38,174 nucleotides of DNA from Oscillospiraceae bacterium (GTDB taxonomy: Bacteria > Bacillota > Clostridia > Oscillospirales > Oscillospiraceae), in the NCBI GenBank assembly GCA_009782435.1, contig WRJA01000014.1:1-38174 (forward strand), given 5' to 3'. Shown one piece after another: positions 1 through 38,174 of the stretch (its first letter is position 1; each line of letters opens with the position of its first letter). The notes under the pieces were generated by a model. That model worked only from the letters and a program-made list of their open reading frames with translations. It did no database searches and had not been told where the DNA came from. The translations under genes and the position numbers were made by a program.

Positions 1-1
1 C

Positions 2-211
2 GAAGAAAAGATTGTCTTCTGGATAAACCGTTTTAAGGGTGGCGATGTTACAGATATAACTTACCAGCGAGCGATAATCGACATATTCGTGAATGCGATA
101 TACATCTACGATGACCGGATCGTGCTGACCTACAACTTCAAGAGCGATTCCCGCACGATCAACCTTGCCGACATTGAGATTTCGGATTTACCACAAACCG
201 CTCCGCCATAA
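2..211 (+). CDS. Large serine recombinase, C-terminal fragment (cut by window start)
   Basis: An open frame enters from the left edge and ends at the TAA at 209-211, giving 69 residues. The peptide (WINRFKGGD, then DIFVNAIYIYDDRIVLTYNFK, split here as DIFVNAIYIY and DDRIVLTYNFK, ending ADIEISDLPQTAPP) matches the C-terminal end I know from large serine site-specific recombinases of clostridial integrative elements. These enzymes excise and integrate mobile DNA through an N-terminal catalytic serine, which lies outside the window. An intrinsic terminator follows at once. Together with the tRNA remnant at 1853-1880 it suggests the window opens inside an integrated element. The assignment rests on the tail only. 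Confidence 0.75.
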   Translation, partial: EEKIVFWINRFKGGDVTDITYQRAIIDIFVNAIYIYDDRIVLTYNFKSDSRTINLADIEISDLPQTAPP

Positions 212-243
212 AGCCCGTAACCGCAAGAGGTTGCCGGCTTTTT
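210..243 (+). terminator. Intrinsic terminator after the serine recombinase
   Basis: A hairpin with arms 210-222 and 229-241, one mismatch and a six-base loop runs into a T tract. It begins inside the recombinase stop codon, so it most likely ends that transcript. Confidence 0.55.
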
Positions 244-257
244 CCTTGTCATTTTTA

Positions 258-318
258 TTGCCCGGTTTTCTGTTTTTGTTGCCCGTTTCCGATTGTTGCC
301 CTGATATTTGTTGCCCGG
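258..318 (+). repeat. Four spaced copies of a TTGCCC(G) heptamer
   Basis: TTGCCCG or TTGCCCT starts at 258, 279, 296 and 311, separated by T-rich DNA (spacings 21, 17 and 15). This lies between the recombinase terminator and the 3' end of the opposing ATPase gene. The function is unknown. Irregular spacing argues against classical iterons, and chance in low-complexity T-rich DNA is possible. Confidence 0.3.
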
Positions 319-427
319 TAAAAATTTCGCATACACAATATTCATAAAAAATGTATGCTGTATAACGAGCCGTTACCGCTTCAAGGTTCGCAGATGCGAA
401 ACTTATTGTACCTTATCTGAGATTTGG

Positions 428-1750
428 TCAAGTATCCAATAGAAAATCGGTCAGCATGATCACCTTGATCCCATCCTGCGTCGCCGGATTGTCGCAGTGG
501 TTGGCGATGATAATCTTCTCATAATTGTCCCGAATCTTGCGAAGCGGCGCAAACTCGCGCTCCCTTGCGGACGGCTCGTTCATGGATTCGGTCACTTGGA
601 TATATCGTTTTTCGCCGGCGTTGGCGGCGATAAAATCCACCTCCCTATCGCCGACTTTACCGATCGCCACATCGTATCCGCGGCGGAGCAGCTCGAAGCA
701 GACAATGTTTTCGATGATGTGTCCGGCGTCCGTATCACGAAAACCGAGCAGATAATTTCGCAAACCGATGTCCGCGATATAATACTTTCCGAGCGTTCGC
801 AGATACTCTTTTCCCTTGATATCGAAGCGTTTGATCTCATAAAACACAAAGGATTCCAACAGTGCGCCCACATAGGCCTGGATGGTCTGCACGGCGGGTT
901 TGCCTTTTCGGTTGTCGCTGTCGAGCAGCTTTTCGTTCATCAGCGTGTTGCCGATAGAGGTGATGGAGGTGCTGTTTCCGATGTTGTCGGCCAAGAACAT
1001 GATGATCTTTCTCAGCAGATCGGAGTCCGTGATCTGCCGTTGGCCCCGGCGCTTTTCACGCTCTAAAATATCCCGCACCACGACGGTGGAGTACACTCCA
1101 TCCAGCAACGTCAGCGCCTTGTCGGTGTCCAACCCCACATCGGCGATCCCCGGCATGCCGCCGAATTTCATGTACGCTTCCAACAATTCTCTCGGCTCGT
1201 AGCTTTCGTTTGCGGCGTCAAATATCCGCCTGCGCGTTCCACCTGACGGGCTTTTTGTCTCCCTGACCGTATAACCGTGAAAGTCAAGAAATTCACGGAA
1301 AGAGAGCGGAAGCATCTTGATCTCCACGCTTCTCCCGGCGAGATATGTCGCGTACTCCGAAGAAAGCAGGTAGGCGTTTGAGCCGGTCACACAGATGTCA
1401 CAATCGAAATCGACGCGGAAGGAATTGACCGCGTCCTGCCATTGCTCAATCCGCTGTACTTCATCGAGAAACAGATAGACCCGCTTGCCCGCTGGCAGAC
1501 GTTCTTTCACATATCGATACAGCATCTCAACACCCATGCCCCGAAACTCCATCGACTCAAAATTGATCTCGATGATCTGCTCGTCCGCGACGCCGTTTTG
1601 ACGCAGATGCCGCGCCATCAGTTTCATCAGGCTGGACTTGCCACAGCGCCGTATCCCTGTTATAATCTTAACAGGCTCAGTATCTTGAAACGCGATCAGC
1701 CGATTCAGATAAAGGTCGCGGCTGCGCAGTTGGGATTCGTTCTTCAGCAT
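428..1750 (-). CDS. AAA-family ATPase with DUF4143 domain
   Basis: A 440-residue protein of the common ATP-binding/DUF4143 family. The N-terminal AAA part has a Walker A motif GIRRCGKSS (about residues 32-40) and a Walker B strand YLFLDEVQ. The C-terminal part (YYIADIGLRN, then DREVDFIAAN and YIQV) matches the DUF4143 region with its restriction-endonuclease-like fold. The cellular role of the family is not established; members are often carried by mobile or accessory DNA, as here. I place the start at the ATG at 1750 because a GGAGGTGG ribosome binding site lies just upstream. The frame stays open upstream to 1984, but only by reading antisense through the tRNA remnant, which is not protein-coding. 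Confidence 0.85.
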   Translation of the reverse strand: MLKNESQLRSRDLYLNRLIAFQDTEPVKIITGIRRCGKSSLMKLMARHLRQNGVADEQIIEINFESMEFRGMGVEMLYRYVKERLPAGKRVYLFLDEVQRIEQWQDAVNSFRVDFDCDICVTGSNAYLLSSEYATYLAGRSVEIKMLPLSFREFLDFHGYTVRETKSPSGGTRRRIFDAANESYEPRELLEAYMKFGGMPGIADVGLDTDKALTLLDGVYSTVVVRDILEREKRRGQRQITDSDLLRKIIMFLADNIGNSTSITSIGNTLMNEKLLDSDNRKGKPAVQTIQAYVGALLESFVFYEIKRFDIKGKEYLRTLGKYYIADIGLRNYLLGFRDTDAGHIIENIVCFELLRRGYDVAIGKVGDREVDFIAANAGEKRYIQVTESMNEPSAREREFAPLRKIRDNYEKIIIANHCDNPATQDGIKVIMLTDFLLDT

Positions 1751-1852
1751 TGAACCACCTCCACTGACAGCATACCACAAACTACCCAAAATAATCAAGT
1801 TTGTATTATCAATGTTGAAAAACTTTTTATTTTGAGAAATTAGTAACATGTA

Positions 1853-1880
1853 GCGGGTTCGAATCCCGCCCCCTCCGCCA
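1853..1880 (+). pseudogene. tRNA 3' end remnant (probably tRNA-Ser), candidate att site
   Basis: The stretch has a perfect T arm: stem GCGGG at 1853-1857, TTCGAAT loop, stem CCCGC at 1865-1869. The 3' acceptor strand CCCCTCC (1870-1876), discriminator G and encoded CCA (1878-1880) follow. A matching 5' acceptor strand GGAGGGG and the D and anticodon arms are absent from the preceding AT-rich DNA, so only the 3' part exists. The discriminator G and acceptor sequence fit tRNA-Ser. Such orphan ends are left where an element has integrated into a tRNA gene. The orientation puts the element on the left (containing the recombinase and ATPase) and the chromosome on the right. Confidence 0.75.
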
Positions 1881-1964
1881 AAAAAGTGAACCCAAACCGT
1901 TTTTTTATCAGGCAGGTGTTCGCTTTTCTGTCGACATAAAATTCCGGTTAGGCGGGTGCGTGTA

Positions 1965-2366
1965 ATGGATGCATTGATGTTCAAAAAGATGAAAGTTAAA
2001 CCCGGCTGTTCGGCAATGGTTTTCCACGCGCCCGCTGATTATCCCAAAAGCGAGGAATATGTTTGGCAAAATACGGGAAAGGCGGATTTTATACACCTGT
2101 TTACGGAAAGCCGCGAGCAGTTTATGAGCCGGTTTCCCGATGCGGCGGAAGCCTGCAAGGATAACGGGTCGTTTTGGGTTTCCTATCCGAAATCCAAGGG
2201 GAAAAAAGTATATGACATAAATCGCGACAGTCTTTGGGGCTTACTTCAGTCGGTCGGATTTCATCCCGTGTCGCAAATCGCGCCGGATGAGGAATGGTCG
2301 GCTCTGCGTGTAAAACGAAATGAACCCGGCGTTGTTTATGAGCCGCCGGGAAATGTAAAAAAATGA
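1965..2366 (+). CDS. DUF3052-family protein
   Basis: A protein of about 133 residues with the layout of DUF3052 proteins: an N-terminal glycine turn (KVKPGCSAMVFHAP), the strand ADFIHLFTESREQF, a central WVSYPKSKGKKVYDINRD segment and a terminal DEEWSALRVKR. The family is small and uncharacterised. The start is uncertain: GTG 1956, ATG 1965 and ATG 1977 are all in frame, and I chose 1965 because a G-rich stretch precedes it. It is the first gene on the chromosomal side of the tRNA remnant, with no obvious partner. Confidence 0.6.
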   Translation: MDALMFKKMKVKPGCSAMVFHAPADYPKSEEYVWQNTGKADFIHLFTESREQFMSRFPDAAEACKDNGSFWVSYPKSKGKKVYDINRDSLWGLLQSVGFHPVSQIAPDEEWSALRVKRNEPGVVYEPPGNVKK

Positions 2367-2458
2367 AAACACACGGATTTGTTATTTACTCATATTATAA
2401 CTTCGGCATGCCGGCGCCCCGAGTAAGCCTATTATTTATTTGACAGGAGAGTAAAAAA

Positions 2459-3568
2459 ATGAAAAGACCGATATGCTTTATTCTTGTGATTGTTTTGACC
2501 CTGACATTTTTATCCGCATGCGCAGGCGGCGGCAATAACGTTGCTTCGACACCTCCTCCGGCGCAAAACACAACGCAACCGGCAACGCCTCCGCCTCCCC
2601 CGGAGCAAGCGGAAGGATGGGATTTTTCCGACGCGACTAATGTTAACCTCGCCTTCGCGATATATATACCTGAAAACGACGCCACCACACAAGATCTGTG
2701 CAGATATTTGGACCTTGTCAAGGAATATACCGAAGGAACGGTCGATTATACCCTCTACGCCGCTCAAACACTGTGTAACGGAAACGAGGAACTTGACGCT
2801 GTTAAGAACGGTTTGGCTGACATTACATTTTTTTATGTGGCTATGGGGTCCGGCGCTCTGCCCATCGGTTATATCCTTGAATACCCCGCGATCCCCTATA
2901 ACAACGACAAGTCCGCCTCATATACATTCACCGATTGGTTCAATCAGCTGAAGCCGGCGGAGCTGGATGATTTTAAATTTCTTTTTTCCATAGGTCAAGG
3001 CAACGGCGGGTATATAACGACCTCTCCCATCAGGACATTCGAAGATTTTTCCGGTAAACAGATTCGCTGCGGTGCTGCTCAGGCGCTTACCATGACGGCA
3101 TACGGCGCAATTCCGGTCGTTTTGGTGATAGCCGAGGTTTATGAAGCCTTGAGGACCGGTGTTATTGACGCTTCTTCCGGTATGCTTCACGGCGCAAGAG
3201 CGTTTAATCTGTATGAGGTCACTCAATACGCCACTCCCGATCCGTTCTATATCAGCTCATATCTGGTAGTAATGAACAAAGATGTTTGGAATTCTCTTAC
3301 TTTCGACCAGCAAGACGCTATGGAAAAGGCTACCGATTACGCTTTCGATCTGTATCTTGCGCCGGCAAGATATGATGACGGCATAGCAGCCGTAAAGGTT
3401 TTCGAAGAAAACGGGCTTGAAATCATTCGGCTTGACGATAAGGCTCTGTCAACGATGAAGGATATCAATGAAACCGTGTTGGGAGAATACGCATCGACCG
3501 TACCCGGAGGTCCCGAAGCAGTAGCTCTTTTGAAAGAACTTGCTGCGAAATACAACGGAATATTCTGA
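2459..3568 (+). CDS. TRAP-type solute-binding lipoprotein (DctP family)
   Basis: A 369-residue extracytoplasmic binding protein. The N-terminus is a lipoprotein signal with lipobox LSAC (Cys21), then a Pro/Gln/Thr-rich linker (to about residue 50), then a DctP-like fold. Recognisable parts are LGLADITFFYVAM-like (here NGLADITFFYVAM), the ligand-binding stretch FSGKQIRCGAAQALTMTAYG (about 200-220) and EVYEALRTGVIDASSGM. In TRAP transporters it hands an organic acid or related solute to DctQ and DctM in the membrane. Neither subunit is encoded nearby, so it is an orphan receptor here. An AGGAGAG site precedes the ATG, and a strong hairpin ends the gene. The substrate cannot be told. Confidence 0.8.
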   Translation: MKRPICFILVIVLTLTFLSACAGGGNNVASTPPPAQNTTQPATPPPPPEQAEGWDFSDATNVNLAFAIYIPENDATTQDLCRYLDLVKEYTEGTVDYTLYAAQTLCNGNEELDAVKNGLADITFFYVAMGSGALPIGYILEYPAIPYNNDKSASYTFTDWFNQLKPAELDDFKFLFSIGQGNGGYITTSPIRTFEDFSGKQIRCGAAQALTMTAYGAIPVVLVIAEVYEALRTGVIDASSGMLHGARAFNLYEVTQYATPDPFYISSYLVVMNKDVWNSLTFDQQDAMEKATDYAFDLYLAPARYDDGIAAVKVFEENGLEIIRLDDKALSTMKDINETVLGEYASTVPGGPEAVALLKELAAKYNGIF

Positions 3569-3572
3569 CCGG

Positions 3573-3610
3573 ACACAAATCCCCGCGGCATACGCCGCGG
3601 GGATTTGTGT
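3573..3610 (+). terminator. Long perfect hairpin after the TRAP binding protein gene
   Basis: Arms 3573-3589 and 3594-3610 are perfectly complementary (17 bp, GC-rich centre) with a 4-base loop. Only a short T tract follows, so it may be a terminator, an mRNA 3'-stabilising structure, or both. It lies between the binding-protein gene and the DUF169 gene. Confidence 0.65.
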
Positions 3611-3675
3611 TTGAGAACGTTGACCTGCGTTATGCCGCTGCATTTATGCTTTTATGGTTACACAAGGAGTTTATT

Positions 3676-4443
3676 ATGAATCAAAAAGCCGCAGACTTGT
3701 TTAAAAAATTAGCGCTCCCCTATCCGGCGGTTGCAATTAAATACTGCTACAGCCGGCCGGAAAATATCGATCATACGGATGAAATACTTTCCTTCTGCCA
3801 GTTTATAAAAAAAGCCCAGGATTCCGGAAAATGCTTCTATACGACAAAAGAAGATGACAACTGTTTCGGCAAAATGGTATTGGGTATGATCCCCAAACCG
3901 CCATTCGAAGCTTCGGGGCAAGCCGGCTGTGATTTTGGTGTCTTTAAAACTCAGGCTCCGAACGCGCGTCTTTATAATCTGATCCCCTCCCTTATCCCGG
4001 GAGCTTGCAATTATGTGGTTTTTTGCCCGACAGATATTTGTGATTTTGAACCGGACCTCATTATTTGCGTCGCTCAGCCGGCTCAAGCTGATATAATCAT
4101 GAGGGCAACCAGTTATATCTCCGGGGATCTGTGGGAGTCGAAAAGCTCACACGTTTTGAGCTGTGCATGGACTTATGTATATCCCTATTTAAGCGGAAAA
4201 GTGAATTTCTGCATCACCGGCTTACACCACGGCATGAAACGACGGAAAATATACCCTGCCGGCTTGCATATAATTGCTGTCCCGTTTGAAAAGATACACG
4301 AAGTAATCACGGCTCTTGATGAAATGGACTGGGAACTGATCGCAATGAAAGAAGACGAAGAAAGCAAGGCGTTACTGAAGGAAAAAATGGAAAATTGGAA
4401 AAAAATGAGCCGGGCGGAAGGCGGAAATGATACCGTCTTTTAA
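3676..4443 (+). CDS. DUF169-family protein
   Basis: A 255-residue protein with the features of the DUF169 family: an N-terminal PYPAVAIKYC segment, a CQFIKKA cysteine region, YNLIPSLIPGACNYVVFCP, and IICVAQPAQADIIMRA (about residues 150-165). It is Cys-rich and probably cytoplasmic; the family has no agreed activity. The ATG at 3676 has an AAGGAG site at ideal distance. The frame runs upstream to 3607, but that part lies in the hairpin and has no start with a ribosome site. Its position after an orphan TRAP receptor is suggestive, but the hairpin between them argues against strong co-transcription. Confidence 0.75.
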   Translation: MNQKAADLFKKLALPYPAVAIKYCYSRPENIDHTDEILSFCQFIKKAQDSGKCFYTTKEDDNCFGKMVLGMIPKPPFEASGQAGCDFGVFKTQAPNARLYNLIPSLIPGACNYVVFCPTDICDFEPDLIICVAQPAQADIIMRATSYISGDLWESKSSHVLSCAWTYVYPYLSGKVNFCITGLHHGMKRRKIYPAGLHIIAVPFEKIHEVITALDEMDWELIAMKEDEESKALLKEKMENWKKMSRAEGGNDTVF

Positions 4444-4499
4444 AAAGCGAAACAAAACGGCAAAATTTTAAGGACAGCATTTCCGGGGACGACCATCAA

Positions 4500-4537
4500 A
4501 GGCTGTTATGATTGACAACCGGTTGTAATTACAGCCT
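4500..4537. terminator. Nested hairpin between convergent genes
   Basis: Outer arms AGGCTGT (4500-4506) and ACAGCCT (4531-4537) enclose an inner palindrome ACAACC/GGTTGT (4515-4526). It sits between the convergent DUF169 and DUF1697 genes and may end both transcripts, although there is no long T tract on either side. Confidence 0.4.
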
Positions 4538-4577
4538 TCATATATGCGAGCGCCGGTGAAACATCCTGATTCCTCAT

Positions 4578-5132
4578 TCATTTTTTTGCTTCTCCCGCAA
4601 GCTTCGCCAATTTGAAAGCGGTGTTGGCGTTTCGCACGGTCACCGCATTATATATCGACTCATCCTTCGGAATGATTTTCGACACCCGTGTTCGGGAAAA
4701 GGTCGCTTTGGGCGCAGACCAAAAAATACCCCTGCCGTAATATGCCAAACGTTCATACTCTTCCTTGATTTGACCTATGCGGGCAACGATTTGCCGCGCC
4801 GTTGCGGGAGGAATGACGAAAAAAGCATCGTGCCGTGAATCCGGCATTTTGATCCACCATTCGGGCGCGTGAGACAATGCATCAATCAGATCGGCCGCCG
4901 GGGTCACAAAAACCGGGATGCTGATACCGAAGCGCTCTGCGATCAGACTTTCACAAGCGGGTTTGATTTCGGTTTCTTCCGAAACACTGTCAAACAACAC
5001 ATTGCCGCTGTTAATATAAGTGGTAACACTTTGAAATCCCCGCTGTTCAAAGGCATTTTTCAGGTCAGCCATTTTTATAATGTTTTTTCCGCCGACATTG
5101 ACGCCCCGCAGCAAGGCGATGTATTTCATCAT
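4578..5132 (-). CDS. DUF1697-family protein
   Basis: A 184-residue protein at the usual length of the DUF1697 family. It opens with the hallmark MMKYIALLRGVNVGGKN and continues with MADLKNAFEQRGF and TYINSGNVLFDS, the strongest family signature; DAFFVIPP and GRGIFWSAP follow. The family is widespread, cytoplasmic and functionally uncharacterised. Two adjacent ATG codons (5132 and 5129) follow an AAGGAG site, and the first is at good spacing. It is transcribed alone, convergent with the DUF169 gene. Confidence 0.85.
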   Translation of the reverse strand: MMKYIALLRGVNVGGKNIIKMADLKNAFEQRGFQSVTTYINSGNVLFDSVSEETEIKPACESLIAERFGISIPVFVTPAADLIDALSHAPEWWIKMPDSRHDAFFVIPPATARQIVARIGQIKEEYERLAYYGRGIFWSAPKATFSRTRVSKIIPKDESIYNAVTVRNANTAFKLAKLAGEAKK

Positions 5133-5256
5133 TTGACAACTCCTTATTATTTACTTCTGCTTCATCTGATATTAACACGGAAAAGCCGTGATGTCGCTCT
5201 CTTTTTTCTCTCCGGAGCATTGCCGCATTTTTTACACATATATCAGGTTTTGTTAA

Positions 5257-5589
5257 ACGGATCAACAAAGTAAATGTCAATATAGTTCACTTACGGCAAA
5301 ATGGTTCATTATCACCCGCGGGCTGTTCCGATTCAAGGTGATGGGCCGCGAGTTCGAGGCTTATCCCGACTGCTTGGTAAGCATACCGCCATACTCCGTT
5401 TTCGAACTCGAATCGCTTGAAGACGGCTCTAAGCTTTATGATTGCGGCGGCTCCGCCCGGTTATTGGATCTTTTGGAGGATTTGCACGCCTGCAGAGAAC
5501 ATGAACCGGAGAAGCTGAAGAACAAGGGATTTATTAAGCAACTCTTGCGTCAAACCGGTTGTTGGGTCACAGAATTCGGCCGCAGATAA
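5257..5589 (+). pseudogene. 5'-truncated cupin-domain gene
   Basis: The reading frame is open from the stop at 5254-5256 to the TAG-less end at 5589 (TAA at 5587-5589). Residues matching a cupin barrel begin well before any start codon: KWFIITRGLFRFKV (from about 5299), then FEAYPDCLVSIPPYSVFELE and a tail SARLLDLLEDL. The first usable starts, GTG 5338 and ATG 5341, would drop strands of the fold, and the first cupin motif is missing. In the second motif the usual metal-binding His is Phe. I read this as the C-terminal half of a broken cupin gene. A short functional protein from 5338 is the alternative. Confidence 0.5.
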
Positions 5590-5612
5590 ACCAAAAAATA
5601 TGAGGAAGCGTT

Positions 5613-6155
5613 ATGTATTTTGAAAAAGCCGGGAAAGATAACACCGACCAAACCATAGAAATCGCGCTTAAGGCGGCAAAAACGCGCGGTATAAGGCACA
5701 TAGTCGTCGCGTCGCACACCGGAGCTACGGCCCTGAAGCTTATCGGCCAGGACGGTCTCAATGTGGTTTGCGTGAGCGGCGCGAACGGAGCGCGCGAAAA
5801 AGGAAAAAACGATATGCCGCCGGATACAAGGCAAGATCTGATCTCCCGCGGAATTAAAGTCGTTACGGCGAGCCATGTATTGAGCGGCGTCGAGCGCGGC
5901 ATAAGCACAAAAGCCGGCGGCATGTATCCCGCCGAGATCATGGCCTTCACACTGAGAATGTTCGGTCAGGGCATAAAGGTTTGCGTTGAAATATCTGTCA
6001 TGGCTTTGGATGCGGACACTATTCCTTTGGGCGAGCCTGTGATCGCCATAGGCGGAACTTGGACCGGCGCCGACAGCGCCGCCGTATTGACGCCGTCACA
6101 CGCCTCAAGCGTATTTGAAACAAAAATCCACGAGATACTATGTAAGCCGCTCTGA
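5613..6155 (+). CDS. Pyruvate kinase alpha/beta-domain-like protein
   Basis: A 180-residue stand-alone protein resembling the C-terminal alpha/beta (allosteric) domain of pyruvate kinase, without its catalytic barrel. Supporting stretches are TIEIALKAAKTRGIRHIVVA, SHTGATALKL, and the C-terminal VIAIGGTWTGADSAAVLTP. Stand-alone members of this family are found in many anaerobes, and their role is unknown. The ATG at 5613 has an AGGA site and starts 23 bp after the cupin remnant, so the two were probably one transcript. A 19-bp hairpin ends the unit. Confidence 0.7.
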   Translation: MYFEKAGKDNTDQTIEIALKAAKTRGIRHIVVASHTGATALKLIGQDGLNVVCVSGANGAREKGKNDMPPDTRQDLISRGIKVVTASHVLSGVERGISTKAGGMYPAEIMAFTLRMFGQGIKVCVEISVMALDADTIPLGEPVIAIGGTWTGADSAAVLTPSHASSVFETKIHEILCKPL

Positions 6156-6203
6156 ACGATTTCCCGCGCAAAGCGTTCCGCCTGTTCCGGTAAGAAAATT
6201 CGA

Positions 6204-6246
6204 TTAAATCATTCTCCCCCGCCGAAAGCGGGGGAGAATGATTTAA
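6204..6246. terminator. Bidirectional terminator, 19-bp perfect hairpin
   Basis: Arms 6204-6222 and 6228-6246 are perfectly complementary with loop CGAAA. The outer part is A/T-rich, so each direction has a T-containing 3' flank. It lies between convergent genes (5613-6155 plus, 6292-8727 minus), as expected for a shared terminator. Confidence 0.8.
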
Positions 6247-6291
6247 TATGTATTATGCTGCGGAGCGGCTGTTTGGTACAAAACGCCGGAT

Positions 6292-8727
6292 TTAAAACGC
6301 GTGCTCCGTGCGGGAGATTATCTCCTCTTGAACTTGGGGATTCAATTCTACCCACAAAGCGCTGTAACCCGCGACCCGAACGACCAAATTTCTGTGTTTT
6401 TGAGGGTCTTTCTGCGCGGCTATAAGCATATCGCGGTCAACCACGTTGAACTGTATGTGTTTTCCCAAATACTCTCCGAAATACGTATCGATCAGATCCA
6501 AGAACCTCTCCAAGTCTTCATCCGTCTGCATTGCCGACGGGTGGAACTTAACATTAAACAGGCAGCCGTGTATGGGCGTGTGATCGATTTTTCCCGCGGA
6601 ATTTATCAGGGCGGTCGGTCCGTTCAAATCCATGCCCTGACAGGCCGAGCAGCCGGCGTCATTTAAGGAGAGCCATGATTTTCTTCCGCTCGGCAGCGCG
6701 CCTACCTTTGCCCCCGAAGCTCCGTGGAAGCTCAAACTGTGGGGCGCGACTTCATATTTTGATCCGTAGGGCGAATCTAATTTATGGACATAATTGAACA
6801 GTCTTTTATACAGATCAACTACTATTTCATCAGCATAATCGTCGTCATTGCCGAATTTCGGCGCCGCCAACAGCTTTTTGCGCACATTCTCATAACCTTC
6901 AAAATCTGACGCCAACGCCTTAATAAGCTCATCTTTTCCGACGGATTTGTCGTCAAACACGCATTTTTTTATCGCGGCCAGCGAATCGCCCACATCCGGA
7001 AGACCGATGGGCTGCAAATAGTGAGCGGAAATCTGATAGCGGCATCCTCCTCCGAACACTCCGTCTCCCCGCTTTATGCAGTCGTCAAAAAGACTTGAGA
7101 GGAACAAATTCGGCATCTCATGGCTTCTGAATATGCGAACCCGGTTGCTGAATTCCCTTTGTATCTCAAAAAAGTACTCCGTCTGCTTCATTAAGGCGTC
7201 GACCAGATCGTCATAACTCATATCTGTCAGTTCGCCGGTTTTCGGCCCGATCTGTTTGTTCAAGCGAGGATCTCGCCCGTTGTTCAGAGTGACCTCCAAT
7301 ACTTTCGCAAAATTGAATATTCCGGGCCAAGCGGAAGGCGTCTTTGCCGGTATTCCGTGTAAAACGCAGCCGCCGATTGTATAATTCACGGCATCCTCGT
7401 GAGTGACTCCTCGTTCTTCGAAATACGGGATCGAACTCAGATCGTTGTACCAAGCCGGATAACCCAGGCCAAGCTTGTTCAGTTTCGCGGCAGCCATCTT
7501 AAACTCATGATTTATCCCGGGATGCCAGCGTATCGTAAGCGTCGGGTGGGCTGTTCGCACGTTCATGGCCGCTTCCACCCACAAAAAGCTCATTTCGTTG
7601 ACAGCGTCTTTCCCGTCAATTGTCTGGCCTCCCAGCGTTGTGTTGTGATACTGTGTCTCGCCGGAGCGGCAGTCGTTGATTTGCGTGTCCGCAAGCGGAT
7701 CATAAGTAGCGGTCTTGCTGTCGAATTGCCTCATGGACGAGCACTTGCAGCGCACGCATTCCAGCAGCTCCACAGCCAATTCTCTCGTTATCTTGCCTTC
7801 ATCCAAATCCTTTTTATAATACGGATAAAGATACTGATCCACCCGCCCGAAAGAGATCCCGGAACAGCGGGCGTCATAGAAAACGCAGATGTGACAGAAC
7901 ATCATGGTCTGAATCGCGTCATAAAAATCTCTGGCGGGATTTTCCATGATCCAATTCATCACTTCCGAAATCTTCTCAAGTTCCTTACGCCGTTTCGAAT
8001 CGGTCTCTTTTTTCGCCATCTCAGCCGCTAACACGGAGTAACGCTTGGCGAAACGTATTGATGCTTTTAAAGCGGTTTTCATCGCTCTCAGCAGATTGTG
8101 CTTTTCATAGGATGGATTGTCCAATAATCTCAGCGCTTCCAGTTCATCGTCTATTTCTTTTATGATACCCGTTATCCCTATTTTGATTACTTTTTCATAG
8201 TTCGGGACATGCCAGCCCTTTTCCAAGGAAGCCTCAGTCTCCGCGAAGAAAACCAAAGACCCTTTTTCGTTCATCGTGCACAGTTCCTTGTAAAACTCAG
8301 GTTCGAGCCAGTCCAAAAAGGACTGTTTCGCTTCCCTGTCCTTCCAGTAGTTCACAATGTCTCGGATATCGCCGTGCATATCCTCGCTTACGCGATAGGT
8401 CAGCCAGTTGTTGTCAAGAGCCTCTCCCACCCAGCGGCAATAGAGTTCGGGCCACCACTCAAAGCCCATGGGCTTCGCGGCGAAGTCTCCGCACAGCAAT
8501 TGCTCGTCGTCAATGTATATCGGCAGATTGTCCACAATATTCTCATAGGCGCGTGCGCGTCTGAATATCTTGGGCTGCCCTTCTGTTTCTCTGTATGCCG
8601 CGGTCACCAATTTTGCCCGGCTCAGAGAGAGGCCCGATTCATCACGGGCGTCGCGAAGAAAGTTCCAAATCCGTTGGCCCCGGGTTTGAGCGGCTTTTTC
8701 TGTCGGTACATTCAGTTGGTCTAACAT
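6292..8727 (-). CDS. Glycyl radical enzyme of unassigned reaction (PFL-like superfamily)
   Basis: An 811-residue protein with both ends of the glycyl radical enzyme fold. The C-terminal radical loop is RVAGYSA, with Gly787 the expected radical site. The central cysteine loop reads GGCVLHG, with Cys454 the likely thiyl residue. The dehydratase, decarboxylase and lyase members I know carry Glu two residues after the Cys (C-x-E); here the sequence is C-V-L-H, so the substrate cannot be copied from those families. PFL itself has Cys-Cys and is also excluded. The start at 8727 follows a perfect AAGGAGG. An AraC/PocR regulator gene lies just upstream, and no radical-SAM activating enzyme is in the window. 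The enzyme would be cytoplasmic and oxygen-sensitive. Best guess: carbon-source catabolism (C-C or C-X bond cleavage). Confidence 0.9.
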   Translation of the reverse strand: MLDQLNVPTEKAAQTRGQRIWNFLRDARDESGLSLSRAKLVTAAYRETEGQPKIFRRARAYENIVDNLPIYIDDEQLLCGDFAAKPMGFEWWPELYCRWVGEALDNNWLTYRVSEDMHGDIRDIVNYWKDREAKQSFLDWLEPEFYKELCTMNEKGSLVFFAETEASLEKGWHVPNYEKVIKIGITGIIKEIDDELEALRLLDNPSYEKHNLLRAMKTALKASIRFAKRYSVLAAEMAKKETDSKRRKELEKISEVMNWIMENPARDFYDAIQTMMFCHICVFYDARCSGISFGRVDQYLYPYYKKDLDEGKITRELAVELLECVRCKCSSMRQFDSKTATYDPLADTQINDCRSGETQYHNTTLGGQTIDGKDAVNEMSFLWVEAAMNVRTAHPTLTIRWHPGINHEFKMAAAKLNKLGLGYPAWYNDLSSIPYFEERGVTHEDAVNYTIGGCVLHGIPAKTPSAWPGIFNFAKVLEVTLNNGRDPRLNKQIGPKTGELTDMSYDDLVDALMKQTEYFFEIQREFSNRVRIFRSHEMPNLFLSSLFDDCIKRGDGVFGGGCRYQISAHYLQPIGLPDVGDSLAAIKKCVFDDKSVGKDELIKALASDFEGYENVRKKLLAAPKFGNDDDYADEIVVDLYKRLFNYVHKLDSPYGSKYEVAPHSLSFHGASGAKVGALPSGRKSWLSLNDAGCSACQGMDLNGPTALINSAGKIDHTPIHGCLFNVKFHPSAMQTDEDLERFLDLIDTYFGEYLGKHIQFNVVDRDMLIAAQKDPQKHRNLVVRVAGYSALWVELNPQVQEEIISRTEHAF

Positions 8728-8807
8728 TTTTTTCCTCCTTAAATTGAATAATAAGAACAAAACACTCAGGCGCTGCCGCGACGGTCGCAAAACCTGTCAA
8801 CAATGAT

Positions 8808-10121
8808 TTATTCCGTTCCCTGAATATTTTTCTGCGAACTGTATAAATTCCTGATTTGAGAACACGTAACTCCGAAATGGGATTTGAACATCTTATAAAA
8901 GCTTCTTATCTCAACATAACCAACCTTTTTCGCAACCTCCTGTATGGGTATTTGCGTCTGTTTCAAATAATTATACGCATAATCCATCCTGACTTCATTG
9001 AGATACCACTTCATGTTCACTCCCATGTATTTCTTAAACAGTCTGCTGGCGTATGAGGTCGAAAGATGCAAACTGCGTGCAAGTTTTTCAAGGGTTATGG
9101 GTTTATCATAGTTATTTTCGATATATTCCACCATGCGCTTTACGATGGGACTTCTGATATCAAATTCACCGTAGCTTGTAATCACCACCTCCAAGAATTC
9201 ATCCAAAATCTCAACTATTTCCTCTGTGGCGCTTGCGGCTGTAATACGCTCGGGTATCGAAACGGAAATCTCAAAAATGCTCCTGAAATCGGGGGCCCAT
9301 TTCATGAGATAGGTGATAAGTCTGAAAAACGTCGTCAGCGTATTGAACCGCACCAAATATATTTCCTCATCCCGCAACGCCGGACGAAACAACCGGTGAT
9401 ACTGCTCTTTCGCCTGTATCATCCGTCCCGAATGAAGGTATGAGTAAAATCGGTGGGTCAGCTGCACTGCGGCCGATTCAACGAGCTTATACGGGTTGTC
9501 GCCCTTTTCGCCTTCAAGTATGATATTCATATAAGACAACGGATACTCCGGCGGCTCCTCTTCCTCGGCCGGGTCCTCTTCAAAGCCCGGTACTTTCCCG
9601 ATGTTGACACTCGGAAGAAAACCGGAATTAATATTTATTCTGATCAGAGAGTGCAATAAAAGCATGCTCGGTCGCATCCTGTGGCGCTCCAAAGCCGGGA
9701 TCCCTTTAAGATACCGCTCAAGCTCATCGCCCGAAATACCGAACTGTTCCCTGTAGTAATCCTTTTGCTCAAGCATATTCTGAGCGTACTCTATTGCGGG
9801 GACCGTATAAGCGACAAATATCCCCAAAAGCTTTTTCCGGCTGTAGCACGGCACGACAAATTCACCTATACCGCCGTGACATTCGGAAAAGACCGGCTCA
9901 CGTGTCTGCATTGCGCCGGACATGAGTTTGATCCGTTTTTTTTCACAGAGCTTGCAAGCGTCGGGGTTCGCCGCTATTCTCCTGCACAGCCAATTGCTCT
10001 CATCGATTTCCAAACGTAAATGTGTTTTTTCGGAATAGGGATAAAATGAGCAGTTCAGCTGTGTCAAACGTTTGAATTCCGAAAGGATTTTTTCTATGGT
10101 GCTCTCGATTTCCCTGTCCAT
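8808..10121 (-). CDS. AraC-family regulator with PocR sensory domain
   Basis: A 437-residue transcription factor. Residues about 10-165 form a PocR-type ligand domain with its cysteine cluster (SNWLCRRI, PDACKLCEKKR, FSECHGGIGEFVVPCYS). A middle linker contains an acidic EEDPAEEEEPPEYP segment. The last 100 residues are a double helix-turn-helix: ITLEKLARSLHLSTSYASRL and IQEVAKKVGYVEIRSFYKMF. PocR domains sense small molecules such as diols and often sit beside glycyl radical enzyme loci. The gene is co-directional with the glycyl radical enzyme, 80 bp upstream of it, so it probably activates that enzyme in response to its substrate. The ATG at 10121 has a GGAG site five bases upstream. Confidence 0.9.
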   Translation of the reverse strand: MDREIESTIEKILSEFKRLTQLNCSFYPYSEKTHLRLEIDESNWLCRRIAANPDACKLCEKKRIKLMSGAMQTREPVFSECHGGIGEFVVPCYSRKKLLGIFVAYTVPAIEYAQNMLEQKDYYREQFGISGDELERYLKGIPALERHRMRPSMLLLHSLIRININSGFLPSVNIGKVPGFEEDPAEEEEPPEYPLSYMNIILEGEKGDNPYKLVESAAVQLTHRFYSYLHSGRMIQAKEQYHRLFRPALRDEEIYLVRFNTLTTFFRLITYLMKWAPDFRSIFEISVSIPERITAASATEEIVEILDEFLEVVITSYGEFDIRSPIVKRMVEYIENNYDKPITLEKLARSLHLSTSYASRLFKKYMGVNMKWYLNEVRMDYAYNYLKQTQIPIQEVAKKVGYVEIRSFYKMFKSHFGVTCSQIRNLYSSQKNIQGTE

Positions 10122-10220
10122 CCGTTTCTCCGATTCAGCGCCGAATCAAAAGCAGATTCCGGCAGTTTCCGGTTTTCTTTTCCGGAAACCCCTCCCGGTT
10201 TTCATATCCGGCTTACCGGG

Positions 10221-10250
10221 ATTATATACTGCCGAGCAATATATTTGCAA
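10221..10250 (-). promoter_or_regulatory. Promoter of the PocR/AraC regulator gene
   Basis: On the minus strand TTGCAA (10245-10250) and TATAAT (10221-10226) are separated by 18 bp, a good sigma-A match. The predicted leader of about 90 nt holds two small hairpins (around 10167-10190 and 10194-10220), rich in CCGG. The plus-strand rest of the 10122-10410 gap is AT-rich and holds the opposing promoter. Confidence 0.55.
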
Positions 10251-10334
10251 TGAACCGCTCGGACACATATGAACTATTTTGACATTTTCTTTATATTCAA
10301 ATACATCATGCGAGGATTCTTTTATCGGTTTTCG

Positions 10335-10371
10335 AAAAACACTTCACTATTGAAGTGTTTTTTGATATAAT
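10335..10371 (+). promoter_or_regulatory. Promoter with overlapping 12-bp palindrome
   Basis: TATAAT at 10366-10371 is a perfect -10 box, 40 bp before the next gene; TTCACT at 10343-10348 is a weak -35 at 17 bp. A perfect inverted repeat (arms 10335-10346 and 10351-10362, loop CTAT) covers the -35 and spacer. It could be an operator, or an intrinsic terminator given its A-rich entry and T-rich exit; the position over the promoter favours an operator. Confidence 0.45.
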
Positions 10372-10410
10372 CCCTACAGTTGATACCGTGACTGAAAGGT
10401 GGTGTTTTCA

Positions 10411-11118
10411 TTGCGTATCGACGCTGTAAAACCATCGCTTTCGCCTGTTCACATAATTCCGAAACCACCGGTATCGCGACCGGACGTGCCGGCCCCGGCG
10501 GCGCCCGCAGCTGTTCCGCAGAATACAGGACTGCCGGATCGGGATTTTACTGTCAATATACTCATACCGGAAATCACCGCTCCCGAAATCCTTATTTGGC
10601 GGGATTTCCCTCAAAACGGCGAAAACGAACTCTTCGGGCCGGCATACACGTTAGAGATCTCACCGGAAGCCTTTGCCGCTTATTATGCAGATAACTCGAC
10701 CGGCGATAAGACTCCCGTGGCGTTAACCGGCGATATACGGCCGCAGGCCGTTTCGGACAGCGCGGATATTTCAACTGTGAAAGGGCCGGAAACATGTTCT
10801 GCGTGTGAAAGCCGAAAATACGCTGACAGATCGGGAGACGGTTCCGTGAGTTACCAAGCGCCGACTCACATCGGCCGGAACGCGGCGGCCGCCGCTGTCG
10901 CCGCGCATGAAGGCGAACATGTGAATCATGAGCGCGCAAAAGCCGAAAAGGACGGCCGCAGGATCGTCAGCCAATCGGTGTCTATCCACACCGCGATCTG
11001 CCCCGAGTGCGGAAGAACATACATTTCGGGCGGCGAAACAAAAACGGTCACCGCCTCCGGCAAGGGCAGCGATAAGCAGGAAAATATTGAAAACCCGCAG
11101 GAACAAAGTATATTATGA
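10411..11118 (+). CDS. SprA-related putative zinc metalloprotease
   Basis: A protein of about 235 residues. The N-terminal half is Pro/Ala-rich and poorly conserved. The C-terminal half carries the recognisable core: TCSACESRKYADRSGD, PTHIGRNAAAAAVAAHEGEH and SIHTAICPECGRTYISGG. HEGEH fits an HExxH zinc-protease motif, and the two CxxC pairs suggest another metal site. This domain matches the SprA-related family, whose role is undefined. I take the TTG at 10411 as the start because AAAGGTGG lies eight bases upstream; GTG 10399 is also in frame. Codon use matches the neighbours. The MBL gene follows after 63 bp on the same strand. Confidence 0.7.
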   Translation: MRIDAVKPSLSPVHIIPKPPVSRPDVPAPAAPAAVPQNTGLPDRDFTVNILIPEITAPEILIWRDFPQNGENELFGPAYTLEISPEAFAAYYADNSTGDKTPVALTGDIRPQAVSDSADISTVKGPETCSACESRKYADRSGDGSVSYQAPTHIGRNAAAAAVAAHEGEHVNHERAKAEKDGRRIVSQSVSIHTAICPECGRTYISGGETKTVTASGKGSDKQENIENPQEQSIL

Positions 11119-11181
11119 ACGCAGACCAGACCTGTATGCAAATAAAAAACATACTATATACAACAGACAGGAGATAAAAAC

Positions 11182-11910
11182 ATGGCGGACTATTCAATTC
11201 ATACGGTGACCCCGATCGACGCGACTTGCAGCAGCATACGCGAACTGGGCGACGATCAACTGAGCGTGAGCTGTTTTCTCGTTACGGGGAAAGAAAAGGC
11301 GATGCTGCTCGACAGCGGCTTCGGTAAAGGGAATATCAAAGAAGTGGTTGACGGACTTACCGACCTTCCCGTTATCCTGGTCAACACGCACGCGGACATG
11401 GACCATTCGCACGGGAACAGACTTTTCGGCCCCGCTCACATGCATCCTGCCGAATTCGACCGATATCACCAAGACGTCGGCGGCAACGCGCCTGTTGAAG
11501 CGCTGTGGGAAGGCGATATTATCGATCTGGGCGGACGCCGTCTCGAGGTTATTCATGTTCCGGGCCACACTCCCGGGAGCATAGTGCTGCTTGACGCCGA
11601 AAACCGCATATTATTCGGCGGCGACAGCGTTCAGGACGACATCATCTTCATGGGAAACGCCGGCAGGAATATCCCGGCATACATAGAAAGCATGAAAAAA
11701 CTCACAAAATTCAAGAGCCGGTTCGATAAGGTTTACGGTGCTCACGGAACGACGGTTTTGGACAACAGCATACTTGACGACGTGCTGAACGACGCGATCA
11801 AGCTGCGAAGCGGCGAAATCAAAGGCGGGCCTATCCCTCCGCCCTTTAACAGCCACATGCCTCCGGAAGCCAAACTGTATGTTTTCGGCGCGGCAAAACT
11901 CATTTGTTAG
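11182..11910 (+). CDS. MBL-fold metallo-hydrolase
   Basis: A 242-residue metallo-beta-lactamase-fold protein of normal length. The first metal motif is NTHADMDHSHGN (about residue 73), then HVPGHTPGSIVLLD (about 125) and LFGGDSVQDD. The canonical motif is HxHxDH; here the second His is Asp (HADMDH), a variant seen in some MBL subfamilies, so the metal site may be altered. The reaction is unknown; hydrolysis of a small thioester, ester or phosphodiester is typical. An ACAGGAG site precedes the ATG. The protein has no signal peptide and is probably cytoplasmic. Confidence 0.8.
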   Translation: MADYSIHTVTPIDATCSSIRELGDDQLSVSCFLVTGKEKAMLLDSGFGKGNIKEVVDGLTDLPVILVNTHADMDHSHGNRLFGPAHMHPAEFDRYHQDVGGNAPVEALWEGDIIDLGGRRLEVIHVPGHTPGSIVLLDAENRILFGGDSVQDDIIFMGNAGRNIPAYIESMKKLTKFKSRFDKVYGAHGTTVLDNSILDDVLNDAIKLRSGEIKGGPIPPPFNSHMPPEAKLYVFGAAKLIC

Positions 11911-11969
11911 CATTTATGCCGTACGCTTCAATATACGGCGCTGTTTAAAACAAATACGAAGAATACAAA

Positions 11970-12016
11970 TATCAACGGAACGGAAGCAATAAAAAGTCGC
12001 TTCCGTTCCGTTGATA
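11970..12016. terminator. Shared hairpin between convergent genes
   Basis: An 18-bp perfect stem (11970-11987 with 11999-12016) and an 11-base A-rich loop separate the MBL gene (plus) from the surface-protein gene (minus). There is little T tract outside the stem, so termination in either direction is likely but not certain. Confidence 0.6.
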
Positions 12017-12049
12017 CATATTGGGTTTGTGCCGTCCGCGCCGCGGTAA

Positions 12050-13579
12050 TCATTCGATTTTACGCCTCGATTTGCCGAATACCCTATATTTATGCTCGAT
12101 CGTCACGCCGAGCATTACGGCGGAAACGGCGAGTGCCGAGACAAAATACGTCATGTTCGAGTCGCCGGTCGGCGGCAGGGCCGCCGAGAGCGGCGTAAGA
12201 TATTCCGGTATCCATTCCTCGAGATCGGGGTCCCAGCGCCATATGGTCATCGGCACGCCATTCTCATCGAGCTCGATCCAAGTGTCCTGGTCGTCGCCCG
12301 GGATAAGACTTAAACCGGGCGGCAGCGGGCGCGGCGGCGGATCCGGGTCCGGATCCGGTTTCAGGTCCGGTTCGGGATCCGGTTTCGTGTCCGGTTCGGG
12401 TTTCGTGTCCGGCTCTCCACCGCCACCATCTTCTTGCTCCGTCGTTGTTGTCGAAGACGGAGTCGGCGGAACAACTGCTGTTGCCTCCGCCGTATCATAA
12501 TTCGACGCGAACGCTTTTAAAGGTTCGGACACTACGCCGCCTCCGACCAAGGTCACGTCCGGGGTTCTAAAGGTATCGCCAGCGTCAGTATATTCCGCCT
12601 TGTTTCGAAATTCCCCGGGCTCTTCCGCTTCCGTACGGAAAGAAAAGGTCAGTGGCAAATGAGCGTTGTGTGGCCGGCCAATAATTTTTATTTGAAACTC
12701 ATATGAGGAAGCGAAGCTGTTTTCGCCCGGAGCGGGCGGTAAAGCGGGAAGGGTAAAATAATCGTCGAAGTCGCCCGCGGGATCCACCATTTTAAAATCG
12801 CCCGGAAAGATGTCCGGATCATCATTCTCGACAAGCTTTTGCCCCGCCCCGATAGTCTCGGTGATATACGATGTGACACCCGAAGCGTATGAGTTGGGGT
12901 TGAACGTTATCTCCCATATTATCGATTTTGACGCCGGATCGTATTTGCCTTTCTTTATGAGCATGGTCTTATTGACCGATATTTCCGCAGGCTCGGCATC
13001 CAATTCCGTGTCCGGGCCGCTGACAGATGATGTGTATGTGATTTTTGCTTCATTTTTGAACGTTTCGACGTTTTCTTTCAGAGTGTTGTCGGGGGTTTCG
13101 GTTTTATAATAAAAATCAAAATAATCCGTAAAAGAGTTATCCTCCACCGTCAATTCGATAAAATCGCTGTCGAAATTCAGACTCCCGAATACTGAGCTGT
13201 CGCTTTTATTAATAATTTCACCGGAATCATATTCATAGTCATCAACGCCGTCTGCCACCAGCCGGATGCCGGGAACGCCTCCGGTCATCAGCAGCTTGAA
13301 GCCCGCCGGCAGCTCGTCGCGCAGAACAAGACCCTCCGCCCCGGCGCCTGATTCCGCGGTCACGGTTATTTTCCATTCAATGACCAAAAAAGGTTCAAGC
13401 GGGGCGTCAACCTGCCAAACCCCGTTTTCGTCGTCATATAAGCCTCCGTTATTTGTCCCCTCTATGCTTTTTTCGATCGCCATTTCACCGTCGCTCGCCA
13501 TCATTCCGTATGCCGCGATCGACACGATCACAATTATTATCAGGAAAAGCGTTGAAAACTCTCTGTAACGTTTTTTCAC
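12050..13579 (-). CDS. LPxTG-type cell-wall-anchored surface protein
   Basis: A protein of about 509 residues. It has a basic N-terminus and hydrophobic signal/anchor segment (KKRYREFS, then TLFLIIIVIVSIAAYG). Two or three beta-rich repeat-like domains follow (APLEPFLVIEWKITVT, LRDELPAGFKLL; again KSIIWEITFNP), resembling the B-type or DUF11-like stalk domains of Gram-positive adhesins. Then come a Thr/Glu/Gly stretch, a Pro-Asp repeat and the sorting signal LPPTG-D, a hydrophobic helix and a basic tail (GKSRRKIE). A sortase would link it to peptidoglycan. The start is uncertain: GTG 13579 begins just before the basic signal, but its GGAG is only two bases away; GTG 13624 and TTG 13606 are in frame. 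Confidence 0.8.
   Translation of the reverse strand: MKKRYREFSTLFLIIIVIVSIAAYGMMASDGEMAIEKSIEGTNNGGLYDDENGVWQVDAPLEPFLVIEWKITVTAESGAGAEGLVLRDELPAGFKLLMTGGVPGIRLVADGVDDYEYDSGEIINKSDSSVFGSLNFDSDFIELTVEDNSFTDYFDFYYKTETPDNTLKENVETFKNEAKITYTSSVSGPDTELDAEPAEISVNKTMLIKKGKYDPASKSIIWEITFNPNSYASGVTSYITETIGAGQKLVENDDPDIFPGDFKMVDPAGDFDDYFTLPALPPAPGENSFASSYEFQIKIIGRPHNAHLPLTFSFRTEAEEPGEFRNKAEYTDAGDTFRTPDVTLVGGGVVSEPLKAFASNYDTAEATAVVPPTPSSTTTTEQEDGGGGEPDTKPEPDTKPDPEPDLKPDPDPDPPPRPLPPGLSLIPGDDQDTWIELDENGVPMTIWRWDPDLEEWIPEYLTPLSAALPPTGDSNMTYFVSALAVSAVMLGVTIEHKYRVFGKSRRKIE
12340..12413 (-). repeat. Pro-Asp/Glu coding repeat before the cell-wall sorting signal
   Basis: The DNA is a tandem series of 12- and 6-bp units built on TCCGGN that encode PDTKPEPDTKPDPEPDLKPD-type residues. 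Such wall-spanning linkers are typical of sortase substrates and are prone to length change by slippage. Within the window this is the most repetitive coding stretch. Confidence 0.75.
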
Positions 13580-13740
13580 ATCTCCGGTCCCGCCGGCGGT
13601 CAACCCCGCCGCGGAACAGCCCACCTCCCGTTATTGACGATACGGAAAAACAGTTTCCGAGCCGTGTACGCCGAAATTCTTGCTGCTTTGCATTATATAC
13701 CTTGCCTTACCGACAGTAAACAGAAAGTCGAAAAATAATT

Positions 13741-16464
13741 CTAATTCTTTCTTTGTTTTCCGCATATGATGAGAACCGAAAAGAACGCAAGCGAGCAAAC
13801 GCTGATGAGCAGACCCGCCGGCAGCCCGTAGCTTCTGTAGGTAAATTCGATCTCATGCTCGCCCGTTTCAAGGCGCAGAGCAGCCATAGAACCGCCGACA
13901 GTTATTATTTCCGCCTCTTCCCCGTCCACGCGCGCGCGCCAACCTTTCTCATAGGGTATCGATGTAAAGAGCAGCCCGTCTTTTTCCGCCGCAATGTGTC
14001 CCGCGACCCGCGTCTCTTTAAACTCTGTCAGCTCCATAGTGTTCCGTGACAAAATCTCATATCCCGCGGCAAAAAGTTCAGCGTCGAAATAAGCGGCAAA
14101 TACCGAGGCTCTGCCCTCCTGCGTATCCGCCTCCGCCGAGAAAGATATGATCTCGTTTTTCCGGAAACGCCCCAACATGGAAATAAAGCGCTTTTCTATG
14201 TCTGTTTTTTGCAGCAGTCCGCCGTCTTTGGTGACGTTTATTTCACCGGATCTGTTGAAATCAAAATAAGCGAACAAGAGTCCGTCGACCGGCATTTGAA
14301 AATCCCATGCGAGAACCCCTTCGTCCTCTCCGCATTTCAGAGTGAATTCATACTCGCCGGAATCCTCCTCCGTAACATTGTAATTTTTGTGTCTTGTATT
14401 GACCGGCCCCATAAGTATAAAAAGCTCTCCCTCAAGCCCTGTCATCCGCCGGAACAGATCGTTCTGAGAAAGAAACGGATTCTTTTTATCCTGTGCGTAA
14501 TCCGCGGCAGCGCCGCCGACCGTAAACCCGAACGGCAGAAAACTCGTGTTTTCGAAAACACTCAAATCCCCGGATTTGCCCGACGGCTTCCAATAAAGCC
14601 CGTCATCTCTGATGCCGTCGGGCCGGGAGATAAGATATCTGTGATTTAATAAAACGCTTGTGAACGGAGAAGTCTCCGTGTAATAAAAAATATTCCCGGC
14701 GTCCCAAGAAGGCAGGCCGAGGCCGGTCAGGAAACGGGAGGTGTTTACGTTCGTTGTGGACGCGAATACACTAATCCCGTCGTAACGGTATACCGCCGGA
14801 GCGTTTTGGTTGAACTGCTGAGAATTTGCAAACTCGGTCCTGAAGAATTCATTTTGCTCCGGCTCAGTCATTTTGAGCAGGTTTTGCACATTTTCGTAAG
14901 AATAAGGGAATGTCATCCTGTCCGTCGTGTTATTTTCACGGGTAATATTCATCCCCGCTGTTATTGCCAACTCAATCGTCATGATGAAAAAGACCGCCGC
15001 CGTGACAGCGGTCAGCGCGGTCTTATTCTTACGAAAACGCGCTTTCAAAGCAAAAAGCCCTATATAAGCAAGCGAAAGAGCGGCGGCGGCCGCGGCATGT
15101 TTCGGACTCTGCGCGCCGAGCGTCGCACAGATCAATAAAAGAGCCGCCGCCGCCGCCATCGCGGTCATATCTCCCGCCGACGGTTTCTCAATCCTAATAT
15201 ATGCACTGTACGCGACGGCAACCGTCAGAAACGAGACTAAAAACGAAAAGCGGTAAGGCAGGGAGTTTGTTACGTGAAATCCGCTCCAAATAAAAGTGAG
15301 GACGTTTACGTTGCAGCTCAATATCAGAAATATTATCACCGCAAGATACGCCGCTTTTTCGCGAAGTTTAAATTCAGCAGACCTGATAAAAACAGCCGAG
15401 AGCATTACGGGGAGCATGCCGCAGTAAAGATTCGGAAGGCCGTTGACAAAGGTGGGAGGAGTGAACGCGATGAAATTCCCGAAAACGTCGAAAAAGCTCG
15501 CAAAAAGATATATGCTCGACGGGAACGGATTTTCCATATCGCTGGTATTACGAAGCCCCAAAAACGCGGGCAGCATCAAAAAAGCGACAATTCCCGCCGC
15601 CAAAACCGAAGTCAAGGCAAAAAGCGCGAATCTGCTCAAATAGTTTTCTTTAAACAAGAAAAAGGTTTTTTTCACCGCCGCGCTCTGCGGGCTCCGCTTT
15701 TCTCCTCCCGGAGAAGGCGCCGCAGTGAAATAAAAAACATGGAACATCATCACAGCGAATATGCATACGAAAAGGCCCAAATAGAAATTAAAAAGCACGG
15801 ACACAGACAAAGCGACCGTGTACATAACGAAGTAGCCTTCTTTGACAAGCGAATACAGGCCGTATACAACGATAGGGAGCATGGCGATGGTATCAAGCCA
15901 CATGATGTTCCAGTAATAACCCAAAGTGTAAGCGCAAAGCGCATAAGAGGCCGAGAACGCCGGTATCAAAATGTCGATTCGCTTATACATCCCTTTGAGA
16001 AATACCGCGGTGAACAGCCCGGCGAAACCTAATTTTATCATTGTGAACAAAGCCATCAATTCCGGTATGCTCCCGTTCGGGAAAAAAGGAAGCAGGAGGT
16101 TGAGAGGGCTTGCGAGATTATAAGCGAAAAGCGGCAGATAATTGCCGCCTATCCCGTACAGCAGGGACCACATAAACGAGCCCTCGCCGCGCAGTCTGTA
16201 CCAAAGGTCGCTCATATACGGAAAATACTGCTGCCAACCGTCGTATATCAAGTATTGCCTGTCTCCGAAAGGATAGACCCCTATAAAGGCGAAAATAAAG
16301 CCGAAGATCAAAAACGGAATCAGAAACGAGGCTGCATAAAGCGCTGCGGTCGTTTTGCGCGAGCGAAGCGCTGCGGCGACCGCCGGTTTGTTATTTTCCT
16401 TTTCGGCGTTTTTTCCGTCGGGTCTTTTCATATGCCGGCACCGTGACTTTCTCTGACCGAACAT
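13741..16464 (-). CDS. YfhO-family polytopic membrane protein
   Basis: A protein of about 907 residues. After a short basic cytoplasmic tail it has a first helix (ALYAASFLIPFLIFGFIFAF), the family signature YDGWQQYFPY near residue 80, roughly a dozen hydrophobic segments to about residue 490, a large external domain (about 510-850), and a final helix before the C-terminus. This is the plan of YfhO proteins, which are GT-C-like membrane proteins; some act in teichoic-acid glycosylation. The gene starts 25 bp after the polC stop and is probably cotranscribed. The start is ambiguous (TTG 16473, ATG 16464, ATG 16431), with no clear ribosome site. Confidence 0.85.
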   Translation of the reverse strand: MFGQRKSRCRHMKRPDGKNAEKENNKPAVAAALRSRKTTAALYAASFLIPFLIFGFIFAFIGVYPFGDRQYLIYDGWQQYFPYMSDLWYRLRGEGSFMWSLLYGIGGNYLPLFAYNLASPLNLLLPFFPNGSIPELMALFTMIKLGFAGLFTAVFLKGMYKRIDILIPAFSASYALCAYTLGYYWNIMWLDTIAMLPIVVYGLYSLVKEGYFVMYTVALSVSVLFNFYLGLFVCIFAVMMFHVFYFTAAPSPGGEKRSPQSAAVKKTFFLFKENYLSRFALFALTSVLAAGIVAFLMLPAFLGLRNTSDMENPFPSSIYLFASFFDVFGNFIAFTPPTFVNGLPNLYCGMLPVMLSAVFIRSAEFKLREKAAYLAVIIFLILSCNVNVLTFIWSGFHVTNSLPYRFSFLVSFLTVAVAYSAYIRIEKPSAGDMTAMAAAAALLLICATLGAQSPKHAAAAAALSLAYIGLFALKARFRKNKTALTAVTAAVFFIMTIELAITAGMNITRENNTTDRMTFPYSYENVQNLLKMTEPEQNEFFRTEFANSQQFNQNAPAVYRYDGISVFASTTNVNTSRFLTGLGLPSWDAGNIFYYTETSPFTSVLLNHRYLISRPDGIRDDGLYWKPSGKSGDLSVFENTSFLPFGFTVGGAAADYAQDKKNPFLSQNDLFRRMTGLEGELFILMGPVNTRHKNYNVTEEDSGEYEFTLKCGEDEGVLAWDFQMPVDGLLFAYFDFNRSGEINVTKDGGLLQKTDIEKRFISMLGRFRKNEIISFSAEADTQEGRASVFAAYFDAELFAAGYEILSRNTMELTEFKETRVAGHIAAEKDGLLFTSIPYEKGWRARVDGEEAEIITVGGSMAALRLETGEHEIEFTYRSYGLPAGLLISVCSLAFFSVLIICGKQRKN

Positions 16465-16489
16465 CAAAATCAAAAGGCAACCAAATGAA

Positions 16490-19400
16490 CTAAAATAAAC
16501 TCATCTGACTGCTTTCGGGTATGTCCCCGAATGCGCCGAGCGCCCTGAGCTGATCTATATGCGGGCGGCTGACCTTTTGGCAGGCTGCCGATATCTCGGC
16601 CACCGAAACGAAACGGTTCCCTTCGTCGCGGCAGTTAACGATGTCATTCGCCGCCGTTTCGCCCAAGCCTGAAACAGCCGTGAACGGGATTCTTAATTTA
16701 TCGCCTTCGATAATGAATTTCACCGCGTCAGACTTGTATAAGTCAACCGGCGCAAAATCAAAACCGCGCAGATAAAACTCATAAACCGACTCCAATGTCG
16801 TCAGCAGATTATCATCTTTTGCGGAACTGTTCGAGTTTTGCCTGATCTCCTTTATTTTCGCTTTTGCGGTTTCCGGGCCTTGCGCCATAATAAGGGCGTC
16901 AAATCCGTCTTTCCGGCAGCGTCTGTAAAAATGCGCGCAGTAAAACGCCAAAGGCTCATGCACTTTGAACCACGCGATGCGAAATGCCATCATTACATAA
17001 GCCACGGCGTGAGCTTTCGGAAAAAGATATTTGATTTTTTTGCAGGAAGCGATATACCAATCGGGAACGCTGAGGGAACGCATGTCTTCCTCTTGTTTTC
17101 GGGTCAGCCCCTTCCCTCTTCTGACGTCTTCCATTATTTTAAACGCGCCTTTTTCCTCCATGCCGAGACCAATCAGATACAGCATGATGTCGTCGCGGCA
17201 GCTTATGGTTTTCTTGATATCGGCTTTGCCGGACAAAATAAGCTCCTTGGCGTTTCCCGCCCATACGTCCGTGCCGTGAGCAAATCCCGAAAGCCTTACA
17301 AGCGTGTCGAAATCCGTCGGTTTTGTATCGTCCAGCATGCCTTTTGTCAATTCCGTGCCGAATTCGGGAATCCCGAGAGAACCGGTCTTCCCTATTATCG
17401 GATCATCGCCCGGAAGACCGAGCGGACCGGGCGACTTGAATATTTCCTTTGTCAGCGGGTCATTCAGCGCTATATTGCCCGCTTCTATCCCTGTTATGTC
17501 TTCAAGCATCTTTATCATGGTCGGATCGTCATGCCCGAGTTCATCAAGTTTCAAGAGGGTTTTTTCCATGCTGTGATAATCGAAATGAGTTGTTATAACG
17601 TCGGCTGAAGTGTCGTCCGCGGGACGCTGCACCGGGAAAAAATCCGTAACGTCCATATCTCTCGGGACAATAACAAGCCCGCCCGGATGCTGTCCGGTCG
17701 TTTTTTTGACACCTACGCAGCCGTTCGCGAGTCTCTTTTCTTCCGCTTTCGGCACGGTCATGTTACGCTCTTCAAGGTATTTTTTAACATATCCGAACGC
17801 CGTTTTGTATGCCATTTTTCCTACGGTCCCCGCGCGGAATACCCTGTCGCGCCCGAACAGCTCTTCTGTGTGTTTATGCGCCCTCGACTGGTATTCTCCC
17901 GAAAAGTTCAGGTCAATGTCCGGCACTTTGTCCCCGCCGAAACCCAAAAAAGTCTCAAAGGGGATGTCAAAACCGTCTTTTTTAAGAGATACGCCGCAGA
18001 CAGGACAGTTTTTGTCCGGCATATCCGCGCCGCAGCCGTATCCTTTCCCGTTTTCAAAATCGGAATGTTTGCATTTTTTGCATATGTAGTGCGCCGGCAG
18101 CGGATTGACCTCTGTGATGCCCGATAAAAAAGCGACTGCCGAACTGCCGACGCTGCCCCGGCTCCCCACGATATATCCCGCCTTAACGGATCTCTCGACC
18201 AATCTCGCGGCTGATATGTAAATAACATCATACCGGCAGCCGATAATGTCGTTCATCTCGGCTTCAACGCGTTTTTTTACCAAAACCGGAGGATCGTCCC
18301 CGTAGAGCTCCGCCAAACGCTCGCGCACAAGTTTTTGCAGATCTTCCGCCGAGTTATCGATTATCGGCGTGAAAAGCTTTTCGGGAAACAGCTCAATATT
18401 CTCGCACGTATCCGCGATCATTTGCGGAACTGAAACAACGACTTCCTCCGCCTTTTCCCGGCCGAGATATGAAAACTCCTCAAGCATCTCGTCTGTTGTT
18501 TTAAAATAAATCGGCAATTCGCTCTCAGCGTCTTTAAATTTCCTGACGGCCATAAAAATCCTTCTGTATATCTCTTCTTCCGGATCTAAAAAATGGACGT
18601 CCCCGGTAGCCGCGACAGGCTTGTTCAATTCTTCCGCAAGTTTTACGATGTGCCTGTTATAGTCTCGTATTTCCTCTTCGTCCCGCGCCATACCTCTTTC
18701 AATCAGAAAGCGGTTATTGCAGACCGGCATTATTTCGAGATAGTCATAAAAACCGGCTATGCGTTTAATCTCCCGATCGCTCCTGTGCCTTAAAACCGCT
18801 TCGAAAACTTCCCCCGATTCGCAAGCTCCGCCCACAAGCAAGCCCTCTCTGTATTGCTCAAGCAGGCTTTTGGGTATCACCGGATTTTTACGGAAGTGTT
18901 CCAGATGCGAACGGCTTATCAATTCATAGAGGTTTTTCAGACCTTTTTTATTCTTCACAAGCAGGATGATATGATTGACATGCCTTTGAGCAGACGTGCT
19001 TTTTACTCGTTTTATCGCCGCTTCTATATCGTCTGTGGTTTTTGCTCCGTTTTCTTTGAGCATCGGAATAAACCGCGCCATCATGCGCGCCGTCGTCTCG
19101 GCGTCGCTCTCGGCTCTGTGCCTCTTTGTATCCGGTAATCCGAGCGCCCCCGCTACGGTGTCAAGCTTATGGTTTTTCAGATTCGGCAAGAAGGTCCGCG
19201 AGAGCGGCAGAGTGTCGATAACGACCGGATCAAAGGCTGTTTTGCAGCGCAGGCAAGCCTTTTCCATATGCCCCGCGTCAAAATCGGCGTTGTGCGCCAC
19301 AAGCGGTCTTCCTCCCGCAAATTTAAGAAAAGAGCGAACGGCTTCATCTTCGCCGGGCGCTCCCGCCACATCCGCGTCTGTTATTCCTGTTATAGCCGTT

Positions 19401-20461
19401 ATTCTTTCCGGTATCGGCATGCCCGGATCGACAAAGCTGCAAAATCTGTCCGTAATCTCCCCAAAACGAAGTATCACGGCGCCTATCTCAGTGATCCTGT
19501 CCCTGTCGGCGTCCAAACCTGTGGTTTCAAGGTCGAAAGCAACAAATTCTTCATCCAAACCGAAAGAAAAATTCCCGCGAACAGCCGGCACGGCGTCCGT
19601 ATCGTTGACATAATATCCTTCCATGCCGAATATGACTTTTATCCCGTGTTTTTTCCCGGCGTCCCAAGCTTCGGGAAAAGCTTGCGCCACACCGTGATCG
19701 GTCACAGCGACAGCCGGATGTCCCCATTTCGCGGCTCGCGCCACAGCGTCAACCGGATTGGTGAGGGCGTCCATTGCGGAGTAACGCGTATGCAAGTGGA
19801 GCTCCACTCGCTTTTTATCCGCAAGGTCGAGTTTTATCGGTTTTTCAACGAAGGCGATGCCGGTCGGCTCAATGCATATATCGTCTTCCCGGCGATCGTA
19901 ACGAACTGCTCCCCGGACGGTAACGTAATTATCCGGCTCGATCTTTTCGGTTACGCTCTTGTCTTCCTCTGGACGAAAAAATTTCTTCACTCTGACGGAT
20001 CCCGTATGATCCGTCATATCAAAACTCAATACGGCGCCTCCGCTGTTTTGCAGCTCTCTGCTGTTGACCGAGAATACCACTCCCGAAACGATAACATTTC
20101 CGGAGTCCTCATTTAATGCGCCTATGCTGCACGGATCGCCCTTAATGCTTTTGCCGTATATGGTTTTCCCTTGCGCCGGAGCGGCTTTGGGCGCTTTTTG
20201 AATCGATTTCGCCGGTTCGGCTTTTTGATATTCCGCGTTTATCCGGACCTCATTCAACCCGTATTCAAGAGCTATGCGGTCTTCCGCCGCCTTTATATCC
20301 GCGCCGGTCTCAACTCGCGCGAACATCACTTTCAGCTCCATACTCTTTTTCTCTTTGTCCGCGACAGCCGAAAGAACCAACGCGCCGTCTGCCGCCTCTC
20401 GCGTATCGGTTTTTTCCGCAAGGAAAGGAAACATATCCGTTATCGGTATACCGGAGGTCAT
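16490..20461 (-). CDS. polC: DNA polymerase III PolC-type alpha subunit
   Basis: A 1323-residue replicative polymerase typical of Bacillota. In order: a shortened N-terminal domain, an OB fold (VIVSGVVFSVNSRELQ, about 120-200), the PHP domain (VELHLHTRYSAMDA) interrupted by the DEDDh proofreading exonuclease (FVAFDLETTG; AHNADFD; HRAESD), then the polymerase with the zinc cysteines (CKKCKHS to CPVCG) and the catalytic PDIDLNFSGEYQ. It starts with a 4-bp ATGA overlap with ispG and is translated after it. PolC proteins are usually about 1430 residues; the missing length is mainly in the N-terminal domain. Both catalytic sets look intact, so I call it functional. Confidence 0.97.
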   Translation of the reverse strand: MTSGIPITDMFPFLAEKTDTREAADGALVLSAVADKEKKSMELKVMFARVETGADIKAAEDRIALEYGLNEVRINAEYQKAEPAKSIQKAPKAAPAQGKTIYGKSIKGDPCSIGALNEDSGNVIVSGVVFSVNSRELQNSGGAVLSFDMTDHTGSVRVKKFFRPEEDKSVTEKIEPDNYVTVRGAVRYDRREDDICIEPTGIAFVEKPIKLDLADKKRVELHLHTRYSAMDALTNPVDAVARAAKWGHPAVAVTDHGVAQAFPEAWDAGKKHGIKVIFGMEGYYVNDTDAVPAVRGNFSFGLDEEFVAFDLETTGLDADRDRITEIGAVILRFGEITDRFCSFVDPGMPIPERITAITGITDADVAGAPGEDEAVRSFLKFAGGRPLVAHNADFDAGHMEKACLRCKTAFDPVVIDTLPLSRTFLPNLKNHKLDTVAGALGLPDTKRHRAESDAETTARMMARFIPMLKENGAKTTDDIEAAIKRVKSTSAQRHVNHIILLVKNKKGLKNLYELISRSHLEHFRKNPVIPKSLLEQYREGLLVGGACESGEVFEAVLRHRSDREIKRIAGFYDYLEIMPVCNNRFLIERGMARDEEEIRDYNRHIVKLAEELNKPVAATGDVHFLDPEEEIYRRIFMAVRKFKDAESELPIYFKTTDEMLEEFSYLGREKAEEVVVSVPQMIADTCENIELFPEKLFTPIIDNSAEDLQKLVRERLAELYGDDPPVLVKKRVEAEMNDIIGCRYDVIYISAARLVERSVKAGYIVGSRGSVGSSAVAFLSGITEVNPLPAHYICKKCKHSDFENGKGYGCGADMPDKNCPVCGVSLKKDGFDIPFETFLGFGGDKVPDIDLNFSGEYQSRAHKHTEELFGRDRVFRAGTVGKMAYKTAFGYVKKYLEERNMTVPKAEEKRLANGCVGVKKTTGQHPGGLVIVPRDMDVTDFFPVQRPADDTSADVITTHFDYHSMEKTLLKLDELGHDDPTMIKMLEDITGIEAGNIALNDPLTKEIFKSPGPLGLPGDDPIIGKTGSLGIPEFGTELTKGMLDDTKPTDFDTLVRLSGFAHGTDVWAGNAKELILSGKADIKKTISCRDDIMLYLIGLGMEEKGAFKIMEDVRRGKGLTRKQEEDMRSLSVPDWYIASCKKIKYLFPKAHAVAYVMMAFRIAWFKVHEPLAFYCAHFYRRCRKDGFDALIMAQGPETAKAKIKEIRQNSNSSAKDDNLLTTLESVYEFYLRGFDFAPVDLYKSDAVKFIIEGDKLRIPFTAVSGLGETAANDIVNCRDEGNRFVSVAEISAACQKVSRPHIDQLRALGAFGDIPESSQMSLF

Positions 20462-21519
20462 TCTCTATCAGTCTCGCTTTCTATCATTTCAACAAGTACG
20501 TCGGATAATTTCTCCGCGGGGACTCTCGCTGCGATCTCTCCTTTTCTGAACACGATGCCGCCGAGTTTGCCGCAGGCGCAGCCGTAATCCGCCGATTTCG
20601 CTTCTCCCGGCCCGTTTACTTCGCAGCCCATAACGGCGACCGTTATATCGCGTTTCAGCCCGGACAGTCTGCTTTCAACTTCTTCAGCCGTCTTGATTAA
20701 GTCATAGGAGCAGCGGCCGCAGCCCGGGCAGGAAATGATTTCGGGCCCGCCCCGCCGTAGGCCCGCAGCTTTCAGTATCGCTATGCCGGCGCGCACTTCA
20801 AGCGCCGGATCGGCCGTCAGCGATACTCTTACGGTATCGCCTATCCCTTCACACAACAGCGTTCCGATACCGACGGCTGAGCGTATGACTCCGTTATAGC
20901 TTGTGCCGGCCTCCGTAACGCCGAGATGCAGCGGATACGGAAATTCATCCGCCGCCAGACGATAAGCGTCGACGGTAAGTCTTGTGTCTGAACTCTTGAG
21001 CGACAGGCAAATATCATCGAAATCAAACATGTTCAGAAGCTCAATATTCTCACGGGCGCTCTGCGCCATTGCCGGGGCCGAAGGCGACCCGAATTTCGCC
21101 AAAATCTTTTTCCCCAAGCTTCCGCCGTTAATACCTATCCTGATCGGTATTTTTTTCTCACGGCAGGCTGCGGCCACGGCTTTTATTCTTTCCGGCGCTC
21201 CGATATTGCCGGGATTTATCCTTATTTTATGTACGCCGGCTTTCACTGCCTCAAGCGCCAAACGGTAGTCAAAATGAATGTCGGCGACGACCGGAAGCGG
21301 AGACTTTGAGCATATCTCGCCGAGCGCGGCAGCGGACTTCATATCCGGGACCGCCACGCGCACGATGTCGCATCCCGCCGCTTCAAGGAGAAAGATCTGA
21401 TTTAAAGTCGCCTCGGCGTCGCTTGTTTCGGTGTTGCACATGGACTGCACGGTTACAGGCGCTCCTTCGCCTATCGGCACGGCGCCCGCGTATATCCGTT
21501 TTGTTTGCGTCCTATCCAC
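20458..21519 (-). CDS. ispG: 4-hydroxy-3-methylbut-2-en-1-yl diphosphate synthase
   Basis: A 353-residue protein of the MEP isoprenoid pathway that converts methyl-erythritol cyclodiphosphate to HMBPP with a [4Fe-4S] cluster. The barrel opens with PVTVQSMCNTETSDAEAT and contains GCDIVRVAVPD and HKIRINPGNIG. The cluster ligands are in ISCPGCGRC (about 263-271) and MGCEVNGPGEA (about 306). It overlaps rseP by 8 bp at its start and polC by 4 bp at its end. The cluster domain is complete, and the length is normal for the short bacterial form. Confidence 0.97.
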   Translation of the reverse strand: MDRTQTKRIYAGAVPIGEGAPVTVQSMCNTETSDAEATLNQIFLLEAAGCDIVRVAVPDMKSAAALGEICSKSPLPVVADIHFDYRLALEAVKAGVHKIRINPGNIGAPERIKAVAAACREKKIPIRIGINGGSLGKKILAKFGSPSAPAMAQSARENIELLNMFDFDDICLSLKSSDTRLTVDAYRLAADEFPYPLHLGVTEAGTSYNGVIRSAVGIGTLLCEGIGDTVRVSLTADPALEVRAGIAILKAAGLRRGGPEIISCPGCGRCSYDLIKTAEEVESRLSGLKRDITVAVMGCEVNGPGEAKSADYGCACGKLGGIVFRKGEIAARVPAEKLSDVLVEMIESETDRE

Positions 21520-22570
21520 CCGCGATCCTCAGTATGTCGTTGAACATAACAACGATCATCAATCCCAAAAGCAGCACGAAACCCGCCATATGTATGTATC
21601 CCTCAAATTTTGGATCGACCTTGCGTCGAACGGTCAATTCGACCGCCTTCGTCACGAAAAGCAGCAGCAAGCGGCCGCCGTCCAAGGCCGGAATCGGCAA
21701 AAGGTTCATTATCGCGAGGTTCACAGCAATAAACGCCGACAGATAAGCTATGTTGTCCAAAGCGACCGCCGCAGTCGGCGACTCTTTGCCAACCTCGTTC
21801 ATGACGCTCACGATTCCGACCGGACCCGCAAGCTCGCGCAGTCCCACCGCGCCGGAAACAAGGTCTGAAAGCCCTATCCACACCATTCGAGTAAAATCCA
21901 AAGAGCTGTACCAGGAGTATTTTATCGTCGCCGCAAAAGAGTTTTGTTCCTCGCCGAGCAGAAGCCCGTATTTCATGACCCTGTCGCCGTTGTGGACATA
22001 TTCTCTGATCTCTATGGGGAAGTCTTTCAGTTTTATCTTTTTGCCGTCTCTTATCACCACGATGTCCGCTGTTTTTCCGTTCCCGCGAGATAAATATCTG
22101 CCGACGTTTTCCGTAAAATATGTCCTTCTGCCGTTGATTCGGTGAATTGTGTCGCCGACAGTCAACCCGGATTCTCCCTCGCCGGGAAAACCGTCCATAA
22201 ACCCCGCGATCGTCGGCGAGCTGAAACCCGCGGCCTGTGAAAATATTATAAACAAAAGCAGCAGACCGAACAGAAAATTCATTGCCGATCCCCCGAGCAG
22301 AATGATCACCCTGAAAATAAGCGGCCGGTTGCAAAACGCGCGCGGATCAGCCGAACCGTCGTCCTCGCCTTCCATCGCGCAGAACCCGCCTATCGGCAAA
22401 AGCCGCAGAGAATACACGGTCTCTTTGCCTTGTTTTTTCAGCAGCGCGGGTCCCATTCCAACGGCGAATTCCGAAACTTTAACTCCGGACGCTCTCGCCG
22501 CGACAAAATGGCCGACCTCATGGACGGTTATCAGAAGACCGAATATTATTATCGCAAGAACAATATACAT
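21512..22570 (-). CDS. rseP: RIP metalloprotease RseP (site-2 protease)
   Basis: A 352-residue membrane zinc protease that cuts regulatory proteins inside the bilayer, for example anti-sigma factors. The first helix carries HEVGHF, followed by an external PDZ-like domain (VGDTIHRINGRRTYF, about 145), and the last third has NLLPIPALDGG, which supplies the zinc-binding Asp. It lies 13 bp after dxr in the conserved clostridial cluster. Its targets are not visible in this window. Confidence 0.95.
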   Translation of the reverse strand: MYIVLAIIIFGLLITVHEVGHFVAARASGVKVSEFAVGMGPALLKKQGKETVYSLRLLPIGGFCAMEGEDDGSADPRAFCNRPLIFRVIILLGGSAMNFLFGLLLLFIIFSQAAGFSSPTIAGFMDGFPGEGESGLTVGDTIHRINGRRTYFTENVGRYLSRGNGKTADIVVIRDGKKIKLKDFPIEIREYVHNGDRVMKYGLLLGEEQNSFAATIKYSWYSSLDFTRMVWIGLSDLVSGAVGLRELAGPVGIVSVMNEVGKESPTAAVALDNIAYLSAFIAVNLAIMNLLPIPALDGGRLLLLFVTKAVELTVRRKVDPKFEGYIHMAGFVLLLGLMIVVMFNDILRIAGG

Positions 22571-22583
22571 TTGACCCCTCGAT

Positions 22584-23729
22584 TCATGTTTTGATTCGTT
22601 TCATGACCGTCTCCCGCGACGCCGCGTCCGCCTCAAGAATATCCGAAATATCGGGCGCGTTTTTGATTTCCGTTCGCTGCAGAGCTTCAGCCACGCAGTC
22701 ATAAATATCGTTGAAGCCTATAAAGCCGCGCAAAAACAGCGAAACGGCCGCTTCGTTGGCGGCGCTCAGTATTGCCGGAGCCGTACCGCCCGTTTGCGCC
22801 GCGTCATAAGCCAGTTTCAGGCAGGGAGTTTTTTCAGTGTCAGGTTCTTCAAATGTCAGCGGCGTTTTGAAATCGGGCGCTTTGACTTCCGATTCGCATC
22901 TGTCCGGAAAGGTCAAGGCATACTGTATCGGAATGCTCATATCCGGCGTTCCGAGCTGGGCTATGACCGCGCCGTCGACCAGTTCCGTCATCGAGTGTAT
23001 TATACTCTGCGGATGTATCAAGATTTTTATGCGCTCCGGAGCGCAGGAAAAAAGATGCATCGCTTCAATAAGTTCCAAGCCTTTATTCATCATTGTGGCG
23101 CTGTCCACGCTTATTTTCGCGCCCATGTTCCAGTTCGGGTGCGAAACGGCCATATCGGGAGTTACCGTTTTTGTCTCTTCCCTCGTCATCCCTCTGAAAG
23201 GTCCTCCGGAAGCCGTCAGCCATATGCGGCGAAGTTCTTTTTCGGCATTCCTTCCGGCAAGGCACTGAAAGATGGCGGAATGCTCGGAATCAACGGGTAT
23301 TATTTCCGCTTTTCGCTCGTCGGCCCTTTTCATCACCAATTCTCCGGCGCACACTAAGGTTTCCTTATTCGCCAAAGCGATGCGCAATCCCCTGTCCGCC
23401 GCCGCGAGCGTCGGCATCAGTCCGGCTGAGCCGGACAGCGCCGTAACGACAGCTTCGGCGCCGTCGATGGAAGCGGCCTTTATGATCGCGGCTTCGCCGC
23501 CGCCGACCTTAACGTCGGTATCCGCCAAATCAATTCTCAGCCGGTCTGCCGCAGCCTCGTCTCGAACGGCCGCAAATTCCGGCTTTAAAAGACGAGCCTG
23601 TTCTTCCAAAAGCCGTATATTACTGTTTGCCGCCAACGCCAAAACTCTGATACCGAGGCGTTTTGCGATGCTGACCGTTTGACGGCCGATCGAGCCGGTC
23701 GAGCCTAATATCGAGATCGAATTTACCAT
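22584..23729 (-). CDS. dxr: 1-deoxy-D-xylulose 5-phosphate reductoisomerase
   Basis: A 381-residue enzyme for the first committed MEP-pathway step, reducing and rearranging DXP to MEP with NADPH. It has the nucleotide motif ILGSTGSIGRQT at the N-terminus, the metal-binding DSEHSAIFQ, then LTASGGPFRG and ISVDSATMMNKGLE. The ATG at 23729 is 4 bp after the cdsA stop. Upstream in-frame codons to 23807 read through the cdsA end and do not match the family. Translation is probably coupled to cdsA, as the ribosome site is weak. Confidence 0.96.
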   Translation of the reverse strand: MVNSISILGSTGSIGRQTVSIAKRLGIRVLALAANSNIRLLEEQARLLKPEFAAVRDEAAADRLRIDLADTDVKVGGGEAAIIKAASIDGAEAVVTALSGSAGLMPTLAAADRGLRIALANKETLVCAGELVMKRADERKAEIIPVDSEHSAIFQCLAGRNAEKELRRIWLTASGGPFRGMTREETKTVTPDMAVSHPNWNMGAKISVDSATMMNKGLELIEAMHLFSCAPERIKILIHPQSIIHSMTELVDGAVIAQLGTPDMSIPIQYALTFPDRCESEVKAPDFKTPLTFEEPDTEKTPCLKLAYDAAQTGGTAPAILSAANEAAVSLFLRGFIGFNDIYDCVAEALQRTEIKNAPDISDILEADAASRETVMKRIKT

Positions 23730-23733
23730 AATG

Positions 23734-24555
23734 TCACCGAGGCAAAATCGGCGTCGTCCACAGAACCAAAATCTCAATGAGCGGAGCCGCGAAATAAATG
23801 CTGTCAAACCGGTCGAGCACGCCGCCGTGCCCGGGTATGACGCCGCCGAAATCTTTCGCCCCGCAAACGCGCTTGATCGCCGAAAAACACAGGTCTCCGA
23901 ACTGACACATCAATCCGCCCAAAAATCCGAACAGCGCCATGACCGTTAAATCGACCTCAAATCCCGCCGATCTCAACACCAACCCGTAAATCAGCATAAA
24001 AAGCACGGAACCGAAGAAACCCCCTATCGAACCCTCTATGGTTTTATTCGGACTGAGTCTCGGCGCTAATTTGTGCCGGCCGAATGCCATACCCGCGAAA
24101 TAAGCTCCGCTGTCGCATGAAAAGGCCGTAACAAACGGAAGCAGAATATAAACGGAAGCCTCTTGAGTGTCGCCGAGCCGGACAAGCGCTGATAAAAGCA
24201 TCGGCATCACGGCTCCCGTAAAAACGCAGTTCGCGACGGTCTCTATGTCCATGGGTTTCTCAAAACGAAAAGAAATGAGCAGTTCCGCGAACAGCGCTGT
24301 AATAAGCGCAAAAAAGACGGGCATGATGAACACTGTAAGACTAAAAGCAGTCAGTATCGGTATCGACGCCGCAACTGCCGCAGTATACGCCGTGATCCGC
24401 TTATTCAAGCTCGTCTCGGTGCAGCGCAAGAATTCTGTCGCGGCTATGCATGAAACAAGCCCTGCAAAGCATCCGAAAGCGCCCAAAGGCGCGAAAAATA
24501 TCAGCAAAACGAGAAGCGGCAACGCAATGACCGATACGATTATTCTTTTTTTCAT
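23734..24555 (-). CDS. cdsA: Phosphatidate cytidylyltransferase
   Basis: A 273-residue integral membrane enzyme making CDP-diacylglycerol from phosphatidate and CTP. It is hydrophobic throughout, with about eight helices. The C-terminus carries the family signature in SAIKRVCGAKDFGGVIPGHGG followed by LDRFDS. It overlaps uppS by 4 bp (ATGA), indicating coupled translation. Length and order fit the cluster. Confidence 0.95.
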   Translation of the reverse strand: MKKRIIVSVIALPLLVLLIFFAPLGAFGCFAGLVSCIAATEFLRCTETSLNKRITAYTAAVAASIPILTAFSLTVFIMPVFFALITALFAELLISFRFEKPMDIETVANCVFTGAVMPMLLSALVRLGDTQEASVYILLPFVTAFSCDSGAYFAGMAFGRHKLAPRLSPNKTIEGSIGGFFGSVLFMLIYGLVLRSAGFEVDLTVMALFGFLGGLMCQFGDLCFSAIKRVCGAKDFGGVIPGHGGVLDRFDSIYFAAPLIEILVLWTTPILPR

Positions 24556-25400
24556 TTAACTTCTCCAAACCTGCGGCTGCGTTTTTGATATTCGATCACG
24601 GCGCGGTCGATCTCTCTCTCGTCAAAATCCGGCCAAAGCTTTTCGGTGAAATATAGCTCCGAATAAGCGAGCTGCCACAGTAAAAAATTCGACATGCGCA
24701 ACTCTCCGCCGGGTCTTATTATGAGATCGGGATCCGGTATGCCCTCTGAATACATATAATCCGAAAACGCGTTTTCGGAAAGCTCGTTCGGCAGACCGTT
24801 TTTTACATCCTCCGCATATCGTTTGGCAGCCCTGACCAATTCGTCCCTTCCGCCGTAATTGACGCACATATTGACCTGAAACCCTTTTATCTCTGCGCTC
24901 AGCTTGTTGGTTTTCGTTATCAGTTCCCTCAGTTCGGCGGACAGCGCGTCAGTATCTCCGAAAAATTTCATCCTCGTTTGGTCTTTTTCCATCTTTTCAA
25001 GCGCTTCCCGCAGATATTTATCCAAAAGCCGCATGATTTCAGCCACTTCTTCCGGCGGCCTTTTTGAGTTTTCCGTCGAGAAAGCGTATACGGTCAAATA
25101 GTCTATGCCGATTTTTTTACAGTAATTCGCGACCGTTCTGAAGGTTTCCGCGCCCGCCGCGTGTCCCGCCGCGCGCGGCATGCTGATTCTTTTTGCCCAG
25201 CGGCCGTTTCCGTCCATAATTACCGCAATATGGCGGGGAAGATTGGTAAAGTCAATCTCCTCCGCCGAGGGTCCGTTCGCCGCGGAACTCTCCGAAAAAT
25301 CGGAAGCGCTGCGTTTTTGCAGAAATTTCACACGTCCGAATTTTTTTATCTGTCTTGACAGGTAGTCGCGCATGAAATTTTTTGTCCCGAAAACGCCCAT
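24552..25400 (-). CDS. uppS: Undecaprenyl diphosphate synthase
   Basis: A 282-residue cis-prenyltransferase producing C55-PP, the lipid carrier of cell-wall synthesis. The catalytic P-loop is HIAVIMDGNGRWAKR (about residue 56), followed by YAFSTENSKRPPEEV and the C-terminal DLIIRPGGELRMSNFLLWQ. An N-terminal basic extension of about 50 residues precedes the catalytic core. The ATG at 25400 overlaps the frr stop by one base (TAATG); ATG 25373 is an alternative. The extension may associate with the membrane, but this is a guess. Confidence 0.95.
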   Translation of the reverse strand: MGVFGTKNFMRDYLSRQIKKFGRVKFLQKRSASDFSESSAANGPSAEEIDFTNLPRHIAVIMDGNGRWAKRISMPRAAGHAAGAETFRTVANYCKKIGIDYLTVYAFSTENSKRPPEEVAEIMRLLDKYLREALEKMEKDQTRMKFFGDTDALSAELRELITKTNKLSAEIKGFQVNMCVNYGGRDELVRAAKRYAEDVKNGLPNELSENAFSDYMYSEGIPDPDLIIRPGGELRMSNFLLWQLAYSELYFTEKLWPDFDEREIDRAVIEYQKRSRRFGEVK

Positions 25401-25954
25401 TATATCTCAAACAGCTCTTTCTCTTTCTTGGCGGTCAGGCTATCTATTTCTTTAATGCAGTCATCGGTCAGTTTTTGCAGGTCTTTTTCCGAATCCCTGA
25501 GATCATCCTCGGTTATTTCGGAAGTCTTTTTCATCGATTTGTATTTTTCAACGGCGTCGCGGCGTATATTCCTCACGGCGACCTTGGCGTCTTCACCGTA
25601 TTTTTTGACCTGTTTGACCAATTCCCGGCGGCGCTCTTCGGTCAGACGCGGAAAAACAAGACGCAGGCAGCTGCCGTCGTTTTGCGGATTTATCCCCAGA
25701 TCCGAACCCTGGATCGCTTTTTCGATGCTCTTCAGAGCAGAGGCGTCCCAAGGGCGGATCATGAGCGTTTGCGCATCCGCCGCGGCTATGGTCGCGATCT
25801 GCTGTACCGGAGTCGGGACGCCGAAATAATCAACGCTTATTTTATCCAAAACAGCTGCGTTGGCTTTCCCCGCGCGAACGGCGGCGAACTGCCCGACGAG
25901 GACATCCGTCGTTTTCTTCATCTTTGCTGTAAATTCGTTATAATCCGTCGACAT
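25400..25954 (-). CDS. frr: Ribosome recycling factor
   Basis: A 184-residue protein of standard length that, with EF-G, splits post-termination ribosomes. The sequence has the family pattern VRAGKANAAVLDKISVDYFG-type (broken by the standard loop), TLMIRPWDASALKSIEKAI, and the LTEERRRELVKQVKKYGE arm. A GGGGAG site precedes the ATG, and 41 bp separate it from pyrH. Confidence 0.97.
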   Translation of the reverse strand: MSTDYNEFTAKMKKTTDVLVGQFAAVRAGKANAAVLDKISVDYFGVPTPVQQIATIAAADAQTLMIRPWDASALKSIEKAIQGSDLGINPQNDGSCLRLVFPRLTEERRRELVKQVKKYGEDAKVAVRNIRRDAVEKYKSMKKTSEITEDDLRDSEKDLQKLTDDCIKEIDSLTAKKEKELFEI

Positions 25955-25995
25955 ATTTTGTCACTCCCCATAACGTTAATATGTAATGCCGTGCC

Positions 25996-26715
25996 CTATC
26001 TGACTATGGTGCCGATTTTTTCACCCAATACCGCCCTGACGATGTTTTCCGGGTCTTTCAAAGCAAAAAGCATCACCGGGATGGAGTTGTCCATCGACAT
26101 GGAGGTCGCCGTGGAATCCATCACAGCCAAGCGCTTGGCCAACACTTCATTATAGCTTATTGAATCGTATTTCACCGCGGCGGGATCCTTTTTCGGGTCA
26201 GCGCTGTACACCCCGTCAACGTTTTTCGCGAGCAGCACGATGTCGGCGCCTATTTCCGCGGCCTTCAGAACGGCGGCGGTGTCTGTTGAGAAATACGGGC
26301 ATCCCGTTCCGCAGCCGAACAGCACGATACGCCCGAGGGCCAAATGCCTCACAGCGCGAAGCCTGATGTACGGTTCGGCTATCGCCCGCATTTCGATGGC
26401 TGTCATAACCCGAACGCCGGCGCCCATGCGCTCCAAGACGTCGGCCAAAGCCAGGCAATTCATGACTGTCGCCACCATTCCCATATGGTCGGCGCGCGTT
26501 CGTTCTATTTTTCCTCCGCCGTCCGACGCCCCGCGCCAGAAGTTTCCCCCTCCGACAACAACTCCCGTCTCAACGCCCATGTCCGCGCATTTTTTTACGG
26601 CGGCGCACACGCTCTCAATAACATCGAAATCGAGCCCGGACCTCTTTTCGCCGGCAAGCGCCTCGCCGCTTATTTTTAGCAGCACCCTTTTATAGGCTGG
26701 CTTTAATTCTCCCAT
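25996..26715 (-). CDS. pyrH: UMP kinase
   Basis: A 239-residue kinase of the amino-acid-kinase fold that makes UDP from UMP. It opens with [16 protein letters not shown], followed by [27 protein letters not shown] and [19 protein letters not shown]. It is the first gene of the pyrH-polC operon, with a predicted promoter upstream. The usual rpsB-tsf-pyrH-frr order is interrupted here by an inverted segment or insertion. Confidence 0.97.
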
Positions 26716-26745
26716 AGGCCCATCCCCTCATCGTCGTTTTAATGT

Positions 26746-26774
26746 ATTTTAATATAAAACCGGCGGTTTTTAAA
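26746..26774 (-). promoter_or_regulatory. Candidate promoter of the pyrH-polC operon
   Basis: On the minus strand TTTAAA (26769-26774), a 17-bp spacer and TAAAAT (26746-26751) fit a sigma-A promoter and place the start about 24 bp before the pyrH ribosome site. A weak stem (ACGG/CCGT type) near 26800-26825 could end the preceding DMT transporter transcript. Confidence 0.45.
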
Positions 26775-26838
26775 GGGGGTTGACCAAATTTGTTAAAATA
26801 CGGTTTTTTTGACAATCGCCGTAAAAACGAAACGCTGT

Positions 26839-27738
26839 TCAAGAGTCAAAAAAACCGAGTATCGCTATGCCGATCATAACCATGGCAATAACGGCGTATT
26901 GGGCGTTTTTCAGCTTCTCTTTAAGAAATATCCTCGACAAAACGACCGAAAATATGCTGTATGAAGCTATCATCGGCGCCGCCACAACGGCGTTATCGCC
27001 CAAAGCGTATATGTAGCTGAACTGACCGGCGGTCTCGCATATGGCGGCGAGACAAAAATCCTTCTGCCTGAAATACGAAAATCTTTCACGTTTCTTAAAT
27101 CTGATGTACAGCCAAGAAAAAAACGCGCATACGGCGAACGTGAATTCGTAAGACAAATTCGCCTCGGCCTCGTCCATTATACGCTCTAAGAACAAAGCGT
27201 CCATGAAACTCCCCATGCCGTCAATAACGCAGTAGAGTATCGGAAAGAGTATCGCGATGACGCCGGGGGTCGATCTCTCAATCTCGCCGGCGTTTCCGGC
27301 GGCTTTTTCTTTTTCTTCCCCGCGCTTTTCAAATACCGACAGCAGCAGTATGCCGAGACATATGAGAAAAACGCCGATGAACTGCAAAAACTCCATCGTT
27401 TGTCCCAATACGGCAAAACAAAGCAGCGCCGTTACGGCGCCCGAGGAATTGCAGATCGGCGAAGAGACCGAAAGTCTTATATATCTGAGCCCGGCGTAAC
27501 CTATGACCATAGACAGTATGTACATGGCCGAAACCGGGAAATATCTTATTATCGATCGCGGGTCGTAGCGTACGCCGGATACGGCAAGATAAACCACAGC
27601 ATGGATAAGCATTACCGTGCCGACGGTAATAACAAGTTTGAGGTGGCTGCATTTGTCCTCCGGGCGCGTTCCTTTTTTTGAAAACAGGTCGGAGCCTCCC
27701 CAAGCGACGACCGTGAATAATGACAGTGTAAACCACAT
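26839..27738 (-). CDS. DMT-family (EamA) membrane transporter
   Basis: A 299-residue protein of about ten hydrophobic segments. The two five-helix halves are typical of the drug/metabolite transporter superfamily: WFTLSLFTVVAWGGSDLFSKKGTR at the first helix and a GDNAVVAAPMIASYSIFSVV repeat-half feature near residue 245. A charged loop (EKRGEEKEKAAGN) separates the halves. It begins 9 bp after the metA stop, so it is probably the third gene of the metY-metA operon. Export of a sulfur amino acid or homoserine-derived compound is plausible from context only. Confidence 0.8.
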   Translation of the reverse strand: MWFTLSLFTVVAWGGSDLFSKKGTRPEDKCSHLKLVITVGTVMLIHAVVYLAVSGVRYDPRSIIRYFPVSAMYILSMVIGYAGLRYIRLSVSSPICNSSGAVTALLCFAVLGQTMEFLQFIGVFLICLGILLLSVFEKRGEEKEKAAGNAGEIERSTPGVIAILFPILYCVIDGMGSFMDALFLERIMDEAEANLSYEFTFAVCAFFSWLYIRFKKRERFSYFRQKDFCLAAICETAGQFSYIYALGDNAVVAAPMIASYSIFSVVLSRIFLKEKLKNAQYAVIAMVMIGIAILGFFDS

Positions 27739-27747
27739 ATAAACGAA

Positions 27748-28665
27748 TTATTTTATAAGGGTGATGTCATACGGAGTGGTTTGATAGACAAAGTAATTGA
27801 GCCAGTTGGAATAAAGCAGATTGGCGTGCGAACGCCAGGACACGAGCGGCGGCTTCGTACAGTCGTTTTCCGGAAAATAGTTTTCCGGCACATCGACGTC
27901 GAGCCCGATTTTTTTGTCCCGTAAGTATTCGTTTTTCAGCGTATCGGCGTCGTATTCCGAATGGCCCGTGATGAATATCTGCCTGCCTTCCTCGGTAAAC
28001 ATCACGTATACACCGGCTTCTTTTGAGTATGCGAGTATGCGAAGCTGAGCTACCGCCTCCGCGTCTTCTCTTTTTATTCCGGTATATCTTGAGTGAGGCG
28101 CCATAAACTCATCGTCAAAACCGCGCATAAGTATGGAATTTTTGTATTCCACCCTGTGCAAAAACACTCCGGAGAGTTTTTTGTCCAAATTGTATTTTTT
28201 GACCCCGAAATGATAATACAGCCCCGCCTGAGCGCCCCAGCAGATGTGAAAGGTGCTGTGCACATTGACCTTGCTCCATTCCATGATCGCACAAAGCTCA
28301 TCCCAGTATTCGACTTCCTCAAACTCCATAAGCTCGACGGGCGCTCCGGTTATGATCATACCGTCGAATTTTCGGTCTTTTATCATATCGAAGGTTTTAT
28401 AAAAAGCAAGCAAATGCTCCTGCGAAGTATTTTTCGGAGTGTGCGTTTTCGTTCGAATCAATTCAAGCTCGACCTGCAAAGGCGTGTTTCCGAGCAGTCT
28501 GGACAGCTGCGTTTCGGTTTCGATCTTCGTGGGCATCAGGTTCAGTATGACGATTTTCAAAGGGCGTATATCTTGGCTGAGCGCCCGTTTTTCAGTCATA
28601 ACGAATATATTTTCGTTCAGAAGGATCTCGGTTGCCGGCAGCTTATCCGGTATTTTTATCGGCAT
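27748..28665 (-). CDS. metA: Homoserine O-acetyltransferase, MetA type
   Basis: A 305-residue MetA-family enzyme of methionine synthesis that activates homoserine. The catalytic Cys142 (HICWGAQAG), His235 and Glu237 (TGHSEYD) are present at the family positions. Residue 111 is Glu (TGAPVE); structural work on Bacillus MetA links Glu111 to acetyl-CoA use, so I call it an acetyltransferase despite the succinyl name often given. It starts 17 bp after metY with a GGGAGG site, and metY takes O-acetylhomoserine as its substrate. The pair therefore forms a direct-sulfhydrylation route. Confidence 0.93.
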
Positions 28666-28682
28666 ATCGCGAAAAACCTCCC

Positions 28683-29966
28683 TTATATTTTATCGAGCGC
28701 GAAGGCCAGATCGTCTGTCAGATCCCCGGCGCTCTCAAGTCCGCATGAATACCTTATCATATCCGCAGAAACTCCGGCGGCGGCCAGAGCCGCGTCGCCA
28801 AGCTGTCTGTGCGTCGTTCCCGCCGGGTGCAGACAGCAGGTGCGCGCGTCCGCTACATGGGTTGCGATTTGAGCGAGTTTTAAGTTTTTCATCAGCTTTT
28901 CGGCGGCCGGCGCACCGCCCGCCGGGCCGAACGCGATAACTCCGCACGATCCGTTCGGAAGATATTTTTTCGCAAGGTCATAGTATCTGTCTTTCGGCAA
29001 AGAACAGTAATTCACCCAAGAGACCTTTTCATGAGAACTCAAAAACTTCGCTACGGCCTCGGCGTTTTCGCAATGCCGCTTCATCCTGACATGCAGGCTT
29101 TCCAGCCCGAGATTGGTTATAAACGCATTATGAGGCGACGGGGTCGCCCCGAGATCTCTCATGAGTTGGACCGTGGCCTTTGTGATATAGGCGCCGCTTT
29201 GTCCGAATCTTTCGGTATAGATCACTCCGCGGTAGCTGTCGTCGGGAGCGCAAAGCCCCGGATATTTGTCGGGATACAGGGTCCAGTCAAATTTACCGCC
29301 GTCGACGATGCATCCTCCGACCGCAGCCCCGTGCCCGTCCATATATTTGGTCGTCGAATGGACAATAATGTCGGCGCCCCACTCCAAGGGCCGGCAGTTT
29401 ACCGGGGTGGCGAAAGTGTTGTCCACGATCAGCGGCACGCCGTTTGCATGAGCCGCGCCTGCAAATTTTTCGATATCCAAAACTTTAAGCGACGGATTTG
29501 AGATCATTTCTCCGAACAGCGCCTTCGTATTCGGTCTGAACGCGGCGCAAAGAGCCTCATATGAACAATCCGGATCGATAAAAGTAAATTCTATCCCCAT
29601 ACGTTTCATGGTAACTGCAAACAGATTGGACGTCCCCCCGTAAATCGCAGAACTGCAAACCACATGATCTCCGCAGGACGCTATGTTAAAAATCGAGTAA
29701 AATGACGCCGCCTGTCCCGAAGCTGTGAGCATGGCGGCGCTGCCGCCCTCAAGATCGGCTATCTTGGCCGCCACGCCGTCGTTCGTCGGGTTTTGCAGCC
29801 TCGTATAAAAATAGCCCGAGGATTCGAGGTCAAACAGTCTTCCCATCTCCTCGCCCGAGTCGTATTTAAAAGTTGTGCTCTGCACGATGGGGATCTGGCG
29901 CGGCTGTCCGCTCTGCGGCGTGTAACCGGACAAGACGCATTTGGTTTCGATTTTATGATCCGGCAC
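28683..29966 (-). CDS. metY: O-acetylhomoserine sulfhydrylase (aminocarboxypropyltransferase)
   Basis: A 427-residue PLP enzyme of the Cys/Met metabolism family, longer than metB/metC types as expected for MetY. The lysine binding PLP is Lys207 in [11 protein letters not shown]. Further signatures are [30 protein letters not shown] and [13 protein letters not shown]. It makes homocysteine from O-acetylhomoserine and sulfide. The start is GTG at 29966 with a GAGGAG site. Its own promoter is predicted at 30065-30093. Confidence 0.93.
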
Positions 29967-29994
29967 GGGAACTCTCTCCTCTCAAGGCGGTGTT

Positions 29995-30032
29995 CGCAAC
30001 AAAACGGCAGTCGCCAAACGGCGGACTGCCCG
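29995..30032 (-). promoter_or_regulatory. Hairpin in the metY leader
   Basis: Arms GGCAGT-CGCC and GGCG-ACTGCC (30006-30015 and 30020-30030, one bulged base) form a stem with a 4-base loop in the metY transcript, followed by GTTTTGTTG. It could be a weak terminator, i.e. an attenuator. I see no SAM-riboswitch core or T-box motif in this leader. Confidence 0.4.
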
Positions 30033-30064
30033 ATAAAAGCCGATTACCGCATAAAACTTCTTTC

Positions 30065-30093
30065 ATTTTATTACTCCCGTGCCGGTTTGTCAA
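30065..30093 (-). promoter_or_regulatory. Promoter of the metY-metA operon
   Basis: On the minus strand a perfect TTGACA (30088-30093), a 17-bp spacer and TAAAAT (30065-30070) give the best sigma-A promoter in this divergent region. The predicted start near 30058 leaves a leader of about 90 nt to the GTG. Confidence 0.65.
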
Positions 30094-30156
30094 TGCGGCG
30101 CACCCGGTATTTCGCTCCGCCCGTAAAAAAGACAGTTTTAAAAAAGAAAAAAGATA

Positions 30157-30185
30157 TTGTAATACTCTGTTGCTTTTGATATAAT
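30157..30185 (+). promoter_or_regulatory. Promoter of rpsB-tsf
   Basis: TTGTAA (30157-30162), a 17-bp spacer and a perfect TATAAT (30180-30185) lie 108 bp before rpsB, in A/T-rich DNA with an A-rich upstream tract that may serve as an UP element. Confidence 0.65.
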
Positions 30186-30192
30186 ATTTTGC

Positions 30193-30292
30193 AATTACGC
30201 ACGGCAGGCAGACTCTCGACCCCGTGGCTTTTGCCGGGTCGCGTGAGGATGAAGCCGCCGGAGGTAACAACAAAATAAAGGAGGAATAAAAA
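30193..30292 (+). promoter_or_regulatory. Structured rpsB 5' leader, possible S2 autoregulatory RNA
   Basis: The ~100-nt leader has a GACCC/GGGTC stem containing GGC-TTTT-GCC (about 30217-30240), followed by GAAGCCGCC that could instead pair with the GTGGCTT strand. Mutually exclusive pairings upstream of a ribosomal protein gene suggest autoregulation by S2. The sequence was not matched to a named leader family. Confidence 0.35.
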
Positions 30293-31111
30293 ATGCCGGT
30301 TGTTTCAATGAAGCAGCTGCTGGAGGCCGGAGTACACTTCGGTCACCAGACCCGCAGATGGAACCCTAAAATGGCAGAATACATTTACATGGAGCGCAAC
30401 GGAATCTATATCATCGACCTGCAAAAAACCGTAAAGAAGCTTGAAGCGGCCTATAATTTCGTCCGTGAACTTGCCGAAAACGGTCAGAGCGTATTGTTTG
30501 TCGGCACAAAAAAACAAGCTCAAGACGCTGTCAAGGAAGAATCCACACGCGTGGGCATGTATTATGTCAACGCCCGCTGGCTCGGCGGAATGCTCACGAA
30601 TTTCAAGACCATGCGCACAAGAATAGACCGTCTCGCTCAGCTGAAAAAGATGCAGGATGACGGCACCTTTGACATGCTGCCGAAAAAGGAAGTCATAAAA
30701 CTCATCGGCGAAATGGTCAAACTCGAAAAATACTTGGGCGGCGTCAAGGATATGAAAAAACTGCCCGGAGCGCTTTTTATCATCGATCCGCGCAAGGAAC
30801 ACAACGCCATTGCGGAGGCAAGAAAGCTCAGCATCCCCATAGTGGCGATAGTGGACACGAATTGCGACCCTGATGAGGTCGATTACGTTATTCCGGGAAA
30901 CGACGACGCCATCAGAGCGATAAGACTCATATCGGAGACGATGGCAAACGCCGTACAGGAAGGCCGGCAGGGCGTCGACACTTTTGATCCCGCGGCAAAC
31001 ACGGCTCTGACTCCGGAAAACAACGAGCAGCCGGAAGAAGCTGCCGCCCGCCCCGAGCCTGTTGCCCGCCCCGAGTCTGCCGCCCGCCCCGAAGCGACCG
31101 ACCGACCCTAA
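30293..31111 (+). CDS. rpsB: 30S ribosomal protein S2
   Basis: A 272-residue S2 protein with the family N-terminus [39 protein letters not shown] and the conserved [12 protein letters not shown]. The core ends near residue 235. A C-terminal tail of about 35 residues, rich in Ala, Pro, Arg and Glu and including ARPE repeats, follows and is not part of the standard fold. The start has an AAGGAGG site. tsf follows 28 bp later. Confidence 0.97.
31043..31096 (+). repeat. Three tandem 18-bp repeats in the rpsB 3' end
   Basis: Units at 31043-31060, 31061-31078 and 31079-31096 share the core GCCCGCCCCGA and encode (A/V)ARPE-type hexapeptides in the S2 tail. They differ at a few bases, so the expansion is not very recent. 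Confidence 0.75.
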
Positions 31112-31139
31112 TTTGCATTTGTATCAGGAGGAACGGAAC

Positions 31140-32063
31140 ATGTCATTTACCGCAACAGACGTTAAAGATTTAAGAGAGCTTACCGGCGTCGGTATGATGG
31201 ACTGCAAAAAAGCTCTGACCGCCACCGACGGCGACAAGGAAAAAGCCGTCGAATGGCTGCGTGAGAAGGGCCTGTCGGCCGCTCAGAAAAAAGCCGGGCG
31301 CGTAACAGCCGAAGGTATGTCATTCGCCGCAGTAAAAGACGGCGTCGGAGTTGTTGTCGAAGTAAACGCCGAGACTGATTTCGTTGCGAAGAACGAACTC
31401 TTTGTCGAATTTGTTTCAGGCGTGGCCGGCGTCATCGCAAAACAGGCTCCGGATTCGGTCGAAGCCCTCGCGGCGATGGCGTATCCCGGCGGCGATATTA
31501 CCGTGGAACAAGCTCTCAGAGACAAAATACTTGTCATCGGCGAAAACATCAATATACGCCGTTTCGCCCGCTACGCGAACGGCGTCAGCGTACCGTACGT
31601 CCACATGGGAGGCCGCATCGGAGTCATTGTCAACATGGAAGTCTCGGACGGCATAAAAAACAAAGCCGAAACCGAAGAACTCGGCAAGGATCTCGCCATG
31701 CAGATCGCGGCGATGAACCCCGCTTTCCTTGACAAATCCACCGTCGATCCCGCGGCGCTTGAAAAAGAGCGCGCAATTCTCACAGCTCAGGCCAAGGAAG
31801 ATCCGAAAAACGCCGGCAAGCCGGATAATATCATCGAAAAAATGACAGACGGCCGCATCGGCAAATACTTTAAGGAAAACTGCCTTCTCCAGCAGGATTT
31901 TGTAAAAGGAGACAAGATTTCGGTCGAAGACCACATTGCCGGCGTTTCAAAAGCTTTGGGAGGCTCGATAAAAATCCTCGCTTTTACGCGTTATGAGACC
32001 GGCGAAGGCATTGAAAAGAAACAAGATGATTTCGCGGCCGAAGTAGCCGGAATGGTGAATTAG
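31140..32063 (+). CDS. tsf: Translation elongation factor Ts
   Basis: A 307-residue nucleotide exchange factor for EF-Tu. It begins with the family N-terminus (DVKDLRELTGVGMMDCKKAL), and contains EGMSFAAVKDGVGVVVEVN, ETDFVAKNELF and the C-terminal EDHIAGVSKALGG. The ATG at 31140 follows TCAGGAGG at ideal spacing; the longer frame from 31062 reads out of frame through the rpsB tail. Confidence 0.97.
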   Translation: MSFTATDVKDLRELTGVGMMDCKKALTATDGDKEKAVEWLREKGLSAAQKKAGRVTAEGMSFAAVKDGVGVVVEVNAETDFVAKNELFVEFVSGVAGVIAKQAPDSVEALAAMAYPGGDITVEQALRDKILVIGENINIRRFARYANGVSVPYVHMGGRIGVIVNMEVSDGIKNKAETEELGKDLAMQIAAMNPAFLDKSTVDPAALEKERAILTAQAKEDPKNAGKPDNIIEKMTDGRIGKYFKENCLLQQDFVKGDKISVEDHIAGVSKALGGSIKILAFTRYETGEGIEKKQDDFAAEVAGMVN

Positions 32064-32094
32064 AACGTCCGAAACCGGAAAGGACAACATACGC

Positions 32095-33153
32095 TTGAGA
32101 AATACATTGCTTGTTTTTGCTTCCGCGTTCTTTCTTTTCACCGGCTGCAAAAGCAATTCGCCTGAGATTCCTTACGAAGATGAGACCGGCATAAAAAACG
32201 GCGCGATCAACGCGGAGCGCCGGACCGTCACAGCCGAGGAGGCCAAACGGATTACGGACGGCGGGGAACCTTATGTTTTTTTGGATGTCCGAACCGAAGA
32301 CGAATATTCGGAGCTCCGGATCGACGGAGCGGTGCTGCTCCCCCATACAAATATCGCCGCCGAGGCTTCGGAAAAACTTCCGGATAAAGAACAAATCATT
32401 CTTGTTTACTGCAAAACCGGGATAAGAAGCGCGACAGCCGCAGATGAACTTGTAAAAATGGGTTATACCCGTGTTTATGACCTCGGCGGCATCGCAGGTC
32501 TGCCGTATGATACGGCCGGCGATAAAATAACAAACAAGGAGGAACAAGTTATGGCTACCCTGTTGTATCAAGGCCACGGAAGTGTTCGAATCTCAACGGC
32601 GGAAGGAAAAGTTATATATGTCGATCCTTACGCCGGAGAAGGGTATGATATACCCGCAGACTTGATTTTGGTCACTCACGGGCATGACGACCACACTCAG
32701 CTCAGCCTCATAAAAACAAGAAACCCCGGTTGTGAGGTCATAACCGAAAAAGAAGCCATAAAAGACGGAAAACATCAAGAATTCAACTTGGGTTACGTGA
32801 CCGTTAAAGCCGTCGAAGCCGGCAATAAAAATCACGATCCCGCAATATGCGTGGGATTTATCCTCACTTTCAGCGACGGCGTCAAACTGTATCTGTCGGG
32901 CGACACTTCCGAAACCGCACAGATGAAAACCTTTGCGGACTTATGCTTTGATTATGCGTTTTTCTGCTGCGACGGCATATACAACATGAGCATCGAGGAA
33001 GCTTCCGCGTGCGCCGCTGCAGTTAAGGCACGTCACAGCATTCCTTATCACATGGCGCCCGGAAAATTGTTCGACCGCAGGTGCGCCGAGGCGTTCAAGG
33101 CGGAAGGCCGCATTATAGTTGCGGACGGCGAGGAGATAACGCTCAAGCATTGA
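32095..33153 (+). CDS. Rhodanese lipoprotein fused in frame to an MBL-fold hydrolase
   Basis: One open frame of 352 codons encodes two proteins normally separate. Residues 1-18 are a lipoprotein signal (LFTGC, Cys18). Residues about 42-140 are a rhodanese domain with active-site Cys106 (YCKTGIRS). Residues 153-352 are a UlaG-like MBL domain with THGHDDH (His195, His197, Asp199, His200) and LSGDTSE. No stop divides them. However, at 32536-32553 an AAGGAGG site and ATG precede the MBL part exactly where a stand-alone gene would start. The whole product would be exported with its MBL domain outside, and an internally started one would stay in the cytoplasm. The TTG start at 32095 has only an AAAGGA 12 bases away. 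Confidence 0.7.
   Translation: MRNTLLVFASAFFLFTGCKSNSPEIPYEDETGIKNGAINAERRTVTAEEAKRITDGGEPYVFLDVRTEDEYSELRIDGAVLLPHTNIAAEASEKLPDKEQIILVYCKTGIRSATAADELVKMGYTRVYDLGGIAGLPYDTAGDKITNKEEQVMATLLYQGHGSVRISTAEGKVIYVDPYAGEGYDIPADLILVTHGHDDHTQLSLIKTRNPGCEVITEKEAIKDGKHQEFNLGYVTVKAVEAGNKNHDPAICVGFILTFSDGVKLYLSGDTSETAQMKTFADLCFDYAFFCCDGIYNMSIEEASACAAAVKARHSIPYHMAPGKLFDRRCAEAFKAEGRIIVADGEEITLKH
32536..32553 (+). promoter_or_regulatory. Internal ribosome binding site and ATG for the MBL domain
   Basis: AAGGAGG at 32536-32542 and ATG at 32551 lie in frame inside the fused gene. It is as strong as the best sites in the window and would give a 200-residue MBL hydrolase (32551-33153). Confidence 0.65.
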
Positions 33154-33173
33154 CGAAAGGACCGCTTACAGCC

Positions 33174-34034
33174 ATGACCGATCGGTTGGTTTATAACGGG
33201 ACGAGCGATTACATCGTTTCTCCCGAACTGCGTGACAGCGTAAATATTTCCGTAACCTTAAAAAGGCCGTTGCTTATTAAAGGCGAACCGGGTACCGGAA
33301 AGACCGTTCTCGCGGAAAGCATTGCCTTATCGCTCGGCTTAAAACTAATAATATGGAATATCAAATCCACAACGAAAGCCCAAGAGGGCCTGTATGTCTA
33401 TGACACTGTCCAGCGTCTGTACGACAGCCAGTTCGGCGACCACGACGTTTCCGACATAAAACAATACATAAAACTCGGCAAACTCGGCGAAGCGTTCGCG
33501 TCGGAGGACCGGGTCGTTCTGCTGATTGACGAGATAGACAAAGCTGATTTGGAATTCCCCAATGACCTGTTATGGGAATTGGACGTTATGAATTTTTATA
33601 TCCCCGAGACCCGCGAAACCGTCACAGCCAAAAACCGGCCTATCGTCATAATCACCAGCAACGCGGAAAAAGAACTGCCGGACGCCTTTTTGCGCCGCTG
33701 CATTTTCCACTACATCGACTTTCCGGACGAAAAAATGATGGACGATATCGTGCGCGTCCATTATCCCGATACGACCGACAAGCTTTTAGCCGAGGCTCTC
33801 AAAGCTTTCTATCGGTTGCGGGCCGTTTCCGGCTTGCAGAAAAAGCCAAGTACCGGAGAACTTTTGGATTGGATCATGGCCTTGACCGAAGGAGGCGTCG
33901 ACCCCGATAAAATAGCCGAAAAAATACCTTTTCTCGGCGTCCTGCTCAAAAAAAATCAAGACTTTGATTTGATGCAAAAACGGCTGAATTCGCGCGAGAA
34001 CGATATTCTTTCCCGCACAAGGAACGCTTGGTAA
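33174..34034 (+). CDS. MoxR-type AAA+ ATPase
   Basis: A 286-residue AAA+ ATPase with Walker A GEPGTGKT (about residue 39), Walker B VVLLIDEIDKAD and sensor ITSNAEKELPDAFLRRC. The arrangement is that of MoxR ATPases, which act as chaperones for metal-centre or complex assembly with a VWA partner. That partner gene starts 2 bp after its stop. The ATG at 33174 fits the family; the frame runs further upstream through the MBL gene. Targets are unknown. Confidence 0.9.
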   Translation: MTDRLVYNGTSDYIVSPELRDSVNISVTLKRPLLIKGEPGTGKTVLAESIALSLGLKLIIWNIKSTTKAQEGLYVYDTVQRLYDSQFGDHDVSDIKQYIKLGKLGEAFASEDRVVLLIDEIDKADLEFPNDLLWELDVMNFYIPETRETVTAKNRPIVIITSNAEKELPDAFLRRCIFHYIDFPDEKMMDDIVRVHYPDTTDKLLAEALKAFYRLRAVSGLQKKPSTGELLDWIMALTEGGVDPDKIAEKIPFLGVLLKKNQDFDLMQKRLNSRENDILSRTRNAW

Positions 34035-34036
34035 AT

Positions 34037-35245
34037 ATGTTTACGTATTTCTTTTTCGCTTTGCGATCCGAGGGCATTCCGGTAACGATCTTAGAATGGT
34101 TGACTCTTATTGAAGCCCTGAACATGGGGCTTGCCGATTCAAGTCTTTCGAGATTTTATCGACTGGCCAGGTCTGTTTTGGTCAAAAGCGAGACTCATTT
34201 TGACCGATACGATCTGGCCTTTATGCGTTGTTTCGGAAACACGGAAGTACCCGATGAAATTGCGGACCGAGTGGCCGAATGGCTCAGGGATCCTCTGCCG
34301 CAATATCTGTTCACCGAAGAAGAACGTAATGAACTCATAAAAAATTTGGGCATGCCCGATTGGGAAGAACTGAAAGCCGCTTTGGAAGAGCGCCTGCGAA
34401 CTCAAGACGCGCCCCATCACGGCGGGAACCGCTGGATCGGCACGGGCGGGACCTCCCCTTTCGGGCATTCGGGATTTCATCCGGGCGGCGTTCGCATCGG
34501 CGGCGATTCATACGGGCGCTCCGCCGTTAAAGTCGCCGCCGAACGTAAATACAGAGACTATCGAAGCGATGAGATCATTGGTATCCGCCAATTTGAAACT
34601 GCTTTACGCAAGCTGCGCCGGTTTTCCACGCGCGTCGACGGGCCGAAGGATCTTCCCGACTTGGACGAGACCGTCAATGAGACCTGCCGTAACGGCGGTC
34701 TTTTGAAGATCGTGATGACAAGGCCCCGAAAAAACACCGTAAAGCTTATCGTTTTATCGGACGTCGGCGGCTCAATGCAGCCCTACGCGAAGATTTGCGG
34801 CAGACTGTTTTCAGCCGTGCATAAGGCAACACATTTCAAAGACATTCGTTTTTTCTATTTCCACAACTGCGTTTACGATTATCTGTATGACGACGCCGGC
34901 ATAAGCTCCCGCAGGGCCGTTAAGACAGATGACCTGATGAATAACTTCAATTCGGACTACAAGGTCATTCTTATCGGCGACGCTTCAATGGCGCCGAGCG
35001 AACTATTGATGCCGAACGGTATCATATATTGGGGCGAAACGAATGAGGAACCTGGCCTGTCGCGTCTCAAGCGCATTGCCGGAAAATTCCCGTACAGCGT
35101 TTGGCTCAACCCGATACCCGAAAAATACAGAGCCTCCGATTACGGCGCTAAAACGATCCGTATCATAAGCGAGGTATTTCCGATGTTTGAATTGTCGCCG
35201 GACGGACTTGACAACGCAGTTAAAAAACTGATGGTCCGCAAATAG
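34037..35245 (+). CDS. VWA-domain CoxE-like protein
   Basis: A protein of about 402 residues. The N-terminus is a helical CoxE-like region (FFFALRSEGIPVTILEWLTLIEAL). The C-terminal von Willebrand A domain has a modified MIDAS, LSDVGGSM, in which the first Ser of DxSxS is Gly, as in some CoxE relatives. It is translationally linked to the MoxR ATPase and most likely forms a complex with it. A central glycine-rich loop (GGNRWIGTGGTSPFG) separates the parts. The gene ends in a strong terminator. Confidence 0.87.
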   Translation: MFTYFFFALRSEGIPVTILEWLTLIEALNMGLADSSLSRFYRLARSVLVKSETHFDRYDLAFMRCFGNTEVPDEIADRVAEWLRDPLPQYLFTEEERNELIKNLGMPDWEELKAALEERLRTQDAPHHGGNRWIGTGGTSPFGHSGFHPGGVRIGGDSYGRSAVKVAAERKYRDYRSDEIIGIRQFETALRKLRRFSTRVDGPKDLPDLDETVNETCRNGGLLKIVMTRPRKNTVKLIVLSDVGGSMQPYAKICGRLFSAVHKATHFKDIRFFYFHNCVYDYLYDDAGISSRRAVKTDDLMNNFNSDYKVILIGDASMAPSELLMPNGIIYWGETNEEPGLSRLKRIAGKFPYSVWLNPIPEKYRASDYGAKTIRIISEVFPMFELSPDGLDNAVKKLMVRK

Positions 35246-35277
35246 ACGCGGCGGATCATCGTCATCGCCGGATTATG

Positions 35278-35307
35278 CGCGGCGGGGGTTACCCCCGCCG
35301 CGTTTTT
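35278..35307 (+). terminator. Strong intrinsic terminator after the MoxR-VWA pair
   Basis: An 11-bp GC-rich stem (35278-35288 with 35292-35302) and a 3-base loop are followed by five T. It isolates the upstream operon from the recombinase gene. A TATAAT at 35311-35316 just beyond may be the recombinase -10 box; the matching -35 is poor. Confidence 0.9.
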
Positions 35308-35349
35308 CGTTATAATGCAGATGACTAAAAAGAGAGGATGTACCCCGCC

Positions 35350-36186
35350 ATGGAAATTATTGCAGCGATCACGATCACGGAATACGAAACAGAACTAAAG
35401 CGGGAAGAGAAGAGCAGCGCTACGATAGAAAAATATCTGCGTTACGCCAAAGCGTTCCTTTTATCACTCGGCGGAGATACCTTGACAAAAGACGCGGTCA
35501 TAACATGGAAACAAGCAGTCACGGCGCGCTACACCGCCGCCGGGGCAAACGGCATGATAACCGCCGTCAACAGCTTCCTCAAATTCCTCGGAAGGACCGA
35601 TCTGCGGGTGATGCAGCTGCGGGTCCGGCGCATCTGCATCGTCAGGCCGGAGCGCGAGCTATGCCGCCGGGATCTGGAACGGCTCCTATCCGCCGCCGAA
35701 CGCAAAGGAAAAGCTTCCCTCTCTCTCGTGATGCGGACTATGTTCGCTACCGGCATAAGGGTATCGGAGCTGCGGTATATCACGGTCGAGTCGGCGCGCG
35801 CAAAAGAGGCGGAGATACGGTTGAAGGGCAAGATACGCACGATACTTTTACCCAAAAAACTCTGCGTCCGTCTTTTACGCCACGCGATGGAGGGGAAAAT
35901 CACCTCAGGAGCGATATTTTTGTCGCGCGGCGGCAAGCCGCTCGATCGCTTCTCCGTGTGGCGCGGCATGAAGCTGTTGGGCGCGGCGGCGGGGGTGGCG
36001 AAATCAAAAGTGTTTCCTCACAACCTGCGCAGGCTGTTCGCGCGGACATTTTATCATTTCACTCGGAATCTGGCGGAGCTTGCCGACGTGCTGGGCCATT
36101 CGGATATAAACACCACGCGTATTTATACCGCCGCGACCGGCGCGCAGCTTCGCCGCCGTTTGGACTCGCCGTGTTTCCTGCTGTAA
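35350..36186 (+). CDS. Tyrosine site-specific recombinase next to an invertible segment
   Basis: A 278-residue XerC/D-type recombinase with a SAM-like N-terminal core-binding domain and a complete catalytic set: Arg137 (TGIRVSELR), Lys161 (KGKIR), His224 and Arg227 (HNLRR), His250 (LGHSDINTT) and the nucleophile Tyr259 (RIYTAA). It is compact, without the arm-binding domain of phage integrases, as in phase-variation recombinases. The gene ends 12 bp before an exact 25-bp inverted repeat, so it is very likely the invertase of that segment. The start is uncertain: ATG 35338 is directly against its AGAGG, and ATG 35350 is 12 bases away; I chose the latter. Confidence 0.9.
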   Translation: MEIIAAITITEYETELKREEKSSATIEKYLRYAKAFLLSLGGDTLTKDAVITWKQAVTARYTAAGANGMITAVNSFLKFLGRTDLRVMQLRVRRICIVRPERELCRRDLERLLSAAERKGKASLSLVMRTMFATGIRVSELRYITVESARAKEAEIRLKGKIRTILLPKKLCVRLLRHAMEGKITSGAIFLSRGGKPLDRFSVWRGMKLLGAAAGVAKSKVFPHNLRRLFARTFYHFTRNLAELADVLGHSDINTTRIYTAATGAQLRRRLDSPCFLL

Positions 36187-36198
36187 ATAAGCGAAAAC

Positions 36199-36223
36199 AA
36201 CGGACTTGACAGTCCGTTGCGTT
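36199..36223 (+). repeat. Left inverted repeat of the invertible segment (IR-L)
   Basis: This 25-bp sequence is the exact reverse complement of 36433-36457. It contains 9-bp arms (CAACGGACT, counting the base at 36198, and its complement) around an asymmetric TGAC core, the layout of a tyrosine-recombinase crossover site, and then GCGTT. As RNA it forms a hairpin followed by CGTTTT, so it may also end the recombinase transcript. Confidence 0.9.
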
Positions 36224-36230
36224 TTCGGTC

Positions 36231-36259
36231 TTAAAACTCAGGTCCGGAGCGAATATAAC
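36231..36259 (+). promoter_or_regulatory. Promoter-like element inside the switch, facing csrA
   Basis: TTAAAA (36231-36236), a 17-bp spacer and TATAAC (36254-36259) match sigma-A boxes at 4/6 and 5/6. In the drawn orientation its transcript would stop at the terminator at 36374-36404. Confidence 0.4.
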
Positions 36260-36297
36260 TGCTTCCTTAATAACGCTCTGAACCGGGTCATTAATTA

Positions 36298-36324
36298 AAT
36301 ACGTTATTTTTACGCAAAACTTTA
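36298..36324 (-). promoter_or_regulatory. Possible sigma-28-like element on the minus strand of the switch
   Basis: TAAAGTTT (36317-36324, minus) equals the -35 of flagellar sigma-28 promoters. At the proper 11-bp spacing the -10 reads AACGTATT, only a partial match to GCCGATAA. It points away from csrA now and would face it after inversion, with no terminator in between. Confidence 0.3.
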
Positions 36325-36373
36325 ACCCGAAAAACAAAATATTTTTTCGGATGAGATTTTTGTGCTCTGTTTT

Positions 36374-36404
36374 GCTCCCCGTCGCGAGGCGGGGAGCTTT
36401 TTTT
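36374..36404 (+). terminator. Intrinsic terminator inside the invertible segment
   Basis: An 8-bp stem GCTCCCCG/CGGGGAGC (36374-36381 with 36390-36397) and an 8-base loop are followed by seven T. In this orientation it stops transcription before csrA. After inversion the T tract would be on the wrong side and the hairpin would no longer terminate rightward transcription. Confidence 0.9.
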
Positions 36405-36432
36405 ACAGTCGAAGGCGGAAAACACGCGCCGT

Positions 36433-36457
36433 AACGCAACGGACTGTCAAGTCCGTT
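36433..36457 (-). repeat. Right inverted repeat of the invertible segment (IR-R)
   Basis: The exact reverse complement of IR-L over 25 bp. The match stops on both sides (36432/36224 and 36458/36198 do not pair). The csrA-side flank has AGCGATAA at 36465-36472, a partial sigma-28 -10 match, with TCAAGT inside the repeat as a possible -35. Confidence 0.9.
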
Positions 36458-36498
36458 CATCTAAAGCGATAAGATAAAAACGACGGGAGGGATACCGT

Positions 36499-36696
36499 AT
36501 GTTGGTTTTAGCGGTCAAGGAGGGCGACTACCTTATGTTCGGCGACGACATAAAGGTCAAGATATTGGAGGGAGCCGGAAAATCCATAATCGGCATAGAC
36601 GCGCCGAAGAACATCCCGGTCCTGCGCAAGTCTGTTTATGAGCGAAACGAGGGCATAACGCCCGATGAAGAGATATCGTCGGTGGACGACCTTTAA
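36499..36696 (+). CDS. csrA: Carbon storage regulator CsrA
   Basis: A 65-residue RNA-binding translational repressor. It has the family N-terminus MLVLAVKEGDYLMFGDDIKV, GIDAPKNIPVLR with Arg43 at the RNA-contact position, and YERN. The acidic tail (TPDEEISSVDDL) is longer than usual. In Bacillus CsrA represses flagellin (hag) translation and is counteracted by FliW; no fliW is next to it here, and its usual upstream place is taken by the invertible segment. A GGGAGG site precedes the ATG. It shares a unit with the flagellin gene 113 bp downstream. Confidence 0.93.
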   Translation: MLVLAVKEGDYLMFGDDIKVKILEGAGKSIIGIDAPKNIPVLRKSVYERNEGITPDEEISSVDDL

Positions 36697-36708
36697 CCTG
36701 TCATTTAC

Positions 36709-36734
36709 CCCGGACCGGAGAGTGCACATCCGGG
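36709..36734 (+). promoter_or_regulatory. First GGA-loop hairpin of the flagellin leader (candidate CsrA site)
   Basis: CCCGGA (36709-36714) pairs with TCCGGG (36729-36734), leaving a 14-base loop with GGA at 36717-36719. GGA in a hairpin loop is the core of CsrA sites. The longer loop makes it the weaker of the two hairpins. Confidence 0.45.
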
Positions 36735-36762
36735 AGGGGTTTATGAGATAGAACACATAGCG

Positions 36763-36800
36763 CCGGGTTACGGACGACCCGGAAATAAAAATTCAAGGAG
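36763..36800 (+). promoter_or_regulatory. Second GGA-loop hairpin and GGA-bearing ribosome site (candidate CsrA sites)
   Basis: CCGGGT (36763-36768) pairs with ACCCGG (36777-36782), with GGA (36772-36774) in an 8-base loop. The flagellin ribosome site AAGGAG (36795-36800) holds another GGA. This two-site layout is that of the Bacillus hag leader, where CsrA blocks ribosome binding. Confidence 0.65.
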
Positions 36801-36809
36801 TGTAGAAAA

Positions 36810-38174
36810 ATGAGGATCCAAAACAACGTACCGGCGATCAACGCCCACAGAATGTACGGCATAAATCAGACCAACATCGCAAAGTCCCTCGAGAAGCTTT
36901 CTTCCGGCTACCGCATCAACCGCGCGGGCGACGACGCCGCAGGCCTCGCGATCTCCGAGAAAATGAGGGCCCAAATCCGCGGCCTCACCATGGCCAGCAA
37001 GAACAGCCTCGACGCAATCTCGATGATACAGACGGCTGAAGGCGCTCTCCAGAGCACCCACGACATCCTGCAGAGGATGCGCGAGCTCGCAGTTCAGGCA
37101 GCCTCCGATACCAATGAGCAGATTATTGACCGCGGCGCGCTGCAGCAGGAATTCGCTGCGCTTAAAGCGGAAATCGACGACACCGCCGCCAAGACCCGTT
37201 TCAATGACCAGAACCTTATCGACGGGACTTTCCAAAAAAAGACTTTCTCACTGGGCACCGCGCTGACCGACATCGGAGCCAAGGTCAACGGAGTAAGCGT
37301 TCAGGCTGCAACAGTGGCCGGCACATATGCTTTTACAGCGGCTATAGTTGCTCCGGTTTTGGCGTCAACAACGACAGGCACTGCGGCGGCTATCAGCAAC
37401 ATAGCTGACTTCAATGCAACAGGCACCGCAGCAGAGAATGTTATTGTGACGACCGCCGCCGCTTTTACGGGCATTATGACCAGCGACCATAATAATAACT
37501 CGTATACAATAAAAGTAACAGGCGTCGGAGACGCGCTGACCATCAATCTGATCGACAGCAATAACAAAGTGGTTTCGTCAATCCAGAACGAGGACGCATC
37601 TAAGTGGTCAGGTCGCGTAGAGTTGTTCTTCAAAGGTGTTGGAACTATGTCCTTCACTCTTGACACCGCGTCCTCCGTAACTGCGGACGCGACAGGTGGA
37701 GGAGCTGTAGCGACGCTTTTGGATAATAAACAACTGAAGTTTAATGCTGCTGGCGTGACCCCCGCAACGGTTGACGCACAGCAGGGGCAAATTAAACTAA
37801 CGCTCAACGGCGAATCTGTGTTTGTCGGTAAGGGCGACACAACGGCCCGCTTTAACGACTCCGGCATCACCATCTCGTTCAAGGAAATCGCCGATCTGGA
37901 CTGCGGGTACATAGCATACAATTCTGCCGGAACTGCCAGCGTGCAAGCCGGAGCACTTACCAACGCGTTTGAAGCTACCTGCAATATCATTGTAAACGGT
38001 ATGAACGGGCAGAATTTTATCGTACAGTCCGGCGCGAATCAAGGCGACGAGTTGTCAATCAATATCGACGCTATGAACACCGCGCGACTCAACATCGCGT
38101 TCTCAAAAATCTCCACTCAAAAAGACGCCTCCAAGGCCATAACCGAAGTCAATGACGCTCTGAATAAGGTATCC
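36810..38174 (+). CDS. Flagellin, cut by window end
   Basis: The ATG at 36810 with AAGGAG upstream opens 455 codons without a stop to the last base. The N-terminal D0/D1 region is classic flagellin: MRIQNNVPAINAHRMYGINQ, LSSGYRINRAGDDAAGLAIS, and MIQTAEGALQSTHDILQRMRELAVQAASDTN. After about residue 140 the sequence is a Thr/Ala/Asn-rich variable region (about 150-410). Near residue 430 it returns to the C-terminal helical pattern (SINIDAMNTARLNIAFSKIS, then KDASKAITEVNDALN). Two cysteines (residues 365 and 391) are unusual, as flagellins generally lack Cys. The last part of the gene is outside the window. Confidence 0.95.
   Translation, partial: MRIQNNVPAINAHRMYGINQTNIAKSLEKLSSGYRINRAGDDAAGLAISEKMRAQIRGLTMASKNSLDAISMIQTAEGALQSTHDILQRMRELAVQAASDTNEQIIDRGALQQEFAALKAEIDDTAAKTRFNDQNLIDGTFQKKTFSLGTALTDIGAKVNGVSVQAATVAGTYAFTAAIVAPVLASTTTGTAAAISNIADFNATGTAAENVIVTTAAAFTGIMTSDHNNNSYTIKVTGVGDALTINLIDSNNKVVSSIQNEDASKWSGRVELFFKGVGTMSFTLDTASSVTADATGGGAVATLLDNKQLKFNAAGVTPATVDAQQGQIKLTLNGESVFVGKGDTTARFNDSGITISFKEIADLDCGYIAYNSAGTASVQAGALTNAFEATCNIIVNGMNGQNFIVQSGANQGDELSINIDAMNTARLNIAFSKISTQKDASKAITEVNDALNKVS

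Follow-up and report, generated by a model that had tools for sequence, protein, structure and literature searches.

The gene GRE1 of an Oscillospiraceae bacterium encodes a complete, oxygen-sensitive glycyl radical enzyme, which carries the catalytic residues of the family, belongs to the clade of arylacetate decarboxylase (AAD)-like (Cys-Val-Leu/Ile-His) enzymes, has the pocket signature of AAD, and shares its genome with an activase. The enzyme is presumably active, and its most likely function would be the radical decarboxylation of a phenolic acid of the aryl-acetate type, following activation in trans, in an anaerobe specialized in phenolics. This reading, in which the reaction and the substrate class are deduced from relatives, is held with about even confidence. 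The window, i.e., the whole stretch of DNA analyzed (38,174 nucleotides), is the entire contig C14 of an assembly of 2.15 Mb, composed of 127 contigs and 91% complete.

The likely start of GRE1 is the ATG at position 8727, which has an AGGAGG in front of it; the TTG at 8790, chosen by the mechanical call, makes the protein too long. Both hallmarks of glycyl radical enzymes, the RVxGYS loop and a catalytic cysteine in the middle of the protein, are present, and the Pfam scores of the PFL-like domain (PF02901, 608 bits) and the Gly_radical domain (PF01228, 102 bits) lie far over the cut-off. With the 811-residue start, the residues named in the first-pass annotation are exact: Cys454 within GGCVLHG, His457, and Gly787 within RVAGYSA. 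The inverted repeat downstream of the gene (Table 1) is probably a two-way terminator. Terminator-like matches over the whole region do not rise above shuffled sequences, and this stem stands out from them by its length and perfection. Elsewhere in the window (2459-4443), a gene for a DctP-type solute-binding protein is followed by a DUF169 gene, and adjoining TRAP membrane subunits are not recognized. This lone DctP protein is only 20-23% identical to the TRAP proteins at other glycyl radical enzyme loci and is not regarded as their kin.

Table 1. Positions of the features in the window and contigs of the expanded molybdoenzyme group in the genome
Feature	Position or contig	Strand	Remarks
GRE1, glycyl radical enzyme, 811 aa, AAD-like clade; Cys454, His457, Gly787	6292..8727	-	Intact ORF; AGGAGG ribosome-binding site at 8739-8734
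Inverted repeat, 20 pairs, between convergent genes downstream of GRE1	6203..6247	.	Stem exceptionally long and perfect
Regulator, 437 aa, PocR sensory domain and AraC-type HTH	8808..10121	-	Pfam; upstream of GRE1, same strand, 80-bp gap
Two direct repeats, 17 nt (CCGGTTTTCTTTTCCGG / CCGGTTTTCATATCCGG), upstream of the regulator	10169..10211	.	
14 pyrogallol-hydroxytransferase-like enzymes	C27 (x2), C71 (x2), C36, C2, C37, C44, C46, C7, C17, C10, C6, C93		

The best sequence match of GRE1 in the PDB is AAD of Olsenella (now Tractidigestivibacter) scatoligenes (7e7l; Lu et al. 2021, as cited in PMC9248008 and PMC13285125), with 658 bits, and the second is glycerol dehydratase, with 504 bits. 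In a maximum-likelihood tree of 25 sequences, from which the hydroxyphenylacetate, indoleacetate and phenylacetate decarboxylases (HPAD, IAD and PAD) and benzylsuccinate synthase (BssA) were left out, a single clade on a long branch (100/100) comprises GRE1, GRE2 and GRE3 from contig C27 of the same genome, a relative from a Family XIII genome (L016/L039), the enzymes of loci L021 and L015, and four AAD-type sequences. Within it, one subclade (100/100) unites GRE1 with GRE2 and the Family XIII enzyme, and AAD and its 64-71%-identical relatives make up another. The enzymes left out of the tree are far weaker matches of GRE1 where a model or structure exists; the curated NCBIfam models give 494 against 1100 bits for IAD and 390 against 1150 bits for HPAD, both well under the cut-off. 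GRE1 shares 69% identity with GRE2, 70-73% with the halves of the Family XIII enzyme, and 40% with AAD, which places it below the level of AAD proper, where near relatives share about 60% or more. Surveys of the order, class, phylum and relatives revealed no orthologue beyond GRE2 and the Family XIII genome, where the three large surveys applied strict E-values and scored only two candidates in each genome. Judged by sequence, the GRE1 branch is a rare and deep sister branch of AAD, so far uncharacterized.

Standing alone with its regulator, with no activase or transporter genes adjoining it, GRE1 could be taken for a surplus copy of GRE2 that has lost its function or is decaying. This is barely credible for a full-length open frame with a ribosome-binding site, both the catalytic cysteine and glycine, and an unchanged glycyl loop. 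Moreover, GRE1 is not a recent duplicate, because its grouping with the Family XIII enzyme (88/88) is no looser than that with GRE2.

The active-site loop of GRE1 had been claimed as new, which does not hold, as the characterized AAD (7e7l) has the loop IGGCVLHQVPGK (IGGCVLHQ), compared with GGCVLHG in GRE1. The search for such a loop elsewhere found CVLH, besides AAD, in the AAD-type enzymes of L017 and L020, in GRE2 and in L021; the related forms are CVIH in GRE3 and CTLH in L018, and L015, an outlier of the clade, has CVLA. AAD decarboxylates hydroxyphenylacetate even though it lacks the auxiliary subunit and key active-site residues of HPAD, and the mutagenesis text of the same paper implies a glutamine at the position of the C-x-E glutamate in phenylacetate decarboxylase (PMC9248008). 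Hence, the C-x-E loop is not universal among the known glycyl radical decarboxylases. IAD, HPAD and PAD are likewise glycyl radical enzymes, and their chemistry, the decarboxylation of arylacetates, is the likely chemistry of GRE1; however, GRE1 differs from them by the absence of C-x-E (Leu456 at the glutamate position), by scores under the cut-off, and by the lack of an adjoining gene for an HPAD-type small subunit. Two further glycyl radical enzymes, L035:784-3303 (G799; loop SGCVQSH) and L038:835-3309 (G801), have IAD as their nearest curated model, with a sub-cut-off score of 463 bits for L035, and are possibly phenylacetate-decarboxylase-like enzymes.

The pocket can be compared through five substrate-binding and base positions of glycerol dehydratase: His164, His281, Glu435, Asp447 and Tyr640. 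Four of these correspond in GRE1 to Trp172 (H164), Leu456 (E435), Trp467 (D447) and His663 (Y640), residues which are the same in AAD and unlike those of glycerol dehydratase. The AlphaFold model of GRE1 has the expected fold (pLDDT 83.5, pTM 0.86), and Foldseek gives near equal E-values for diol dehydratases and AAD; AAD ranks first among the top matches by identity (38-39%), and its rmsd (2.5) is the smallest of them. The overall fold resembles glycerol dehydratase (1r8w) and propanediol dehydratase with a TM-score of about 0.9, but identity to 1r8w is 37%, and the residues for substrate and base are replaced. This general fold, along with the PocR domain of the regulator (PocR is familiar from the regulation of propanediol use), might point to an enzyme of the diol-dehydratase type acting on a non-aromatic polyol, but that is very improbable in view of the substitution of His164, Glu435, Asp447 and Tyr640 by Trp, Leu, Trp and His; microcompartment and diol genes are also absent among the annotated genes of the window. 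Decarboxylation is the favored reaction because AAD is the best PDB match and leads in Foldseek identity and rmsd, and because GRE1 shares with it the CVLH loop, the 100/100 clade and the pocket positions.

The fifth position separates GRE1 from AAD. The residue at H281 is Ser289 in GRE1 and serine in GRE2, GRE3, L016 and L021, whereas it is tyrosine in all four AAD-type sequences (AAD, L017, L018 and L020). In addition, GRE1, GRE2 and L016 contain an insertion of about 10 residues before position 360, where the AlphaFold confidence is low. Thus, GRE1 has the IGGCVLH-type loop without C-x-E, the Trp/Leu/Trp/His pocket and the clade in common with AAD, and differs from it by its separate branch, the serine, the insertion and the low identity. 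The loop and the mostly equal pocket positions would also fit a distant orthologue of AAD with the same substrates (p-hydroxyphenylacetate and similar), but such an orthologue is unlikely, given that AAD-type sequences reach 64-71% identity to AAD, that all four keep the tyrosine, and that a genome with as many as three enzymes of this clade probably uses them on different substrates.

The statement that no activase lies within 38 kb of GRE1 is borne out, with none among the annotated genes of contig C14 and all TIGR02494 matches of the genome on other contigs. Since the window is the whole contig, this means that there is none on this contig; at the AAD-type loci L018 and L020, by contrast, the activase adjoins the enzyme gene. 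Two activases of the genome score over the family cut-off, on C27 and C60. The first of them (C27, 6569-7435) directly follows GRE2, the 69%-identical paralogue whose 19-residue glycyl loop is identical to that of GRE1. The search for an activase elsewhere in the genome was thus successful, and its absence is neither a trait of the GRE1 system nor a reason to regard GRE1 as an orphan. Tetranucleotide use agrees between C27 and the window (0.95) as well as between the two halves of the window (0.94), compared with at most 0.74 for other organisms. Activation of GRE1 in trans by the C27 activase would be the simplest reading of this arrangement.

The C60 activase belongs with a distant, fourth glycyl radical enzyme (L014:789-5744), 31% identical to GRE1, which has the loop SGCLGYH, likewise without C-x-E, and adjoins its own activase and a MmgE/PrpD protein. 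It has no close relative among the solved structures (364 bits at best), and may be more promising than GRE1 as an enzyme with a new substrate.

The PocR/AraC regulator proposed by the first-pass annotation is confirmed, as Pfam finds both domains in the gene upstream of GRE1, with scores of 58 bits for PocR (cut-off 23.9) and 69 bits for the AraC-type HTH. It would be expected to sense the substrate of GRE1 or a related compound. The direct repeats upstream of the regulator are a possible operator, and they may also have arisen by chance. In the other glycyl radical enzyme loci, the regulator has only AraC-domain matches, of about 31% identity.

The gene neighborhoods of the relatives point to the metabolism of phenolics. 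An example is contig C27, where 18 genes in one direction cover about 25 kb (L013:2847-11705 and L012:189-14949) and include two enzymes of the AAD clade with one activase. The cluster contains GRE3, directly adjoined by pyrogallol-hydroxytransferase-like subunits (alpha, beta, alpha), a TRAP transporter, a lactonase, an aldo-keto reductase, MmgE/PrpD, GRE2 and the activase, and further a second TRAP transporter, an aconitase/LeuCD-like pair and another aldo-keto reductase. The cluster looks devoted to plant phenolics, and GRE1 itself lies outside of it. In the Family XIII genome, the glycyl radical enzyme gene and a pyrogallol-hydroxytransferase-like gene (561 bits to 4v4c) point away from each other, an apparent LysR gene lies between them, and the other half of the enzyme lies on a second contig, followed by an activase. 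The pyrogallol-phloroglucinol hydroxytransferase 4v4c is matched nearly full length by the C27 alpha and beta subunits (460 and 164 bits); its Tyr404 is kept in the L016 copy and is another residue in the aligned C27 copy. These matches adjoin relatives of GRE1 on C27 and L016, but not GRE1 in the window. Locus L021 combines the enzyme, activase and TRAP genes. Locus L015 (L015:2646-16355), that of the CVLA variant, has activase, TRAP, CitMHS, CoA transferase, BKACE, SDR, 3HCDH and M24 genes, without a Cyclase-family gene, and looks like a different pathway. The TRAP transporters beside GRE2, GRE3, L021 and L015 fit the import of organic acids.

The genome as a whole agrees with this setting. 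It encodes 14 pyrogallol-hydroxytransferase-like large subunits by protein search (two of which appear as two matching pieces), and Pfam PF21423 likewise counts 14, compared with a maximum of 5 among 98 sampled relatives, 78 of which have none. The expansion of these molybdoenzymes, together with several TRAP transporters, suggests an anaerobe living on phenolics, a setting in keeping with a phenolic acid as the substrate of an AAD-like enzyme. Flavonols (quercetin, myricetin) give rise to di- and trihydroxyphenylacetates in anaerobes, and these would be candidate substrates. The phenolic setting of GRE1 is proposed because GRE3 and the Family XIII enzyme adjoin pyrogallol-hydroxytransferase-like genes and the genome holds 14 such enzymes. 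One of them, a 1033-residue protein on C10 (L052:6951-10873, L087), is extended far beyond the usual N terminus and has an Fe-S partner, and its neighbors are apparent butyryl-CoA-pathway, electron-transfer-flavoprotein and Hdr-like genes and a Cyclase-family gene. The genome contains four Cyclase-family proteins and one BKACE protein, the latter encoded on C38 with a TRAP transporter and apparent methylmalonyl-CoA mutase genes. A cluster like that for phloroglucinol degradation in Clostridium scatologenes (PMC10470551) is not found beside any of the glycyl radical enzyme genes.

The same neighborhoods bear on a different reaction for an enzyme of AAD-type architecture, namely that of a radical lyase which would cleave C-C or C-O bonds in rings or side chains derived from polyphenols and would share a route of phenolic catabolism with the pyrogallol-hydroxytransferase-like enzymes. 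The separate deep branch, the changed pocket position, the proximity of the relatives to these enzymes, and the aconitase-like, MmgE/PrpD, lactonase and aldo-keto reductase genes of C27 speak for a lyase. Nevertheless, it is a rather doubtful possibility, as the pocket signature is common with AAD, a decarboxylase, the reaction has no precedent among the known glycyl radical enzymes, and GRE1 itself is not part of the C27 cluster.

The preferred decarboxylase reading involves the following steps. The radical-SAM activase of C27, together with SAM, would set the radical on Gly787 of GRE1 in trans, from where it would move to Cys454, as established for the family. By analogy with AAD, IAD and PAD, the Cys454 thiyl radical would oxidize the bound acid at the side-chain CH2 or the carboxylate, after which CO2 would leave and Cys454 would give the hydrogen back. 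His457 and His663 could serve to orient the phenol or carboxylate or to take a proton from it. The initiation step of radical decarboxylation is itself debated (PMC9248008). Several features count against this reading: 40% identity is under the usual guarantee of the same substrate, Ser289 and the insertion depart from AAD, and the aconitase/LeuCD-like, MmgE/PrpD and lactonase genes of C27 would be superfluous for a simple decarboxylase.

The idea of a new substrate survives in a weaker form. The clade and the loop are known from AAD, so GRE1 is no categorical novelty, and its missing activase is explained; what stands is the distance from AAD, the fully supported branch of its own, Ser289, and the pyrogallol-hydroxytransferase-like neighbors of its relatives. 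Likewise, placement inside a characterized cluster with a C-V-L-H loop holds by half, since the loop is common to AAD but GRE1 lies on a separate deep branch. A tentative possibility, held at well under even confidence, is that GRE1, GRE2 and the Family XIII relative form a distinct subfamily for a phenolic substrate beyond the known arylacetates, acting with pyrogallol-hydroxytransferase-like enzymes in an undescribed anaerobic polyphenol pathway, and that one activase would serve three such glycyl radical enzymes in the genome of GRE1.

The unusual loop and the absence of a neighboring activase are both explicable from beyond one contig. Glycyl radical decarboxylases and lyases open up otherwise difficult reactions in the anoxic gut, and some of the products, p-cresol and skatole among them, are of consequence for the host. 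If a sister branch of AAD is associated with pyrogallol-hydroxytransferase-like enzymes, it would connect the chemistry of glycyl radicals with the anaerobic breakdown of plant phenolics.

Follow-up and report, generated by a model that had tools for sequence, protein, structure and literature searches.

A candidate flagellin phase-variation switch with a sigma-28 promoter segment between inverted repeats upstream of csrA and flagellin in an Oscillospiraceae genome

We analysed a stretch of 38,174 nucleotides (the window; Oscillospiraceae bacterium, assembly GCA_009782435.1, contig WRJA01000014.1, positions 1 to 38,174, forward strand), in which a tyrosine recombinase gene, a pair of 25-bp inverted repeats, csrA and a flagellin gene follow one another. 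It was compared with 5 genomes of the same family (G092, G104, G162, G387, and G403) and 1 of another family (G464), all genomes being draft MAGs. The features of the locus are as follows.

35338..36186, plus strand: tyrosine recombinase, presumed inverter of the adjoining segment (PF00589, Phage_integrase, E 3.7e-23)
36199..36223, plus strand: left inverted repeat, with the core AACGGAC-TTGACA-GTCCGTT (2 inverted arms around a 6-bp spacer)
36224..36432, no strand: putative invertible segment, 209 bp, called as assembled in the OFF orientation (its reverse strand aligns to the assembled strands of G104 and G403)
36298..36324, minus strand: sigma-28-type promoter toward the recombinase and away from csrA, conserved in position with the full sigma-28 promoters of relatives
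36317-36324, minus strand: -35 box of this promoter, TAAAGTTT, perfect
36298-36305, minus strand: -10 box, AACGTATT, degenerate and weak, 11 nt from the -35 box
36327..36350, minus strand: A/T-rich inverted repeat CCG-AAAAA...TTTTT-CGG, immediately upstream of the -35 box and shared by G104 and G403 in the alignment
36374..36404, plus strand: intrinsic terminator facing csrA in the assembled orientation, 10-bp stem and 7 T, rated strong and placed at 36374-36397 in the terminator scan
36433..36457, minus strand: right inverted repeat, matching the reverse complement of the left repeat exactly
36499..36696, plus strand: CsrA paralogue of 65 aa (PF02599), without the FliW-contact asparagine
36763..36782, plus strand: leader hairpin CCGGGT-TACGGACG-ACCCGG with GGA in the loop, a CsrA-binding leader predicted by RNA folding
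36795-36800, plus strand: Shine-Dalgarno sequence AAGGAG after the leader hairpin
36810..38174, plus strand: flagellin, cut by the contig end with 455 aa present (PF00669, E 5.5e-42)

The enzyme carries the R-K-H-R-H-Y signature within its Phage_integrase domain, and the 6 catalytic residues recognised in the preliminary description of this DNA (R141, K165, H228, R231, H254, and Y263) are invariant in an alignment of 7 relatives. Equally borne out were the gap of 12 bp between the recombinase stop codon and the first arm, the 2 exact 25-bp repeats (arms 100% complementary, with 209 nt between them), and the position of csrA and flagellin after the repeats, where PF02599 matches at 36499-36696 and PF00669 from 36810. 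The exact pair, flanking an intergenic segment as in an inverton, is unique in the genome; its 20-bp core has no further site in the assembly (2.15 Mb), even when 3 mismatches are allowed, which rules out a dispersed palindrome or MITE. A simple calculation puts the chance expectation at about 1e-6 exact 25-bp inverted pairs per 38-kb window. An Rfam search of the segment and the flagellin leader returned nothing at gathering score. Members of the recombinase family adjoin comparable inverted-repeat segments at 13 of the 20 loci inspected; a scan of named genomes gave no matches with the single recombinase as query and 13 named loci with the recombinase alignment as query. Site-specific recombination needs an identical spacer in both sites. 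The repeat sequences differ between relatives, and within each pair both cores have an identical 6-bp spacer, which differs between species (TTGACA, TTGTTA, TTGATA, TAAACA, TAAGTA, and TCCGTA).

The order of recombinase, inverted repeats, csrA and flagellin recurs in complete form in G104 (L033), G387 (L101), and G403 (L159) and partly in the other 3. G464 (L247) has the recombinase, repeats and csrA, with the flagellin end absent; in G092 the repeats, csrA and flagellin share one contig and the recombinase lies on another; and G162 has the recombinase and repeats. Of the promoter-like elements and the terminator reported earlier for the segment, the terminator (36374-36404) stands, and the promoter is of the sigma-28 type, on the minus strand and with a poor -10 box; a search of the window's segment for sigma-70 promoters gave none. 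A full TAAAG-N16/17-CGATA pattern (10 of 10 bases, P of 0.003 or less each in shuffles) occurs in 5 of the 6 segments of the window's family, and the G464 segment has a TAAAG-N17-CGATA match. In the relatives, this segment-borne promoter is directed at csrA and flagellin in one orientation. The window's copy was placed by homology, its own segment matching the full pattern at 7 of 10 bases and scoring no higher than shuffled sequences; with this score and the degenerate -10 box, the copy may be weak or decayed. FliA was found in 6 of 6 genomes tested. Promoters of this type stand immediately before the non-switched flagellins of the relatives, and the stretch from csrA to the switched flagellin gave no sigma-28 match.

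The promoter points toward csrA in G104, G403, G162, and G464 and toward the recombinase in G387 and G092, which the window joins on the basis of homology. The OFF call for the window is based on homology to relatives and not on its own promoter pattern: its segment scores 17 as assembled and 44 flipped against that of G104, and 19 as assembled and 36 flipped against that of G403. Between G092 and G162, sister species of the same genus whose contigs hold just one flank of each segment, the scores are 28 as assembled and 157 flipped, with a shuffle maximum of 23. Two orientation classes accommodate 14 of the 15 pairwise segment comparisons, some by few points only; alignment of the G464 segment gave no orientation signal, and its ON call comes from the promoter match. 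Rather than the single orientation in all related genomes that the preliminary description had regarded as incompatible with a switch, both orientations were found, in each case between related species only.

These data bear on 2 explanations that dispense with inversion. An ordinary pair of terminator hairpins, or a miniature mobile element, could account for the repeats, and each arm does fold into a short hairpin that the terminator scan also flagged. However, there is a single repeat pair in the genome, the spacers agree within a pair but not between species, the inner promoter is oppositely oriented in sister species, and the recombinase is adjacent wherever the contig reaches, G092 with its separate contig excepted; this explanation is largely refuted and extremely unlikely. 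Alternatively, the orientation differences could have arisen during assembly of draft MAGs, and the contig end of G162, with an inverted copy of the 3' end of the recombinase gene just after the right repeat, resembles a collapsed repeat path. We consider such artefacts very unlikely, since the repeats measure 20-35 bp, far below the usual read length, and no segment reaches 500 bp, a length that typical short-read libraries bridge, and since both flanks lie on one contig in G104 and G403, which are ON, as well as in the window and G387, which are OFF.

The anatomy of the locus is conserved across genera, and the segment stands in opposite orientations in different genomes. The recurring order together with the opposite orientations of the promoter segment lends good support to the earlier proposal of a flagellin phase-variation switch, and the sigma-28 promoters in the segments, the opposite orientations and the flipped G092/G162 alignment point to a flagellar-promoter inverton, with the window in the OFF form. 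We assign a probability of about 0.86 to the reading in which the recombinase flips a sigma-28-promoter segment ahead of csrA and flagellin, the CsrA part of it being more speculative. The recombinase would bind both inverted sites, with their short arms around the 6-bp spacer, and flip the roughly 259-bp segment, which bears the sigma-28 promoter and an oppositely facing terminator. In the ON form, the promoter would read into the operon of the CsrA paralogue and flagellin; in the OFF form, as in the window, it would read back over the recombinase, while the terminator would shield csrA and flagellin against read-through. We infer that this recombinase carries out the inversion, that the promoter is served by sigma-28, and that the OFF form leaves the operon unexpressed.

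Judged by its sequence, the switched csrA encodes a diverged paralogue. Its PF02599 score (60.9 vs the gathering score of 27 bits) places it in the CsrA superfamily, but it falls below the NCBIfam equivalog cut-offs (TIGR00202, 41.8 vs 70.1 bits; NF002469, 50.1 vs 73 bits), which this genome's FliW-linked CsrA exceeds. Identity to FliW-linked CsrAs is 31-34%. Asparagine at position 55 of CsrA is needed for FliW binding (PMC7829508); it is found in 6 of 6 FliW-linked CsrAs vs none of 5 switched ones (T, A, A, T, and R), the window's having T. The conserved Arg43, equivalent to Arg44 of canonical CsrA, is kept. The preliminary description had csrA standing in place of fliW, which was wrong: fliW is retained beside a canonical csrA elsewhere in 6 of 6 genomes checked, ruling out a replacement. 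With the FliW-CsrA-flagellin homeostasis of Bacillus and Campylobacter the locus shares a protein of the CsrA family and GGA hairpins in the flagellin leader, but its csrA lies away from fliW and its product is without the asparagine for FliW binding; the canonical fliW-csrA pair is elsewhere in the genome.

FliW inactivates CsrA through a residue that is missing from the paralogue, which may therefore repress flagellin translation in ON cells whatever FliW does. Its target would be either a separate, fixed flagellin, in a phase exclusion of the FljA kind, or its own operon, as a limiter. Of the 16 flagellin leaders compared, 15 are predicted to form a GGA-loop hairpin at a distance of 36-69 nt from the start codon. 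Repression of the fixed flagellin in ON cells, which would swap the filament protein, is possible, if somewhat short of even odds. G104, G387, G092, and G403 have a further flagellin under a fixed sigma-28 promoter of its own, the leader of this flagellin has a GGA-loop hairpin, predicted by folding for G104, G092, and G403 and recognised by eye for G387, and the paralogue retains Arg43 but not N55; in Salmonella, FljA acts post-transcriptionally on fliC, and the FljA operon is switched with fljB (PMC2652032). Against this, the leader of the switched flagellin bears the same kind of hairpin, so there is no sequence sign that the paralogue spares its own operon, and the window's assembly yielded neither a fixed flagellin nor a Flagellin_C match. 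With contig C14 ending inside the flagellin gene, the 2-flagellin picture rests on the relatives. The other arrangement, in which the paralogue acts on the flagellin encoded with it, repressing it to a level set independently of FliW, and the switch turns an extra flagellin ON and OFF, we likewise regard as conceivable rather than probable. It fits with csrA lying directly upstream in one operon, and most switched leaders have an ACGGA loop vs AAGGA, ATGGA or AGGGA in fixed ones, compatible with a co-adapted site; but the switched leader of G403 C83 has AAGGA. Known CsrA sites tolerate any base before GGA. In view of this tolerance and of the G403 exception, the loop difference may mean nothing.

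Among known systems, the inversion switch proposed here is a distant parallel of Salmonella Hin/fljBA, made of unrelated parts. In both, a recombinase adjoins a promoter segment, invertible in Salmonella and putatively so here, before an operon for flagellin and a flagellin regulator, and a second, unlinked flagellin exists, seen here in the relatives. However, Hin is a serine recombinase inside a segment of roughly 1 kb, whereas the enzyme here is a tyrosine recombinase outside a segment of roughly 0.26 kb, and FljA is unrelated to CsrA and encoded downstream of fljB, whereas csrA is upstream of flagellin. As for a flagellin operon carrying a post-transcriptional repressor of the other flagellin, the gene content alone fits, the regulator's role being putative. 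The C. difficile flg switch inverts a leader region before flgB and acts through Rho-dependent termination (PMC7446863). Its tyrosine recombinase (RecV), short inverted repeats, segment of about 0.15-0.25 kb and flagellar output are shared, but the segment here precedes csrA and flagellin rather than flgB, its output is the single csrA-flagellin operon, and the recombinase is adjacent; the likeness to this switch drawn earlier needed correction, as the sigma-28 promoter itself lies on the segment, as in Hin/fljBA. Other genera of the order have csrA-flagellin operons associated with serine recombinases (Resolvase domain PF00239 in G253). There, a similarly diverged csrA precedes flagellin, and short inverted or palindromic sites surround the upstream region at several loci, but the recombinase class and the sites differ, about 90 bp separate the sites, and orientation tests scored near shuffle level and were given no weight.

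A broader reading, which we consider rather unlikely, is that a flagellin-exclusion switch convergent with Hin/fljBA has spread through this order of gut Clostridia, with a sigma-28 inverton turning on an alternative flagellin and a FliW-blind CsrA that shuts off the fixed one, the same csrA-flagellin cassette operating under 2 unrelated recombinases, a tyrosine enzyme in certain genera and a serine enzyme in others. If the paralogue does exclude the fixed flagellin, the fljBA logic of Salmonella would have been reached with entirely different parts, and the paralogue would be a naturally occurring CsrA free of FliW control. Host immunity and phages both have flagellin as a main target, and with a dedicated ON/OFF switch for one flagellin, uncultured gut Clostridia are predicted to form mixed populations with different filaments.

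The window, contig C14 of a draft genome that spans 2.15 Mb at 91% completeness, carries near its right end a tyrosine recombinase, a pair of inverted repeats, csrA and flagellin, which follow one another, all on the plus strand:

35338-36186, plus strand, tyrosine recombinase with all six catalytic residues kept
36199-36223 and 36433-36457, exact inverted repeats of 25 bp with 209 bp between them
36374-36397, terminator opposite the promoter, located by terminator scan
36499-36696, plus strand, csrA
from 36810, plus strand, flagellin, truncated by the contig end

The arrangement put forward in the preliminary description was confirmed, and the repeat core has no second occurrence in the draft genome outside this pair. 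Within each repeat arm, two shorter inverted stretches flank a 6-bp spacer (AACGGAC-TTGACA-GTCCGTT), a layout typical of tyrosine-recombinase sites.

The nearest relatives of the window's recombinase belong to other genera of the same family, in MAGs whose named records all read "Oscillospiraceae bacterium" and whose isolate names, as we take it, may resemble those of termite-gut samples. The order recombinase, inverted repeats, csrA and flagellin recurs in 3 of these genomes (G104, G387 and G403). In G092, the repeats, csrA and flagellin share one contig and the recombinase lies on another; G162 carries the recombinase and repeats at the end of a contig, and G464, a member of another family of the order, carries both together with the start of csrA, likewise at a contig end. 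Between the left and right site cores, 24-26 of 26 positions match (in the window, 20 of 20). Both members of each pair have the same 6-bp spacer, and 6 different spacers are found across the 7 loci. Because strand exchange by tyrosine recombinases requires matching spacers within a pair, this pattern reads as a signature of working sites. Several loci show further peculiarities. In G104 (L033, approximately 9324-10170), a gene for an IS200/IS605-type transposon protein, identified by eye from the encoded sequence, separates csrA from flagellin and may uncouple them. The recombinase 3' end recurs in inverted copy just past the right repeat of G162 (L115, contig start, approximately positions 1-120), which reflects either misassembly at the repeat or a rearrangement of an unusual kind. 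A third site copy, in direct orientation relative to the left site, is present near a contig end in G092 (L102, 9065-9084), where the switch may have more than 2 sites.

The flagellar sigma-28 pattern, TAAAG-N16/17-CGATA, was matched at 10 of 10 bases in 5 of the 6 segments from the window's family (P of 0.003 or less for each of the 5 in dinucleotide shuffles), the G464 segment carries TAAAG-N17-CGATA, and FliA is encoded in all 6 genomes tested. This pattern is directed towards csrA in G104, G403, G464 and G162 (for G162, whose contig lacks the csrA side, the direction is defined as leading away from the recombinase) and towards the recombinase in G387 and G092; the segment thus stands in opposite orientations in different species. 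In the window's segment, the -35 box is perfect (TAAAGTTT, minus strand, 36317-36324) and the -10 box poor, and the match to the complete pattern is no better than chance. Its orientation was therefore assigned as OFF, with the promoter towards the recombinase, from homology to G104 and G403 rather than from its own promoter match. When flipped, the window segment aligned to the assembled strand of G104 with a score of 44 (17 unflipped; shuffle maximum 23), the alignment spanning the terminator region, an A/T-rich hairpin and the -35 box, and the corresponding scores against G403 were 36 and 19. The strongest single result came from G092 and G162, 2 species of one genus, which scored 157 flipped and 28 as assembled (shuffle maximum 23). 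Overall, 14 of 15 pairwise comparisons, several by margins of only a few points, fit a division into OFF (window, G387 and G092) and ON (G104, G162 and G403). In the other segments, hairpins with T-runs resembling the window's terminator were read by eye, but scanning G104 for terminators bore out a single one, located at a repeat arm.

By analogy with established systems, the adjacent tyrosine recombinase would catalyse inversion of the segment. In the ON orientation, sigma-28 would read csrA and flagellin; in the OFF orientation, the promoter would read antisense over the recombinase and the terminator would insulate the operon. The switch resembles Salmonella Hin/fljBA in its logic (PMC2652032, PMC9368917), but recombinase class, regulator and gene order differ, and it is not a member of that system because its enzyme is not a serine recombinase. 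It is also distinct from the flg switch of C. difficile, whose invertible segment is a leader in front of flgB and whose action involves Rho (PMC7446863). Among the openly accessible, published papers searched in full text, none described a csrA-flagellin inverton.

The switched CsrA is a diverged paralogue, with 31-34% identity to the FliW-linked CsrAs; it scores under both NCBIfam CsrA cut-offs, both of which the FliW-linked copy passes. In each of the 6 genomes tested, fliW is present and adjoins a canonical csrA. Asn55, required for FliW binding (PMC7829508), is present in all 6 FliW-linked CsrAs, whereas the 5 switched CsrAs carry T (twice), A (twice) or R at this position. Given this replacement, the switched paralogue is predicted to be FliW-blind.

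G092, G162, G104, G387, G403 and G402 each encode a flagellin under a fixed sigma-28 promoter of its own; the window's genome, an incomplete assembly that breaks inside flagellin, yielded no flagellin other than the switched one. RNA folding of 16 flagellin leaders placed GGA in a hairpin loop, as CsrA sites require, 36-69 nt before the start codon in 15 of them. The loop is mostly ACGGA in switched leaders (AAGGA in G403 contig C83) and AAGGA, ATGGA or AGGGA in fixed ones. Both kinds fit CsrA sites, so the leader sequence does not tell which flagellin the paralogue controls. Two speculative roles, which we rate about equally, are that the paralogue silences the fixed flagellin or that it limits the flagellin of its own operon. 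Separately, the leaders of several flagellins, switched and fixed alike, share a conserved GTGCACATC motif (window 36722-36729; also L101, L102, L139, L159, L160, L189 and L191); no Rfam family matched this region in the window.

At 13 of 20 loci around relatives of the recombinase, two inverted repeats of 14 bp or more, 202-383 bp apart, closely follow the enzyme gene, indicating that the family goes with invertible segments and that the flagellin version is one use. The next genes mostly encode large, apparently secreted proteins, as judged by eye, often preceded at L035-L052 by a short zinc-ribbon-like protein (MRESL..YC...WWQC..GH.W). Matches to the recombinase number 16 in a single genome, G020. 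At L177 (Gx481_bin119; 46-990, 1008-1320, 1385-2596), the genome with the G403 flagellin switch has a further recombinase of the family, with its own inverted repeats, before an apparent family-2 glycosyltransferase.

Elsewhere in the order, other genera and families also have similar diverged csrA-flagellin pairs. Several of these have, upstream, a serine recombinase or a protein like the DNA-binding end of such an enzyme, and the upstream region is flanked by short sites, inverted or palindromic, with a spacing of about 90 bp:

L105 (G253), 4705-5574 and 5590-5725, locus with such sites ahead of a csrA-flagellin pair
L231 (G703), L232 (G609), L112 (G326) and L242 (G686), csrA-flagellin pairs with such sites
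L106 (G028), 6852-7250, small protein like the DNA-binding end, without catalytic domain
L107 (G234), 7697-8215, minus strand, small protein of the same kind
L239, L240 and L235, small proteins of the same kind

The serine recombinase lies directly upstream of the pair in G253, where it is complete with a Resolvase domain, and in G703. The small proteins, directly 5' of csrA-flagellin, are possibly regulators derived from an invertase. These loci possibly represent the same csrA-flagellin cassette under a different invertase class; if inversion does occur there, the same cassette would be switched by 2 unrelated recombinases.
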